A stretch of 58,304 bases of DNA from Fidelibacterota bacterium (lineage in GTDB: Bacteria > Fidelibacterota > UBA8477 > JABMPR01), in the NCBI GenBank assembly GCA_013202495.1, contig JABMQQ010000099.1, forward strand, positions 1 to 58,304, written 5' to 3'. The notes below the pieces were generated by a model, which had not been told where the DNA came from, ran no database searches, and was given only the letters and a program-made list of their open reading frames with translations. Shown here piece by piece: positions 1 to 58,304 of this stretch. The position numbers and the translations under genes were made by a program. Within the stretch, counting starts at the first letter, position 1; the number at the start of each line of letters is the position of its first letter.

Positions 1-352
1 AGTGGGGAGATGTTTCTTTGTTACGATATCATTCGAGATGTACCGAGGCTTAGATCTCTCTCCCGCTCCTTTACCATTTCTTCCAAAGTAAACGCTACAA
101 AACCAGCTGAACGCACTATACGAGGCTTAGAGCTGACTCTCATGCAAGGGAGTACCAAACGAAGATGACAACGTGGGATACAATGAAATTGCAGAGCGAG
201 TCTGTTTCAGGAAGCAGCTCAAGATTTCCCATCGTAGTTTGCAGAATGTAGATGGGCCTAAAGCGTTAGAGCGATAAATATTATATTGTCAAGATAACAG
301 CTTAACATGCATAGAATTGGTCGATAAAAAACCTGAGTGGAGGAATAGTCCA
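1..352. other. Gene-free leading segment
   Basis: I see no convincing open frame here. The short motif CGAGGCTTAGA occurs twice (near 44 and 120), and the right half holds an attC-like element listed separately. The segment is probably the recombination-site end of a cassette whose gene lies left of the window. Confidence 0.5.
196..273 (+). repeat. attC-like element before the first gene
   Basis: The segment starts with a 28-base stretch (196-223) that recurs with a few changes at 18659-18686. It then has GCTCAAGATTTCCC, which recurs at 10169-10182. It ends with GTAGATGGG followed by GCGTTAGAGC. CCCATC at 229-234 can pair with GATGGG at 251-256, and GTTAGAG resembles the conserved right end of integron attC sites. 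The matching left arms (CTAACAA..CCCATCTAC) are found at other junctions. This is an inference from pattern; no integron integrase is visible. Confidence 0.4.
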
Positions 353-2542
353 ATGAAAGATAAATGGATATTTAGCTTTTGGCTAACCACCCTCTTCGTG
401 GTTCAATCAGTTTCTCTAGCTCAAGGATCAATTGATTTTCATCTGCGTGGTAGGGCATTTATCGGTGAAGCTTGTGATGTTGTTGTTATTCCACCAATTG
501 CTTATGTCGGAACTCCAACAGGTCTTTTAACGGTAGATGTGAGCATGCCGGATACACTTATTCTGTTAGCACATCATTACATTGATCTTCCTGATTATAT
601 TTTTGAAGACGCCAATATTACATATGCGGAAGATGTCCTTTTCTTTGATTACGGTGGGACACTTCTCGCATTTGATGTGACCAATCCAATCCAACCGATT
701 GAAATAGCACATCATCAGTTTGCTGCACCTGCAACGCTTGGTGACATTGTGGTTAACAATGAGTATTTGTATATCGGTGATGGGGCACAAGATTCAATCA
801 GGATTGTCGAATTCACAGCTGAATCCCAATTTAACCCAATGGGAGGCTTTGCTGTGGGTGATGTCCGTGGGCTTTTTCTAGAACAAGATCGACTGTATGT
901 TGCAATTGGTTTTGGAGGGCAACTTAAAATATTTAATGTTGCTGATCCTTCTATGCCCGCTCAAATAGGTTTGTACGATGACCTGGAATTTGGAAATAAC
1001 GTTTATGTCCGAGATGGTACAGCTTATCTTGCTAACGGAACCGAAGGTCTTGTTCTGCTTGATGTAAACAATCCTTCCAATATCCAGGAACTGGGTTCGT
1101 ACGATCCCTCGACACGTGTTTATAATGCATTAAGCTATGATCACTATGCCATAACCTCCTCTCACGGTGCAGGTTTCAAAATTGTTGATGTTTCTAATCC
1201 TGCAAGTCCTGTAGAGCTGGGATTAAGCACACCTGGTGGGCGGCAATTCAACTTAGTTGAGCAGGATTTATATGTAGCCCAACCGCTAACCTATAGTTTG
1301 GATGGACTGCATAGATTTGATCTATCTGATCCCGAAAATCCTGCACGATCTGGCTCATTGGAGTTCGGACATGATTCACAAAACATCTTGGTCCATAATG
1401 ATATTATATATGTCATTGGTTATAATTTTGGTGTTCAAAGTATTGCAGATGATGGTGATTATCACCCGAATGGAATTAGTACGATTTTCTCCAGTTCGTC
1501 TGATGACCTGACCATCGTGGATGATCTTGCTGTCTTGAGCCATTTCGGTGGGTTAAAGATTTATGATTGGAGTGATCCCTTATCTCCGGTTGAGCTTTCA
1601 TCAATTAATCCCTCTTACCCTCCTCAGGAAGTAATACTGAGGGATTCCATTATATTCGTAGCATGCGGAGTCGAGGTAAGCGTGAATCAATTTCCTGGTT
1701 CCTTTGATATATATGACATCCACGACCCTGGAAATCCACAGTTACTTAGCTCAATTATCTCACCCTTGTCACCATTTTTTGAACTCCAGATTGAAGATTC
1801 CATTGCCTTTGTACTGGACCTATTTGAGGGTATAAGAATATTTGATATTTCAAATCTAACTGCTCCAGAAGAAGTAATAGTGTTAGAAGGGGACTATCGC
1901 CAATTGTTGGTCTCAGATGGGCGTCTATATGCCACGATGGACCAAGAAATTCACATTTTCGATATTGAGGGACAGGACGGGCAGTATGACATAGTTAATA
2001 CATATATACACACTGCTCCATTACGATTTATGGCAATGGATTCTGATACTCTATTTGTGACAAGTAGTAAAACTGTAATTGCACTGCAGACAGCCGATCC
2101 ATTGGAGCTCCAGATCATAGGCAATTACAGTTTGCCAGGGAGAATCGTGGCAATGGATCATCAGGGTAAAAATTTCTATTTTACAACATATAGAAAGGGA
2201 ATCTTTGTTCTTTCATACGATCCTGCTCTGGGTGTAGAACCAGGAATTAATCAAATCAATTTGCAAGGCTGCTTCATGGAAGATTTGTTTCCAAACCCTT
2301 TCAATAGCCAAATTACAATTCAGTATGAGGTTCCCCTGGAAATGAATCTAACGATAACGGTCTATGATATCCTCGGCAGACAGCTATGGACACACAAGAT
2401 GATTCAACCTCAAATTGGTAAACATATGCTTAGGTGGAATGGAATAACAAATGATGGGATTGAAGTTCCCTCGGGGGTCTACATTATCAATCTTTCCTCT
2501 ATCGCAAGTTCGGAGAGCAGAAAAGTGGTTCTGTTGAGATAG
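353..2542 (+). CDS. Secreted LVIVD-type beta-propeller protein with C-terminal sorting domain
   Basis: The 729-residue protein begins with a signal peptide (MKDKWIFSFW.. to SLAQG). The body consists of degenerate repeats of about 45 residues with the pattern 'L.I.D.S.P..P...G', typical of LVIVD or choice-of-anchor propeller repeats. The last 80 residues (from LFPNPFNSQ, then YDILGRQ, GVYIINL) form a FlgD-Ig-like/type IX secretion sorting domain. It is therefore probably exported and anchored at or released from the cell surface; the ligand is unknown. The frame is open from a TTG at 317, but GTGGAGGA at 337-344 sits 8 bases before the ATG at 353, and only that start exposes the signal peptide. 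The gene is a single-gene unit followed by a cassette-like junction. Confidence 0.85.
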   Translation: MKDKWIFSFWLTTLFVVQSVSLAQGSIDFHLRGRAFIGEACDVVVIPPIAYVGTPTGLLTVDVSMPDTLILLAHHYIDLPDYIFEDANITYAEDVLFFDYGGTLLAFDVTNPIQPIEIAHHQFAAPATLGDIVVNNEYLYIGDGAQDSIRIVEFTAESQFNPMGGFAVGDVRGLFLEQDRLYVAIGFGGQLKIFNVADPSMPAQIGLYDDLEFGNNVYVRDGTAYLANGTEGLVLLDVNNPSNIQELGSYDPSTRVYNALSYDHYAITSSHGAGFKIVDVSNPASPVELGLSTPGGRQFNLVEQDLYVAQPLTYSLDGLHRFDLSDPENPARSGSLEFGHDSQNILVHNDIIYVIGYNFGVQSIADDGDYHPNGISTIFSSSSDDLTIVDDLAVLSHFGGLKIYDWSDPLSPVELSSINPSYPPQEVILRDSIIFVACGVEVSVNQFPGSFDIYDIHDPGNPQLLSSIISPLSPFFELQIEDSIAFVLDLFEGIRIFDISNLTAPEEVIVLEGDYRQLLVSDGRLYATMDQEIHIFDIEGQDGQYDIVNTYIHTAPLRFMAMDSDTLFVTSSKTVIALQTADPLELQIIGNYSLPGRIVAMDHQGKNFYFTTYRKGIFVLSYDPALGVEPGINQINLQGCFMEDLFPNPFNSQITIQYEVPLEMNLTITVYDILGRQLWTHKMIQPQIGKHMLRWNGITNDGIEVPSGVYIINLSSIASSESRKVVLLR

Positions 2543-2546
2543 TAAA

Positions 2547-2670
2547 GCGCTCTAACAACGGCCAGTCTTCGTTGCAATGGAACTAGGACTTGTACCTGTC
2601 TGTGCTGATACAGCTACGACAGGTAAACTTACCCCGCTTAGTGGGACGAGGGTATTAACCACGCGAGGAC
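2547..2670 (+). repeat. Cassette-junction-like sequence with stem-loop
   Basis: After the stop codon comes GCGCTCTAACAACGG, the complement of the GTTAGAGC at 265-272 on the other side of the gene. A stem-loop follows at 2594-2624: ACCTGTC pairs with GACAGGT, with an inner GCTG/CAGC stem. The tail TTAGTGGGA recurs at 4980-4988 after the helix-hairpin-helix gene. Folding arms plus a CTAAC core resemble an attC site, but a clear right-hand GTT core is missing, so it may be decayed. Confidence 0.35.
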
Positions 2671-2674
2671 GCAA

Positions 2675-3100
2675 ATGTTTAGAAAAAGTATACTCCTATT
2701 GCAGATATTCATGATTGTTAGTCTGAACGCATGCCTGCTTTCCACAACATTCATGCTAGACAAGGCTCCACCTGATACTGTATGGGACCCAGACTTTGAG
2801 ACTGGTTTAATTTTTGAATCAAATAAACCAAAGGGTAAGCTAATACGACATGGTCCTCAAGTCACTATTCGTGAATTTCTAACAAGGAAGATCGTTTATG
2901 ATGAAGAGGTAAAATGGCATACCAACACTTCAATTGCTTTAGCCCCGGGTAAGTATATCATAGATTTCTATGTCAAATATTTGGGTGTTCACATCTGGAA
3001 ATATAAGGGTTTTTTTATAGTTGATGAAACTGCCCCAACGCACTTGATTTTAGAGACACCATTATTAGTTACATCCAAACCTAAGGTTGTCTTTAGGTAG
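2675..3100 (+). CDS. Small hypothetical lipoprotein
   Basis: The 141-residue protein has a lipoprotein signal: MFRKSILLLQIFMIVS then LNAC, so Cys20 would be lipidated. The mature part is beta-rich with no family I recognise; the stretch YVKYLGVHIWKYKGFF may be a strand pair of an Ig-like sandwich. GCGAGGACGC just before the ATG is a usable RBS. It stands alone between two cassette-like junctions, so neighbours do not help to predict a role. Confidence 0.65.
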   Translation: MFRKSILLLQIFMIVSLNACLLSTTFMLDKAPPDTVWDPDFETGLIFESNKPKGKLIRHGPQVTIREFLTRKIVYDEEVKWHTNTSIALAPGKYIIDFYVKYLGVHIWKYKGFFIVDETAPTHLILETPLLVTSKPKVVFR

Positions 3101-3110
3101 ACCCCACTGA

Positions 3111-3133
3111 TGGCTAACAAAGACCCATCTACG
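3111..3133 (+). repeat. attC-like left arm
   Basis: The sequence TGGCTAACAAAGACCCATCTACG is close to the junction at 4182-4203 and complementary to GTAGATGGGCTTAAAGAGTTAG at 7193-7214 apart from a small loop. It looks like the R''/L'' arm of an attC-type recombination site. No good right arm follows before the next gene. Confidence 0.4.
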
Positions 3134-3299
3134 TTCTTACTGAGCTTCCTGGCTTCGATTTACTCAATCTACGCCAAGGCAAGCGATGAACAGGCCAGTG
3201 GAAATTATGATTGAAAACCAAAACATGAAGCAGTTTACCTCTGGACTTGTGCAGTCGAAGCCAGATGGCACAGATCCAGGCAGGATAGGGATATTAAAA

Positions 3300-4172
3300 A
3301 TGAATGCAGTTGGAATATTAAAACTGATGGTAGCCTTCATATGCTGTACCGTAATATTTATGTGCGGTGTTGAAAAAATTATTCAGCCAACCTCGATCCA
3401 ACCAGAGATACTTGAACCAAATTCATCTACATCCATGAAATGGGGTAATAGAAGGCTAATTGTTAAATGGCAGGGCGTAGAACGTGATTCAATAAATTTG
3501 TCATTGATGTATCACCAAACCCACATATTGACTCTATCAGAAAATATAGCTAATTCAGGTTCAACTCAAGTGAAACTACCACTATACCCCCCAGAGAGAA
3601 TGGGGCTTCATTACCGCATCAGTATCTTGAATGAAGAGGTTCCCATTTTCAGTGAACCATTTTCTATAGATCCTTGGACAGTGCCCGAAATATCCTCCGT
3701 AGTTGAGCTGAGCCAGGGGACTGAATATTTATACAGATGGGACTATGGAAGAGAGCAATACAGCTATTTCAATCACGTAGTTAAGGGTGATTCAGTTGTA
3801 GATGGCAAGACTTACAAAATTCTAGAAGTAAATGGCAATTATGTTGAATTGGTCAGGGTAGACACAAATAGTTATTTTAGGCTTTATGAAGGTGAAGACT
3901 ATGAGGTTTTCAACTTTTCCTGGCACGGTCAAGTAAATGAGGATGTAAGCGTAACATCAGTATCAAATCTAAATGTTTTCGGCAACGCGTTTGATGGCAT
4001 CCAAATCGACCGTAGGTATAGTGGCATCGAGCCTAACTACAGTATTAATGAATATGTACGAGGCTTTGGTCTAATTCATGATTCTAGAGCAAATTATACG
4101 ATTGAAATACAATTGGTTGCTTTCACCATGGATGGAATCATTTATGGCGATACTACAAGATATGTAGATTGA
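3300..4172 (+). CDS. Hypothetical lipoprotein
   Basis: The frame is open from 3186, but the first 38 codons look non-coding and the ATG at 3300 begins a lipoprotein signal: MNAVGILKLMVAFICC, then FMCG with Cys24 as the lipidated residue. AGGG at 3287-3290 gives a weak RBS. The 290-residue product has an N-terminal Ig-like region and then a beta-rich region rich in Tyr and Trp, as in many FCB surface lipoproteins. I do not recognise a family. It is probably inserted in the outer membrane inner or outer leaflet; that is inference from the lipobox only. Confidence 0.65.
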   Translation: MNAVGILKLMVAFICCTVIFMCGVEKIIQPTSIQPEILEPNSSTSMKWGNRRLIVKWQGVERDSINLSLMYHQTHILTLSENIANSGSTQVKLPLYPPERMGLHYRISILNEEVPIFSEPFSIDPWTVPEISSVVELSQGTEYLYRWDYGREQYSYFNHVVKGDSVVDGKTYKILEVNGNYVELVRVDTNSYFRLYEGEDYEVFNFSWHGQVNEDVSVTSVSNLNVFGNAFDGIQIDRRYSGIEPNYSINEYVRGFGLIHDSRANYTIEIQLVAFTMDGIIYGDTTRYVD

Positions 4173-4181
4173 CTACAAGAT

Positions 4182-4223
4182 GCCTAACAATGGCTCATCT
4201 ACGCTCGGGCTGAGCCTTGTTGG
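4182..4223 (+). repeat. Compact attC-like palindrome
   Basis: CCTAACAA plus GGCTCA is followed, after a 13-base spacer, by TGAGCC plus TTGTTGG. The two halves fold into an imperfect hairpin with conserved AAC and GTT ends, the layout of an integron attC site (R'', L'', L', R'). It starts 10 bases after the preceding stop codon. This is the best preserved candidate in the array, although the right core GTTGGAA departs from the GTTRRRY consensus in its last base. Confidence 0.5.
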
Positions 4224-4255
4224 AAGGTCCATGGTATTAACAAATGGAGGATATA

Positions 4256-4918
4256 GTGGTAGCACAATACCATCTTGATCCTAAAAAGTACTCACTGGAA
4301 AAATTCCGAATCAGTCTGGAATCACGAGAAATGATTCCCAGTCGCCACATGTTGAAGAATAACCTTAAACAATATTTTGACATTCTAAGATCATCTGGAA
4401 TCAAGAATATCTCAGAACTTTTGGCGGTTTTAGGATCAAAACCCAAAATTGCAGCATTTGCCGAGAAAACTGGAATCACTGTCGAATACTTGACAATTCT
4501 AAGACGGGAAGCCAATAGCTATTTCCCAACTCATGTGAAACTTTCAAGATTTATTGGCGTGGATAAAGCGTTGGTCTTGAAGCTAGAAGAACAGGGTATC
4601 ACATCTACAAAGAAATTATTTGATCTGGCTGCAAACCGAGAACAACTATCTGCTTTTCTAAAAGTAAGTGGTCTTTTACCGGAAGATTTGTCTGAACTAA
4701 TAAGTTTGTCAGATTTAAGCAGGCTGTATGGAGTTGGACCTGCATTCGCAGGGATGTTGTACGAAGCAGGTATCGACTCAGTCATGACACTTATGAAATT
4801 TACCGGGGAAGAAATTCGAACCATGTATGAGGAAAAAACTAAACGGACTGCGGATTTCACGTCACGAGATATAAATTTTACGCTTGAAATTGCTAAGGAA
4901 CTTGAAGCGGTGAAATAA
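4256..4918 (+). CDS. Helix-hairpin-helix protein, DUF4332-like
   Basis: The protein of about 220 residues is alpha-helical with pairs of helix-hairpin-helix motifs (FIGVDKALVLKLEEQGI near residue 98 and LYGVGPAFAGMLYEAGI near 160), as in DUF4332 proteins related to the HhH repeats of DNA-binding enzymes. There is no nuclease motif and no signal peptide, so it is probably cytoplasmic and may bind DNA. An ATG at 4244 is in frame, but GGAGG at 4246-4250 lies inside that reading and 5 bases before the GTG at 4256, so I prefer the GTG start. Confidence 0.7.
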   Translation: MVAQYHLDPKKYSLEKFRISLESREMIPSRHMLKNNLKQYFDILRSSGIKNISELLAVLGSKPKIAAFAEKTGITVEYLTILRREANSYFPTHVKLSRFIGVDKALVLKLEEQGITSTKKLFDLAANREQLSAFLKVSGLLPEDLSELISLSDLSRLYGVGPAFAGMLYEAGIDSVMTLMKFTGEEIRTMYEEKTKRTADFTSRDINFTLEIAKELEAVK

Positions 4919-5048
4919 TCCATTGTATTACAAAAAACCAAAATGCGCTGAAACAGCTAGAACAGACAAGCATATCCTGTTAGTGGGAGTTATCACGTTA
5001 CATGCAATATTGGTTTAACTGTTCATGAAATGATATGCTAAGTAAAAT

Positions 5049-5798
5049 ATGATGAAACGACTGGCACAAATATTTGCTGCATTAATTCTACTTATTTTCT
5101 CAATTCCTGGAAACAGTACTGAGCAAGTTGAACCCATTAGTCTGCGGTATTTGGGACATTCTGCTTTTCTCATTACCACATCATCAGGTACTCGCATCCT
5201 CACAGATCCGGTAGAGTTTAAAGGATATACAATGCCACCTGGGATAGAAGCGGATATCGTGACCATATCACATGAGCATATCGATCACAACAACACCAGT
5301 TCCCTTGCACCTGATTTCACGAGTCTAAGCGGTTGTCACCCAGGGAATCAAAAGATCAGTTGCATCGACACCACATTGAATGACGTTCAGATATTTAATG
5401 TTGCCTCATACCATGGTCCCGGTCATCATGGGTTCAATTCCATCTTTATCCTGGAAATTGAGGGCATACGCATTGCCCATCTAGGCGATATTGGTACTGT
5501 ATTGTCTGAGGAACAAATTTTGGAAATTGGATCAATAGATATTCTTCTCATTCCAGTAGGGGGAAAGTTTACAATTCCACTTGATGTTGCTGATTCGATT
5601 GTCTCCCAACTATGTGATGGGAGCATTATAATACCAATGCACTATAGAACTGAAGAGTTCGTCTCTCTGCCACACTCAGCAGAAGACTTTTTACAAGGGA
5701 AAGACAATGTGGTACGTACTCATCAGACCACAATAATGATATCTCCCTTATCAATTGACGAAAAAAATATGTACTACAAAATGGAATACAAAGACTGA
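5049..5798 (+). CDS. Exported metallo-beta-lactamase-fold hydrolase (UlaG-like)
   Basis: The 249-residue protein has an N-terminal hydrophobic signal (LAQIFAALILLIFS). It carries the motifs of the metallo-beta-lactamase fold, UlaG-like branch: YLGHSAFLI near 34-42, the metal-binding HEHIDH at 75-80, HLGD at 144-147 and a late PMHY. These ligands would bind one or two metal ions in a hydrolytic site; the substrate cannot be told. The signal suggests a periplasmic location, unusual for UlaG-like enzymes, which are mostly cytoplasmic. It lies alone in the array without operon partners. Confidence 0.8.
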   Translation: MMKRLAQIFAALILLIFSIPGNSTEQVEPISLRYLGHSAFLITTSSGTRILTDPVEFKGYTMPPGIEADIVTISHEHIDHNNTSSLAPDFTSLSGCHPGNQKISCIDTTLNDVQIFNVASYHGPGHHGFNSIFILEIEGIRIAHLGDIGTVLSEEQILEIGSIDILLIPVGGKFTIPLDVADSIVSQLCDGSIIIPMHYRTEEFVSLPHSAEDFLQGKDNVVRTHQTTIMISPLSIDEKNMYYKMEYKD

Positions 5799-5883
5799 GT
5801 TCTGCAATCTAATTGGATGGCAACGATGGAAATAAAAAATATGCCTAATGCATTGTACCAACTTTAACATATAGGGGGCGAAA

Positions 5884-6279
5884 ATGAGTAGATATTTTAT
5901 CATTAGTATATCGGGTGGAATACTATTTGGTGTACTTGATGTGGTGGTGAATGCCAACCCCATAGCACAAAAACTGTATGCAGCATATAAACCAATCATG
6001 CGAACAAGAATTAGCCCCACACTTGGAACATTGATCGATTTAGCATATGGCTTTATTCTTGCAGGTATATTTTTATTGCTAATCCAGAGCTTGCCTGGTG
6101 ATACTGGCGTCCTAAAAGGACTAAGCTATGGTTTGTTGATATGGTTTTTTAGAGTGGTAATGTATGGTGCAACGCAATACGTCATGTTCAATATCAGCCT
6201 CTCACTACTCTTCTATATTATTGTTTCAGGTCTATTGGAGATGATGATTATCGGGGTGTTCTTCGGAATAACTTTATAG
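5884..6279 (+). CDS. Small integral membrane protein
   Basis: This 131-residue protein has four hydrophobic segments (about 5-20, 50-72, 76-98, 106-130), so it should span the inner membrane four times. A G-rich RBS (GGGGGCG) ends 4 bases before the ATG. There is no recognisable family. It is a single-gene unit between the metallo-beta-lactamase-fold gene and the LamG gene, with junctions under 90 bases. Confidence 0.65.
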   Translation: MSRYFIISISGGILFGVLDVVVNANPIAQKLYAAYKPIMRTRISPTLGTLIDLAYGFILAGIFLLLIQSLPGDTGVLKGLSYGLLIWFFRVVMYGATQYVMFNISLSLLFYIIVSGLLEMMIIGVFFGITL

Positions 6280-6339
6280 CAATGAATGGCAATATCTTAT
6301 AAGTTCTTATTAGGATAAATCTCGACTAAGGAGCTCAAA

Positions 6340-7161
6340 ATGAAAAAATGTAAACTGTCAATTCTTTTACTGGTTCTTGTTGTGCCTCTACTATCGCAAA
6401 ATCGCGTGCTCATACTCGACGGGGACGGTGATTACATTTCATTACCAAATGCCATAATCGATGGCAGTAATTTTTCAATTGAAGCATGGTATAGAGTTGA
6501 GGGAGTTGGTGGAGGAACTGAAGGCCAGAACCTAATATTTAGTCAAAGATCACAGAATATCGGATGCTACAACAGCGCAATTATTTTACTGGCCAAAGTA
6601 AGAGAGTCGTTCCCATATGCCTATTTTAGTGTACGGACTGATCAGTCGTGTTCTCAGGCACTAATGACTGATCCCGCGGACTTAAATGAGTGGCATCACA
6701 TAGTAGCCACACTCAGCTATGGGATACAAAAAATATTCATTGATGGAAATCTCGTAGCTGCAACCCTCAATTCTCAGGAGGGTAGTTATGCCACGAATCT
6801 TACGACGATTGAAATTGGTCGTCATTTCCAGGATAATATTACCTATGGTTATTTTAACGGAGCAATTGATGAGTTGCGGGTTTGGGATTATGGCTTGTCT
6901 GAGGATGAAATAAAATCCAGAATGTTTAATCCTCTAACTGGTAATGAAGTAGGACTCCTTGCATATTGGAATTTTGAAGGGGGCTCAGCTGTTGATGTAT
7001 CACAGCATGGTCATGATGGCCAACTCATTGGGGATGCAACAACGATTGAGGAAGCATTACCTTCAGGTGAATTGTATCAATGGGGAGACTTGAACCACGA
7101 TGGTCAAATAAGTGTTAGTGATGTGATCGTGCTGATTAATCATATTTTAGGACTTGACTAA
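6340..7161 (+). CDS. Secreted LamG-domain protein with dockerin-like tail
   Basis: The 273-residue protein has a signal peptide (MKKCKLSILLLVLVVPLLSQ). A LamG/concanavalin-like lectin domain covers about 25-225, with FSIEAWYR, WHHIVATL, IDGNLVA and the closing IDELRVWDYGLS. Residues about 249-273 (GDLNHDGQISVSDVIVLINH) form one calcium-binding dockerin-type repeat, which ends many FCB exported proteins. It probably binds a glycan or protein outside the cell. AAGGAG lies 6 bases before the ATG. It could also be the lectin remnant of a larger surface protein, but the ends look complete. Confidence 0.8.
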   Translation: MKKCKLSILLLVLVVPLLSQNRVLILDGDGDYISLPNAIIDGSNFSIEAWYRVEGVGGGTEGQNLIFSQRSQNIGCYNSAIILLAKVRESFPYAYFSVRTDQSCSQALMTDPADLNEWHHIVATLSYGIQKIFIDGNLVAATLNSQEGSYATNLTTIEIGRHFQDNITYGYFNGAIDELRVWDYGLSEDEIKSRMFNPLTGNEVGLLAYWNFEGGSAVDVSQHGHDGQLIGDATTIEEALPSGELYQWGDLNHDGQISVSDVIVLINHILGLD

Positions 7162-7192
7162 AATTGAACTCAAACTGACTAAATGTTACAGG

Positions 7193-7216
7193 GTAGATGG
7201 GCTTAAAGAGTTAGAT
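7193..7216 (+). repeat. attC-like right arm
   Basis: GTAGATGGGCTTAAAG then AGTTAGAT closely matches the element ending at 273. GTTAGAT at 7210-7216 fits the GTTRRRY core of integron attC right ends. It pairs on paper with the left arms at 3111 and 4182. It separates the LamG gene from the membrane-protein gene. Confidence 0.4.
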
Positions 7217-7250
7217 ATGCAACATTTAGCAGAGTCTGCAGGAGCAAAAT

Positions 7251-7901
7251 ATGGAAAGCATAGACAACAATAATGCTCGTCGAGCCGGGTTATGGGCATC
7301 AACGTATGCTGGAGTGCTGGGTGTAATCTATCTCCTTGTCTTAGTTATCTATATTTTTGCTGAAGGCTTTACACTCCCACCTGGTCCATTCGTGCAATTG
7401 GCCGCAGGCATCATCACTTTTCTTATTGCGCCAGGACTTGTTGTCTTGTTTACAGCTATACGGTTTGTGAATGAGAAAGATAACAAGATGCTCGGATCAT
7501 TGGGTGTCAGCTTTACCATTTTATTTGCCGTAACCGTAAGCATCAATCGCTTTGTTCAACTCACCGTGATCCAACAAAGTCTACCAGACATACCGGCAGA
7601 TTTGATACGCTTCTTGCCTTACGGGGACGGCTCGATTATGCTAGCTATGGAAGTATTGGGCTGGGGTTTCTTCTCTTCGCTGGCCTTCTTGTCTGTCGCA
7701 CCACTTTTCTCAAATTCCCCACTCAATAAAGCAATCCGCTATTTATGTGTTCTGTACGCCATCCTCTCATTTGGAAGCGTTATTAGTTTTGCCACCAACA
7801 TTTTTATTCCCACCGGGCCTCTAGCCTGGGGTCCAATTCTGCTAGCGCTATCCATTCTTCTGTTTCTTCATTTTCGTGATATAAATAAACAAATAACTTG
7901 A
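7251..7901 (+). CDS. Polytopic membrane protein (DUF4386-like)
   Basis: This 216-residue protein has six hydrophobic segments separated by short loops and starts with the polar stretch MESIDNNNARRAGLWAS. The length and topology resemble DUF4386 family proteins of unknown function; the assignment is tentative because no diagnostic motif is visible. GGAGC lies 6 bases before the ATG. It is a solitary gene, followed after 57 bases by a lipoprotein gene. Confidence 0.65.
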   Translation: MESIDNNNARRAGLWASTYAGVLGVIYLLVLVIYIFAEGFTLPPGPFVQLAAGIITFLIAPGLVVLFTAIRFVNEKDNKMLGSLGVSFTILFAVTVSINRFVQLTVIQQSLPDIPADLIRFLPYGDGSIMLAMEVLGWGFFSSLAFLSVAPLFSNSPLNKAIRYLCVLYAILSFGSVISFATNIFIPTGPLAWGPILLALSILLFLHFRDINKQIT

Positions 7902-7958
7902 TGTAATAACAGAATTGGATCGCCCCATGCGTTCTAAAGACTAAATGGGAGAGAGCAG

Positions 7959-8459
7959 ATGAAGATTCCTGATACACCCAGATTCTCCACGTGGGCGCTA
8001 CTCCTTCCTGCTGTCTTGATTTTCGTGATATTTTCCTGTGATCTATTTAATACAGAGGAAGAGGTAGCTGAGGATCCATACTTTTCCATAGAGGATGAAT
8101 TTACCTTCTATCTCACTACCACTTCTCCCATACGACCCGAGATCCACTGGCCAACTTATGCATTGTGGATATATTCGGATTCGATCTTCAGCACTATGAG
8201 TACAATGATCGGCTTGACCACCAGTTATCCTGGCTCAAATATCTCAATATCCATAGATAGCTTCATTCAGCCACAAGGATTTAGTCTTCCTGCGTTCGGA
8301 CCAGCTCTGGGACTTGAGAATATTGAATTCTCGGAAGGAACCCATCGTCTGATTTTTCTAAATGGCAATGTTGAAAACATCTTTGAGTACAGTGCTCAAG
8401 ACTCATCCATCGAATTTACGCCGATTGTGAGCTCATTCATTGCTCTCCGGACCGAGTAG
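7959..8459 (+). CDS. Hypothetical lipoprotein; 3' end duplicated downstream
   Basis: The protein has 166 residues. A hydrophobic stretch (WALLLPAVLIFVIFS) precedes Cys28, so it should be a lipoprotein; the mature part is acidic at first (EEEVAEDP) and beta-rich afterwards. No family is recognised. GGGAGAG precedes the ATG at a normal distance. The last 14 codons and the 3' flank (8418-8531) recur at 9084-9195, where they form the tail of a lost paralogous gene. Confidence 0.65.
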   Translation: MKIPDTPRFSTWALLLPAVLIFVIFSCDLFNTEEEVAEDPYFSIEDEFTFYLTTTSPIRPEIHWPTYALWIYSDSIFSTMSTMIGLTTSYPGSNISISIDSFIQPQGFSLPAFGPALGLENIEFSEGTHRLIFLNGNVENIFEYSAQDSSIEFTPIVSSFIALRTE

Positions 8460-8531
8460 AGGTAGCCACATAACACGCACCCACTAGTGACAGAGATTTG
8501 GGGTATATTTGGGCAAGCCAGACTACGCCCT
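8418..8531 (+). repeat. Direct repeat copy 1 (gene tail plus 3' flank)
   Basis: This stretch holds the last codons of the lipoprotein gene (TPIVSSFIALRTE) and about 72 bases of 3' flank, ending AGCCAGACTACGCCCT. The copy at 9084-9195 is clearly homologous over its whole length with scattered substitutions. Two cassettes with related gene ends and related junctions, or a segmental duplication, would explain it. Confidence 0.75.
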
Positions 8532-8635
8532 ATGGTTACATACTGGTGAACCTGTCTGCCTGACTGAGAAACTACAAAAGGCATGCACACTCCATAAGAA
8601 CTGTGCAGACATAAAATAAATTGAAGGATCTAATA

Positions 8636-9025
8636 ATGCCAAATCGCAAAGATTCTACTGAGTTCAACCAAGTTGCTCAGGCTGAACATGCACTCGCAGA
8701 GGCACATCTCAGATTGGATATAGACGCCATAGACAATTTGTTACATGCTGATTATACAATAGTCCAACCTGGGGGAAGAGTTGAAACTAAAGCTGATGTT
8801 TTAGCATCATATCGGGCAGATAAAAGATTTTGGAGTGTTGCTAGAACTGACCAATTAGATATTCGTTTTTATGGAGATACAGCGGTTGTTGTCGGTCGTT
8901 GGAAGGCAAATGGCAAAAATGGAGAAGAACAATTTGACTACTCTTCGCGTTTTTTGTCCATATGGATAAAAGAGGGTAGTCAGTGGAAAAATGTAGCATT
9001 TCAGTCTACAGATATTGATAGTTAA
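8636..9025 (+). CDS. SnoaL/NTF2-like protein (DUF4440-type)
   Basis: The 129-residue protein fits the NTF2-like fold: an N-terminal helix (EHALAEAHLRLDIDAIDNLL), the motif HADYTIVQPGGRVETKADVL, then the strands IRFYGDTAVVVGRW and FLSIWIKEGSQW. The arrangement is that of SnoaL-like/DUF4440 proteins, which serve as small-molecule isomerases, hydrolases or ligand binders. It has no signal peptide. A start at TTG 8621 is possible, but AAGGA at 8624-8628 ends 7 bases before the ATG at 8636. NTF2-like proteins are common integron cassette cargo, in agreement with the surroundings. Confidence 0.8.
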   Translation: MPNRKDSTEFNQVAQAEHALAEAHLRLDIDAIDNLLHADYTIVQPGGRVETKADVLASYRADKRFWSVARTDQLDIRFYGDTAVVVGRWKANGKNGEEQFDYSSRFLSIWIKEGSQWKNVAFQSTDIDS

Positions 9026-9083
9026 TACACGAATACATGCTTGGGAAACAGTTTTTCACTTTTCTAAGTCCTGCCTCGTTGAG

Positions 9084-9195
9084 ACGCCAATTGTGAGCAC
9101 ATTGATTGCTCTCAGGGATGAGTAGAGAAGGCCTCATAGCAAGCAACCTCTACTAACAGAGATTTGGACTATATTCGGGTAAGCCAGACTACGCC
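9084..9195 (+). pseudogene. Tail of a lost lipoprotein paralogue plus repeated 3' flank
   Basis: The first 38 bases translate to TPIVSTLIALRDE and a stop, matching the C-terminus of the lipoprotein ending at 8459. The following flank also matches. Upstream of 9084 the homology ends abruptly within unrelated sequence, so only the 3' end of a second gene copy remains. Confidence 0.65.
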
Positions 9196-9277
9196 CTTTC
9201 GACTTTGTCTGAGCAATCTCAAGAATTCCCATGTGCGTCCATAGGATATAAATGGGCGAAAAGCGTAAGGCCGAGAA

Positions 9278-10153
9278 ATGGATATCAATATATCTCTAGT
9301 GAGGAAGTTAGTCGAAGCCCAGTTTTCAGAATGGGCAGACCTTCCCATCAAATCAGTCGATATCGATGGACATGATAACAGAACCTTTCGCCTCGGTGAT
9401 ACCATGTCGGTTCGAATGCCTAGCGCCGAGTGCTATTCAGGGCAAGTAGTCAAGGAGCATAAATGGTTACGACAACTTACACCGCACCTACCAATCCCCA
9501 TACCTGTCACTTTAGCATTGGGAAACCCATCACAGGACTATCCCTGGCAATGGTCAATAAACCAATGGCTTGAAGGCGACAATGCCACTATTGAGCACAT
9601 TGACGATTTTAACCTCTTTGCGAGTTCGTTGGCAAATTTTCTCTCTGACTTACAGAAGATCGATACAACTGGTGGACCTCCTCCAGGCAAACACAACTTT
9701 TTCCGTGGTGGTCCACTTGCAACCTATGACACTGAAACGCGTGACACCATTGAACGCTTGCAGGGCAAGATTGATACGAATGGAGCAATCGCAGTGTGGG
9801 AAACTGCTCTGGATTCAAAGTGGCAAGCGGATCCAGTCTGGCTTCATGGGGATTTTAGTGCAGATAATCTACTGGTACAACATGGCCGATTAATGGCCGT
9901 TATCGACTATGGCTGTTTAGGTATTGGTGATCCTGCGTGTGATCTGACAATTTGCTGGACTCTCCTATACGGGGAGAATCGAGAGAGGTTTTACTCTGCA
10001 CTTCCGCTTGATATAGAAACGTGGGAACGAGGTCGTGGCTGGGCACTTTGGAAGGGACTAATCACTCTTCTAAAGAATACTGATACCAACCCCAGAGTTG
10101 CTGGGAGAGCTCTACATGTAATAAACGAGGTGATTGCAGAGCACAAAATCTAG
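9278..10153 (+). CDS. Aminoglycoside phosphotransferase (APH) family kinase
   Basis: The 291-residue protein has the APH/choline-kinase fold: an N-lobe with GHDNRTFRLGD and VVKEHKWLRQL, the catalytic loop HGDFSADNLL near residue 190 (Asp as base, Asn for metal) and the metal-binding IDYG near 208. It would phosphorylate a small hydroxylated substrate with ATP; whether that is an aminoglycoside cannot be said, and most environmental APH-like proteins have unknown substrates. It is cytoplasmic. Single-gene layout in an attC-like setting suggests it is mobile cargo. Confidence 0.82.
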   Translation: MDINISLVRKLVEAQFSEWADLPIKSVDIDGHDNRTFRLGDTMSVRMPSAECYSGQVVKEHKWLRQLTPHLPIPIPVTLALGNPSQDYPWQWSINQWLEGDNATIEHIDDFNLFASSLANFLSDLQKIDTTGGPPPGKHNFFRGGPLATYDTETRDTIERLQGKIDTNGAIAVWETALDSKWQADPVWLHGDFSADNLLVQHGRLMAVIDYGCLGIGDPACDLTICWTLLYGENRERFYSALPLDIETWERGRGWALWKGLITLLKNTDTNPRVAGRALHVINEVIAEHKI

Positions 10154-10240
10154 GACTAACAAAGGCGGGCTCAAGATTTCCCTTCGCCTGCCAATCGAAG
10201 TCCAATAGGACGCAGAATGGTAGTTCGGGGGACGAAGATG
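10152..10240 (+). repeat. attC-like junction after the APH gene
   Basis: GGACTAACAAAGGCGGGC begins at the stop codon of the kinase gene. GCTCAAGATTTCCC (10169-10182) and GCAGAATGGTAG (10212-10223) match the element at 210-255. AGGCG and CGCCT can form a short stem. The remaining gap to the next gene (10240-10423) shows nothing I can name. Confidence 0.4.
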
Positions 10241-10423
10241 TCAAGTATCGAATCGATATAGCTTATATCATAATCATACTTTTAGGATAAAAAAATGCCC
10301 GCTAGCGATTTGGTAAGTACTTGATCTTATTGATTATAAATTATGACTCTCACCTGTGGTATATATTTTGATATTTAAAGCTATTAGGAAAAAACTTCAG
10401 ATTGACACATAAAGGGGAAACAC

Positions 10424-11362
10424 ATGAAAATAAAGCGAATACTTCAATTCATTATACCATTATTGATCCTTGTTTCCTGTGTCTATCAGAGACCAGATAT
10501 GCATACTGACATGACTGTGGGCAATCCAAAATTTGATCTTGACGATTCCCCGGTTGTTTTATTTGATGCCGGTCACGGGAATTTTCACGATATCCAGTCA
10601 ACCTATAAACCCTTCGCTATGCTACTCCACAATGATGGCATTGTATTAAGCACCCATACAGGTCAGTTTACTGAAAAAGTATTACAAAATGTTGATTTGC
10701 TCATCATATCAAATGCAACAGGTGTGGAACAAAAAGATGGTGGGATGACCAGTGCCTTTGGGGAGAGTGAAATTCTTGTGCTTACAGAATGGATTGCAGG
10801 AGGAGGATCTCTCTTACTTATCGCCGACCATGATCCCTTTGGCAGTGCCTCTTCTGATCTAGCCAATGCCTGGGGTGTTGGAATGGAAAATGTGTGGACC
10901 GTGGACACACTCAGATTAAACCCTGAAATCGGGAGGAATACCTGGTTGGAATACAATCATGAAAATGGAGGACTTGGACAGCATAGCATTCTCGGAGCTG
11001 ACTCCCCGGACTCTGCCATCCAGCGAGTGATTTCATTTACCGGGCAGTCATTGAGCTATGATTCGACCTGGACTTCCATCCTGCAGCTTTCCAATTCAGC
11101 TCAGAATTATTATACACGCGCAGATGCAAAAATCTTATCTCCCGATCTTTCAACCCATTTCCCTGTTCCTGGCCAATCTCAACTAATCACGCGACAATAC
11201 GGCGAGGGGAGGATTGTCATTGCTGGAGAAGCAGCCATGTTTACGGCTCAAGAAGTGAGAATATTTTTTAAAACCATGCGTGCCGGTTTCAACTATAAGG
11301 ATTACGATAACAAAAAGTTTGTGCTTAATGTTATCCACTGGCTGTTATTTGAGATTGATTGA
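10424..11362 (+). CDS. DUF4350/GATase-like lipoprotein
   Basis: The 312-residue protein has a lipobox: LLILVSC, with Cys18 or 19 as the anchor. The mature part has a class I amidotransferase-like Rossmann order: VVLFDAGHGNFH near 40-51, then VDLLIISNATG, a glycine-rich ILTEWIAGGGSLLLIAD segment and a late GEGRIVIAGEAAMFT. This resembles DUF4350 and ThuA-like proteins, which keep the fold without the catalytic Cys; no nucleophile Cys is visible here. It is probably periplasmic and of unknown function. GGGGAAAC precedes the ATG. It converges with the nitroreductase gene. Confidence 0.65.
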   Translation: MKIKRILQFIIPLLILVSCVYQRPDMHTDMTVGNPKFDLDDSPVVLFDAGHGNFHDIQSTYKPFAMLLHNDGIVLSTHTGQFTEKVLQNVDLLIISNATGVEQKDGGMTSAFGESEILVLTEWIAGGGSLLLIADHDPFGSASSDLANAWGVGMENVWTVDTLRLNPEIGRNTWLEYNHENGGLGQHSILGADSPDSAIQRVISFTGQSLSYDSTWTSILQLSNSAQNYYTRADAKILSPDLSTHFPVPGQSQLITRQYGEGRIVIAGEAAMFTAQEVRIFFKTMRAGFNYKDYDNKKFVLNVIHWLLFEID

Positions 11363-11416
11363 AAGTATCTGACCGTGATTTAAGTGGCTATGGGCAGAAA
11401 GATACAGAACAGTGAA

Positions 11417-12274
11417 TTAGTCGGCATCCCAAGATATGATATATTCCCAGTTTTTAGGAAATGTGGATGAGAGTTTCTGGTTTGTCCATTGTCCTCCCAC
11501 ATTGAGTTCCTTGCAGACTGAATCAAAATGGTACATTGATATGCCCATGTCGATTCGCTGCAGATCGCAGAAAAAATTTGGCTTTCGATACCCTGGTGTA
11601 CGTTGCAAAAAAAGATGGACTTGATTCTCATCCAGAGCATATCTCCAGGGCTGCTTATTTGATGCCGAAGGACTTAAACGAACCATGTCCAAAACCTGAG
11701 CATATTTACCTGCACTTTCACGTTTAAGCGGAGTCTGGAAATCAGATTCAAAGAAAAGAGTTTCCCACTCTTTCCTGTTTTTTGATCCTGCAACATTCCT
11801 AATGATCCGGTCAATTACATTTCTGTTGTCAGCTGGAAGCCCTACGGAGACCACTGCAGGTACTATTTCGTGCGGTTGAATATTAATTCTAGAAGAGAAA
11901 TTATCTTTCCTAAATGATCCACCGAGCCAGCAAGTTGCCAAACCAAGTCCGGTGGCAAATAAGATTATATCCTCCATCAAATATCCATAATCTTCAAGAT
12001 TATCTATCTGCTTATCAACGGCTCCTACGATAAATCCAGAGGCTCCCCTGATAAAGCCGTAGGTCCCTAGCCCCCTTAATTCTTCGGAATCTTCAGCTCT
12101 CGCTGCAACCAATTCAAAACGAACTTTATCGCCCCCAATACCCTCTGTTTTGCTGTTAACATAATTATCCAAAAGCTTAAGCTTGTCAGCGGCAATGGCT
12201 TGACCTGTACAGCTCCTCCAAGAACTTCTTAATTGAATGAGATTTGATACTGATTGGCTTGGGGGCGATTCCAT
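11417..12274 (-). CDS. Nitroreductase-family protein (TM1586-like)
   Basis: The 285-residue protein resembles the putative nitroreductase TM1586 family (two tandem halves of the FMN-binding nitroreductase fold). The first half has IQLRSSWRSC and a Gly-rich ATGLGLATCWLGG. The second half has MVRLSPSASNKQPWR, the FMN-binding signature of the fold. It should bind FMN and be an oxidoreductase of unknown substrate. The frame is open to a TTG at 12307, but the ATG at 12274 is the better start by alignment to the fold. No strong RBS is visible. Confidence 0.78.
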   Translation of the reverse strand: MESPPSQSVSNLIQLRSSWRSCTGQAIAADKLKLLDNYVNSKTEGIGGDKVRFELVAARAEDSEELRGLGTYGFIRGASGFIVGAVDKQIDNLEDYGYLMEDIILFATGLGLATCWLGGSFRKDNFSSRINIQPHEIVPAVVSVGLPADNRNVIDRIIRNVAGSKNRKEWETLFFESDFQTPLKRESAGKYAQVLDMVRLSPSASNKQPWRYALDENQVHLFLQRTPGYRKPNFFCDLQRIDMGISMYHFDSVCKELNVGGQWTNQKLSSTFPKNWEYIISWDAD

Positions 12275-12370
12275 GCTTTTATTTAGCCGAGATGTAGAAC
12301 AAGACAATAATCTTTTTCCATGGTAGTGAAACAGTCGGAATCCTGAATTTATCCCTGGCTTACCAATGAA

Positions 12371-12396
12371 AAGGGGCCAGCCGAAGCCAGCCCCTT
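12371..12396 (-). terminator. Rho-independent terminator of the Kelch gene
   Basis: On the minus strand AAGGGGC and GCCCCTT flank a short loop and are followed by TTTTCATT, 23 bases after the stop of the Kelch-repeat gene. It also separates that gene from the nitroreductase gene. Confidence 0.7.
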
Positions 12397-12418
12397 AAGT
12401 GTATTGAAGTAGGGGGGA

Positions 12419-13990
12419 CTACTTCAGATACACCATTTTGATTGTATGACTAATTTTTCCAGCATCTAGCCGACAAAAATACACACCTGTGCTCACAGGA
12501 TCCCCTTGTTGATCTAATCCGTTCCAATGAACCTCCTGATTGCCTGGTGGGTTTGCCACATTCTGGAGAGTCGTGACCTCTTGACCCCGGATATCGAAGA
12601 CAGTCAGTTTGACCCTTGATTGCATGGGTAATGAGTAGTTGATAGTTGTGGTGGGGTTGAAGGGATTGGGGTAGTTCTGACTCAAAATAATGGTCGAAGG
12701 TAGGTTGCTTTCAACCTTGATGCCCACGAGCATCAGGGTGTAGTATTCCTTCTCACCAGTATATGAAATATCGGCCAGGCGATAATCGTAGACCTCCTCT
12801 GGTTTGACATCAAGGTCAATGAATGAATAGCTGCTTTGATCTGTCACACTTCCCTGGCCAGTCAAGCTATTGTGAGTTTGATAACTGGCGATCTCGATCC
12901 AGTCTGAAGAACTGGTTCTTCTCTCCAGGATAAAACCAAGATTGTCAATCTCACTTTCTGTGATCCATTCAAGTACAATGAGCCCTGCTTCACCCCTGGC
13001 AGTGAAGGAAGAGAGCTCTACAGGTAATGAATAGTCACCACCACCGAATGTCCAGGTTTCATCATTGGCTGCAATTGCGCCACCACCAAACAGTACGATG
13101 TAGCTGCTGCCATTTATACTGGTTTCACAGATTGCATGGTCAAATGTTGCACCAGGTTGACCTGTATTCGAATCCTGTGTCCAGGTGTTGCTGCTAAGAT
13201 CATAAACCCAGGACTCGTTGTCCGTGGCGCCATCATGCCCCGCGAAGAGCAATACTTGATCTCCCCCCATATAGGCCATGGCGTGATATCTACGGGCAGA
13301 GGGTTTGCTTGAGGGAGCTTTATTGGTCCAAGTATTCGCACTAAGATCATAGAGCCAGGTCTCATCGTCGTTAGAACCATCGTTTCCGCCAAACAGCAGT
13401 ACCTGATCACCTCCAATGTATGCCATGGCATGATCACTACGGGCAGAAGGCTTTGATGAAGGAGCCTTGTTGGTCCATGTATCTGCACTGAGATCATAAA
13501 GCCAGGTTTCATCATCCACTGAACCATCATAGCCGCCGAACAGGATGATTTGGTCACCACCAACATATGCCATGGCGTGATCTGATCTTGCACTGGGTGG
13601 TGTTGATCCCGTCATCTGGGTCCAGGAATTTGCGCTAAGATCATATACCCATCTATCTGACTGATGTGTGCTGCTAAAGGTTCCTCCAAAGAGAAAGGCC
13701 TGATCATCGCCAATGTAGGCCATGGCATGCCATTTTCTACCTGAAGGAGCCGCGGGAGTTCTTTTTTCCCATGAATTATCACTGGTATTAAATACATAGG
13801 TCGTATCCCAATAATCATAATTATAGAACCCACCAAACAATAATGCGCTGGTCCCCCCTACATAGGCCATATCGTGATATTTGGTTGCGTAGGGCTTAGG
13901 TGAAGGACTCTGCAGGGTCCAGTCATCCCCAGCCAATAGAGCGCATTGTAATAGGAAAAGGATTGTAGTTGTAGATACAATTAAACGCAT
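12419..13990 (-). CDS. Secreted Kelch-repeat protein with type IX sorting tail
   Basis: The 523-residue protein has a signal peptide (MRLIVSTTTILFLLQCALLAG), then about six Kelch repeats of about 48-52 residues (pattern HAMAY.GGDQ.LLFGG, then D.TWLYDLS.N.W), which should close a beta-propeller. A linker domain follows, and the last 90 residues are a FlgD-Ig-like/type IX sorting domain with SQNYPNPFNP and GVYFCRLDAG. It is probably exported across the outer membrane by a type IX system encoded elsewhere. Repeats 3-5 are nearly identical in DNA (13220-13590), a sign of recent internal duplication. GAGGGGG precedes the ATG. Confidence 0.88.
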   Translation of the reverse strand: MRLIVSTTTILFLLQCALLAGDDWTLQSPSPKPYATKYHDMAYVGGTSALLFGGFYNYDYWDTTYVFNTSDNSWEKRTPAAPSGRKWHAMAYIGDDQAFLFGGTFSSTHQSDRWVYDLSANSWTQMTGSTPPSARSDHAMAYVGGDQIILFGGYDGSVDDETWLYDLSADTWTNKAPSSKPSARSDHAMAYIGGDQVLLFGGNDGSNDDETWLYDLSANTWTNKAPSSKPSARRYHAMAYMGGDQVLLFAGHDGATDNESWVYDLSSNTWTQDSNTGQPGATFDHAICETSINGSSYIVLFGGGAIAANDETWTFGGGDYSLPVELSSFTARGEAGLIVLEWITESEIDNLGFILERRTSSSDWIEIASYQTHNSLTGQGSVTDQSSYSFIDLDVKPEEVYDYRLADISYTGEKEYYTLMLVGIKVESNLPSTIILSQNYPNPFNPTTTINYSLPMQSRVKLTVFDIRGQEVTTLQNVANPPGNQEVHWNGLDQQGDPVSTGVYFCRLDAGKISHTIKMVYLK

Positions 13991-14173
13991 GATTACCCCC
14001 TCAATTTTTGATTTCGATCAGCCTTGAGAATCAGAAGGAGTGAAAACAGATTGTTTTCGTGTAAGGAGTACGCAAAAGATAATGCAACTAGTGTCTATTA
14101 GCAAATGATCATGAATAATCTCAGATGTTCAAGAATGGGTAAGCTATATGAAGAGAGTGCTACTACAAGCGTA

Positions 14174-14196
14174 ACCAATTGATTAAAAGTTATATG
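14174..14196 (+). repeat. Core copy of the tRNA-Lys attachment site (outermost scar)
   Basis: The 23 bases ACCAATTGATTAAAAG then TTATATG are identical to 16026-16048 and share the first 16 bases with the anticodon region of the tRNA-Lys gene at 20592-20607. It lies in the 274-base space between the Kelch gene and the small GTG-start gene, which otherwise shows nothing. I read it as the outer att scar of an integrated segment. Confidence 0.6.
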
Positions 14197-14264
14197 ACTG
14201 ACTCACACACAAGGAATATGTTACATTATTAAACATTTTAATTTACAGTATAAGGAGGAGGACA

Positions 14265-14489
14265 GTGAAATTAGTTAAATTGACATTTGGGGGAGCTGAC
14301 TATATGGTTTGTCCGGCCAACATAACTTACATATCAGCGCCCATTGCTGGTGATTTACCTGCGGACCATCCTGGGAATAAATTTTTCACGGTTCATTTTG
14401 TTGGAGGTGAGCAGCTTGATGTAAGTTTTGAAGATGATGTTTCAGGAAAAAAGCTATATGACCAACTCATTACACAATCCAATAGGTAG
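14265..14489 (+). CDS. Small hypothetical protein, GTG start
   Basis: This 74-residue protein has no signal peptide or membrane segment. AAGGAGGAGG at 14252-14261 ends 3 bases before the GTG and leaves little doubt that it is translated. It is mixed alpha/beta with an acidic C-terminal half (FEDDVSGKKLYDQL). I do not recognise a family. The dehydrogenase gene begins 65 bases downstream in the same direction, so the two may be cotranscribed within the tRNA-Lys island. Confidence 0.6.
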   Translation: MKLVKLTFGGADYMVCPANITYISAPIAGDLPADHPGNKFFTVHFVGGEQLDVSFEDDVSGKKLYDQLITQSNR

Positions 14490-14554
14490 CGAGACCTTTG
14501 AAAATAGTTTGATATAATCGCAGAAGTAAATTCTCGTAGAAAGAAGGAAACTCT

Positions 14555-15700
14555 TTGAAGAAATTAAAATTTGGAGTCATTGGTACTTCAAAAAAAGTGG
14601 ATGAGCGACGTATTCCAATCCATCCGGAACATCTAATACGCCTGCCCGAAGAAATTCGTCGTCAGCTGATTTTTGAGGAGGGTTATGGAACTCCTTTTGG
14701 TATTACCGATTCTGAAATATCTGATCAATCGGGTGGGGTTGCCACGCGCCACGAACTACTTGCCAATCTCGGGAACGTCATCCTTGCCAAACCAATGCTG
14801 GCGGATTTTGAAGAACTTCGTGAAGGTGGAATTCTTTGGGGTTATCCGCATTGTGTCCAGCAAAAACAGCACACCCAGACAGCAATCGATCGCAAGCAGA
14901 CACTTATCGCCTTTGAGGATATGTTTGTTTGGGGACCTAAGGGACAGATTGGCCGCCATACTTTTTATAAAAACAACGAAATGGCGGGTTATTGCGCGGT
15001 CCTACATGCCCTACGACTGAAGGGAATCGACGGGCACTATGGTAATCAACGCAAAGTGATCATTTTTAGTTTTGGTGCGGTAAGCCGTGGTGCTATCTAC
15101 GCCCTAAAAGCGCGTGGTTTTCGAGATATCACAATTTGCATTCAACGTCCCGACCAATGGGTACGTGAAGAAGTACTTGATTGTGAATACATTCGTATCC
15201 GGGAAGGTAATGTCGGTGAAGCGCGTATGCTGGTAGTAGAGCACGATGGCACGGAAAAACCATTAGCTGATCTGATCAGACAATCAGATATCATCGTGAA
15301 TGGGACCCTGCAGGAACCGAATCATCCTATTGATTTCGTTACTGAGGATGAAATATCCTCTCTCAAGCCAGGCTGCCTGGTTATAGACGTCAGTTGTGAC
15401 GAGGGTATGGGCTTCTTTTTTGCCAAACCAACCTCATTTAAAAATCCTATGTTCCAAGTTGGAAGCGTAGACTATTACGCCGTGGATCATACACCAAGTT
15501 ATCTATGGGAAAGTGCCTCACGCTCTATCTCTGCGGCCCTCGTTGTCCATTTGCCTGATGTGTTAGGGGGATATGAGAGCTGGCAACAAAGTGAAACCAT
15601 TCGACAAGCTGTGAATATTGATGCTGGCGTTATTGTAAAACCAGATATTATTTCATTCCAGAATCGTGATACGTCATATCCGCACGCCGTCCTAAAATGA
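14555..15700 (+). CDS. Alanine dehydrogenase/PNT-family enzyme, N5-(carboxyethyl)ornithine-synthase-like
   Basis: The 381-residue protein starts like the alanine dehydrogenase/transhydrogenase N-domain: FGVIGTSKKVDERRIPIHP, with the substrate-binding Arg and the EEGYGTPFGI motif. A Rossmann NAD(P) domain follows around 165-190 (VIIFSFGAVSRGAIYALKARG). The closest relatives by motif are N5-(carboxyethyl)ornithine synthases, which reductively join pyruvate to ornithine, and lysine-forming saccharopine dehydrogenases; substrate choice cannot be settled here. The start is TTG, with AAGGA at 14544-14548 at the right distance. It is framed by tRNA-Lys att scars and so may be mobile cargo. Confidence 0.72.
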   Translation: MKKLKFGVIGTSKKVDERRIPIHPEHLIRLPEEIRRQLIFEEGYGTPFGITDSEISDQSGGVATRHELLANLGNVILAKPMLADFEELREGGILWGYPHCVQQKQHTQTAIDRKQTLIAFEDMFVWGPKGQIGRHTFYKNNEMAGYCAVLHALRLKGIDGHYGNQRKVIIFSFGAVSRGAIYALKARGFRDITICIQRPDQWVREEVLDCEYIRIREGNVGEARMLVVEHDGTEKPLADLIRQSDIIVNGTLQEPNHPIDFVTEDEISSLKPGCLVIDVSCDEGMGFFFAKPTSFKNPMFQVGSVDYYAVDHTPSYLWESASRSISAALVVHLPDVLGGYESWQQSETIRQAVNIDAGVIVKPDIISFQNRDTSYPHAVLK

Positions 15701-15701
15701 C

Positions 15702-15745
15702 AAAATCCCTGAAAAGATTGTGCTACGAGGCTCTAGGGGTGTGAT
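15702..15745 (-). repeat. Duplicate of the tRNA-Lys downstream flank
   Basis: AAAATCCCTG, then an AGG..CTAGGGGTGTGAT ending, matches 20517-20569, the sequence just 3' of the tRNA-Lys gene. The match includes the last bases of the tRNA itself and then stops. It marks a former tRNA 3' end at this spot. The rest of 15746-15998 shows no gene I can support. Confidence 0.55.
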
Positions 15746-15998
15746 TCGTCTAGGCTTTCAGCTACACCAGGATGCACAAAGCTAACTTACCTTCTGATAA
15801 AAGAGGGCAAATCATCAATCATGGATAAGTTTGATTATTAACAGGAATGGGACTCGCCTAAGCTGAAGCTTCGGCGGAGCAGGCCGCGATAGCCCGCCCA
15901 TCCGAGCAAACCCAATTCCACTTCAGGGTATGCAGAACTCTCAAAGCATGCTCTAGTTGCTATTCAATTTTAATTTTTCACTTTTAACTTAACAGGAT

Positions 15999-16041
15999 GT
16001 GACCGCGGTAGGAATCGAACCTACGACCAATTGATTAAAAG
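15999..16041 (-). pseudogene. 3' half of tRNA-Lys (attachment-site copy)
   Basis: Read on the minus strand this is the anticodon loop, the 3' side of the anticodon stem, the variable loop, the complete T arm (GTAGG-TTCGATT-CCTAC) and the acceptor 3' strand of a tRNA-Lys. The 5' half is absent; beyond the anticodon loop the sequence becomes TTATATG. It differs from the intact gene at four positions, two of which compensate in the T stem. This is the typical scar left by tyrosine-recombinase integration at a tRNA gene. Confidence 0.8.
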
Positions 16042-16210
16042 TTATATGTCTGTGTCGTGTAAGTAAGTAAGGGTCAGCATGTTACAGGATAGTGAAACAG
16101 TCGGTATCCCACCTGTATCCCGAGAAAAGATCTAGGGGTAATCATTGTCGAGGGGGCACTATCATTGATTACTTTATCCCGTTTGTAATAATATGATTGC
16201 ATTCAACTGA

Positions 16211-16681
16211 CTACTTTTTGTCCTTTTTACTTTTCTCCAAAACTGAATTAACGAAACTGTCTACACTAGAATCTTGTCGTTGTACTTCAACGTAAAGATC
16301 GCGAAGTCCGCGTACAGATGGAAATTTCCATAGGCAAGAATCAAAATTATTATCGAGAATTTCCAATACAATCATCTTTTTCCATTGAGCTTTTTCTATT
16401 TCCACGTTAGTAATGGCTTGAGTATTATAGAATACACTACCAGATGCATGCCCCTGCTGGATAATTGGGATATAATAGAAATGTAACTCGTAAAGTCCGA
16501 GGTACGTTACCTCATCATCCTCGTTTTCAAACTCGGTGACAAAAATAGAATCAACTCTTTTCTCATTGTCAATATTTAATGATTCTCTTGGATAATGTCT
16601 TTTCCAAATGAGTTCTTCTTTCTGGGTAAGCCTTGTGAGTTCAACTACCATATCAACGTATTTGTCTTTCGTCGTGCTCAT
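16211..16681 (-). CDS. Hypothetical soluble protein of a two-gene unit
   Basis: The protein has 156 residues, no signal peptide and no membrane segment. It is charged, with a Lys-rich C-terminus (LEKSKKDKK). No family is recognised. The start at ATG 16681 lies 2 bases after the stop of the upstream membrane gene, with GAGAGG placed at 5 bases within that gene's last codons, so the two are translationally linked. A GTG at 16687 is in frame but less likely. It lies inside the tRNA-Lys island, just beside the att copy. Confidence 0.6.
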   Translation of the reverse strand: MSTTKDKYVDMVVELTRLTQKEELIWKRHYPRESLNIDNEKRVDSIFVTEFENEDDEVTYLGLYELHFYYIPIIQQGHASGSVFYNTQAITNVEIEKAQWKKMIVLEILDNNFDSCLWKFPSVRGLRDLYVEVQRQDSSVDSFVNSVLEKSKKDKK

Positions 16682-16683
16682 GA

Positions 16684-17160
16684 TCACCTCTCTAGATCAA
16701 ACTGCTCAAAATAATTATTTACGTACCCTTCTAATGTCAGTAAATCTCTGTATATGTCTCTAGTTGCAGTCTCAGAAAATGATTGGCTTGCTTTTTTACC
16801 AGAGAGTAACGTCATAACGGATTTCAATATATTTTTAGCTTCAGTTGAACAATCTCCAGGGATTCCATTTTTAATAAATACTAAATCAGGTTTGATTTTG
16901 CTAAATGTATCCTTTATCATATCCTTGTTGCTATTAAAATCATTTAGACATTCGATCACCGTAGATCGATTTGCTTCCAAGTTTCCCATAACGCCTGGCA
17001 TTTTCTCGTTTATCAATCTAAACTTCTTAACCTTTTTAACATGAAGGGCTATGTATATCGTAAGAAGAACTCCTGCAACTGAAGCGACATCACCAATATT
17101 GGAAATAATCCAAATGATTAGTGAGAAAAAAACATCAATTGCCCATATTAAATAATTCAA
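16684..17160 (-). CDS. Membrane-anchored protein of a two-gene unit
   Basis: The 158-residue protein has two N-terminal hydrophobic segments (about 3-20 and 24-42), followed by a basic patch (HVKKVKKFR) and a helical cytoplasmic part of about 110 residues. No catalytic motif is visible. Its stop is separated by 2 bases from the start of the soluble protein gene, so the two probably work together at the inner membrane. Location in an integrated island makes a defence or phage-conflict role possible, but nothing in the sequence proves it. Confidence 0.6.
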   Translation of the reverse strand: MNYLIWAIDVFFSLIIWIISNIGDVASVAGVLLTIYIALHVKKVKKFRLINEKMPGVMGNLEANRSTVIECLNDFNSNKDMIKDTFSKIKPDLVFIKNGIPGDCSTEAKNILKSVMTLLSGKKASQSFSETATRDIYRDLLTLEGYVNNYFEQFDLER

Positions 17161-17501
17161 ATTTAGAGGAATCCCTTAATCCTTTGTTTCTATAGGACTC
17201 AATATAGGTTCTTAAATTAATTTTGAAAGAATTGTCGCCTTGTATGTGTTACACTGCAGCACATGTGCAAACTGTTCAATACGATTTTTCCGGTTTTTAA
17301 TAGATTGGCAACTGATACCTGATTATTTGTCCGTTCTCTGGAAATTATTAAACAGCAACACTTTGGTGGTTATTGTAATATTTGGTATCCCTGTGGTATC
17401 CAGATAACAGCAATCAAGTTTTTTACCAGGTGTGAGAAAGTGTTGACCCATCTACTCAAATGCCTAAATTCCTGTACAAAACATTTAATAGGGAGGGGAC
17501 G
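17161..17501. other. Gene-free stretch between divergent genes
   Basis: The 340 bases separate the minus-strand gene pair from the plus-strand lipoprotein gene and should hold promoters for both. I see GGTATCCCTGTGGTATCC near 17391-17408, one of several GTATCC-rich repeats in the island (others near 16103, 20082 and 20440). No coding frame is supported. Confidence 0.4.
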
Positions 17502-17990
17502 ATGAGCAAATTCTTATTCGGATCCGTTGTTGCGGTATTGTTGACTGCTTGCATATCAGTTATTGAATTTATTCCAGAAGAGAATATGTATTTATTGATC
17601 GATTTTACGAAGCTAACAGAAAAGGGAATGCTTATTACTCCAGATGTCTATAAAGGAGACTACTTAGCGGTTGGCATGATTGACATGATCCAATATCCAA
17701 GAGCGTACATGGTTGAATTACGACCAAAGTATACTGAGGCAGAATTAGAGAAAACACCATGGATACCACCTCCCAAACCTAATAAACAATGGGTCGTGGA
17801 GAAGCCTGATCATGAACGGATCTTAGATAGCTTATATCAAATGATTACAGAAAAAGGGGGAGATGCAATCACAAGGATCGAAATCTCCTATCCTGAAAAA
17901 TCGTATAATAGTGGAACTGTTTCACCAATTGTTCTTACTGGGATAAGAATAAATGGGTTTGCGATAAAACGTCTGAAAGATGAAGAGTAG
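17502..17990 (+). CDS. Hypothetical lipoprotein
   Basis: The 162-residue protein starts MSKFLFGSVVAVLLTAC, with Cys17 in a clear lipobox. The frame is open from 17460, but GGGAGGGG at 17490-17497 ends 4 bases before the ATG at 17502 and the signal starts there. The mature part has a Pro-rich linker (TPWIPPPKPNK) and a C-terminal alpha/beta part (GGDAITRIEISY) that resembles the fold of small YbjQ/heavy-metal-binding-like lipoproteins; this is only a resemblance. It is followed by another exported protein gene. Confidence 0.65.
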   Translation: MSKFLFGSVVAVLLTACISVIEFIPEENMYLLIDFTKLTEKGMLITPDVYKGDYLAVGMIDMIQYPRAYMVELRPKYTEAELEKTPWIPPPKPNKQWVVEKPDHERILDSLYQMITEKGGDAITRIEISYPEKSYNSGTVSPIVLTGIRINGFAIKRLKDEE

Positions 17991-18066
17991 CCTAGCCTAG
18001 CTCAATCACGTTAAGGGCCATAGAATTTAATTAAGTTAGACAGAGTTAACAAAGGAGGGTATCTTA

Positions 18067-18630
18067 ATGATTTCAGGTCGATCCAAATCCTGCTACAAGT
18101 ACATGGTCCTGATACTACTTTTTACTTTTTTCAAAAGTGCAGGTTTCGCAGCGGAGTGTTTTAGGTTGCAATACGGTATTTCGAAGACTGAGGCGATATT
18201 TCAGTTAAAGAAGGATAACATATATGTTGACAACTCGGGCAATTATGTTTTAGCAACCTATAAATTAACCGATCCCGATAATTATTCACTATTCAATGAT
18301 AAAGGGGAAAAACATGTATTTGCTATGTATGTATTTTCGAAAAACGCAGAAAAATTAAATCGTTGTATTTTGTTCTCTATCATTTCGGAGACGCGTATGG
18401 CAAACAGGAAAATTCTTGAGGGGATGGTTTCCGTTTATATGAAATCCAGACCGATTGCTCAAGATAACAAAAATGGTTTAGATTTAAAAATTTGGGAGCG
18501 AGGTGATACCGTTGTTGACCTCTATGAACTTGCTGGAATGATATATGTTGATTTTAAATTGCTTTTTATAGATTATGATAAGAGTGCGCCAGAAATAATC
18601 ATGGAAAATTCAAGTTGGGTGGGGGGATGA
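18067..18630 (+). CDS. Hypothetical exported protein
   Basis: The protein has 187 residues. A basic N-terminus and the hydrophobic MVLILLFTFFKSAGFA form a signal peptide with a likely cut after GFAA. The mature part is mixed alpha/beta without a motif that I recognise. AAAGGAGGG at 18050-18058 is a strong RBS. GTTAGACAGAG at 18034 upstream resembles the right end of an attC site, so this gene may also be cassette cargo. Confidence 0.62.
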   Translation: MISGRSKSCYKYMVLILLFTFFKSAGFAAECFRLQYGISKTEAIFQLKKDNIYVDNSGNYVLATYKLTDPDNYSLFNDKGEKHVFAMYVFSKNAEKLNRCILFSIISETRMANRKILEGMVSVYMKSRPIAQDNKNGLDLKIWERGDTVVDLYELAGMIYVDFKLLFIDYDKSAPEIIMENSSWVGG

Positions 18631-18658
18631 GCCAAAAAAGATACGGAAAATTCACTAA

Positions 18659-18686
18659 GCGAGTCTGTTTTGATAAGCAGCTCAAG
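18659..18686 (+). repeat. Copy of the 28-base element at 196-223
   Basis: GCGAGTCTGTTT and AAGCAGCTCAAG are identical to the element at 196-223; only the middle four or five bases differ. The copies are 18 kb apart, and both sit in a junction just before a gene. It ties the tRNA-Lys island to the cassette-like array at the left of the window. Confidence 0.6.
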
Positions 18687-18726
18687 CCTGGCACGCAAGT
18701 ATGAAGTTAATAAAGGAACTAAAATT

Positions 18727-18846
18727 ATGGCATTAATTAATTGTTCAGAATGTGGAAAAGAGGTTTCTGATAAAGCCTCAGCTTGTCCGAATTGTGGAGC
18801 ACCAATTAGTGTGCATACCCCACCAAAGACATATTCCACCAATTGA
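18727..18846 (+). CDS. 39-residue zinc-ribbon protein
   Basis: The short frame reads MALINCSECGKEVSDK then ASACPNCGAPIS and stops at 18846. Four cysteines in two CxxC knuckles (6, 9, 20, 23) form a zinc ribbon. AAGGA at 18713-18717 lies 9 bases before the ATG. Such ribbons normally head longer proteins, so this may be an N-terminal fragment. The following sequence in another frame belongs to a different, 5'-truncated gene, so a deletion or frameshift probably joined the two. Confidence 0.6.
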   Translation: MALINCSECGKEVSDKASACPNCGAPISVHTPPKTYSTN

Positions 18847-19288
18847 CAGAAATAATCAAAACTTATTCAGGAAGGAAATTCTCGCAGCTGCAGAAGAGCA
18901 ATCCATAGGATTAATAACCTGTTTTGATCTGTTCCGTCTGGCACGTGGGATTATTGTAAATAACTGGCCTACATCTGCAGTGCAAGATGTACTCTATTCA
19001 GTTGGTCATATACCACCAGTTCCATCTCATTACCAGTTTGTTGGAACCATTGAAAAACACATAAGAGTTAACAATATTATCGGCTTTCAATTACAAACCG
19101 CTGAATTGGCAGTTGATGATAAAATTTCCTTCGACTTGGGTTTAGACTACCATGAAGAAGCAGTTGAATCTATAGAAATTGATAACAATCAGGTGAATCA
19201 TGCTAATGTTGGAGATTTTGTAGGAATAAAGACTACGTTGCCCAAACACCAGATTCAAAAAAGAGTTAGAGTGTATAAGGTCTTATAA
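18830..19288 (+). pseudogene. 5'-truncated gene: nuclease-like tail plus EF-Tu-domain-2-like module
   Basis: In this frame the first coherent residues are about 18830 onward. The part LFRKEILAAAEEQSIGLI with ITCFDLFRLARG resembles the last helices of restriction-endonuclease-like domains. The C-terminal 75 residues (FVGTIEKHI, then DKISFDLG and ANVGDFVGIKT) look like the beta-barrel domain 2 of EF-Tu. There is no proper start or RBS; the frame upstream overlaps the zinc-ribbon gene. I read it as the 3' remnant of a larger gene. The family links are by pattern only. Confidence 0.5.
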
Positions 19289-19300
19289 TCAGTAGCTAGA

Positions 19301-19345
19301 GCATAACAAACGTTTAGAATTGACGTTCAAAGATTTCTGAGTATA
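19301..19345 (+). repeat. attC/VCR-like junction
   Basis: GCATAACAAACGTTTAG then AATTGACGTTCAAAG follows the truncated gene directly. The opening resembles the left end of Vibrio-type cassette sites (TAACAAACG), and AACGT/ACGTT can pair. No right-hand GTTRRRY core is found before the next gene. The rest of the 225-base gap shows only G-rich sequence near 19385-19420. Confidence 0.35.
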
Positions 19346-19513
19346 AAAAACCCTCAGGTGTATCAGAGCTACATATTGAATACATGAAGGGGGCGTGCCC
19401 AAGGGGACTGGGGGGTAGGGGTTACAAAAACTCAAGTCATGGAAAGTATTGAGGAAGAGCTGTCTTAGACTAACTTCTCTAATAAAACAATCGATTGCCT
19501 GGAGGGGAGCATT

Positions 19514-19975
19514 ATGAAATCAATTTTAGCAGTTCTACTAATGGGTTTTGCTCTATTTGCGCAGGACGTAATTGTGACACCTACAAAATCGATTTCCGGT
19601 AAGGTAGTTGCAATCGATAGCTCCTATATTGCTCTGATTGTCAGCGGGAATGAGAATGTTTCTGTTGCTGTACACAAGAACCTCAAGAGCATAGTACTTG
19701 ATTCAACAGAGACAATTTTAGACAATGAAGGATTGACGGTTGGACCAGACCATAGGCTGTGGTCTAATGAAACAAGATTCCTTGCTGGGAAAAATTATCA
19801 CCCCTTGAAGAAAGAACTATCAGATACTCTCAAAACAAGTTTCGCTGGAGAACTGAGAAAACTGGATAATGATGACAGGCAAACCCTTGCGCTTGAGAGG
19901 ATAGCGCTGGTGTTAACAATTGAACTTGCTCTATCTATTGTGCTGATTGTGATTGCGCTAACTGCTACCCCCTGA
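19514..19975 (+). CDS. Hypothetical exported protein with C-terminal membrane helix
   Basis: The 153-residue protein has a signal peptide (MKSILAVLLMGFALFAQ). The part after it (ISGKVVAIDSSYIALIVSG) looks like a small beta-barrel of the type seen in exported FCB proteins. Residues about 130-150 are strongly hydrophobic (LVLTIELALSIVLIVIAL), so the C-terminus would be anchored in the membrane. GGAGGGGAG precedes the ATG at a normal distance. No family is recognised. Confidence 0.6.
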   Translation: MKSILAVLLMGFALFAQDVIVTPTKSISGKVVAIDSSYIALIVSGNENVSVAVHKNLKSIVLDSTETILDNEGLTVGPDHRLWSNETRFLAGKNYHPLKKELSDTLKTSFAGELRKLDNDDRQTLALERIALVLTIELALSIVLIVIALTATP

Positions 19976-20105
19976 GCAGGAACCACAAGTGGGTGAGCAA
20001 CTGATTCTACATCACCTGCCTAGTTAACGTTAATCGTTACTCAGTAAAGGATTGAAGGGTATTGAGATGTGGAGTATCCCACTAGTATCCCAATAAGTGT
20101 AGAAA

Positions 20106-20447
20106 TTAAGCTTCTGCTAGTGGGGTGAGGGGCTTGAGTGACATTTTATCTGTGAGTAATGACTTTAAGTAGTCAGGTGGGAACTTCAAATAAATCTCGG
20201 TGGTTTTCAAATCAGAATGTCCAAGCAGGTTCTTAACAAGCTCAATGCTGTCAGATTTGAGTAGCATCCGAACAGCGAATGTAGATCTGAAAGAATGAAG
20301 TGTTTTCCCGTCAGCGACTTTAGCGAGTTTCCTGAGTTTAGTAAAAGTTTTGGTGATATGCATTTTCTTATATGGATTCGTTGTAGCTAATACAAAATCA
20401 TCCTGGATCTCAGAGGGGAGAGGGCTTGCTACCCCAGAAGTATCCCG
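20106..20447 (-). pseudogene. C-terminal stub of a tyrosine recombinase (integrase)
   Basis: The open stretch codes for about 113 residues; a TAG lies just upstream at 20448-20450. It keeps catalytic box II (LHSFRSTFAV, with HxxR) and the end of the domain (NLLGHSDLKTTEIYLKF, with the GH pair and the Tyr nucleophile). The N-terminal SAM-like domain, the first Arg and the Lys strand are missing, so it cannot be active alone. It reads away from the tRNA-Lys gene 120 bases to the right, the usual place of an integrase beside its att site. An ATG at 20363 could start an 85-residue product. Confidence 0.82.
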
Positions 20448-20565
20448 CTAATTGTGTTAAATATGACCACTTATACCAACTAATGATCACGTCATCGGAA
20501 AATGTGCTCTAAATGAAAAATCCCTGTGATTCAACGGGACGTTGAGGCACAAGGACTTAGGGGTG

Positions 20566-20638
20566 TGATCGCGGCAGGGATCGAACCTGCGACCAATTGA
20601 TTAAAAGTCAACTGCTCTACCAGCTGAGCTACGCGACC
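20566..20638 (-). tRNA. tRNA-Lys (anticodon UUU)
   Basis: The 73 bases fold into a complete cloverleaf: acceptor GGTCGCG with CGCGATC (one G-U pair), D stem GCTC/GAGC, anticodon stem GTTGA/TCAAT with loop CTTTTAA (anticodon TTT), T arm GCAGG/CCTGC with TTCGATC, and discriminator A. CCA is not encoded. The 3' half is duplicated in part at 15999-16041 and the downstream flank at 15702-15745, which shows that it is an integration target. Confidence 0.95.
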
Positions 20639-20793
20639 ATGAAATGAGGGCTTATTAACATACGAAGCCCTTTAAAAAGCGAGGCAATATAGTTTTGTCC
20701 CCACCGCGGGCAAAACAATTTCCAAGTCAATTTAAGGTTTTTAAATCACCCATTTAGGATTGGTTGTTTTTATAAAATATTTATCTTGAGGGC

Positions 20794-21624
20794 ATGGAAA
20801 AAACAAATAGTTCGTGGAGAGTCATCTCTACCGCGGTGTACGGAGCCCCCAATGAGGGCAAAATTTATGGCTATCTGGAAATTGATGTCACCGATGCCTG
20901 GGAGATGATCAAGACCAATCGAGCTGAGGGGCGGCGCATCACTATGACCCACCTGGTAGCGGCTGCGATTGGTAGGGCCATTGGTTGGGATATTCCGGAG
21001 ATGAATGCCTTTGTAAAACGAGGGGCAGTGGTTCAGCGGGACGAAGTCATTGTGACTGTTGCGGTCAATATGCACGGCGGTAAAGAAATGACCAGCGTGA
21101 AACTTTTTGACGCTCACAAGAAGACGGTTTTTGAGATTGCCGACGATATTCGCAATCGCGTAGCACAAGCCCGGGGCGGAGATGACAATGATACCATGGA
21201 CAATAAATCCTTCATGGCTAAAATCCCCTGGCCTTTTCGACGTATGGCGTTTCTCCTGTTTCGATTTATTACCAATACACTGGGTTTCCAAATCAAATCT
21301 ATGGGTTTGGGTCACAACGCCTTTGGTTCTATTTTACTTTCAAATATTGGCTCTCATGGATTGACTACGGGTTGGGGCGCACTCTTCCCGGGATCCAAAT
21401 TACCTGCTGTGGTAATTATGGGGAAGGAAGAGGACAAAGCCGTTGTCAGGGATGGTGAGGTTGTTGTTCGGAAGATTCTTCCACTTACAGGAACTTTTGA
21501 TCATCGTATTATGGATGGCTATCATTGTGGCATGTTGGCCCATCACATAAAACGCTATCTTGAGAATGCAGATCTTCTCGCCGAAACGCCAGTGGAATTG
21601 AAAGAAGAAGCTTTAAAGAGTTAA
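20794..21624 (+). CDS. Stand-alone 2-oxoacid dehydrogenase E2-type acyltransferase domain
   Basis: The 276-residue protein matches the catalytic domain of E2 acyltransferases (chloramphenicol-acetyltransferase fold). The end carries TFDHRIMDGYHCG, with the catalytic His and Asp near residues 236-240. The stretch LLSNIGSHGL is also typical. There is no lipoyl or subunit-binding domain before it, since the protein starts directly with the core, so it is not a normal E2 subunit. It may acylate a small molecule or CoA ester, as in other lipoyl-less E2 homologues. No E1 or E3 gene is nearby. It is convergent with the MauE-like gene. Confidence 0.8.
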   Translation: MEKTNSSWRVISTAVYGAPNEGKIYGYLEIDVTDAWEMIKTNRAEGRRITMTHLVAAAIGRAIGWDIPEMNAFVKRGAVVQRDEVIVTVAVNMHGGKEMTSVKLFDAHKKTVFEIADDIRNRVAQARGGDDNDTMDNKSFMAKIPWPFRRMAFLLFRFITNTLGFQIKSMGLGHNAFGSILLSNIGSHGLTTGWGALFPGSKLPAVVIMGKEEDKAVVRDGEVVVRKILPLTGTFDHRIMDGYHCGMLAHHIKRYLENADLLAETPVELKEEALKS

Positions 21625-21644
21625 TTGAATCTGGAAGACCAGAC

Positions 21645-22106
21645 TTAAGATTTTGACTGAACCACCCTTGTACGATATTCAATGAGAGCACAGCTGAGGA
21701 ACAATCCCATATTCTGAAGGATTTTCAATAATCCCACATTGGATTCTTCACTATCCATGCTAAAACACCCACAATTAAAATCAAGACCCCGGGCCATGGC
21801 TGATGTGATTGCCAGGATAAAAACAAGTAGTAAGCTGCCGATCAGGATATAAGCCGCCCGCTGGTATCGATTTATGACCAGAGCAATCCCGCATATCAAC
21901 TCAAGCCAGGGAAGAATAATTGCTGAGATATGCAAAAGGGGTAAGGGTAACAACCGATAATTCGAAATTGATTTGGCAAATAGACCGGGATTCCAGATTT
22001 TATCCAGACTGGCGTAGATAAAGAGTAGACCTAACCCGATTTGAATGCTTCGAATAAACCATTCACCGTGTCGACTCCTAAGAAAATTGTCTAAGCTGGC
22101 GCGCAT
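21645..22106 (-). CDS. MauE/DoxX-family membrane protein
   Basis: The 153-residue protein has four transmembrane segments. The first contains GLLFIYASLDKIWNPG, typical of MauE/DoxX proteins. The NCGCF motif (Cys112, Cys114) sits after the third segment, as in MauE-type proteins thought to act in disulfide or thiol redox at the membrane. Its ATG shares one base with the stop of the rhodanese gene (TGATG), so the two are translationally coupled and probably act together in periplasmic sulfur or disulfide chemistry. The hairpin TCTGG-AAGA-CCAGA just downstream (21630-21643) may end transcripts. Confidence 0.8.
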   Translation of the reverse strand: MRASLDNFLRSRHGEWFIRSIQIGLGLLFIYASLDKIWNPGLFAKSISNYRLLPLPLLHISAIILPWLELICGIALVINRYQRAAYILIGSLLLVFILAITSAMARGLDFNCGCFSMDSEESNVGLLKILQNMGLFLSCALIEYRTRVVQSKS

Positions 22107-22627
22107 CAGGGACCACTCTCAATGGGATAGCCAGCATCCCGCCATTCCTGCCAACCGCCGAAAAAGAAATTCACATCTGTAAATCCCATCATCTTCAAAT
22201 CTGCAGCGAGATCAATGGAGGCATTGCAATCTTCTCCATCACAATAGGTGATGATGTGTCTGCTAAAATTCAGATTCTCTAAATAGGTAAGAGAATCCAT
22301 AAAGGCATGGACAGGTATGTTGATGGCGTTTTTAATATGACCCAATCCGAAATCCTCAGGACTGCGCGCATCAAAAAACAGGGCTGTATTATTTTCAAAG
22401 GCTGAGTATGCATTTCTGAGAGAAATATTGGAGGCAGCTTCACCATCGCCATTAGGATTTATGGAGACGGCAGGTACGGCTACTCCAGCAGAATCATCAC
22501 CCACCATAGTAACCTCAGTTTTTAAACCAATACCATTGGGGAGTACAGCCTGTGCAGTTATGCCTAACACGGTGGATACGACAATCAAAGTGAGAATATC
22601 TTTGATGAGTTTGTTCATCTGATTCAT
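22106..22627 (-). CDS. Membrane-anchored rhodanese-domain protein
   Basis: The 173-residue protein has an N-terminal hydrophobic segment (about 8-28) that serves as signal or anchor. A rhodanese domain covers about 66-170: LFFDARSPEDFGLGHI, then INIPV and the catalytic loop YCDGEDCNAS with Cys129 and a second Cys134. The end FFFGGWQEWRDAGYP is also typical. It would move sulfane sulfur in the periplasm. It is the first gene of a coupled pair with the MauE-like gene and is divergent from hflKC. Start could be ATG 22627 or 22618. Confidence 0.82.
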   Translation of the reverse strand: MNQMNKLIKDILTLIVVSTVLGITAQAVLPNGIGLKTEVTMVGDDSAGVAVPAVSINPNGDGEAASNISLRNAYSAFENNTALFFDARSPEDFGLGHIKNAINIPVHAFMDSLTYLENLNFSRHIITYCDGEDCNASIDLAADLKMMGFTDVNFFFGGWQEWRDAGYPIESGP

Positions 22628-22783
22628 AACGATTGATAATAAAAGACGCTGTAATTGAATCCTACAAGAAACTAGGGAGATTCCATTTGATAGTGGAAAA
22701 GAATTGATCTGAATTCCGTATTCACCTGACTTTCAATGAGACGGCCTCTATATTCAAAGGCTATAACAAAAGGAGAAAAAAAG

Positions 22784-23779
22784 ATGGCTGGAAAGCGTGT
22801 TGTTATTGGTGATAGTGAGGTTGAGATTCCAGATTTTGGAATGAAGACCTTTATTTATCCAGTATTATTATTATTGCTGGTCTGGATATTTTTTGCCGGA
22901 CCATTTTATGTTGTAGATCCTGAACAAAATGGGGTTGTCAAAACATTCGGAAAACTCAGTGATATCACTGAACCTGGTTTAAGATTTAAATTTCCCTGGC
23001 CCATACAGACTGTTGAATTGGTCAACGTCGAAGAAGTTCGGCGTTTAGAGTTGGGTTTCCGTACAGTCAGAGCTGGTGGTGCATCAAATTCTGCTCAGTA
23101 TAAAAAAGTACCTAGTGAGGCGTTGATGCTCACCGGGGATGAAAACATCGTTAGTGTGGATCTGGTAGTCCAATACAAAATTAAGGATGCTGGACAATTT
23201 CTGTTCCGTGTGGCAGACCCAGAGCGGGCTGTTTCACACGCTGCTGAAGCCTCTATCCGACAGGTTGTAGGATCTCAGCCTATTGATCAAACACTGACAA
23301 CTGGAAAAGCAATGATCGAAGCAGCGACGAAAGAGTTGCTTCAAAAAGTGCTGGATAGTTATGAGGCTGGTGTCTATGTCTCTGAGATCAAATTGCAGGA
23401 TGTAACGCCTCCTCAACAGGTTGATGCGGCTTTCAAGGATGTGCAATCTGCCAAAGAAGAAAAAGAGAAGAAAGTGAATATTGCCCTGGGATATCAGAAT
23501 GAAATTATCCCCCAGGCCCGTGGAGAAGCAGCTCAGGCTTTCCAGGAGGCTGAAGCTTTCAAGCAAAAACGTATCAAAGAGGCTCAGGGTGATGCATCAC
23601 GCTTTACTCAAATGCTTTACCAGTATCGTCTGGCCAAAAATGTTACCAAGACACGTATGTATCTTGAAACCATGGAAGAGATTCTTCCTGGTCTTGATAA
23701 GTATATTGTTGATGGAAAAGATGCAGGTGGTCTGGTGAATGTTCTAAGTCTTGAGAAAGTGAAAGGGGGTGCGAAATGA
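22784..23779 (+). CDS. hflK: HflK, band-7 membrane protease regulator
   Basis: The protein has about 331 residues. One N-terminal transmembrane helix (near 22-42) is followed by an SPFH/band-7 domain (VDPEQNGVVKTFGKLSD onward) and a long helical region rich in Ala, Glu and Lys. HflK pairs with HflC to form a large cage around the FtsH protease in the inner membrane. AAAGGAG at 22767-22775 supports the ATG at 22784 rather than the upstream ATG at 22736. The stop overlaps the hflC start (ATGA), so the subunits are coupled. Confidence 0.9.
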   Translation: MAGKRVVIGDSEVEIPDFGMKTFIYPVLLLLLVWIFFAGPFYVVDPEQNGVVKTFGKLSDITEPGLRFKFPWPIQTVELVNVEEVRRLELGFRTVRAGGASNSAQYKKVPSEALMLTGDENIVSVDLVVQYKIKDAGQFLFRVADPERAVSHAAEASIRQVVGSQPIDQTLTTGKAMIEAATKELLQKVLDSYEAGVYVSEIKLQDVTPPQQVDAAFKDVQSAKEEKEKKVNIALGYQNEIIPQARGEAAQAFQEAEAFKQKRIKEAQGDASRFTQMLYQYRLAKNVTKTRMYLETMEEILPGLDKYIVDGKDAGGLVNVLSLEKVKGGAK

Positions 23780-24627
23780 GAAATATTGGTTTAATTATTG
23801 TTCTCATCTTAGCCCTTCTCGTTCTATGGGGCGGTGTCATGATCGTCGACGAAACCGAGCAAATCGTGATTGTTCAATTGGGAAAACCTGTTCGCAATAT
23901 TATGAAACCTGGTTTGAACTTCAAGATCCCGTTTATCCAGTCAGCTACTGTTTTTGAAAGAAGACTGCTGGAATATGATAGTGCACCCAATACCATCTTA
24001 ACCGAGGATAAGAAAAACCTGATTCTGGATAACTATGCTCAGTGGAGAATTTCTGATCCTCTGAAATTCATGCAGACCATGCGCACCCAGGCCCTGGCTC
24101 AATCTCGTTTAGATGATATCATTTATTCAAGCCTTCGAGTACAGTTGGGTACCCACCTCATGCATGAAATTGTATCCACCATGCGCGATTCACTCATGCA
24201 TAAAGTGACCCAAAATGCCAATTTTACCGCTGCGGATTACGGGATCGAGATTGTGGATGTTCGTATCAAGCGGGCGGATCTTCCTCGTGAGAATGAACAG
24301 GCTGTTTTTGATCGCATGAAGGCTGAACGTGAAAGAATGGCCAAGCAGTTCAGATCTGAGGGTGATGAAGAAGCAGTTAAAATCCGCGCCGAAACCGATA
24401 AAGATCGCGAGATCATTCTGGCTGATGCTTATAAGTTAGCTCAGGAGGTTCGTGGAAATGGTGAGGCTCAGGCGATTAAGATATACGCCGATGCCTACAA
24501 ACAGGATCCGGATTTCTATGAATTCATTCGAACCATGGATGCCTACAAGAAAGTCTTTGATGACAAGACCAAGCTTGTATTGACACCAGAATCCGATTTT
24601 CTCAGATATCTAAAGGAAATGAAATAG
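23776..24627 (+). CDS. hflC: HflC, band-7 membrane protease regulator
   Basis: The 283-residue protein starts with a single membrane helix (IGLIIVLILALLVLWGGVMI), followed by the SPFH domain (VDETEQIVIVQLGKPVRNI) and the conserved VRIKRADLP segment and a helical tail. It forms the HflKC complex with the upstream gene product and controls FtsH. The start overlaps the hflK stop by four bases. A strong stem-loop 40 bases after the stop ends the operon. Confidence 0.92.
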   Translation: MRNIGLIIVLILALLVLWGGVMIVDETEQIVIVQLGKPVRNIMKPGLNFKIPFIQSATVFERRLLEYDSAPNTILTEDKKNLILDNYAQWRISDPLKFMQTMRTQALAQSRLDDIIYSSLRVQLGTHLMHEIVSTMRDSLMHKVTQNANFTAADYGIEIVDVRIKRADLPRENEQAVFDRMKAERERMAKQFRSEGDEEAVKIRAETDKDREIILADAYKLAQEVRGNGEAQAIKIYADAYKQDPDFYEFIRTMDAYKKVFDDKTKLVLTPESDFLRYLKEMK

Positions 24628-24667
24628 TCTTTAAAATTATCCTTAAGACACTCTGTAAATGTAACCC

Positions 24668-24698
24668 AGGGGTGGCTGTCGTAATGGCAACCACCCCT
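24668..24698 (+). terminator. Terminator after hflC
   Basis: AGGGGTGG pairs with CCACCCCT around a loop that contains a further TG/CA pair, followed by TTGTTTATT. It lies 40 bases after the hflC stop and 110 bases before hslV. Confidence 0.75.
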
Positions 24699-24808
24699 TT
24701 GTTTATTCAAAAATTTTGGTCCCAAAAAGGATTGCGGCAACAAAGAGCTAATTTATATTCAGCGGCTTTAAAATAACGAAGCAATGAATAGCGAAAAGAG
24801 GCACCGAT

Positions 24809-25354
24809 ATGAACATGTTTCCTGATCTTCACTCCACCACAATTCTGGGAGTCAGACACAATGGCAAAGTCGCCCTGGGCGGAGATGGCCAAGTCACCTT
24901 CGGGGATACAGTGATGAAACATGGAGCAGTTAAAATCCGCTCTATCTATGACGGTGACGTTCTGGCAGGATTTGCAGGATCTGCCGCAGATGCTTTTGCA
25001 CTATTTGAGAAATTTGAAGCCAAGCTAGATGAATTCGGTGGTGATCTTGTGCGAGCCGCGGTGGAACTGGCCAAGGATTGGCGTATGGATAAAATGCTTC
25101 GAAATCTTGAAGCCATGCTGGTTGTTATGGATATCGATCATGGACTGATTATCTCTGGCAATGGTGATGTAGTTGAGTCCGATGATGGCGTCATGTCCAT
25201 CGGATCCGGCAGTCCCTATGCTACAGCCGCTGCACGTGCCTTTATCGCCAGTGGGAAAAAGTCCCCCAAAGAAATTGTACGTATGTCCCTGGAAATCACT
25301 GCTGACATTTGTATCTACACCAATGACAAAATAAATATTTTAGAATTGAAATAA
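24809..25354 (+). CDS. hslV: HslV, ATP-dependent protease subunit
   Basis: The 181-residue protein is the threonine peptidase of the HslUV (ClpYQ) protease. The conserved core begins [19 protein letters not shown] at residue 10, so Thr10 would be the catalytic residue after removal of a nine-residue propeptide (MNMFPDLHS), longer than the single Met of the E. coli protein. The oxyanion and S1-pocket region GSAADAFAL is intact. AGAGG lies 7 bases before the ATG. hslU follows after 15 bases, the standard operon. Confidence 0.95.
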
Positions 25355-25369
25355 GAGAACACAGTATAC

Positions 25370-26713
25370 ATGAGTAAATTTTCACTTACACCCAAGCAAA
25401 TCGTCCATGAATTGGATAAATATATTATTGGTCAGGATAGTGCGAAAAAATCCGTGGCCATTGCCCTGCGAAATCGTTGGAGACGTCAACAGGTTACTTC
25501 AGAGATACGTGATGAAATTCTCCCCAATAATATCATCATGATCGGCTCCACTGGAGTTGGGAAAACTGAAATCGCCCGACGACTGTCTAACCTGGTGCAA
25601 GCTCCTTTTGTAAAAGTTGAAGCCTCAAAATTTACTGAAGTTGGTTATGTGGGTAGAGATGTGGACTCAATGATTCGTGACCTGGTCGACAACAGCTACG
25701 TTATTGTCAAGTCAGAGCATGAGATTACCGTTCGTGAAATGGCCCTTGAAATGACCAATGAACGTATCATGGATTTACTTTTACCCCCACTGAATAACCC
25801 TGATAAAGAATCTGCTGAGTATCAACGCTATCAAACCACCCGCGGGAAAATGTATACCAAACTCATGGCTGGTGATTTTGAAGATCGTCAGGTGGAGTTC
25901 AATGTTCAAGAAGATAGCAGCAGTGCCATGATGCAGATCTTCAGCCCCATGGGGATGGATGACCTCGGTATGAATATTCAAGATATGCTGGGCAATGCCA
26001 TGCCTAAAAAGAAGAAGATGCGTCGTTTGAGTGTGACCGAGGCAAGGGTGTTAATTACTGCAGAAGAATCTGACAAACTCATTGATGAGGAAAAGGTTCA
26101 ACATGAGGCAATTCGTCGAGCCGAACAGGATGGTATCGTATTCGTTGATGAGATCGATAAGATCGCCGTTGAACGAGGTGGCAGCGGTCCAGATGTATCA
26201 CGGGAGGGTGTCCAGAGAGACATTCTGCCAATTATTGAGGGCAGCACAGTTAAAACCAAATATGGAACTCTGACAACAGATCACATTTTATTTATCGCAG
26301 CAGGGGCATTTCACATGTCCAAACCTTCTGACCTCATTCCAGAGCTGCAGGGTAGATTTCCGATTCGCGTGGAACTTGAAAATTTGACTGAAGACGATTT
26401 CATTCAAATTCTAACTCAGCCTAAATCTGCACTGTTAAAACAGTATACCGCATTGGTGGGTGCGGAAGACGTCAAAATTACTTTTAACAAAGATGCCATC
26501 GCAGAGATTGCCAGAGTGGCCTTTGAAGTCAATGAAAGTATGGAAAATATTGGTGCGAGACGACTGCATACCATCATGAGCAAACTGCTTGAAGAGACTC
26601 TGTTTGACTTGCCTGATGATAAGACAAAAAGTATAAAAGTTACCAAATCCATGGTTATCAAAACATTCAAGGACACCATGGCTGATCAGGACTTGAGTAA
26701 ATACATACTCTAG
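25370..26713 (+). CDS. hslU: HslU, ATPase subunit of the HslUV protease
   Basis: The 447-residue AAA+ unfoldase has Walker A GSTGVGKT at 59-66, Walker B IVFVDEID near 256-262, an insertion (I) domain between them with a Met-rich stretch (SAMMQIFSPMGMDDLGMN), sensor residues in MENIGARRLHT and a C-terminal end that docks into HslV. It unfolds substrates and feeds them to HslV. Length and order of domains are normal for the family. It is followed by a terminator and argF. Confidence 0.96.
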   Translation: MSKFSLTPKQIVHELDKYIIGQDSAKKSVAIALRNRWRRQQVTSEIRDEILPNNIIMIGSTGVGKTEIARRLSNLVQAPFVKVEASKFTEVGYVGRDVDSMIRDLVDNSYVIVKSEHEITVREMALEMTNERIMDLLLPPLNNPDKESAEYQRYQTTRGKMYTKLMAGDFEDRQVEFNVQEDSSSAMMQIFSPMGMDDLGMNIQDMLGNAMPKKKKMRRLSVTEARVLITAEESDKLIDEEKVQHEAIRRAEQDGIVFVDEIDKIAVERGGSGPDVSREGVQRDILPIIEGSTVKTKYGTLTTDHILFIAAGAFHMSKPSDLIPELQGRFPIRVELENLTEDDFIQILTQPKSALLKQYTALVGAEDVKITFNKDAIAEIARVAFEVNESMENIGARRLHTIMSKLLEETLFDLPDDKTKSIKVTKSMVIKTFKDTMADQDLSKYIL

Positions 26714-26762
26714 AGAAAGATAATTGAAGACACAATATCAAATCAAAATGCACACATTAAGG

Positions 26763-26789
26763 ACTCCGTCTATAGGCGGAGTTTTTTTT
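26763..26789 (+). terminator. Terminator after hslU
   Basis: ACTCCG pairs with CGGAGT across an eight-base loop and is followed by a run of eight T. It is 50 bases after the hslU stop. Confidence 0.85.
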
Positions 26790-26813
26790 ATCAATTGAGA
26801 TAAAGGAGGTCTA

Positions 26814-27749
26814 ATGAAGCGAGATTTTTTAGCCGTAACAGATTTTAGCAAGGAAGAGATCTATGAAACATTCCGCATTGCAAAACAGTTAAAAGCAGAT
26901 GTAAAGGCAGGGAAAGAACATCATTATTTTACCAATGAGACGATGTCCATGGTTTTTGCAAAGCCCTCCTTAAGAACACGGGTAAGCTTTGAAACGGGTA
27001 TGGCTCAATTTGGTGGACATGCTCTTTACCTGGGACCAAACGATATCAGCATTGGAAAACGCGAATCTGTCAAAGATATCTCACGAGTGATTTCTCGCTA
27101 TAACAATTGGATTATGGCGCGCCTTTTCAAACATGAGCATATGCTAGAAATGGCGAAATATGCAACCGTACCGGTGATCAACGGTTTAACTGATTATAAT
27201 CACCCCTGTCAGATCATGGCTGATATGTTGACCATTTATGAACACCACGGCAAGGTTGAAGGTCAGAAGGTTGTCTTTATTGGTGATGGAAACAATGTCT
27301 GCAATTCATTCCTCAATTTTGCCAGTGTCATTCCCTATCATTTTGTGCTGGCTGCCCCAGAGGGATATGATCCAGACCCTGAAACTTTAGCCAGAGCGCA
27401 AGCTGCTGGTCTCAGCAAAATTGAGGTCATTCGAGATCCAATTGAGGCCGCCAGGGATGCCGATGTTCTCTATACAGATGTGTGGACCTCCATGGGTCAG
27501 GAAGCAGAACGTCAAAAACGATTGGATGATTTTGATGGTTTCCAGATTAATGGTGACCTGCTCAGTCATGCCAAGTCGGATGCCCTGGTCATGCATTGTC
27601 TTCCTGCTCATTACGGTGAAGAGATCACTGAAGATGTACTGGATGGACCAAACTCAGTCGTATTTGATGAAGCAGCAAATCGTATGCATGCCCAAAAGGC
27701 AGTGATGGTGATGCTGGCTAAATTTGGTGGAGCTGATATTAAAATCTAG
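26814..27749 (+). CDS. argF: Ornithine carbamoyltransferase
   Basis: The 311-residue enzyme transfers the carbamoyl group to ornithine, giving citrulline in arginine synthesis. The carbamoyl-phosphate site is seen in KPSLRTRVSFE (52-56 core) and HPCQ (130-133). The ornithine-side signature is VWTSMGQE, and HCLPAH near 260-265 carries the active-site Cys. AAGGAGG precedes the ATG. It is a single gene between two terminators, so the rest of the arginine pathway must be elsewhere. Confusion with other transcarbamylases is unlikely given HCLP. Confidence 0.93.
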   Translation: MKRDFLAVTDFSKEEIYETFRIAKQLKADVKAGKEHHYFTNETMSMVFAKPSLRTRVSFETGMAQFGGHALYLGPNDISIGKRESVKDISRVISRYNNWIMARLFKHEHMLEMAKYATVPVINGLTDYNHPCQIMADMLTIYEHHGKVEGQKVVFIGDGNNVCNSFLNFASVIPYHFVLAAPEGYDPDPETLARAQAAGLSKIEVIRDPIEAARDADVLYTDVWTSMGQEAERQKRLDDFDGFQINGDLLSHAKSDALVMHCLPAHYGEEITEDVLDGPNSVVFDEAANRMHAQKAVMVMLAKFGGADIKI

Positions 27750-27780
27750 CTCCTCGAAGCATCAAGTGTTAAATATCTAG

Positions 27781-27815
27781 TAAATAAAAAAGCCCTGAGG
27801 GGGCTTTTTTATTTA
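27781..27815. terminator. Bidirectional terminator between argF and the FnIII lipoprotein gene
   Basis: TAAATAAAAAAGCCC pairs perfectly over 15 bases with GGGCTTTTTTATTTA, with a five-base loop. Each side ends in a T run in its own direction, so it serves the two convergent genes. Confidence 0.92.
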
Positions 27816-27836
27816 CAGTTCTATAAGAAACATCTC

Positions 27837-28829
27837 CTATGGCGTGCGGAAACCAGTAACTGGGGTAAACACGTTAATATCTTCAGTATCCTTAGAGTAC
27901 CCTGACACGAACCAATAATACAAGGTATTACCGTTAAGGGGAGTGGTGGCATTCGATGGATAAGTGATGGTCATTTCAGAATCCGAAGTTGCATCAATAG
28001 TTGATTCCCAGATATCACCTGTTTGAGAAGAGGTTCTCACAATGATCTTATACTTCTCAGCATCAGCGACATTAACCCAATGGAAGGTAGGGGTCAGTGT
28101 ATCAATTGCATTCCCATCAATGGGCGAAACCAACGTTGGTACTTCAAGTGGTGTATCAGAAACTGGCCCAGCGGCAGGTGCTTCTAGTACCCCTCCCATA
28201 TCGTAGGCAATTAATTTATAATGATACGTAGTACCAGGTGTAACCGCTTCATCGATGTAAAAGTTATCTGTTGTAGAGTCAAGAAAGGACTCTGAATTGG
28301 TGGGGAAGAGTCCACCTGCATCGGATCTAAAGATTTTGTAATGCGAAAAATCAGATTCGGTGTTATGATTCCATGTCAATTCAACATTCACCTGAAATTC
28401 AGTAGGTTTATTGTGAGCCATAATTTGCAGATTGGTTGGGGTTTGCGGCGGATCCAAGTTGATGGGAATAACTGAAACGACATCAGTAAATCCACTTTCA
28501 TTTCCCTCTGAATCATATGCAGTGAGTTTATATGAATACTCTGTTTCATAGTCAAGCCCAGCATCCATATAATAATTTGTCTGCAAGGCAGCAATAGAGG
28601 TAAAATCAACACTGCCATAGCTTCGATATAGGGTATATCCAGCAAGGTCATCTTCAGTATTTTCATCCCATGTGAGGTAGACGCCACCATCGCCAGAAAG
28701 TGCGTCGGAGGAACTGAAATTCATCGGTGTTGCAGGCGCATCACTATCATCTTCTTCAGGATCGCTACACGACCACATGAAAAGTGCCAGGCTGATAGCT
28801 AAAAGTATAGACAGGTAACGTTTTATCAT
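27837..28829 (-). CDS. Lipoprotein with fibronectin type III domains
   Basis: The 330-residue protein has a lipoprotein signal (LLAISLALFMWSC, Cys21) and an acidic stretch DPEEDDSD that may act as linker. Two FnIII domains (about 35-120 and 130-230) show the pattern P..P.NL then V.LTWDENTEDDLAGYTLYRS; a third Ig-like domain follows (TPTFHWVNVADAEKYKIIVR). It is probably exposed on the cell surface or in the periplasm for protein or glycan contact. GGAGG lies just before the ATG. It has no clear operon partner. Confidence 0.8.
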   Translation of the reverse strand: MIKRYLSILLAISLALFMWSCSDPEEDDSDAPATPMNFSSSDALSGDGGVYLTWDENTEDDLAGYTLYRSYGSVDFTSIAALQTNYYMDAGLDYETEYSYKLTAYDSEGNESGFTDVVSVIPINLDPPQTPTNLQIMAHNKPTEFQVNVELTWNHNTESDFSHYKIFRSDAGGLFPTNSESFLDSTTDNFYIDEAVTPGTTYHYKLIAYDMGGVLEAPAAGPVSDTPLEVPTLVSPIDGNAIDTLTPTFHWVNVADAEKYKIIVRTSSQTGDIWESTIDATSDSEMTITYPSNATTPLNGNTLYYWFVSGYSKDTEDINVFTPVTGFRTP

Positions 28830-28960
28830 ATATCCTCCAATTATTAATGTCTGCTAATTTAATATTATTAGCTGAGAGTCAAGCGCATTATCACGAGGAG
28901 TGTCTCTGCACTATTGAATCAATTCTATTGTCGAGATATGGTGATTTTAGAAGGAGTTGA

Positions 28961-30064
28961 TCAGATCCATTGATTTTGGAGTGGGATTTTACCCGACCCG
29001 TCTGAATTATCCTGGACGTAATGGGGGAGGGCATAGCCAGGGACTTCGCCCTGAAGTTCTTTAAGTAGTTCCAGACCACGCTGTTTTGACACACGGAGAT
29101 GACTGGTTCCCTGGACCATGTCAGCCTGGTGGAGGTAATATGGTTTTACCTTCATCTCAATCAGGGACAGAAACAACTTTTTTAATGCTTTCGTCGAATC
29201 ATTGACACCCCTGAGCAGCACACTTTGATTCAGAAAGGGGATGCCCATGGATACCCAGTTCAGGATATGCTGGCGAGCTGTTTCAGTTATTTCGGCGGAA
29301 TGATTAAAATGTGCCGACACCCAGACCGGTTTTTGAAGTGAAGTGATCATCTCTCCCAATGCGGGTGTGAGCCTGAAGGGATTGACCACGGGAAGGCGTG
29401 TATGAATCCTGATAACCCTGAGATGTTGAATACTATCAAGCTCATTTAGAATAGCGAGGAGTGCCTGATCTCCCAGGGTGAGCGGATCGCCGCCCGTGAG
29501 GATGACTTCCTCAATCTCGGGGTGGAATCTGATGTATTCATAGGCGGCGCGGAGATCTTCCTCACGGGCGTTGTGCGCCGTATCTCCAACCAGTCGTTTT
29601 CTGAAACAGAATCTGCAATATACGGCGCACTGGGCCGTTGGTATGAGCAGGACTCGATTGCTATAGCGATGGATCAGAGCTTTCAACGGCCGCGATCCGC
29701 GAGCGGGATTCTCGTCTCCAATGGGATCGATGAGTTCCTCAGGTAAAATGTTGAGCTCTGCAGAAGAGGGAACTATCTGCCGGTAAATTGGATCAGTATC
29801 ATCATATTGATTTATCAAACCAAAATAATAGGGTGTGATTCCCATGCGGTAATTGGAGGTAATCTCATCGAACTGGTTCTTGGGCATATGAATGTTGCTT
29901 CCGGCACTTTCCAACCAGGTAGTGAGAGTTGTCAGGTCTTTGCAGCTATGAGCGTGCTGCCAGGTCCAGTCGTTCCAACGGGGGTTTTTAGCATAAGAAA
30001 TCATGAGCGAGTCTAAACCATGGGGGATTGAATGAAAACGCTTTTTCAGGTAATTATGGTACAT
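28961..30064 (-). CDS. kamA: KamA-family radical-SAM aminomutase (lysine 2,3-aminomutase type)
   Basis: The 367-residue protein carries the radical-SAM CxxxCxxC motif (Cys146, Cys150, Cys153 in CAVYCRFCFRKR), the SAM-binding ILTGGDPL and, near the end, SDGSGKIP with Lys359 as the expected PLP-binding lysine. This is the make-up of lysine 2,3-aminomutases; the family also has EpmB, which makes beta-lysine for elongation factor P, and glutamate mutases. At 367 residues it lies between EpmB (about 340) and catabolic KamA (about 420). No other lysine fermentation or epm gene is near, so the role remains open. Confidence 0.85.
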   Translation of the reverse strand: MYHNYLKKRFHSIPHGLDSLMISYAKNPRWNDWTWQHAHSCKDLTTLTTWLESAGSNIHMPKNQFDEITSNYRMGITPYYFGLINQYDDTDPIYRQIVPSSAELNILPEELIDPIGDENPARGSRPLKALIHRYSNRVLLIPTAQCAVYCRFCFRKRLVGDTAHNAREEDLRAAYEYIRFHPEIEEVILTGGDPLTLGDQALLAILNELDSIQHLRVIRIHTRLPVVNPFRLTPALGEMITSLQKPVWVSAHFNHSAEITETARQHILNWVSMGIPFLNQSVLLRGVNDSTKALKKLFLSLIEMKVKPYYLHQADMVQGTSHLRVSKQRGLELLKELQGEVPGYALPHYVQDNSDGSGKIPLQNQWI

Positions 30065-30125
30065 AAGAGAACAAATCTTTCAGGTGTCATATAATCCTTT
30101 TAGTCTCGCAACCTGCCGATTGAAT

Positions 30126-30345
30126 CCTGACTGTCTCGCTGAGGGAACTCGAAGCGTGAGTTATTCGTGGATCCATATCCTTCGAGTCCGTCCTATGGAC
30201 TGCCCTCAGGAAGACAAAATAGGTTCTCTCGGTCTGTCTCGCTGAGGGAACTCGAAGCATGAAGGGTCTCGGAGCGTGAGTTATCTGTGGGTCGATATCC
30301 TTCGAGTCCGTCCTGTGGATTGCCCTCAGGAAGACAAAATCATTT
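30126..30345. repeat. Two tandem copies of a palindromic repeat
   Basis: Copy one is about 30129-30219 and copy two about 30234-30342; they share CTGTCTCGCTGAGGGAACTC, the central CCTTCGAGTCCGTCCT and the end TGCCCTCAGGAAGACAAAAT. Inside each copy, CTGAGGG pairs with CCCTCAG and ACTCGAAG with CTTCGAGT. The second copy has an extra piece of about 18 bases. The pattern suits a non-coding interspersed element such as a REP or MITE relic; the frame on the minus strand across it is just a by-product. Confidence 0.7.
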
Positions 30346-30435
30346 ATCTCTTCCATCACCACCTCCCTTTATGTCCCACAGAGGCTCTCGACCTGTGGAC
30401 CAGAATCCGAGATGATTGGAATTAGGCATAAAAAA

Positions 30436-30461
30436 AGAGCCCCGATCAGGATCGGAGCTCT
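30436..30461 (-). terminator. Terminator after the HdrD-like gene
   Basis: On the minus strand AGAGC-x-CCGATC pairs with GATCGG-x-GCTCT with one mismatch, then seven T follow. It lies 24 bases after the stop of the Fe-S oxidoreductase gene. Confidence 0.85.
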
Positions 30462-30484
30462 TAGAAGACAAGTATGCAATAAAG

Positions 30485-32497
30485 CTATTCTGCGATAGAC
30501 TCTAGCAGGTATTGAGCAATATCCTTGCTTGATGTTGTTGCATCCAGCTCTTCGGCCTTGATACCATCATTTATCATGGTGGCGCAGAAAGGACAGGCTG
30601 TGGCCACTTCATCTGGATTAATAGCCTTCACATCCTCCATACGTTCAACATTGATGGTTTTGTCACCCAGGGTCTCTTCCAGCCACATGCGACCACCACC
30701 AGCTCCACAACACATACCTTCATTCTTGTTCCGGGGAAATTCTTCAAGCTTCACTCCAGGTATTGCCTTGATCACATCCCGTGGAGCATCATAGATGTCA
30801 TTGTGTCGACCGAGATAACATGAATCATGATAGGCGATGTTAGCGTTGCTAGCTTTGGAGGGACTCAGTTTACCCTGATCTACGAGCCCAGCTAGAAATT
30901 CAGCATGATGGATCACTTCGTAATTTTTCCCAAGAGCTTTGTAGTCGTTTTTAAATGCGTTCAAGCAATGTGGGCACTGGGTTATAATTTTGGTAACATT
31001 GTAATTATCGAAGGTGTCGATATTTTGTTGGGCCATCATCTGGAATAGATATTCATTTCCAAGGCGACGAGCTGAATCACCGGTACAGGTTTCTTCAGTA
31101 CCCAGCACAGCATAATCAACATTTGCATGGTTCATCAACTTAACCATGGCCTGGGAGACTTCTTGTCCACGGGCATCATAGGCACCGGCACACCCAACCC
31201 AATAGAGATACTCAGCCTTACCCTTTTCACGCATCTTCGGAACCCTCAGGTCTCCGATCCATTTCTCACGATCCTGTGGGGACTGTCCCCAGGGATTGCC
31301 ATTCACTTCAAGATTTTTAAATGTAGTGACAGCCTCTTTGGGAAATTTGCTCTCCATCATCACCAGGTCCTGGCGAGCACGTAAAATGTCGACCATGGGT
31401 TCGTTTGCTACGGGACAAACTTCCACACAATATCCACAACTGGTACAAGCCCATATTGCATCTTCAGAAAGCATCCAATCTGCCAGGCGGTCAGTTGTCT
31501 CCACACCCTTGGCGAGATCAGAGACATGATCCCATATGTAATAGCGTTTATTTACCTCAATGGCTGATGGTGAGAGCGGTTTCCCCGTGATATAGGCTGG
31601 GCAGGCATCCTGACATCTGTTACACATGATACAGGCATAAGCATCCAGGATATTTTTCTGAGGTAAGTGTTCGAGTAGCGCAGCACCATATTGCTCCAGA
31701 GATTCATCTTCAAAATCAATTGATTCAAATGATGCAGAGGTGTGTTCATTATTGGTGATCATGTGGTTGAGCGGACCCATGAAAAGGTGGGCATGTTTGG
31801 TAGTTGGGAAGTAGGGAATAAAGGCCAGGATGAGACCAATAGCCAGCCACCAGGCCGCATGTTCGCTGAATACCAGAGTTCCAGGATTGAATCCATTCCA
31901 TAGGGTTGCCAGGGCAGATGCGGTGGGTTGAAAGGCATCAGTACCAGCCTGTGCAAGTTCAAATGATGCACCTACCAGTCTGAACCCAACATGAAAGAAG
32001 ATGAAAAATGCCACGAGGGCGGAGTCATTAAAAACACCTCTCCTTGCTTTCTCATTCAGCATGACAGTTTCATTGATATGCAGAGCTGGATCGTTCTGTA
32101 TAAAGCGTCTGAAGAGAAAATAAACGACACCCAAAAGCACGATTACACTAAAAATATCCACAAAAAGACGATAGATATTTCCTGCAATGGAATCGGGTAG
32201 AAAATGAAATCCACTAAACAATCCATACATGATATCAATCAAGTTCACCAACATATAGAGGATGAAGCCCCAGGAAACACCTGTGTGAACTATGGTGGCG
32301 ATTGGTCGGGTTTTAAAAAGTGGCTTGCCAAAAAGAGCTAGTATACCTGATGGGATGCGCTTGAAAATAGCGGGCCAGTCAATGGGATTGGCACCTCTCC
32401 CAATAATCTTAAACATATTAGTGAAAGTTGTGCGTGTAGCCCCCAGTGATCCTAGTAAGACAAGTATAAATACCGCTTTTTCCCAACCTGTTAACAT
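30485..32497 (-). CDS. Membrane-anchored HdrD/GlpC-like Fe-S oxidoreductase
   Basis: The 670-residue protein has an N-terminal NarI-like membrane domain of about six helices (residues 5-250). Two 4Fe-4S ferredoxin motifs follow (CIMCNRCQDACP near 288 and CTSCGYCVEVCP near 349). The C-terminal half has two CCG-type cysteine-rich domains (CPHC near 507, CCGAGGG near 596, CPFC near 639), which carry the unusual clusters of heterodisulfide reductase HdrD. It probably moves electrons between menaquinone and a soluble donor or a disulfide. The start at ATG 32497 is set by GGAGGA, which overlaps the stop of the flavin reductase gene; an upstream start at 32539 would overlap that gene. Confidence 0.85.
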   Translation of the reverse strand: MLTGWEKAVFILVLLGSLGATRTTFTNMFKIIGRGANPIDWPAIFKRIPSGILALFGKPLFKTRPIATIVHTGVSWGFILYMLVNLIDIMYGLFSGFHFLPDSIAGNIYRLFVDIFSVIVLLGVVYFLFRRFIQNDPALHINETVMLNEKARRGVFNDSALVAFFIFFHVGFRLVGASFELAQAGTDAFQPTASALATLWNGFNPGTLVFSEHAAWWLAIGLILAFIPYFPTTKHAHLFMGPLNHMITNNEHTSASFESIDFEDESLEQYGAALLEHLPQKNILDAYACIMCNRCQDACPAYITGKPLSPSAIEVNKRYYIWDHVSDLAKGVETTDRLADWMLSEDAIWACTSCGYCVEVCPVANEPMVDILRARQDLVMMESKFPKEAVTTFKNLEVNGNPWGQSPQDREKWIGDLRVPKMREKGKAEYLYWVGCAGAYDARGQEVSQAMVKLMNHANVDYAVLGTEETCTGDSARRLGNEYLFQMMAQQNIDTFDNYNVTKIITQCPHCLNAFKNDYKALGKNYEVIHHAEFLAGLVDQGKLSPSKASNANIAYHDSCYLGRHNDIYDAPRDVIKAIPGVKLEEFPRNKNEGMCCGAGGGRMWLEETLGDKTINVERMEDVKAINPDEVATACPFCATMINDGIKAEELDATTSSKDIAQYLLESIAE

Positions 32498-32502
32498 GAA
32501 AA

Positions 32503-32988
32503 TTATCCTCCGTAATGCCAACCTGTCTCGGAGAGACACATGGCTTGCTCTTCTTCTTTATGAATACCTGAATCTACAACCTGGGAGATGATGATATGAT
32601 GGTCTCCCTCTTCAACGATAGTTTTAACTTCACAGGCCAGCCAGGCAGGGCTGGAATCCAGTATGGCTCCCCCTAACTCGTGAGGTTTTGCAGGGAAGCC
32701 TCCAAAGGTCTTGTTGTCCCAGGAGCCAGGCTTAAAAAATGCACCAGCCAGACCTTTATCGTTTTTGCTTACAAGACTAATAAGTAGATTTTTATTGCTG
32801 TTGATCGCCTCATACAATCTACTATCTGCTTTGACAGCCATGGTCACGAGAGGTGGCTCAAAACTGCTCTGAGTGAACCAGGTAACTGTTGCTCCCACGG
32901 CGTTTGAACCTTTTCCAGAGGAAACGATGGCAACGTTGTGATGGAACAAACGCAATGTATGTTTTTTTGCTTCTAAGTTGAAAGTCAT
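32503..32988 (-). CDS. Flavin reductase-like protein
   Basis: The 161-residue protein has the FMN-binding split-barrel fold of flavin reductases: NVAIVSSGKGSNAVGATVTW, then PPLVTMAVKADS and KNLLISLVS. The end ETGWHYGG is typical. It should reduce free or bound flavin with NAD(P)H. The last codons (GGA GGA TAA) also form the RBS of the HdrD-like gene, so the two are tightly coupled; the protein may supply electrons to that membrane complex. That partnership is inferred from layout. Confidence 0.85.
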   Translation of the reverse strand: MTFNLEAKKHTLRLFHHNVAIVSSGKGSNAVGATVTWFTQSSFEPPLVTMAVKADSRLYEAINSNKNLLISLVSKNDKGLAGAFFKPGSWDNKTFGGFPAKPHELGGAILDSSPAWLACEVKTIVEEGDHHIIISQVVDSGIHKEEEQAMCLSETGWHYGG

Positions 32989-33150
32989 GATAGATTCCTT
33001 TGGTTGTTTAGAACTAATCTAGTCAGACTCTTGTCATTTATCAAATGAAAGCCCACCCCCAAAAATGAGTGGAGATATGATCAATTTTTGTGTCTGACTT
33101 ATTGCAAATATTGAACCGAACTCAGTCTTGTCGGCAGGTTCAATAAATTA

Positions 33151-33591
33151 TTATACTCCCGTTAAAGCATTGAGTAAAAGTTGGGTATCTTCATCACGGA
33201 GTGCATGAATTTGACCCTGCAGCCCCAATCGCCAGTTTTTCGCCGGCCATTTTCTGAAATGGAGGAGTATTTCTGAGAAATCAGACATATTCAACCAGTA
33301 TGGTTCAGCCAGAATGAGGTGGGGAGAAATTTGAAATCTCCAGGGATAACACTCCTGAGGATCCTTGCCCAGATTGACCCAAATTTTATCTGAAGCTTCT
33401 GTCACAAAGGAATCTATGCTCACAACAGCGGCTAATTTCTGTTCCCCCGTGATGTAGTAGAAAAAGTAGTCTCCCGGCTCAATCTCATGGGCTTTTTTAC
33501 GATGACGCTTCTTCAAGCCCTGCTGGGTGAAATTGAGCTTGGATGTAATATCCAAATTCTGTTTTGATGAAATAATGAGCCAGCCTGACAT
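33151..33591 (-). CDS. EVE (PUA-like) domain protein
   Basis: The protein has 146 residues. The pattern GWLIISSKQN at the start, then HEIEPGDYFFYYITGEQKL and the later PWRFQISPHLIL match EVE/PUA-fold proteins, which bind modified bases in DNA or RNA. No nuclease or partner domain is fused. It sits between pgi and the flavin reductase gene, at a distance of 60 bases from pgi. Its modified-base ligand cannot be told. Confidence 0.75.
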   Translation of the reverse strand: MSGWLIISSKQNLDITSKLNFTQQGLKKRHRKKAHEIEPGDYFFYYITGEQKLAAVVSIDSFVTEASDKIWVNLGKDPQECYPWRFQISPHLILAEPYWLNMSDFSEILLHFRKWPAKNWRLGLQGQIHALRDEDTQLLLNALTGV

Positions 33592-33650
33592 GGGCTATGC
33601 AAATCTCTGGTTGATTGAAAGCAACTAAACTACTAGGGTTGCATCCGGGA

Positions 33651-35231
33651 TTAACCGAGTTTTACTTTTACACTTGATGGGTCCATCATCGAACCCATGA
33701 CATCAAGGTCATTGTTGGCAGCATGGTGGCGGAGAATGTGATAGATAAGTATTTCCTGACCAACCAGAGACAATTGTTCACTGATGTCATCAATGGATAA
33801 ATATTCATCACTTCCACTCAATAACTCAAGCAGGGAGTTTTTAATAGCAAGAACATTACTGGCGGCTTTTTTGCCAGCTTCCACCCCTGGTTGATGATAG
33901 GCATTAATATTGATCAGGGTGGCATAGAGACCGACAGCACGTTCATAGAGCGCTATAAGAGCGCCAATGCTACGTGGTGAGACATCAGGAATGGTAATGG
34001 TGATGGATTTACGATCGCTGCTGCTGAGAGCTGTCTGGGTACCTTTATAAAAGCCGAATAGATAATCACCACTACTGTTTTGTCCATCCACCAGGATGGA
34101 GGGGCCTTCTCGATCTGAAAGAACTTCGATAAAGGTAACGAAAAAATTGTTTAGCCCATCGCGTAGTTGCTGGACATAGGCATGCTGATCAGTTGACCCC
34201 TTGTTGCCGTATACAGCAAGACCCTGATTCACAATATTACCCTGAGTATCCAGGCGTTTTCCGAGGGATTCCATAATCAGCTGTTGCAGATATCTGCTGA
34301 AGAGGAGTAACCTGTCCTTATAAGGTAATACAACCATGTCTTTGCTGCCCTTTCCATCACCGAGGATGAACCAAGCTTGAGCCAGGAGGGCTGCTGGATT
34401 CTTAGAAATGTCTGTGGAACGAGTGACCTCGTCCATGGTGGCAGCCCCTGCTAAAAGGGCGTCAATATCTATACCTAGTAGTGCAGCAGGGAGGAGGCCT
34501 ACCGCAGACATCACTGAGGTCCGACCACCGACCCAATCCCACATGGGAAAAATGGATAACCAGTTGTCCTCGGAGGCGAGTTTATAGAGTTGGCTGTCCT
34601 GCCCAGTAATTGCTATGGCTTGTCTCCCAAAATCCAGCCCCTGATTTGTGAAGACATTCTGGGTTTCCAGCATACCATTGCGGGTTTCTGCAGTGCCCCC
34701 AGATTTTGAAATTACAATAACGAGAGTTTCAGATAAAACCCCTGACAAGCCTGAAAGCACACGGTCCATACCATCAGGGTCAGTATTGTCAAGGAAGTGG
34801 ATTCTCATAACCGTTTTGGGATCTAAGGCATCAGCAATGAATTGCGGACCTAGAGCAGATCCACCTATGCCTATTAATAAGATATTGGAAAAAGCCAGCC
34901 CCTGAGGATTGAGTAATTGACCCTGGTGCACAGTGGCAGCAAATGATTTAATGCTGTTTATTGTCTCTTCAATTTGCATGCGAATTTCAGTTGAAGGTGC
35001 CAGTGTGTGGTTTCTCAACCAATAGTGACCAACGGTTCGGTTTTCATCAGGATTAGCAATAGCACCATTTTCAAGATTTTGCATCTCATTCAAGGCTTGG
35101 CTTATAGCAGGCTCTAGATTGGTGATAGAAGTCTCGGTGAGATCGGCATCATTCAGATCCAGAAAGAAATTGAGGGTCATATTCGTATACAATTTATCAG
35201 AATAGCTTTTGAGTGTGGATGATGTAGGCAT
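33651..35231 (-). CDS. pgi: Glucose-6-phosphate isomerase
   Basis: The 526-residue enzyme interconverts glucose 6-phosphate and fructose 6-phosphate. Diagnostic motifs are LLIGIGGSALGPQF near 118, VIVISKSGGTAETRN near 170-184 and the SIS fold. The end with the catalytic Lys region is less clear to me. AGAGG precedes the ATG. The upstream side opens into the long AT-rich stretch, which should hold its promoter. Confidence 0.92.
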   Translation of the reverse strand: MPTSSTLKSYSDKLYTNMTLNFFLDLNDADLTETSITNLEPAISQALNEMQNLENGAIANPDENRTVGHYWLRNHTLAPSTEIRMQIEETINSIKSFAATVHQGQLLNPQGLAFSNILLIGIGGSALGPQFIADALDPKTVMRIHFLDNTDPDGMDRVLSGLSGVLSETLVIVISKSGGTAETRNGMLETQNVFTNQGLDFGRQAIAITGQDSQLYKLASEDNWLSIFPMWDWVGGRTSVMSAVGLLPAALLGIDIDALLAGAATMDEVTRSTDISKNPAALLAQAWFILGDGKGSKDMVVLPYKDRLLLFSRYLQQLIMESLGKRLDTQGNIVNQGLAVYGNKGSTDQHAYVQQLRDGLNNFFVTFIEVLSDREGPSILVDGQNSSGDYLFGFYKGTQTALSSSDRKSITITIPDVSPRSIGALIALYERAVGLYATLININAYHQPGVEAGKKAASNVLAIKNSLLELLSGSDEYLSIDDISEQLSLVGQEILIYHILRHHAANNDLDVMGSMMDPSSVKVKLG

Positions 35232-35326
35232 CAGGGTATCCTCTGTAAATGAAAATATTTAATACTTGTCCAATATATATGGAGTGGTTGAGAGTTGAAC
35301 AATAAACTTGGTTTCAGAAAAGAAAA

Positions 35327-35357
35327 CCCCCTAGAAGACAGGGAATCTTCAAGGGGG
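35327..35357 (-). terminator. Strong stem-loop with T-rich tail
   Basis: CCCCCT-a-GAAGA pairs with TCTTC-a-AGGGGG around a seven-base loop. On the minus strand it is followed by TTTTCTTTT, so it should end a minus-strand transcript that begins in the AT-rich region. The only candidate gene upstream of it is the 35-codon frame at 35410-35517. Confidence 0.7.
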
Positions 35358-35409
35358 CAAGTCAGTGGAGATTATCCGATGCGATAAAATCTGACTAGTT
35401 TACAGGAAG

Positions 35410-35517
35410 CTAGGTCAAAAACAGCTGTGGAATGTTGAAATAGATATGGAAAGAATTAGTTGATGTGCTCTGAAACTCATCACTCATTTGAACCTTTCCA
35501 ATATCTCTAATCATCAT
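35410..35517 (-). CDS. Possible 35-residue peptide
   Basis: GAGGAAAC stands directly before ATG ATG on the minus strand, and the frame reads MMIRDIGKVQMSDEF onward to a hydrophobic end (IPQLFLT). A strong stem-loop terminator lies 53 bases after the stop. RBS, frame and terminator together suggest a short transcript with a peptide or a small RNA. There is no family I recognise, so it could equally be a chance frame. Confidence 0.35.
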   Translation of the reverse strand: MMIRDIGKVQMSDEFQSTSTNSFHIYFNIPQLFLT

Positions 35518-36784
35518 GTTTCCTCAATGCTTTTGTAGCGTCATTATGTCAACTATACACTCAATAGGTATGCCAATACACATAAATTCAATATAACATA
35601 TTGTATTATATAGATATAAAGCAAGGTGGCGTCTGTGAAAGAAATTGAGTAAAATCAAGTTTCGATATAATGCGATATCATAATGATATAGTAACATCCA
35701 GACAAATAAACGATCATTTATTGAGTTATACATCCACATATTTTGTCCAGAAAAACGGGTGAAGAGTAGGCAACAAGGTTAAAGGTGACACGACCTTGGT
35801 GGTTGTATTTTTATCGTGAAAATAGAGCGGTGGTTAGAGTGCTAATTATTCATGTTTGATGTGGAAGGCGTTTCGTAGATGGCTTTTTATGCGAACAGCA
35901 AAAATTATAAATACAGATTCTACTATATATATAAAGGGCTTTCTGTAGAATTTGGGGATACCAATAGGAGGAAGAGACTGACAGTATGTACTTAACAATT
36001 ACTAACGGTAGCTACATAAAAGCACATATTACATTATGCACATAAATATGACAGGGGAAATTCGATTGACAAGTTTAATATTATTGCGAATATATAAAGT
36101 ATAATGGAATATGGTAAGCATGGAGATGCGCCGGTTGAGAATGATTACCAGGACTTCGACTAGCTGCGCGGAAGTACCCCTGCCGACATGAGAAAAATGA
36201 TGAATAATCGCAGATATCATCTCAATATGGTGCTGTATAACAGTTACATCAAATCAGAATTTTCACATTCAACTCAACGAGATTCCTCGCCGCATGAGAA
36301 TTTCTGACCAGCAAACTTTTTTTCTCAAAAAGTTAATATAAATGATAGAATAACTCACCAATATTATTGTGTAACGTTTGGTGTATTGCAACAAGATAAA
36401 TATGTTAGTAGCAAATATTATAATGAGCATCTTATAATGTGAGTTAAAATTGATGGGTCCGTATGCCTAATTTCACTTCGAATGACTCCAAAATAATTGG
36501 AAATAGTTATCGATATCTGGGTCATTTCAGTGTATAAAATATATCACATTAGATTATTATCGTGTTTAAAATCATCCCCAAATATCATCTCCACGAATGG
36601 ATTTAATCTCAATTATTGGTTCAGATCAATTTTCTAAACAGGCTATAATTGGTTGCTGAAAAAGAATGAATATTTAGTGAAGGATTTGATGAAATCCTTG
36701 CTCAGCACCAGCCAAAATGAGGCGAAATCTACTTGGTAAAAAAATAGCAATATTCCAGGTGATGTAATAAAAATATGCGAAATG

Positions 36785-36799
36785 TGACAGTATTTGTCA
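36785..36799. promoter_or_regulatory. Palindrome upstream of the surface-protein cluster
   Basis: TGACA-GTATT-TGTCA is a perfect inverted repeat, and a second TTGTGACA half lies 6 bases further. It sits 130-145 bases before the first ATG of the cluster, a sensible place for an operator. The shape is like that of Crp/Fnr-type sites, but the regulator is unknown. Confidence 0.35.
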
Positions 36800-36930
36800 A
36801 AAAATTGTGACACTCCATTCCACCATTCCAAATATCCTGCAATAAAAAACAATATAAAAGCATAATAAACAATGAGATAAGTGATGTGTTTTATGGTGGC
36901 ATGTCATTTGACTTATATAAGGAAGAGACT

Positions 36931-37242
36931 ATGAGAACGAAAAACGAAACATACAGCAGCCAAACAACGAGAGAGAGAACCTCTGTCTCCCCAAAAACGG
37001 ATTGGCTGAAATCATCCGAGACCGCAATTGCCGGAACGAATGCTGAGAACAGCAATCTGGCTGGAGCTTGGAAAAATAGAAAAACTTCGGTTCAGAATCA
37101 CACTGACCAGATGATTAAATCCATTTTGAATGTGACAATTCTCACATCAAAAATGGGTGATAAATCAGCTCAAAGAGCTTCAGGACAAAATGAAATGGAG
37201 CGCAACCTGGTGGGTAATCAAATCGAGTTGAAGGAGAGAAAA
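36931..37242 (+). other. In-frame upstream extension of the first DUF11 gene
   Basis: The frame of the next gene is open without a stop from ATG 36931, which has its own RBS (AGGAAGAG). GC content rises abruptly at this ATG and the codons look coding. The 104 residues are hydrophilic, rich in Thr, Ser, Asn and Lys, with no motif. It could be a real N-terminal extension or a separate leader. A signal peptide then follows internally, which argues against simple fusion. Confidence 0.45.
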
Positions 37243-37737
37243 ATGAAAGATGTGTTAGGCAATATTACAAAATACGCAATATCTGCTATTATGTCTCTTT
37301 CGGTGGTTATGGGCCAGGGCATTCCAAAGTTGGATATCCATATTGACGATCAAAAAGTCAACCTGACTGCAGCTGAAATGAAAGATGCTTCCCTGGTTAA
37401 TTACATCCCTGGAGACACAATCCGTTATGTCATTACCGCCTCAAATGTTGGTGATGGCCTGATGAAGAATCCTGAGATAGTGGATCCTGTTCCTGCTGGG
37501 GTGACATATGTCCCGAACACTGCTAGGGGTGCGGATACTGAGATCACCTACTCGATGAATCAGGGCAACACCTACATGGCATGGCCTCCATTTTATACAG
37601 TGAGAAATTCAAAGGGCATTCTGGTTAAGCGAGAAGCAACACCAGAAATGATCACCCATATCAAGTGGAACATTTCCAAAAATCTTGATCCTGGTGATGT
37701 GTCATCCATGGAATTCCTCGTGGTGGTGGACAAATGA
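37243..37737 (+). CDS. Exported DUF11-type single-repeat protein
   Basis: From ATG 37243 (AAGGAGAG at 37231-37238) the 164-residue product starts with a signal peptide (MKDVLGNITKYAISAIMSLS to VMGQG). The mature part is one DUF11-type domain: GDTIRYVITASNVGDGLM, then IVDPVPAGVTYVPNTA and the closing LDPGDVSSMEFLVVV. Such Ig-like modules form surface stalks. A longer product from 36931 is possible. The stop overlaps an ATG (ATGA at 37734) of the next gene's frame, so it is coupled to the next surface-protein gene. Confidence 0.75.
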   Translation: MKDVLGNITKYAISAIMSLSVVMGQGIPKLDIHIDDQKVNLTAAEMKDASLVNYIPGDTIRYVITASNVGDGLMKNPEIVDPVPAGVTYVPNTARGADTEITYSMNQGNTYMAWPPFYTVRNSKGILVKREATPEMITHIKWNISKNLDPGDVSSMEFLVVVDK

Positions 37738-37823
37738 ATATCAAAACTTTATTGAACGATGATTCCAGCATGGAATCCCAAAATATGATACACAAACAGA
37801 AGCTAACAAAAGGAGGGTTTAAA

Positions 37824-39596
37824 ATGAAACCTACACGCTTCTTAATCGTCGCAATAGTCCTGATGGGACTTGTTGCTACAACCAGTGCTGCCATAACAGA
37901 GGCTGGCACTGTAATCGAGAACCAGGCATTTGGTAATTACAATGATGCCAATGGAAATGCTATGACTGAAGTCTTTTCAGCCGTGGTCCAAACAACAGTG
38001 AGTCAAGTAGCTGGTGTAACTCTAGGTGGAAACCTGGCTAACCCAGTATCAGCAATGGACTCAACCCTGTATGCTGTGACTTTGACCAATAGTGGTAATG
38101 GTAAAGACACCTACACCATTGGAGCTACAGAGTCAGCAACTACTGGTGCATTTGATTTCTTCGTCTACCACGATGCTGATGGTAGTGGAACTATCAATGG
38201 CACCGAAGGTGATACTGAAATTACACTCACAGATTCAGTAACGTTCGGTGGTTTTTACGATCTGCTGATTAAGGTTGTAGATGTCACAGTTGGTGGCGCT
38301 GATCCTGGTGAACAGCATGTTGTCACTTTGACAGCTACGACGACCTTTGGCACAGATTCGACTGCCTCAGTTACTCTGACATCTACCATCCAGGCTGCAA
38401 CGGTTGCAGGTACAACAGAGATTACTGGTAATCCCGATCCTGCTCCAGGTGAAGCGATTACATACGAATCCTGTTTCACGAATGAAGGTACTTCGATTGC
38501 CTACAATCCAGTGTATACAACCGTGATGCCTAGCAACACAACTCTGGACACCACATCCGTTCGTATCGATGGTGGTAGCCCGGTAACTGTGAACACAAAT
38601 GGAACAGGTCTATACCAATATGACATCCCATCGCGCACATTGACGATGAATTTGGATTCTCTTGGTTTTACAACTGGTGTTGATGATGGAGTCTGTATCA
38701 GCTTTAATGCTGTTGTAGATGATCCATCGGCTGCAGGACTACCCATTGATTTTCCTGCTAACAACCCAGAGCTCACCTATGAAAACGCAGGTGGAGATCC
38801 CTATCCAGGTACAACCCCATCGGAAGGTACAAGCTTCCCACCAGGTGGTGTTGAAGTTGATCAGACCTTTGGTGTCTCTCTCGTTGGTGTCAATGCTCCA
38901 TATAATTATACCGGCGATCCTGGAGATACCTTGATCTATGACTTTACCGTGACCAACGATGGTAACGGTGATGATACTTTCACACTCTCTGATACATCAA
39001 GTTTCGTGACATGGGTATTTTATTTAGACGGCGATAACGATGGTGTCCTCTCAGTTACTGAAAAATCAGTTGGTGGTGTTATCACCGTAACTGGAACACT
39101 AACTGCTAATCAAACGGTTTACTATATAGCAATTGGTACCATCCCAGTTGGAACAGCTGATGGCGCGACTGATGCAAGTATCCTCATCGCTGCAACCTCA
39201 GTTGGTGCTGCAACAACAACATCCTCAACTGGATCTGCCTCAGCAACCTGTACTGCTCCTATCCTTACACTGGTTAAGAGTGTTTCACCAACAGGTGCCC
39301 AGCCTCCAGGTACTGAGCTGACATATACGATTATCGTTGCAAATAGTGGTACTGGTGTGGCAACAACTGTTGCCGTGTCAGATGCCATTCCTGCTAACAC
39401 AACATATGTTGCAGAAAGTATGACTGTAGATGCTGCAGGTGACGATGATGACAATGTTGTCGATGGCATAGAGACCGTAGATAATGCTTCCAAGGAAGCA
39501 AGTTCTGTTCTTTTTGACTTTGACACAATTCCTGCTGTCACTGCTGGAGATGATACAGACATGCACACCCTGACTTTCAAGGTAACCATAGACTAA
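37824..39596 (+). CDS. Exported DUF11-repeat protein
   Basis: The 590-residue product begins with a signal peptide (MKPTRFLIVAIVLMGLVATT to SAA). An N-terminal segment of the type AGTVIENQAFGNYNDANGN is followed by about four Ig-like/DUF11 modules; the last shows LVKSVSPTGAQPPGTELTYT, then VSDAIPANTTYV. Thr, Gly, Asp and Val dominate, as in extracellular stalk proteins. The frame is open from the ATG at 37734, but AAAGGAGGG at 37809-37817 and the signal fix the start at 37824. There is no membrane anchor or sorting tail, so it may polymerise or attach to another member of the cluster. Confidence 0.8.
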   Translation: MKPTRFLIVAIVLMGLVATTSAAITEAGTVIENQAFGNYNDANGNAMTEVFSAVVQTTVSQVAGVTLGGNLANPVSAMDSTLYAVTLTNSGNGKDTYTIGATESATTGAFDFFVYHDADGSGTINGTEGDTEITLTDSVTFGGFYDLLIKVVDVTVGGADPGEQHVVTLTATTTFGTDSTASVTLTSTIQAATVAGTTEITGNPDPAPGEAITYESCFTNEGTSIAYNPVYTTVMPSNTTLDTTSVRIDGGSPVTVNTNGTGLYQYDIPSRTLTMNLDSLGFTTGVDDGVCISFNAVVDDPSAAGLPIDFPANNPELTYENAGGDPYPGTTPSEGTSFPPGGVEVDQTFGVSLVGVNAPYNYTGDPGDTLIYDFTVTNDGNGDDTFTLSDTSSFVTWVFYLDGDNDGVLSVTEKSVGGVITVTGTLTANQTVYYIAIGTIPVGTADGATDASILIAATSVGAATTTSSTGSASATCTAPILTLVKSVSPTGAQPPGTELTYTIIVANSGTGVATTVAVSDAIPANTTYVAESMTVDAAGDDDDNVVDGIETVDNASKEASSVLFDFDTIPAVTAGDDTDMHTLTFKVTID

Positions 39597-39659
39597 GGTT
39601 ATCGAAGGTTAGCTAGTGATTATTAGGTTCAAAACCCTCCACACGAATTCCGTGAGCGG

Positions 39660-42600
39660 ATGATGAGACGATTACTCGCCTTAATCTCCCTCATGGGAGC
39701 CGTGGTTTTTGGTCAGGTTCCAGTTGGTACCGAGATCATAAATGTTGCCCAATCATCCCATCAGGATGGCAGTGGAACAACATTTGTGGGTTCTTCAAAT
39801 GAGGTCATCACGATCGTATCTGAAGGGTATCAACTGGCAATCTCCAAAACCGCTAGTGCAGCTGTTGTTGCACCAGGCGAGAGTTTGACCTATACAATCA
39901 CTGTTACAAATACGGGAAATATTTCCCCTGCACCATTTACCATCACAGACACACTGAGCTCCGGTCTTGATATTACATCAAGCACCCCTGAAGCCAGTGT
40001 ATCAAATCAAGTAGCAGTTTGGAACGTCGCCAGCATTGCTGGAGGCCAAACATTGGTATTTGAACTTGAAGTTCTGGTAGATGAGAACCTGTTGGCCGAT
40101 GAGGTTATATCGAATACAGCCTGGTTGGCCGTTTCTGATGGTTTTCTTCTAGCTAGTGAATCAGCTGATGTAAACATCGGTGCACATTCAGATCTATTGA
40201 TTACAAAAATGGTAGCTGAAGATGTATCCGCTATTGGAGATACAGTTCACTATAGCATTAATGTATACAATACTGGCAATATCCCATCAACTGAAACCGT
40301 CATCAATGATGTATTACCAGAGCATGTATCATTCGTAAGTGCATCCCATTCGGGTGTAATTGTGGATAGTACTGTGTCCTGGAATGTTGGTGAAATGATG
40401 TCGGGAGACTCTGTAAATGTCTCCCTCGACGTTATTGTTGATGCGACTATGCCAGCCAATGCAGACTTAACCAACCATGCATCAGTTGAGAACGCAGAGG
40501 GAGTTTCTAAAGAAGCTTCAGTTCATTCATTTGCAAATCCCTGGATTCAGACCATTAGTAAATGGGCTGCTGATCAGGAATATGCGTTTGGTGATACGGT
40601 AGAGTTTACGATTACTATCGATAATACTTCACCGGATCCTGTGCATGCCATCTCAGTGCATGATACACTACCAGAACCTCTGGAGTTTGTATCTGCATCT
40701 AATGGTGGCTCCTTTGAAAACGGCGCGGTTGACTGGACGCTTGGAACTCTGAATGCCGGAAATGTTATTACCCTGAATGTCGTTACAACAGTCGGATCCT
40801 TACTTGAGGCCCGACCCGAAATCACAAACAGAGCTTGGATTTCTACAGCCAATGCTGGAACCAGCTGGGGTGACCATGTTGTGTCGCTGGCAGCCTTCCC
40901 AGAATTGGTATTAGAGAAGCGATCATCTGCAACTGTCCAGGCAGGGGATTCACTGGTTTACACATTTATAATGCGTAATACTGGAAACTCAATGGCTCAT
41001 GACGTAGCCTTGATTGATACCCTACCCGCACATGTTTCCTTTGGCTCTACTTCTGGTGATTTTACTTATGATGAAGCTTCTCATAGCATTCTTTGGAATG
41101 TGAACGAGATTGCCTCAAGTGCCACTGACTCACTTGTTATGGTCACTTATGTTGACTATCCAGTTGTCGATGGTACTACGCTCGAAAACACTGCACATCT
41201 ATCTTGTGTTGAAGGAAGTGTGTCTCAATCTACATCTATCACTGAAATTCTCTCAGCTCCAGGATTGTTTCTGGATATGAGTGGAACCAGTACTGTAGTG
41301 GCAGGCGACACCCTTCAACTCAGACTTGATTATCGCAATTTGGGAACCGAGACAGCCACCGGTGTTGTTCTTACTGATACACTGGGAACTGATCTGGAAT
41401 ATCTCAATGCTTCACGTGAACACACTTACGATCCTGAAACTGGAATTATTACCTGGAATCTAGATGACCTGACTCCTGGTGATAATGGTGTCATAGACAT
41501 TACAGCCAAGGTTCCAGATGATTTTAGTGGAACTGCTGTAATTCCTGTTGGTGGTCTCCTTAGCTGTGATCAAGGTGCACAAAGTGTTGATATACACGTG
41601 GTAATTGTACGTGCTCCAATAATGGACATTGTACTCGTAGGTGATACCTCACTCATTGAAGCAGGTGAATTTATCACATATGATCTCTCTTTTGAGAATT
41701 ATGGTGATACGACAGCAGTTAACGTTGTCGTTGTAGACTCACTCCCTGCCGATGTAGACTTCCTGGGCGCCTCCAATGATGGTGTCTATGATTCTACCAG
41801 TCACTCTGTGACCTGGTATGTCGGTGATCTTGATCCAGTTGAACCTGCAGGCGTGGCTAAGAAATTTAGCGCTGCTTCTTCAAATGAATCAAGTCTTCTA
41901 GCTACAAGAAGTGAACCTGCAAACGAGTTTACCATTGATGTGAGAGTTATCTACCCACTACCCAATGGTATGGAATTACCGAACACTGCCTACATCTATG
42001 TAGACGGGGTATTACAAGCTACAGCTACCTGGTTAGCCATCGTACAGGCTGCTCCTGAATTTGTATTTACTAAAACAGCAGATTTAGAAGTCTTTCCTGG
42101 CGATACCATCAATTATCAAATCGATGTGGCCAACTGGGGAACCGATCATGCAAGCGGAGTCAGCATTCTGGATACACTCGATTCTCGAGTCACCTTCCTG
42201 GGTGCAACAGGAGACTATATCTATGATGTAGCCTCACATTCACTCCAATGGTTTATCGGACCGCTGAATGTTGAGCAAGCTGAAAGCTTCGAGATCACAA
42301 CAACTGTAGATGATATGTTGGGTCATGGTGAACAAGTTGGAAATCGCGCTTGGCTGGTTTCAAATGAATCAGACGCTATTCCCGCTGTGGCACTTACAAC
42401 CAACATACTTCCGCTCAGTATTGTTGTCGATGCACAGCCTAGAACAATTCTTGGAAATGGTGCCGCTACATCAACGTTGTCAGCTCATGTTTATTCCTTC
42501 CTGGGCAATCCTGTTCCAGACGGTGTAGACGTGAACTTCTATACTGACTTAGGAACAATTCCTGACTCAGTTGCAATCACTTCAACTGTTGATGGTGTGG

Positions 42601-45600
42601 CTTACAGTACATTGGTTGCTGATACAGTTACCTTTGAATCTGTTACGGCTACTCCTTATGGGAGAGCCATATTTGCACCAACCCAATGGGCTGATGACAC
42701 GACTCAAGTCACCTTCATCATCGGTGCCTTCGATGGAGCTATCTATAATTACGAAGGTCTTCCACAAGAAGATGTGAGAGTCGAATTACGATGTGTCGAT
42801 ACTGGTGCCTATGCAGGGCATGACAGCACCGATGCAAACGGGTATTACCTCATTCCTATCTATAAAGACGATCTTTATCAGATTATCTATACACTGATCG
42901 GGGATAATGGTGTTCCTTATGAGACAGTACAGGAAATTGAGATTAATACGCCAAGTGAAGGTAGCTTGGTCACCAATCTCAACTCTGTATCTGGATTTCT
43001 CTATGACGAGATTACAAACGAGATCATTGCCGAAGATAGTATCCTCGTTATCGTGAATGGTGAAGTCATTGATTCTACCAGTACGCTTCCAAAGACCTCT
43101 GATCATCATATGACTGATTCGACATACACGGATTCTACAGGTAAGTACTTCTTTACCAACCTCTTACCAGGTACCTATAGTCTGACAGTTGTTTACAATG
43201 GAATCAGTTCCTATAGTGATGGTGGTCTTGATGTGAATCTCACCACCCCAGGTCTGTATGTTGTAAATGCCAATGTTACTTTAAGAAGTTCACCCTTCTA
43301 TATTCTTAAAACGGTGGACAAACTTGAAGCAGCAGTTGGTGATACATTGCATTACAGGTTGGACTTTGGTACACAGGATATCACGTTCATCGATTCTGTA
43401 TTTGTAACTGATTACCTACCAAACGGACTTGAGCTCATTGCGAACACAGTCGTAACTGATGCGAACACGAGTTACGATGGTCTAGACCTCATTACCAATG
43501 AGATGAGCTTCAGTAGAAGCGATATCCAACTCGGGGACTCACTCCACATCGATTTCGATGCGAAGATCACAATTGATGCTGGTCTTGGATGGATTGAGAA
43601 TAAGGCGCTAGTCGCAAGTACGATCGATAGTACCTGGAGTGACAGAAATATAAATTCCAGAGCGAAGACGAAGATTATCTTCCCCTTCCTTAAAGTCACC
43701 AAACAGAGTAATCGTCGTGTTATTGAAATCGGCGATGTAGTTACGTATACTGTCAAAATGACCAATACCAGTGCAGATGACATTATTCATGATTTTGTGG
43801 TTGAAGATGTGCTGCCTTATGGTTTTAAATTCCGCAAGAATACCAGTTACCTGAATGGTTCAAAAATTGGTGATCCCAATCTCCAGGAAGCCGTCGGCAA
43901 ACGTCTGGCAATGACCTGGACAATTGGTGATACCTTACAACCAGGTGATACCTTCACGATGAAATACCGCATCATTGCTGGTATGAACAGCCGCGAAGGA
44001 ACCAACACAAATGAAGTTATGGCCAGGGCACACACCCTGCTTGGCTTCCCCGTGATTTCCAATCTTGCAACCGCCGATGTTGTTGTCAAACCTGGTCTGT
44101 TTAGCGATCGTGGTCTTATCATCGGTAAGGTCTATTATGACACCAACGCCAACGGAATTCATGATGAGAATGAAGAGACAGTGAAAGATGTCGAGCTCAT
44201 TATGGAAAATGGTGCTAGAATCATCACAGACGAATACGGAAAATACAGTGTTCCCGATGTTGAAGCTGGTATGCATGTCATCCGTGTCAACGAGCGTACA
44301 CTCCCAGCCCTGAGCGAGATTATCCTCGATTCTCCAGATTATCTTGGTGATACTCAGAGTAAAATGGTGCGTGTCGCTGCAGCAAGTATAGCCAAATCGA
44401 ATTTCGCCCTACGTGAAATTTCAGTACCCGGTAAACTTACTGGTACCGCCTTCTATGATGTGAATCGCAATGGTATTTTTGATCCAGATGAAGAAGTCCA
44501 ATCTGACCTCGTCATGGTCTTGAATGATTCAAAAGCCACCATGACCGATAGTCTTGGTAGATTCACCTTTAAGAAAGCAGCCCTGGGTGATTTGACCCTG
44601 CGTGTTGATGATAGCAGCCTGCCTTCATATGGTAGACTGTTCTCTATTGATTCGACTGTTGATTCTCTTGGATTGGCTGCAAATAGGTGGAATGCAACAC
44701 TCTATTCAGGCGATAGCATTAACATCAACATTCCATTAGAAAAACTGGAACTTTTCAGTGTCCTTAGCAAAGAGTCAACTCTGGAAATGAAAACAGAGAT
44801 GCTCACAGAAGAATTTAGACTCCTCGTGTACAAACCATGGAGCCTTCTGGTTAGAATCGGTTTTGTTTCTGGCTCAGCAACACTGCAGAGTGAAATTTTT
44901 AATGAACTCAGGAATATTGGCGATTTAATGAAATGGCAGACCCAGATCAATTTAGATATCAAGGGTCATACTGATCATCTCCCGGTTGCTCCTGGAAGTG
45001 GCTTTAGAGATAATCAGGAGCTTTCTGAATCCAGAGCATTAGCGATCAGAACTTACCTTGTTCAAACCATGGGTATCAGCGAATCACGTATCACTGCTGT
45101 GGGTATGGGTGCTTCCGAGCCTATGCAAGATGGCAATACTCCAGAAGGTCGCTCCCTGAATCGTCGCGTAGAAATGGTCTTCTTTAATGCTGCTGAAGAA
45201 GATTCTAAATTCAACCAACTCGAGTTCATGTATGATATCAATTACACAGGTGAAATACCTATTCGCAGCGTACGTTTCCACCAGGAATTACCTCCAGGAT
45301 TTATCTATAAGCCTGGTACTGCTATCCTTGATTCAACGCTTCTGGATCCCATTGTCAATTCTGAAGAGCGCGATATCTGGAGCTTCGGAGATTGGGATGC
45401 TAAGAAACATACAGAATTTGATGTAGCCATGAAGCCAGATGATTATGAATTAGTTCAGAATACTGGTGTGGTTGCTGCTCACCTTGAACTCATTGATGAA
45501 GATGGAAACCTGATTGTAACAGATACGCTTGAAACTCGCATTTCAACCCTGGTTGAAACGCTATCATTCAACATGATCCTCGAGGGTACACAGTTTGATG

Positions 45601-46346
45601 TTGGTTCTGCAGACCTCAAGCCTTCCGCCGAACCAAGTCTTCGTAAACTGGGTGACTTCCTCTCCTGGCAGCCGGATATTGAGATTGTTATTGAGGGTTT
45701 CACTGATGATCGTGGTAGCCTGGAATTCAATATGCTGCTATCTGACTGGAGAGCAATCAGTGTTAAGAACTTCCTGATTGAGAATTATAATTTGAATCCT
45801 GAGAATATTCATACTCATGGATTAGGTCCACATTATCCTATAGGCGACAACGAAACCTGGATTGGCCGTGCAACCAACCGTAGAGTTGAAGTATTGGTGA
45901 ATGCTGAACTTGGTGAAGCTGCCCTTCTGGAACTTGATGTAATTAAAGAATCACTGCTGCAGAAGATTGTTATTCCAGTGAATGCATTTGAAAGCATGTC
46001 ACCTGATTCTGCCCTGAGTATTCCAGCCAACCAATCATCAACATTGTTGCTGAACATGAGCTACCCAGCCTACGCCACTGCTGACTCCATTGCTATTACA
46101 CTAGCGCTTCCAACAGATTTAGAGTATGTTGATGTTGCAGGTACCTTCAAAACATGGGGTCAAACACTTGAAGCTGGTGGCCTGGAAGTTGTCTCGCCAA
46201 TTCAGATTAATGCTCCTGAAGGGGTCGTGGGCGTACGTGAACTCTTTATGAATGTTCAACTGTTTAATGAAGGACAAGCACTGTCCAGCCATATTGAGAA
46301 AGTGTTGAGAGTAAATTTACAAGAATCGGAATCTGGCAATGAATAG
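39660..46346 (+). CDS. Giant DUF11/SdrD-B repeat protein with two OmpA-like domains
   Basis: The 2228-residue protein has a signal peptide (MMRRLLALISLMGAVVFGQ). Seven DUF11 repeats begin near residues 61, 180, 299, 418, 537, 656 and 801 (pattern G.TV.Y.I.V.NTG, then DTLP). An invasin-like Ig domain is near 921, carboxypeptidase-regulatory-like modules near 1024 and 1109, two more DUF11 near 1217 and 1344, and two SdrD-B-like modules near 1484 and 1591 (YYDTNANGIHDENEE, FYDVNRNGIFDPDEE). Two OmpA-like domains are near 1734-1842 (IKGHTDHL, LNRRVEM) and 1971-2082 (IEGFTDDRGS, TNRRVEV), separated by a further Ig-like part. OmpA domains should hold peptidoglycan while the repeats reach outwards. 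The stop overlaps the next start by 8 bases. Confidence 0.88.
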   Translation: MMRRLLALISLMGAVVFGQVPVGTEIINVAQSSHQDGSGTTFVGSSNEVITIVSEGYQLAISKTASAAVVAPGESLTYTITVTNTGNISPAPFTITDTLSSGLDITSSTPEASVSNQVAVWNVASIAGGQTLVFELEVLVDENLLADEVISNTAWLAVSDGFLLASESADVNIGAHSDLLITKMVAEDVSAIGDTVHYSINVYNTGNIPSTETVINDVLPEHVSFVSASHSGVIVDSTVSWNVGEMMSGDSVNVSLDVIVDATMPANADLTNHASVENAEGVSKEASVHSFANPWIQTISKWAADQEYAFGDTVEFTITIDNTSPDPVHAISVHDTLPEPLEFVSASNGGSFENGAVDWTLGTLNAGNVITLNVVTTVGSLLEARPEITNRAWISTANAGTSWGDHVVSLAAFPELVLEKRSSATVQAGDSLVYTFIMRNTGNSMAHDVALIDTLPAHVSFGSTSGDFTYDEASHSILWNVNEIASSATDSLVMVTYVDYPVVDGTTLENTAHLSCVEGSVSQSTSITEILSAPGLFLDMSGTSTVVAGDTLQLRLDYRNLGTETATGVVLTDTLGTDLEYLNASREHTYDPETGIITWNLDDLTPGDNGVIDITAKVPDDFSGTAVIPVGGLLSCDQGAQSVDIHVVIVRAPIMDIVLVGDTSLIEAGEFITYDLSFENYGDTTAVNVVVVDSLPADVDFLGASNDGVYDSTSHSVTWYVGDLDPVEPAGVAKKFSAASSNESSLLATRSEPANEFTIDVRVIYPLPNGMELPNTAYIYVDGVLQATATWLAIVQAAPEFVFTKTADLEVFPGDTINYQIDVANWGTDHASGVSILDTLDSRVTFLGATGDYIYDVASHSLQWFIGPLNVEQAESFEITTTVDDMLGHGEQVGNRAWLVSNESDAIPAVALTTNILPLSIVVDAQPRTILGNGAATSTLSAHVYSFLGNPVPDGVDVNFYTDLGTIPDSVAITSTVDGVAYSTLVADTVTFESVTATPYGRAIFAPTQWADDTTQVTFIIGAFDGAIYNYEGLPQEDVRVELRCVDTGAYAGHDSTDANGYYLIPIYKDDLYQIIYTLIGDNGVPYETVQEIEINTPSEGSLVTNLNSVSGFLYDEITNEIIAEDSILVIVNGEVIDSTSTLPKTSDHHMTDSTYTDSTGKYFFTNLLPGTYSLTVVYNGISSYSDGGLDVNLTTPGLYVVNANVTLRSSPFYILKTVDKLEAAVGDTLHYRLDFGTQDITFIDSVFVTDYLPNGLELIANTVVTDANTSYDGLDLITNEMSFSRSDIQLGDSLHIDFDAKITIDAGLGWIENKALVASTIDSTWSDRNINSRAKTKIIFPFLKVTKQSNRRVIEIGDVVTYTVKMTNTSADDIIHDFVVEDVLPYGFKFRKNTSYLNGSKIGDPNLQEAVGKRLAMTWTIGDTLQPGDTFTMKYRIIAGMNSREGTNTNEVMARAHTLLGFPVISNLATADVVVKPGLFSDRGLIIGKVYYDTNANGIHDENEETVKDVELIMENGARIITDEYGKYSVPDVEAGMHVIRVNERTLPALSEIILDSPDYLGDTQSKMVRVAAASIAKSNFALREISVPGKLTGTAFYDVNRNGIFDPDEEVQSDLVMVLNDSKATMTDSLGRFTFKKAALGDLTLRVDDSSLPSYGRLFSIDSTVDSLGLAANRWNATLYSGDSININIPLEKLELFSVLSKESTLEMKTEMLTEEFRLLVYKPWSLLVRIGFVSGSATLQSEIFNELRNIGDLMKWQTQINLDIKGHTDHLPVAPGSGFRDNQELSESRALAIRTYLVQTMGISESRITAVGMGASEPMQDGNTPEGRSLNRRVEMVFFNAAEEDSKFNQLEFMYDINYTGEIPIRSVRFHQELPPGFIYKPGTAILDSTLLDPIVNSEERDIWSFGDWDAKKHTEFDVAMKPDDYELVQNTGVVAAHLELIDEDGNLIVTDTLETRISTLVETLSFNMILEGTQFDVGSADLKPSAEPSLRKLGDFLSWQPDIEIVIEGFTDDRGSLEFNMLLSDWRAISVKNFLIENYNLNPENIHTHGLGPHYPIGDNETWIGRATNRRVEVLVNAELGEAALLELDVIKESLLQKIVIPVNAFESMSPDSALSIPANQSSTLLLNMSYPAYATADSIAITLALPTDLEYVDVAGTFKTWGQTLEAGGLEVVSPIQINAPEGVVGVRELFMNVQLFNEGQALSSHIEKVLRVNLQESESGNE

Positions 46347-47067
46347 ACTGTTTTCAATACTGGCTGGTCTACTTCTATCTACGACACTTTTTGCTCAGAT
46401 ACTTATGCTGGAGCCAAAAGATAATGCAGTGAGTAAGCTGAATAATATTTCAGTTACAGTTGCTGGAAAAGCTGGTTCACCAGCCAAATTATTTGTTAAT
46501 GATGTTGAAGTAGCCAGTGAGATCATAAGAATTGATGGATTACTGGATTTTCTTAGTGTTCGAGTTCCTGCAGGTCCAGTCACGCTGAAAGTGGAAGCAG
46601 TAGGTGTTGGAGATAAAATCTTTTCTGCTGAAAAGAAGATTCATGTCCTCGGTCCAGTGGGTCAAATAAAAAGTGCATCAGGGGATATCATCCTTCCCGC
46701 TGATGGTAGAAGCATTGGTAAATACAAATTTGAGTTATTTGATGAATGGGGCTATCAACTACATGACGTGAAAGTTGTGACCCTGAAATTGTCCTCAGGT
46801 ACATTGATTAATAAAGATTATGATGAGCATAGCACAGGACACCAGGCAGAAGGAGTCGAAGGCTCTATCTCGTTAAGAATTCAATCGGGGAATGAACCTA
46901 CCGAGCGTTCAACTCTGGATATTCAAGCTGCTGGATATAGCCAGCAATTCAATGTCAGCTATACGATTCCTGAAGAACCTTTACTCCTGGTTGGTGCCAC
47001 CAGTGGTAGTCTCTCTACCCTGGGGAAAGGTGGGATCCAAATGACTTACCGCATTTTGGCATCATAA
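46339..47067 (+). CDS. N-terminal part of a frameshifted outer-membrane protein
   Basis: The 242 codons give a signal peptide (MNRLFSILAGLLLSTTLFAQ), an Ig-like domain (about 25-105) and a second beta domain up to about 230, then run into a stop after GKGGIQMTYRILAS. The following gene continues the protein in the -1 frame. One extra G in the GGG at 47032-47034 would join the two into one product of about 1039 residues reading GKGG-DPNDLPHFGIINRNS. The ATG overlaps the end of the giant protein gene, so the two are coupled and probably form a surface complex. Confidence 0.75.
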   Translation: MNRLFSILAGLLLSTTLFAQILMLEPKDNAVSKLNNISVTVAGKAGSPAKLFVNDVEVASEIIRIDGLLDFLSVRVPAGPVTLKVEAVGVGDKIFSAEKKIHVLGPVGQIKSASGDIILPADGRSIGKYKFELFDEWGYQLHDVKVVTLKLSSGTLINKDYDEHSTGHQAEGVEGSISLRIQSGNEPTERSTLDIQAAGYSQQFNVSYTIPEEPLLLVGATSGSLSTLGKGGIQMTYRILAS

Positions 47068-47084
47068 ACAGAAATAGCGCCCAA

Positions 47085-49457
47085 TTGGGTGACCGTGTGC
47101 TACTGGGCGGACGTACTGCCTTCTATGCCAAGGGAAGTATTAAACCCGGTCTACGCTTGACTGCCTCTCTGGATACAGATAGAGGCTATCTCGATCAACT
47201 CTTTGTTGATGTTGATCCCCAAGAACAATACCCCTTATTTGGTGATGCGAGTACCATCACCTTTGATGCACAGTCCAGATCAAAATTATTTGCTAAACTT
47301 GAACAAAATGAATCCTTTGTGCTGCTTGGTGATTTTAACACCAAGATGACCGACAATGAATTCACCGCCTATAACCGTACCTTTAATGGATTGCTTGGTT
47401 CTTATCTTTATAAGAATCATGAAATTCAAGTTTTTACTACTGCCACGGATAGATCCATGGAGCAGGAAGAAATTAGGGGTGAGGGAATTAGTGGTTTCTA
47501 CTATCTGAACAATGGTAGCGTAACTCGTTTCTCCGAAAAAATACGAATCGTTACTAAAGACAGATATCATCCTGAGACCGTACTGGAAACCAAAAACCTC
47601 ACCCGCTTTTTTGATTATGAAATCAACTATGTTGATGGAACCTTAATGTTCAAACAACCTATTGCCTCTCTGGATGGCGCTGGGAACCCAATTTTCATTG
47701 TGGTATCCTACGAATTTCAAGGCTCAAATTCCCGATCCTGGATTGGTGGATTTCGCCATCGGAGTAGTTTAGGTCCCGGTGAAAAAATCAACGTGGGTAC
47801 CACATTTCTCACCGAACAACGCGCCACTGCCAACTATATGCTATATGGTATTGATGCCAACGTGCCTGTAAATGATAAGATTACCCTTTCAGCAGAAATT
47901 GGTCAATCCCGCAATCCACATGATTTTGTAGATAGTGTGACCGTCGGAAGTGCAATCAAAACGGCAGTCCAGGTTGATGATGTGTATCCGGGATTAAATC
48001 TAAAGGGCTACATTCGCGCAGTGGGGGATGACTTTGTGAATGCTTCACAGGTAGGAGGTAGAACCGAACGTGGTTCATTCAAATATGGTTTGAATGCAAA
48101 ATATGATTCCAAAAAGTACGGCAAAATTACTTCTGAGTATTATGATCAGAATGGTTCAATAGGTACGAACAATACTCACGAGAGTCGTGTATTTAATATG
48201 CATGTAGAGCGTCGCGTCAAAGAAAATTCCACCCTTAAGTTCGGGTATGAAAATTCACTCAGGGAGAAATTTGATGCCTCAGATAGTCTGTTAAGCAAAG
48301 ACTTCTCCAATCTTCTAAAAGCCCAGTACGATGTCTTGCTGCTGGAACACATCAAGGCAGTATTTGAGCATGAACAGAATTTGAGCTTCAACAATAGAAC
48401 TAAACCTACCAATAGCAGTGTTGGGCTCGTTTATCCAATTACAGAACAACTCGAGGTCTATTGGAAATACCGCTTTATTCAGGGCACAGGCGTCAATCGC
48501 CAGAGCGTCCTGGGCTTCAGGTCCGTACTGGGTGAGAACACTGATATCGAGGGTAAATATGAGATCGGTGGAATTACCGGAGATCAACGCAATCGAGCCA
48601 CACTGGGATTGAAGAATAAATGGTATGTACGTGAGGACCTGGTTGTGAATGTTTCCCTTGAAAATACAGCTACTGTAGATTCATTTGAGATTCCAACTCC
48701 CAGTCATCAGGCCATGGCGCTTTCATTTGAATATCTCCCCGAGATGCCCTGGAAAGCTATTGGTAAGTATGAGATCAGAGATGATGCCAATAGCCTTCAA
48801 CGTGTAATTACTCTTGGTGGTGATATGCGCATCTTTGCTGGTTTTGGTGCCATAGCAAAATTAGATCACTGGGAAAATAGATATAAGATTGGCAATATGG
48901 GCTCCCAAACCCGTGAAAACTACCAGGCTGGTTTGGCATTTAGACCACAGGACTCGGATCAGATCAACGCCCTTGCGAAGCTGGCGTACGTTTCTGATCG
49001 TAATAGTCAGATCGCCACTCCAATACGACAGGACCGCTACATTTTCTCAGTACATTCATACTGGCAAATTAATAAGCAAATTGGTTTAGCTTCCCGCTTT
49101 GCCACCAGGTATGTACTTGATGATGATGCTGCTTTTGATGAAAGTCTCAGCACTCAAACCTATTTCTTTCAGTCAAGAGCAGAGTATGCCTATACAAATG
49201 AACTGAGCGGTATTCTTGATGCACGCTTTATATATATGGCTCCAACAAGTGAGAGCGATATGGCTCCAACAAGTGAGAGCGCCTTTGGTCTCGCTGCAGA
49301 AGTCGATTATCTGGTTTATCAAAACATTCAACTCGGTGTGGGGTACATCTTGAAAAATTATTCAGATGCTGATTTTAGCTTCCTGGATTACCAGTACCAT
49401 AACCTGTATTTTGCGCTCCACGCCAAATTCTCTGAGGACATTTTTAACTGGCGTTAA
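47085..49457 (+). CDS. Beta-barrel part of a frameshifted outer-membrane protein
   Basis: The 790-residue frame starts at a TTG with no RBS and has no signal peptide, though the frame is open further upstream into the end of the previous gene. The early part (LGGRTAFYAKGSIKPGLRLT, then DPQEQYPLFGDAS) is the plug-like start seen in DUF11-linked outer-membrane proteins. The rest consists of alternating amphipathic strands with aromatic girdles, and ends KFSEDIFNWR, fitting a large beta-barrel. It would be inactive without the N-terminal part, so either the frameshift is a sequence error or the gene is broken. A 24-base tandem duplication is at 49236-49283. Confidence 0.75.
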   Translation: MGDRVLLGGRTAFYAKGSIKPGLRLTASLDTDRGYLDQLFVDVDPQEQYPLFGDASTITFDAQSRSKLFAKLEQNESFVLLGDFNTKMTDNEFTAYNRTFNGLLGSYLYKNHEIQVFTTATDRSMEQEEIRGEGISGFYYLNNGSVTRFSEKIRIVTKDRYHPETVLETKNLTRFFDYEINYVDGTLMFKQPIASLDGAGNPIFIVVSYEFQGSNSRSWIGGFRHRSSLGPGEKINVGTTFLTEQRATANYMLYGIDANVPVNDKITLSAEIGQSRNPHDFVDSVTVGSAIKTAVQVDDVYPGLNLKGYIRAVGDDFVNASQVGGRTERGSFKYGLNAKYDSKKYGKITSEYYDQNGSIGTNNTHESRVFNMHVERRVKENSTLKFGYENSLREKFDASDSLLSKDFSNLLKAQYDVLLLEHIKAVFEHEQNLSFNNRTKPTNSSVGLVYPITEQLEVYWKYRFIQGTGVNRQSVLGFRSVLGENTDIEGKYEIGGITGDQRNRATLGLKNKWYVREDLVVNVSLENTATVDSFEIPTPSHQAMALSFEYLPEMPWKAIGKYEIRDDANSLQRVITLGGDMRIFAGFGAIAKLDHWENRYKIGNMGSQTRENYQAGLAFRPQDSDQINALAKLAYVSDRNSQIATPIRQDRYIFSVHSYWQINKQIGLASRFATRYVLDDDAAFDESLSTQTYFFQSRAEYAYTNELSGILDARFIYMAPTSESDMAPTSESAFGLAAEVDYLVYQNIQLGVGYILKNYSDADFSFLDYQYHNLYFALHAKFSEDIFNWR
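49236..49283 (+). repeat. 24-base tandem duplication in the barrel gene
   Basis: The unit encoding MAPTSESD occurs twice in a row, the second copy ending in A. The duplication keeps the frame and would lengthen one loop of the barrel by eight residues. It is probably a recent slippage event. Confidence 0.85.
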
Positions 49458-49575
49458 TGTCCTGAGTTTTATAAAGCTGTAAAAGGCAAAACATTGTGGG
49501 TAAAGGGATAGCTTTTGTGTTGGCATTCCAATTGATCTTTTATTCGATTTAGCAAAAATTCATCTATCTTCTCTC

Positions 49576-50436
49576 ATGGCTGGACACTTACACATTGGTA
49601 CCTGCAGTTGGAAATATCCTTCCTGGGAAGGCCTGGTTTATGACTCAAATAAACCGGAGAATTTTCTTCAGGAATATGCCAGAAAGTATAAATCTGTAGA
49701 GATCGATCAATGGTTTTGGTCCCTATTTGGCATCGATAAAGTTGTCTTACCTAAAGCTGATGTAGTTAAAGAATATGTGGGGTCGGTGCCTGCTGAATTT
49801 CGTTTTGTTATAAAGGCTCCTAATAGCCTGAGTCTCACTCACTTATACAAGAGTCAAACTTCTGGTGAACTGGTAGAAAACCCCCATTTTTTATCTCCTG
49901 ATCTCTACCAGACTTTTCTCAATTCTCTAGCAGAAATGCATCCACAGATTGGTGCTATAAATCTACAGTTCGAGTATCTCAATAAAGTCAAAATGCCATC
50001 ACCCCAATTGTTCTTAGAAAAATTTGTAAACTTCGTAAAAACCATAGATACATCCATACCGCTTTGCATAGAAATCCGGAATCCTAATTTCCTTAATGAC
50101 AATTATTTTAAGATTCTATCTAAGCACAAAGTCGGTCACACCTTTTGCCAGGGTTACTACATGCCTGACATCCAGGAAGTCCATGCTAATTATGCTCCAC
50201 TCCTGAAAGGGACCTCCATTATTCGCCTCCTCGGGTCCGATCGTCAGGGTATTGAAAAGACTACAGGAAAAACATGGAACCAGGTGGTAGCAGCAAAGGA
50301 TCAAGAAATACCAGGTATTGCCCGTCTCGTAAGAAAAATGGTCGATCAATCTGGTATGGATGTCTATCTCAATGTGAATAACCACTATGAAGGCTCTGCG
50401 CCGGTAACCATCGAGAAATTGTTACTTCACCTGTAA
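49576..50436 (+). CDS. DUF72-family (YecE-like) protein
   Basis: The 286-residue protein matches DUF72, a TIM-barrel family of unknown reaction: it starts LHIGTCSWKYPSWEGLVYD, has VEIDQWFW, and FRFVIKAPNSLSLTH. All three are hallmark segments. It is cytoplasmic. Context (a peptidase follows after 75 bases) says little about function. The ATG follows a short run with no strong RBS. Confidence 0.85.
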   Translation: MAGHLHIGTCSWKYPSWEGLVYDSNKPENFLQEYARKYKSVEIDQWFWSLFGIDKVVLPKADVVKEYVGSVPAEFRFVIKAPNSLSLTHLYKSQTSGELVENPHFLSPDLYQTFLNSLAEMHPQIGAINLQFEYLNKVKMPSPQLFLEKFVNFVKTIDTSIPLCIEIRNPNFLNDNYFKILSKHKVGHTFCQGYYMPDIQEVHANYAPLLKGTSIIRLLGSDRQGIEKTTGKTWNQVVAAKDQEIPGIARLVRKMVDQSGMDVYLNVNNHYEGSAPVTIEKLLLHL

Positions 50437-50510
50437 AACCCAGCAATTTTTATTGCCATTGTGATATGGAAAATTAAGCTGAAGTGTCTGTATTATATAT
50501 GGGGAATGGA

Positions 50511-51467
50511 ATGTTATCACAGTTGCAAGTTGATGTTGAAAATTTAGCCGCACCTGGCTCTCGCAAGGTGGGCAGTTCGGGTCATGATAAGGCAGTTGAA
50601 TATCTTAAAGATCGCATGCAAGTGTCAGGTCTTGAACCCTATTTAGAGCATTCCTACGAGTTGTCCTACCAGGTTGAATCAACGCCATACACAAATCTTG
50701 CTGGTATTCTGCCAGGATTAGACCGGAGCCTGAAGCCCATCCTTCTGGTAGCTCACTATGATACCTGTGGTGACCAACCGGGAGCAGATGATAATGCTGC
50801 AGCCATAGCCATTTGGTTTGAAGTACTGGAAACACTGAATAAAATCAAACTGCAAAGAGATATTATATTCCTTTTTCCAGATGCTGAGGAACCTCCGCGT
50901 TTTTTATCAGAACATATGGGCTCCACAAATTTCTATGAAACACAACTCCAGGACCCTATCCATGCCGGATTGGTGCTTGATCTCGTGGGTCATGATATCC
51001 CACTTGAAGGGTTTGAAGAATTGCTCTTTATTTTTGGAGCAGAGAGTCACCCGGAATTGGCTGAGGTTTTAACAGAGGCTAAGCTACCAGATGGTCTCAA
51101 AAATATTGCCACATTAAATCGATATGTTGGGGATTTGAGTGATCATCATGTCCTGCGGAAACATGGCGAACCCTATTTGTTTTTCACTTGTGGACGGTGG
51201 GAACATTATCATCAACATAGTGATACACCTGAGAATTTAAGCTATGCAAAAATGGCTAGGATTAGCCAATATCTCGTCGAAGTGATTGAGGCATTAGATT
51301 CAAGGGAATTAAACGAAAAAAGTCCTGATTATGACCCGATTGATATGGAGTTGTATCTACTCAAACGTGCCCTGGGACCCTATCTGGGTCAGCAAAATAT
51401 TGCTATGAATAATAGGGAAGATATTCAAAAATTTGTACTGAACTGGATCAAACAGCACCAGCTATAG
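50511..51467 (+). CDS. M28-family metallopeptidase
   Basis: The protein has 318 residues and no signal peptide. Zinc ligands of the M28 family are seen in AHYDTCGDQPGADDNAA (His and Asp), PDAEEPP (Glu pair) and the C-terminal YHQHSDTPEN (His). It should be an aminopeptidase or a glutaminyl-cyclase-like enzyme. GTG 50484 and ATG 50499 are also in frame, but GGGGA at 50502-50506 favours the ATG at 50511. It converges with apbE, with a single base between the stop codons. Confidence 0.82.
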   Translation: MLSQLQVDVENLAAPGSRKVGSSGHDKAVEYLKDRMQVSGLEPYLEHSYELSYQVESTPYTNLAGILPGLDRSLKPILLVAHYDTCGDQPGADDNAAAIAIWFEVLETLNKIKLQRDIIFLFPDAEEPPRFLSEHMGSTNFYETQLQDPIHAGLVLDLVGHDIPLEGFEELLFIFGAESHPELAEVLTEAKLPDGLKNIATLNRYVGDLSDHHVLRKHGEPYLFFTCGRWEHYHQHSDTPENLSYAKMARISQYLVEVIEALDSRELNEKSPDYDPIDMELYLLKRALGPYLGQQNIAMNNREDIQKFVLNWIKQHQL

Positions 51468-51468
51468 A

Positions 51469-52530
51469 TTATTCAAAGATATACTCTTTAAATCCGCTGG
51501 TCATGTACTCCTTGAACGTTCCATCTGATTCTCGAGTTATGAGCAAGCCTTCCACATCATCCTTCTTTTCCAGCCAGCTCAAACCTTCCTCTTGACCCAT
51601 GACCATCACAGAAGTGGAAATACCATCTGCAAGGAGACAGGTATTGGCGATGACAGACACAGAAGCCAGATTATGACTAATGGGAGAACCGGTTCGAGGA
51701 TCTATTGTATGTGAAATGCGTTTGCCCTCAACTTCACGATAATTGCGATAGTCTCCGCTGGAGGCGATAGCCTTATCTGTTAATTGGACAACGTGTTGTA
51801 GGTCGGCACCTGGAGCCCCACCAAAAGTGGGCCGGTCAATCCCAATTTTCCAGAGTTCACCCTCCCTATTATGACCATGAGCCATGATTTCTCCACCAAT
51901 TTCTACAAAGATATTCTTATGACCTTTATCTGTGAGGAATTTAGCGATATAATCAGATCCATCTCCTTTGGCGATTGCACTCAGGTCAATGGTGATTCGT
52001 GGATCAGACTTAGTTATCACCGAATCGCCTACTTCCAATTTGTCACAACCTGTCAATTGGAGCCAGGCGTCAATTTCATCTACAGTAGGAAAACGATTTT
52101 CACCGAGTTTAAAACCAAACCCGAAGAAATTAACAATGGGCATGACAGTAATGTCGAAGGCTCCATCTGAAGCTATGCAAAATTCTTGACCTGCTGCTAC
52201 AACCTGCAATAATTTTTGGGATACCGGAATGGGATGGATACTCTCATTCCGATTAAAACGCGATATTTCACTCTGGTCCTCGTAGGTAGAATAAATGCGA
52301 TTAAAATCCAGTAATGCGCTATCTACACTGGTTGCAATGGCACTGCGCTCCTGTGCGTCAATAGGACGCCCCGTGATAATTATATGGTAGGTCGTGCCCA
52401 TGGTCGATCCATTAAAAGCAAATTCAGCGAGTTCAACTTTGTCGGTGCTGCAATTTTCCAGGGAGAGAGGGAGACATGCTAATAATGCGACAAAAATAAA
52501 TTTCGAAATTAGATTAATTTTTGTATTCAT
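51469..52530 (-). CDS. apbE: ApbE, FAD:protein FMN transferase
   Basis: The 353-residue lipoprotein (lipobox LENC, Cys27) attaches FMN from FAD to a Thr of target proteins in the periplasm, here most likely NqrB and NqrC encoded just upstream. Motifs: NGSTMGTTYHI near 40-50, the dimer/flavin region EIGGEIMAHG, DPRTGSPISHN and the metal-binding DGISTSVMVMG near the end. AGGAGG precedes the ATG. A terminator lies between it and nqrF, so it may be transcribed separately or by read-through. Confidence 0.93.
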   Translation of the reverse strand: MNTKINLISKFIFVALLACLPLSLENCSTDKVELAEFAFNGSTMGTTYHIIITGRPIDAQERSAIATSVDSALLDFNRIYSTYEDQSEISRFNRNESIHPIPVSQKLLQVVAAGQEFCIASDGAFDITVMPIVNFFGFGFKLGENRFPTVDEIDAWLQLTGCDKLEVGDSVITKSDPRITIDLSAIAKGDGSDYIAKFLTDKGHKNIFVEIGGEIMAHGHNREGELWKIGIDRPTFGGAPGADLQHVVQLTDKAIASSGDYRNYREVEGKRISHTIDPRTGSPISHNLASVSVIANTCLLADGISTSVMVMGQEEGLSWLEKKDDVEGLLITRESDGTFKEYMTSGFKEYIFE

Positions 52531-52564
52531 ATCAAAGCCTCCTAATTGTCTTCAAATGTAACAA

Positions 52565-52591
52565 AAAAGGTCCAGATAACCCGAACCTTTT
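52565..52591 (-). terminator. Stem-loop between nqrF and apbE
   Basis: On the minus strand AAAAGGT pairs with ACCTTTT, followed by more T. It lies 28 bases after the nqrF stop. The stem is AT-rich, so some read-through into apbE is likely. Confidence 0.65.
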
Positions 52592-52618
52592 ATTGTAGTA
52601 GTTTTGAGTTTTGATGAA

Positions 52619-53845
52619 CTAGAAACTGTCGTAGTCGATCATCTCTTTTTCAACACCCATATTGTATAACATATTATCTACTGCGTCCACCATCATGGGT
52701 GGTCCGCACATATAATACTCAATATCCTCGGGTGCTTCATGGTTACAAAGATACTTATCCTGAACCACTTGATGGATGAATCCTATTGGACCATCCCAGG
52801 CATCTTCTTCCAAGGGATCAGACAAAGCAACATGATAACTGAAATTCGGAAATTCCTTTTCCAGTGCTTTGAACTCATCGTCATAGAACATCTCGCGCTT
52901 AGACCGAGCACCGTACCAGAAAGATATTTTCCGCTTCGTACGCTTGGATTTAAGAAGATCAAAGATATGGCTACGCATTGGTGCCATACCAGCTCCACCA
53001 CCAACATACAACATCTCACGGTCTGTCTCTTTGGCAAAGAACTCTCCGTAGGGGCCGCTTACCATCACCTTATCACCTGGTTTCAGGTTAAAAATGTAAG
53101 AGGAGGCCAGACCTGGAGGAACATCCATTCCAGGGGGAGGACTGGCGATACGCACATTGAGCATCACAATGTTCCCCTCGGCTGGATGGTTGGCCATTGA
53201 GTAGGCTCTAAAAATGGTTTCATCCAATTCGGAGTGATAGCGCCACATATTAAACTTATCCCAATCGCCACGATATTCATCCTCGATTGCGAATTCAGAA
53301 TAATCCAATTTATGAGGTGGAATGTCAATTTGAATATACCCACCAGCGCGAAAATCAAGATTTTCACCTTCAGGTAGTTTCACCACAAGTTCCTTGATGA
53401 AAGTGGCGACATTTTCATTGGAAACAACTTCGCACTCCCATTTCTGGATATTGAAGATCTCGTCTGGAATACGAATATCCATATCAGATTTAACTTTAAC
53501 CTGACAGGCGAGACGCACATTGTCTTTAATTTCTGAGCGAGTGAGGTGAGGTTTTTCAGTAGGTAGAATTTCACCCCCGCCATTGTCAATCTGGCAAGTA
53601 CACATCCCACAAGTACCTCCACCACCACAGGCTGATGGCAGAAAGATTTTATCCGCAGCCAGAGTCTGCAATAAAGTTTGTCCAGCAAGGCTGGTGACAG
53701 ATTTTTCTTCATCACCGTTGATTAGGATTTTTACATCTCCAGACGGAACCAGTTTGGATGTGGCATAATTAAGAATGACTACCAGGATCAGGATCGTCCC
53801 TGTGAACACCAGGGTGCTTAGCAATATTAAGCCTAGAATACTCAT
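52619..53845 (-). CDS. nqrF: NqrF, FAD and 2Fe-2S subunit of Na+-NQR
   Basis: The 408-residue subunit takes electrons from NADH. It has one N-terminal membrane helix (3-26), a 2Fe-2S ferredoxin domain with Cys73, Cys79, Cys82 and Cys114, a FAD-binding domain (RAYSMANHP near 215) and a NADH-binding domain ([22 protein letters not shown]). Electrons then pass through the NqrD/E iron centre to NqrC and NqrB flavins. GAGGAGG precedes the ATG. It is the last gene of nqrABCDEF. Confidence 0.97.
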
Positions 53846-53855
53846 ACTGCCTCCT

Positions 53856-54464
53856 CTACAGACTGATACCGGAAAAACTCATAAAGGCCATTGCCATGAG
53901 TCCGGTGATTAACATTGTGATTCCTAATCCGCGTAAACCTTCAGGTATATGGGAGTACCGAAGCTTCTCTCGGATGGCTGCCATGGCGGCGATTGCCAGA
54001 GCAAAACCCACTCCTGACCCCAATCCAAATACCGCAGATTCGGTAAAAGTGTATTCCCTTTCTACCATAAACAATGATGCACCCAGAATGGCGCAATTCA
54101 CGGCGATGAGAGGTAAGAAAATACCTAAAGCACTATACAGGGCAGGACTATAGCGATCTATGATCATTTCCACAAGCTGAACCAGGGCAGCGATAACAGC
54201 AATGTAGGAGATGAAGCCTAGAAAGCTGAGGTCCACGTCAGGCAGACCGGCCCAGGCAAGTGCGCCAGGAGCCAGCAGATAGTGATAGATAGCCCAATTC
54301 ACCGGTACTGTGATTACTTCAACAAAGATGACTGCAAGTCCCAGTCCGATAGCTGTGTCCACGCGCTTAGATACAGCGAGGAATGAACACATGCCCAGGA
54401 AGTAGGCCAGTAGGATATTATTAACAAATACGGATTCAACAAACAGGCTAATAAGATTTTCCAT
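53856..54464 (-). CDS. nqrE: NqrE, membrane subunit of Na+-NQR
   Basis: The 202-residue subunit has six membrane helices. Conserved features are [21 protein letters not shown] at the start (with the Cys of the intramembrane iron site) and [15 protein letters not shown] in the fourth segment. AGGAGG at 54471-54476 favours the ATG at 54464 over the in-frame ATG at 54467 and TTG at 54470. nqrF starts 10 bases downstream. Confidence 0.95.
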
Positions 54465-54474
54465 CATCAACCTC

Positions 54475-55101
54475 CTATTCCGCTACCGTACCAGTAATGG
54501 TACGCTGAACCCAAATGATCAAACCCAGGAGAATAAATGCTCCCGGTGCCAGAACCATGAGGCCCATATTCTGATAACCTGCTGCATATGCAGCGTCAGG
54601 GACGACCTGGAATCCAAACAGAGTTCCGGAGCCCAGCAGTTCGCGACCAAAGGCCACTACGATGAGAATCATACTGTAGCCCAATCCATTCCCTACGCCA
54701 TCCAGGAAACTTGGCCAGGGCTTATTTTGTAAAGCAAAAGCCTCTGCACGTCCCAAAACAATACAGTTCGTGATGATCAATCCCACAAACACACTCAATT
54801 GCTTACTTATATCATAGAGGAAGGCTTTTAACACTTGATCCACCAGAATCACCAATGAGGCAATAATCGCCAACTCAATTATGATCCGAATATTGGAAGG
54901 AACCTTATTCCGAATCAGCGAAATCAATACGTTTGATATTGAGATGACACTGATTACCGCAATGGACATGACAATGGCAGTCTGTAATTGTACGGTGACA
55001 GCCAGAGCAGAACAAATTCCCAGCACCTGAGTGGAGATGGGATTATTGTCCATGAGCGGATCTTTGAGGAAGACCATATTTTTTTTACTCAGCAGGCTCA
55101 T
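54475..55101 (-). CDS. nqrD: NqrD, membrane subunit of Na+-NQR
   Basis: The 208-residue subunit has six membrane helices. The start [20 protein letters not shown] and the segment [13 protein letters not shown] are family hallmarks and hold the two Cys that, with those of NqrE, bind the intramembrane iron centre. The start overlaps the end of nqrC by four bases; nqrE follows at once. Confidence 0.95.
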
Positions 55102-55820
55102 GATGTGCCTCCCCGACGGGTTTTAAAGAAAGGTTCATATTTTTCCAGTGTAGACTTGATAAACTCATTCAATCCTTTGGTGGTTAGAGTGGCTCCACTA
55201 ATGCCATCCACCTTGTGTTCAGAATTCTTCTCGTCTGAACGCATTTTACCCTTTACGATTTCAACAGAAACGATCTCGCCAGCTTTATTGAGGATTGTTT
55301 TTCCCTTAAAGGCGGTTGTAAACCATTCCTTGTCGATCTCACCACCCAGACCCGGGGTTTCTCCATGACTATAAAAGGTAATCCCTTTTACTGTATTGAG
55401 ATCTTGTTCCAGAGCGATGTAACCCTTTACCGTCGACCAGAGTGCTTTTCCCTGGGTAGGAATACAATAGGCGGTGATCACTTCTCCATCCTGCCGCGCA
55501 TAAACCGGGAGCAGATCCGGTTCTGCTTTGGGATCAATCTCCTCAGCTTTGCGATCATTCACCTTGTTACCTTCAATATCTACGACAAAAGTTTTAACCT
55601 TATTGTCGTAGAGGTCAAATATGGTCTGAGCTTCAACATCTTTGGATTCCACCAGACCGAGAACACTCAGGATATTGTATTTTATATCAAGTTGGATATT
55701 CTGATCCTGACGCTCTTTTAGCAGGGTAGCAGCAGAAGCAAGCAGGATGCTGCAAACCATGGTCACAGCGGCTGCAAAACCCAATGTATAGGCTTTTGTA
55801 ACTCGAGGCTTACTTGCCAT
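55098..55820 (-). CDS. nqrC: NqrC, FMN-carrying subunit of Na+-NQR
   Basis: The 240-residue subunit has one N-terminal membrane helix and a periplasmic FMN-binding domain. SGAT at 208-211 (in [10 protein letters not shown]) gives Thr211 as the site of covalent FMN attachment by ApbE. AAAGGAGG precedes the ATG, which lies 11 bases inside the end of nqrB. Confidence 0.95.
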
Positions 55821-56949
55821 AATTCAGCCTCCTTTTAATATTGGCCTGTACCACAAAGTGGTCAATCAGCGGTGAAAAAACATTTCCAAATAGTATTGCC
55901 AACATCATTCCTTCCGGGTAGGCCGGATTAAAGGCACGAATGAGGATGGCCATCACTCCGATGAGGATGCCATAGATCCATTTGCCAATGTTTGTACCTG
56001 CTGCCGAAACCGGATCAGTTGTCATGAATACAGCCCCAAACATGAAACCACCCATAACCAAATGATAGTGGGCGGGGAGGGTGCGCATACCACCAGCCAG
56101 ATCAGAACCAAAGAACTGAACTATGAGTGCCATACCATAGGCTCCGATAAGCGTGGCCAGCATAATCCGCCAACTAGCCACCCCTGTGATAAGCAGAATG
56201 ACTGCGCCGATGAGGATAGCAATGGTTGACGTTTCACCAATACTACCCGGGACAAATCCGAAAAACATATTGTTGAATGAAAAACCTGCGCTGTTTAAGG
56301 CGTCCACTGCTGGCCCAGTTGAGGCTGCAGCAGCAGCCAGTGGAGTTGCTCCTGTAAATCCATCCAGAGCAACCCATACGCTATCACCTGAAATGTTTCC
56401 AGGGTAGGTGAAAAATAGAAAGGCACGTGCTGTCAAAGCAGGGTTTAACAGGTTCATACCTGTACCACCAAAAACTTCCTTCCCGATGACTGTCCCAAAG
56501 GATACCGCCACGGCGACCTGCCAGAGTGGAATCGTAGGGGGCAGGGTGAGCGGCAGTAAGATACCTGTTACGAGAAAACCTTCGTGAATGTCATGACCAT
56601 TGATATGGCCAAAGATCATTTCCCAGCCCAGTCCGACGGCATAGGTGACAACAATGATGGGAAGCAACTTTATAAAGCCAAACATAAAGGCCGCAAACAA
56701 GCCCTCTACACCAGCTTGAGCACCCACATTGTATGAACCAACCAGAATACTGGGTACCAGAGCGAAGATGACAATGCCCATGAAGCGCTTCATATCAATG
56801 GAGTCTCTGATATGAGGTCCAGTTGTAGTTCCATGACCAGGTGTAAATAACATGGTATTGATAGCACCAAACATGGGATGGACGATCTTAAATGGACCTT
56901 CCTTGAGCTTCACATCCAGGTTTGCTAAAAATTGTAGGAGAGATTTCAT
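55810..56949 (-). CDS. nqrB: NqrB, main membrane subunit of Na+-NQR
   Basis: The 379-residue subunit has about ten membrane helices and forms the Na+ channel. The FMN attachment motif reads DGFTGATPLA (TGAT at about 202-205 counted from the TTG start), with Ser replaced by Thr in the usual SGAT; the acceptor Thr is kept. GGAGGG then favours the ATG at 56949; the frame is open to a TTG at 56958 that would overlap nqrA by four bases. Length is a little below the 410 residues common in Vibrio. Confidence 0.95.
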   Translation of the reverse strand: MKSLLQFLANLDVKLKEGPFKIVHPMFGAINTMLFTPGHGTTTGPHIRDSIDMKRFMGIVIFALVPSILVGSYNVGAQAGVEGLFAAFMFGFIKLLPIIVVTYAVGLGWEMIFGHINGHDIHEGFLVTGILLPLTLPPTIPLWQVAVAVSFGTVIGKEVFGGTGMNLLNPALTARAFLFFTYPGNISGDSVWVALDGFTGATPLAAAAASTGPAVDALNSAGFSFNNMFFGFVPGSIGETSTIAILIGAVILLITGVASWRIMLATLIGAYGMALIVQFFGSDLAGGMRTLPAHYHLVMGGFMFGAVFMTTDPVSAAGTNIGKWIYGILIGVMAILIRAFNPAYPEGMMLAILFGNVFSPLIDHFVVQANIKRRLNYGK

Positions 56950-56954
56950 TTCAA

Positions 56955-58301
56955 TCAACCCTCCTTTTCCATGGCTTCAATACCCTTTTGAATGATATCA
57001 CCAAACTCAATCTTCGAGGGGCAGATATAACTACACAAAGCGAGATCCTCCGGGGCAACTTCATAGATGCCTAATTGTTCCATGAGTTCAATATCTTCAA
57101 CCAGAATGGCTTTGCAGAGGTGAACGGGTAGAACATCCATTGGTAGGACCTTCTCGTATTCACCTGTGGAGACGAAAGCTCGTTCTTCACCGTTCATATC
57201 GGTTGTTGGAGCGAGTTTCTTTTTGGGAGTCAACTTTGACAGGAACATGGGCCAGAAGCTATTGGCGTTAAGTCCCAGGCGTAACCACCCAAAAAACCGT
57301 CTACCTTCGAGTTCAGGTACTACGGTGATCATATCATCATAAAAGCCCACAAACCCCAGAGAGGAGCTTTTAGCGCCGGTAAGTACGTTTCCCGAGATAA
57401 CACGCTGGGTATTATTCTGAAGGGTTGTACTAACAAGATCGCTTACCAGAGCACCTTCTGTTCCAGTAACATAATATCTTTTTTCCAGTTCGGATCCAGT
57501 CAGCGCGTAAGTTTTTGCACCAGGATATTCGCCAGTGCCTAAAAAGCTGCCCAGCTGTGAAACATGACGGGGAGAAAGATACCAGACTTTTTCCGAGGCC
57601 TGGATACGATCAATGTGGTGTATCTGTACCCCAATGTTGCCAGCAGGGTGGGGACCTGAAAATTCATGCAGCTCTACACCTGAAATGTTTGAGAAAAATG
57701 CTTTGGTTTTAGCTGAGACGGAGAGGTGAATTTTACCTTCCGTTAATTTTGAAAGCAGCTGAATTCCCAATTGAAATTTCTTTTCCTGACCATCCAGGAG
57801 CATATCGGATTCTGCCTGCAGGGGAGCTGAATCCACAGCCGAAATAATTATGGCCTTAGGTGAGGCTTCCACGTCAGCAATCTTGCTAAAAGGACGTTGT
57901 CGGATGACTGGCCAGAGTCCGCTATTGAACAACACTTCTTTGGCCTGGCTGGTGGAAAGGGCATTGACCTGGTCTACAGTATAACTATCGAATTTTTCAG
58001 CAGTATCTCCAGCTACATCAATGATGACGCGTTGAATAACCCGTCGCTCTCCACGGACCACTTCGCGAACAGTGCCAGCGGCTGGTGATCTAAAAAGAAT
58101 CTCAGGCTTCTGCTTGTCAACAAAGAGAATTGATCCGCGACTGACTTTATCTCCAGCTTCGACTTTCATCGCTGGTCGTAAGCCACGAAAATCGATGGGC
58201 TGGATTGCAACCGCTGTGGTTTTCGGGGCTTTTTCTGCACGTCGCTCAGCACTGCCTTGCAGGGGTATATCGTAGCCCTTTTTAAGTTTAAACACTCCCA
58301 T
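56955..58301 (-). CDS. nqrA: NqrA, peripheral subunit of Na+-NQR
   Basis: The 448-residue cytoplasmic subunit carries no cofactor. It starts with the typical KLKKGYDIPLQGSAE and contains a biotinyl/lipoyl-like hammerhead region (VEAGDKVSRGSILF) and a C-terminal part with LCSYICPSKIEFG. It is the first gene of the operon; only three bases lie upstream in the window, so the promoter and RBS cannot be seen, though the start agrees with the family. Confidence 0.95.
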   Translation of the reverse strand: MGVFKLKKGYDIPLQGSAERRAEKAPKTTAVAIQPIDFRGLRPAMKVEAGDKVSRGSILFVDKQKPEILFRSPAAGTVREVVRGERRVIQRVIIDVAGDTAEKFDSYTVDQVNALSTSQAKEVLFNSGLWPVIRQRPFSKIADVEASPKAIIISAVDSAPLQAESDMLLDGQEKKFQLGIQLLSKLTEGKIHLSVSAKTKAFFSNISGVELHEFSGPHPAGNIGVQIHHIDRIQASEKVWYLSPRHVSQLGSFLGTGEYPGAKTYALTGSELEKRYYVTGTEGALVSDLVSTTLQNNTQRVISGNVLTGAKSSSLGFVGFYDDMITVVPELEGRRFFGWLRLGLNANSFWPMFLSKLTPKKKLAPTTDMNGEERAFVSTGEYEKVLPMDVLPVHLCKAILVEDIELMEQLGIYEVAPEDLALCSYICPSKIEFGDIIQKGIEAMEKEG

Positions 58302-58304
58302 TAG

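Follow-up and report, generated by a model that had tools for sequence, protein, structure and literature searches.

A conserved DUF11 gene cassette that may build a donor-strand surface fibre from split isopeptide domains

INTRODUCTION

The window analysed here, the whole 58,304-nucleotide stretch of contig JABMQQ010000099.1 (Fidelibacterota), comes from an uncultured marine bacterium and contains co-directional plus-strand genes for a one-DUF11 protein (P0001), a medium DUF11 protein (P0002), a 2228-residue giant (P0003) and an Ig-plus-barrel protein (Table 1). The locus raises the question whether these genes encode one surface structure and, if so, how its subunits would be joined. A sequence-only reading had taken them for a single system, with minor and major components of a single fibre or sheath, a giant protein fixed to peptidoglycan and a barrel as gate or anchor. 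Both DUF11 (CLIPPER) isopeptide domains and fibres held together by donor strands have been described before. We propose, with a probability of roughly 60%, that the proteins encoded here form a fibre on the cell surface in which split DUF11 domains are completed by donor strands.

RESULTS

Gene models and conservation of gene order

Relatives' loci were fetched (n = 27). In all 14 that could be assessed, which represent two genera of two families, the gene for the small DUF11 protein is followed by those for the medium one, the giant and the barrel, in this order; contig ends interrupt the remaining 13, which were left out of this count. Moreover, each of the 18 genomes that carry P0002 also gave a strong barrel match, as 23 genomes did in total (175 genomes per search). 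These neighbourhood data uphold the single-system claim, and by sequence comparison we read the cluster as one system. The majority of the orthologs compared below come from one genus. The direction and domain content of the four genes stand as first described, but the barrel gene is split into two frames in the window.

The P0001 frame is open from 36886, and a Shine–Dalgarno sequence, GAAGGAGAG, together with a signal peptide at ATG 37243, makes this ATG the most likely start. The resulting 164 aa compare with 160–177 aa in six relatives; two others, among the more distant ones, are longer. For P0002, AAAGGAGG precedes ATG 37824, most likely its start, and the length obtained agrees with that of the sequence-only reading. 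Thus, ATG 37734, which overlaps the gene 1 stop and had been taken as a sign of coupling, is not the start of gene 2 and gives no evidence of coupling. The second overlap, at 46339, is real and spans 8 bp. An Rfam search at the gathering threshold returned no family except tRNA. Promoter-like sites were at chance level (36 found versus 37.4 expected), and terminator-like sites were above it (17 versus 9.9 expected).

Table 1. Features of the DUF11 cassette (window coordinates)
Feature	Position	Strand	Remarks
P0001, proposed cap	37243..37737	+	signal peptide and one DUF11-type domain ending at strand F; no donor segment
Lys38 of P0001	37354..37356	+	invariant in 15/15 orthologs
P0002, proposed shaft subunit, 590 aa	37824..39596	+	putative donor segment at N-end, then tandem Ig-like domains and a shortened C-terminal DUF11
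P0002 putative donor segment, residues 27–62, with Asn33	37902..38009	+	[ILV]xNxA in 14/15 orthologs; DUF11 columns 94–102
P0002 putative acceptor domain	39276..39593	+	Lys485 (39276–39278), Asp520 (39381–39383), to C-end; DUF11 columns 2–89
P0003, proposed base/anchor, 2228 aa	39660..46346	+	putative donor at N-end, then nine DUF11 stretches, SdrD_B and two OmpA domains
P0003 putative donor segment, residues 22–55, with Asn28	39723..39824	+	[ILV]xNxA in 17/17 orthologs with N-end; DUF11 columns 95–110
Nine DUF11 stretches of P0003	39828..43988	+	other domains in between
SdrD_B region	44127..44411	+	
OmpA domain 1	44862..45164	+	
OmpA domain 2	45591..45899	+	
P0004, signal peptide and Ig-like N-terminal part of barrel protein	46339..47067	+	frame ends early in window copy
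P0005, remainder of barrel protein	47085..49457	+	-1 frame relative to P0004

The sequence-only reading had also described size steps of one, about four and about nine repeats. One and nine DUF11 domains are found in P0001 (a match just below the Pfam cut-off, plus NCBIfam DUF11) and P0003, and the repeats of P0002 are about four Ig-like domains, counted by our own reading of the strand pattern in its AF2 model (pLDDT 78). A Foldseek search with this model returned long Ig-like chains (axonemal proteins, integrins) and an RTX adhesin.

Terminal DUF11 domains appear to be split at the last strand

Family profiles of P0001 (n = 15), P0002 (n = 15) and gene 5, a third family (n = 5), match DUF11 up to columns 89–90 of 128 (hhalign, 98–99%), and the proteins end where this match ends. 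All 36 C-ends fit a single strand-F pattern. When aligned row by row with hmmalign, 23 of them fall at columns 87–88, 12 at 58–77 and one at 100, those off columns 87–88 being partial or wrong alignments; among further acceptors, 8 of 18 gave partial alignments only. Judged from these alignments, the last DUF11 domain of P0001 and that of P0002 break off immediately ahead of the strand on which the isopeptide Asn sits.

Candidates for this strand were found at the N-termini of P0002 and P0003. Donor sets of P0002 (n = 15), P0003 (n = 17) and proteins of other phyla (n = 9) share a single register against DUF11 (columns 94–102, 95–110 and 94–109, respectively), in which the Asn falls on the isopeptide column. 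These short profiles give weak matches (hhalign probability 9–31%), but their pooled score of 20.6 was reached by none of 120 column shuffles (shuffle maximum 11.0). In an earlier pooled run, one of 60 shuffles scored 129.2, which was taken for a parsing fault, and stricter parsing was used in the 120-shuffle rerun. For the P0002 and P0003 sets singly, the real score was reached in 0 of 60 shuffles. When the window sequences were scored singly with a G-strand HMM, P0002 gave 4.8 bits (shuffle P = 0.005) and P0003 0.4 bits (P = 0.17, not significant). Based on these weak but consistent profile matches, we propose that the isopeptide-Asn strand is present as an orphan at the N-terminus of both P0002 and P0003. 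The [ILV]xNxA motif was seen in none of the five gene 5 proteins and in 2 of 15 P0001 sequences, in both cases upstream of the likely start, and one P0002 ortholog (L064) has Ala in place of the donor Asn.

The truncated C-ends and donor-like N-terminal segments thus support the earlier suggestion that minor and major components make up a single fibre, which would be assembled as follows. The C-terminal DUF11 domains of P0001 and P0002, which are without the last strand G, would be acceptors, and the orphan strand G that follows the signal peptide in P0002 and P0003 would be the donor. Since P0001 has no donor, it would form the outermost cap; P0002, with both ends, could polymerise as the shaft; and P0003, with the donor alone, would be the base, held to peptidoglycan by its two OmpA domains and in the outer membrane by the barrel protein.

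Similar ends in cassettes of other phyla

Barrel relatives in Proteobacteria and Cyanobacteria lie beside, or are fused to, DUF11/SdrD_B-type proteins in all 15 loci opened (out of 25 records). In Acinetobacter, Synechococcus, Kovacikia, Novosphingobium and Pacificitalea, the donor was found in five of five bases, in all four readable shafts and in none of five caps, and in Acinetobacter and Pacificitalea the base and the barrel are one chain. The part of the giant matched by BLAST in other-phylum proteins is the SdrD_B region with the preceding DUF11.

An ordinary OmpA-anchored adhesin with a CLIPPER stalk would give these ends another meaning: P0003 would be monomeric, P0001 and P0002 would be separate secreted proteins, and the end features would be family signatures without pairing. 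Such an OmpA-anchored architecture is described for Acinetobacter silvestris in the available portion of PMC12617251, and single-chain giants with the same barrel have no split domains, with a motif match in one of five complete N-ends (Nitratireductor). However, this reading does not account for three families ending at one and the same strand, for two others beginning with a segment that resembles the missing one, or for the recurrence of this pattern of ends in other phyla; moreover, no adhesive Pfam domain was found in P0003. We therefore consider it unlikely. A GEVED domain is present in one relative (L141) on a separate protein of 3,056 aa.

Conserved isopeptide residues and the nature of the joint

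In the donor-strand fibre that we favour, donors carry Asn and shaft acceptors carry the Lys and Asp of the isopeptide triad, and thus the joint could become a covalent Lys–Asn bond. As a within-chain counterpart, internal DUF11 repeats should form a Lys–Asn bond. Among 107 repeats of the giants in which both ends could be aligned, 104 have Lys, Asp and Asn; in P0003 itself, Lys is aligned in seven of nine repeats and the whole triad in six, repeats five and six (41289–41837) being without Lys. A phmmer search at E 1 returned no solved structure for the DUF11 array. In P0001, Lys38 lies 18 residues ahead of PGD, compared with about 10 in DUF11, and its identity with the DUF11 isopeptide Lys is uncertain.

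Alternatively, strands may be exchanged without a covalent bond, and the Lys, Asp and Asn of split domains may only help packing; this is a sub-case of the main model, and the odds of the two overlap. The five other-phylum caps each are without Lys or Asp (judged by eye), and Lys is also missing from candidate tips (3,034–3,056 residues) of three relatives and from a fragment in the window's genome, while a fourth relative keeps it. To our knowledge, other donor-strand fibres need no such covalent bond. On the other hand, 15/15 shaft orthologs retain the acceptor Lys and Asp, and 14/15 the donor Asn, despite P0002 identities to the window copy of 41–70% among close relatives. Weighing these data, we find purely non-covalent joints somewhat unlikely, and covalent Lys–Asn joints between subunits are put forward tentatively.

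Anchoring, exposure and the barrel protein

Two OmpA stretches are predicted in P0003 (125 bits for the whole protein), which fits the earlier idea that the giant is fixed to peptidoglycan. OmpA domains of known proteins are periplasmic, and the Ig domains of the barrel protein may be so too, as would be the case if the DUF11 chain stayed in the periplasm, tied the barrel to peptidoglycan and exposed nothing. In contrast, when parts of the genes were compared in six pairs, identity was lowest for P0002 every time; such fast change is common in exposed proteins, although dN/dS stays <0.34. Giants of about 6,200 and 6,080 residues (annotated lengths) in Sulfitobacter and Loktanella would, if extended, far exceed the periplasm, and DUF11 arrays make up isolated surface filaments in Litorilinea, according to the available portion of PMC13319060. 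Thus, a periplasmic scaffold appears improbable, and surface location of the proposed fibre is the reading we prefer.

The barrel gene reads 242 aa and then 790 aa in the window, compared with a single frame of 1,031–1,067 aa in 23 relatives' loci; contig ends truncate the gene in the remaining four of the 27. Low dN/dS values against the closest relative (0.12 and 0.05 for the two pieces) indicate that the gene was broken recently or that the break arose in assembly. Programmed frameshifting at a G/A run near 47022 was ruled out since relatives have one frame. An 8-residue tandem duplication in P0005 is missing in the seven relatives compared. No Pfam match was obtained for P0004 or P0005, and a profile search of solved structures matched the Ig part alone (E 0.007–0.012). 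The AF2 model of an intact relative (12 relatives aligned) reached a pLDDT of 35.4 overall and 51–88 in the Ig-like part, the only part modelled. Kinship with SprA was rejected, because a 78-column stretch matched one SprA (probability 61%) with no homology along the protein. A second barrel family (L102, L104) has about 170 columns in common.

SprA is encoded in the genome itself, along with at least 150 matches to Por_Secre_tail, as would suit type IX secretion substrates that merely lie beside a barrel. However, Por_Secre_tail was not found in P0001, P0002, P0004, P0005 or the last 146 residues of P0003, and similar cassettes occur in proteobacterial and cyanobacterial relatives, which makes this explanation highly implausible. 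In the donor-strand fibre, the barrel may serve as anchor or exit pore, and the natural base–barrel fusions are in keeping with the gate or anchor suggested earlier.

DISCUSSION

In chaperone-usher pili, an incomplete Ig fold is filled by the N-terminal strand of the next subunit, and an outer-membrane barrel is involved. The cassette is similar in having an outer-membrane barrel and, as proposed, an Ig fold completed by the next subunit's strand, but it differs in its proposed covalent lock and its base with OmpA domains; no Pfam match to a PapD-type chaperone or usher was found in P0001–P0009.

CLIPPER domains are described in fibrillar adhesins such as A. silvestris B9T28_05395 (PDB 9IFR; available portion of PMC12617251), which share with the cassette DUF11 repeats with the Lys–Asp–Asn triad, a tandem stalk and an OmpA anchor. 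In that adhesin the bond is formed within a single domain of one chain, whereas the terminal domains of the cassette appear to be split between chains; the cassette also co-encodes a barrel and several subunits, and the word ‘barrel’ is absent from the main text of PMC12617251. The archaeal thread filament Saci_0406 (PMC9715654, available portion) shows head-to-tail donor-strand complementation, as proposed for the cassette, with a proposed inter-subunit isopeptide bond, from Asn57 to the N-terminal Asp24 two subunits on, and a partner without acceptor site. However, it is archaeal, its bond is Asn–Asp, and ‘DUF11’ does not occur in that paper. Grappling hooks (GhpA of Aureispira, 5,898 aa; GhlA of Litorilinea, 6,596 aa, with 49 DUF11 domains) are surface filaments, as proposed for the cassette, but they are single bundling chains and show no split subunits in the available portion of PMC13319060.

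The cassette may represent a class of Gram-negative surface fibre that is not described in the literature searched and occurs in Neomarinimicrobiota, Proteobacteria and Cyanobacteria. It would combine split-DUF11 polymerisation, a base fused or tied to a dedicated barrel family, an acceptor-only cap and a spontaneous inter-subunit Lys–Asn lock, which would be a natural counterpart of split-protein ligation. We hold this full reading to be somewhat less likely than not. No paper joining DUF11 isopeptide domains with donor-strand fibres was found in the open-licence literature, a weak indication since most subscription papers and bioRxiv lie outside it.

If the model is true, it would explain how many Gram-negative DUF11 genes work together, and why isopeptide residues persist in DUF11 domains without a partner residue. 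It would also give a role to a barrel family that has no Pfam match in the window, and a covalent donor-strand fibre would join the known pili. Pairs of acceptor and donor might moreover serve as ligation tags of natural origin.

The cassette in the window

The MAG containing the window comprises 3.95 Mb in 255 contigs, and the cassette lies between a minus-strand glucose-6-phosphate isomerase gene on one side and DUF72/M28 genes on the other. In the giant protein P0003, Pfam recognises two OmpA domains, SdrD_B and a carboxypeptidase-regulatory domain besides nine DUF11 stretches; the protein also scores above the cut-off of TIGR04226, an 'isopeptide-forming' model.

Cassette genes, with corrected starts for P0001 and P0002
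Gene	Position	Strand	Length	Basis of start
P0001 (proposed cap)	37243-37737	+	164 aa	Shine-Dalgarno sequence, signal peptide, short forms in relatives
P0002 (proposed shaft subunit)	37824-39596	+	590 aa	Shine-Dalgarno sequence, signal peptide
P0003 (giant, proposed base)	39660-46346	+	2228 aa	
Outer-membrane gene, two pieces (P0004, P0005)	46339-47067 and 47085-49457	+		

The ∼2 kb before P0001 (35232-37242) has 35% GC versus 43% for the window, mostly lacks long frames and can be aligned in part with close relatives; it is possibly a leader or regulatory region. An 85-bp segment upstream of the isomerase gene (35318-35402) is 82% identical to relative L057 and contains a terminator-like hairpin, with no match in Rfam. 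Positions 2285-2530 and 12431-12673 encode Por_Secre_tail (T9SS) C-terminal domains of two other proteins, and the genome total is at least 150.

Conservation within the phylum

The sequence-only reading had treated the four genes as a single system. With P0005 as query, 27 of 100 genomes gave matches, among them that of the window, and 27 loci were fetched from the 26 others, one of which has two. Four-gene order was kept in 14 of these loci and the other 13 were truncated by contig ends, in agreement with that claim. The full-order loci represent two genera and two families (f1, f6); in those of a third family (f2) the barrel is either alone or accompanied, in order, by the giant. Most loci from the window's genus keep the flanks PGI, DUF72, M28 and ApbE wholly or partly, and these flanks were not found in L059, L060, L064 and L065 of the same genus or in L066-L075 beyond it; thus, the unit is the cassette and not the neighbourhood.

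A 16-row barrel profile matched 36 of 175 genomes, 23 of them with strong hits of the barrel family (two of these are cut by contig ends, and that of the window's genome is in two pieces); the remaining 13 matches are short stretches of other large proteins, and the one checked is SprA. The P0002 profile (E 1e-15) matched 18 of 175 genomes, all among these 23, and in the other five (G004, G012, G016, G020, G022) the contig stops in or near the giant; none of these co-occurrence and gene-order counts is independent of phylogeny. Five full-order loci out of 14 (L063, L064, L069, L073, L074) also have, at the cassette, gene 5, a third family with a DUF11-type C-end. Compared with the same six relatives, identity is 44-70% for P0002, 75-93% for P0003 and 80-95% for the barrel part. 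Since the highest computed dN/dS across the compared parts does not exceed 0.34, the divergence of P0002 reflects fast change and is not proof of positive selection.

The outer-membrane protein

Indirect evidence predicts that the cassette outer-membrane protein is a barrel: its relatives give weak Pfam matches to porin families, some are annotated 'TonB-dependent receptor', and many outside the phylum have a C-terminal Phe. A second large barrel-like family in the phylum (L102 and L104, frames of 1,119 and 1,207 aa, neither with a Pfam family above cut-off) has ∼170 columns in common with it.

Ig part and barrel part share a single frame of 1,031-1,067 residues in 23 of the 27 loci from relatives, and the remaining four end at contig ends. 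The window copy loses its frame at about 47015-47060, and its second piece carries near the C-end an 8-residue tandem duplication (MAPTSESD-MAPTSES) absent from all seven relatives compared. Together these suggest a degrading gene or assembly trouble. The two pieces have dN/dS values of 0.12 and 0.05 when compared with the closest relative, which means that either constraint on the gene lasted until a very recent time or an assembly error produced the break. The giant gene is in two frames in the MAGs of two distant relatives (L066 7081-9968; L070 1-3009) and in one frame in their kin.

Proposed split DUF11 domains

We propose, with a probability of roughly 0.6, that subunits are joined by strand complementation, a C-terminal DUF11 domain without its last strand G (acceptor) receiving an N-terminal orphan strand G with Asn (donor) from the next chain. 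Among the 107 DUF11 repeats of the giants that align at both ends, 104 have Lys, Asp and Asn at the triad columns, and the same triad makes an isopeptide bond in DUF11 crystal 9IFR, as described in PMC12617251. P0001, P0002 and gene 5 all finish in a domain that ends ahead of the Asn-bearing strand: the three family profiles reach DUF11 columns 89-90 of 128 with 98-99% probability, and the proteins terminate there. One strand-F pattern fits 36 of 36 C-ends, including one distant protein; aligned row by row with hmmalign, 23 of them stop at columns 87-88, a further 12 at columns 58-77 and the last one at column 100.

On the donor side, GTxIxNxA stands in the N-termini of both P0002 and P0003, many of which also have SNxVxTxV. 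Alignments of P0002 (n = 15), P0003 (17 of 20, three frames without an N-end being left out) and other-phylum donors (n = 9) each match DUF11 columns 94-110, with Asn on the isopeptide column. The pooled score was 20.6, a value reached by none of 120 column shuffles. Absolute scores are low, in keeping with the length of at most 17 columns, and the window's own P0003 N-end was not significant against a simple strand-G HMM. The motif occurred in none of five gene 5 proteins and in two of 15 P0001 proteins, both upstream of the likely start (shuffle expectation 0.05-0.16 per sequence).

Locus L076, on the window genome's own contig C88, encodes at 354-1520 a fragment with the C-end of a protein of ∼3,050 residues that terminates in a truncated DUF11. 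Such proteins occur in many genomes of the window's genus and are likely fibre tips encoded elsewhere. Another long protein, upstream of a cap gene (L065 16146-20000), has a truncated DUF11 C-end resembling gene 5 and is possibly a further tip.

Relatives in other phyla

A tblastn search of plasmids with an intact barrel gave 25 records, of which 15 loci were opened; in all 15 a DUF11/SdrD_B-type protein (called by annotation, Pfam or our HMM) either is encoded beside the barrel gene or is fused to the barrel. Five are several-chain loci (Acinetobacter haemolyticus, Synechococcus sp. NIES-970, Kovacikia, Pacificitalea, and Novosphingobium, whose barrel frame is broken), with the donor motif in 5/5 bases, 4/4 readable shafts (the Acinetobacter shaft region, several short frames, is not among them) and 0/5 caps. 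The motif is absent from four of five single-chain giants with complete N-ends; the fifth, of Nitratireductor, has a match in a different setting. Eighteen further acceptors, aligned singly, ended at columns 87-90 in 10 cases and gave partial alignments in eight. The OmpA domain resides in the giant (window), a separate gene (Acinetobacter) or the barrel protein (Eleftheria; below cut-off in Synechococcus), and this shuffling, together with base-barrel fusions, argues that donor base, OmpA and barrel act together.

Possible covalent joints

Whether the joints would also be covalent is a more doubtful matter, and on residue conservation we hold this slightly less probable than its opposite. Acceptors have Lys and Asp in 15/15 P0002 and Lys and Glu in 5/5 gene 5 proteins, donor Asn is present in 17/17 P0003 and 14/15 P0002, and by eye Lys and Asp are also present in the shaft-type acceptors of Pacificitalea, Novosphingobium and Acinetobacter. 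Against covalent joints, Lys38 of P0001 is invariant but displaced, and inspection by eye of five caps from other phyla showed either Lys or Asp to be missing in every one. In tip-like proteins of 3,034-3,056 aa the acceptor Lys is absent from three relatives and the window-genome fragment, and kept in a fourth relative.

Proposed assembly

Isopeptide bonds of DUF11 within a chain (PMC12617251), archaeal donor-strand fibres for which an isopeptide link has been proposed (PMC9715654) and surface filaments made of DUF11 (PMC13319060) are already known. DUF11 and 'donor strand' occur together in a single paper of the literature covered, which deals with endospore appendages and has DUF11 in an anchor protein. 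We found no description of the split DUF11 assembly or the cassette barrel in the open-licence literature.

In our model, Sec would export the subunits, and the cap would take the outermost position, since it has no donor. The tips may be the 3,050-residue proteins and those of gene 5; one of the former (L141) has a GEVED domain, and a GEVED-like domain is also described for the CLIPPER adhesin of Acinetobacter silvestris (PMC12617251). Shaft subunits would join through strand G, and the base would close the chain, held by its OmpA domains and the barrel; the order of the genes matches this proposed order of the chain.
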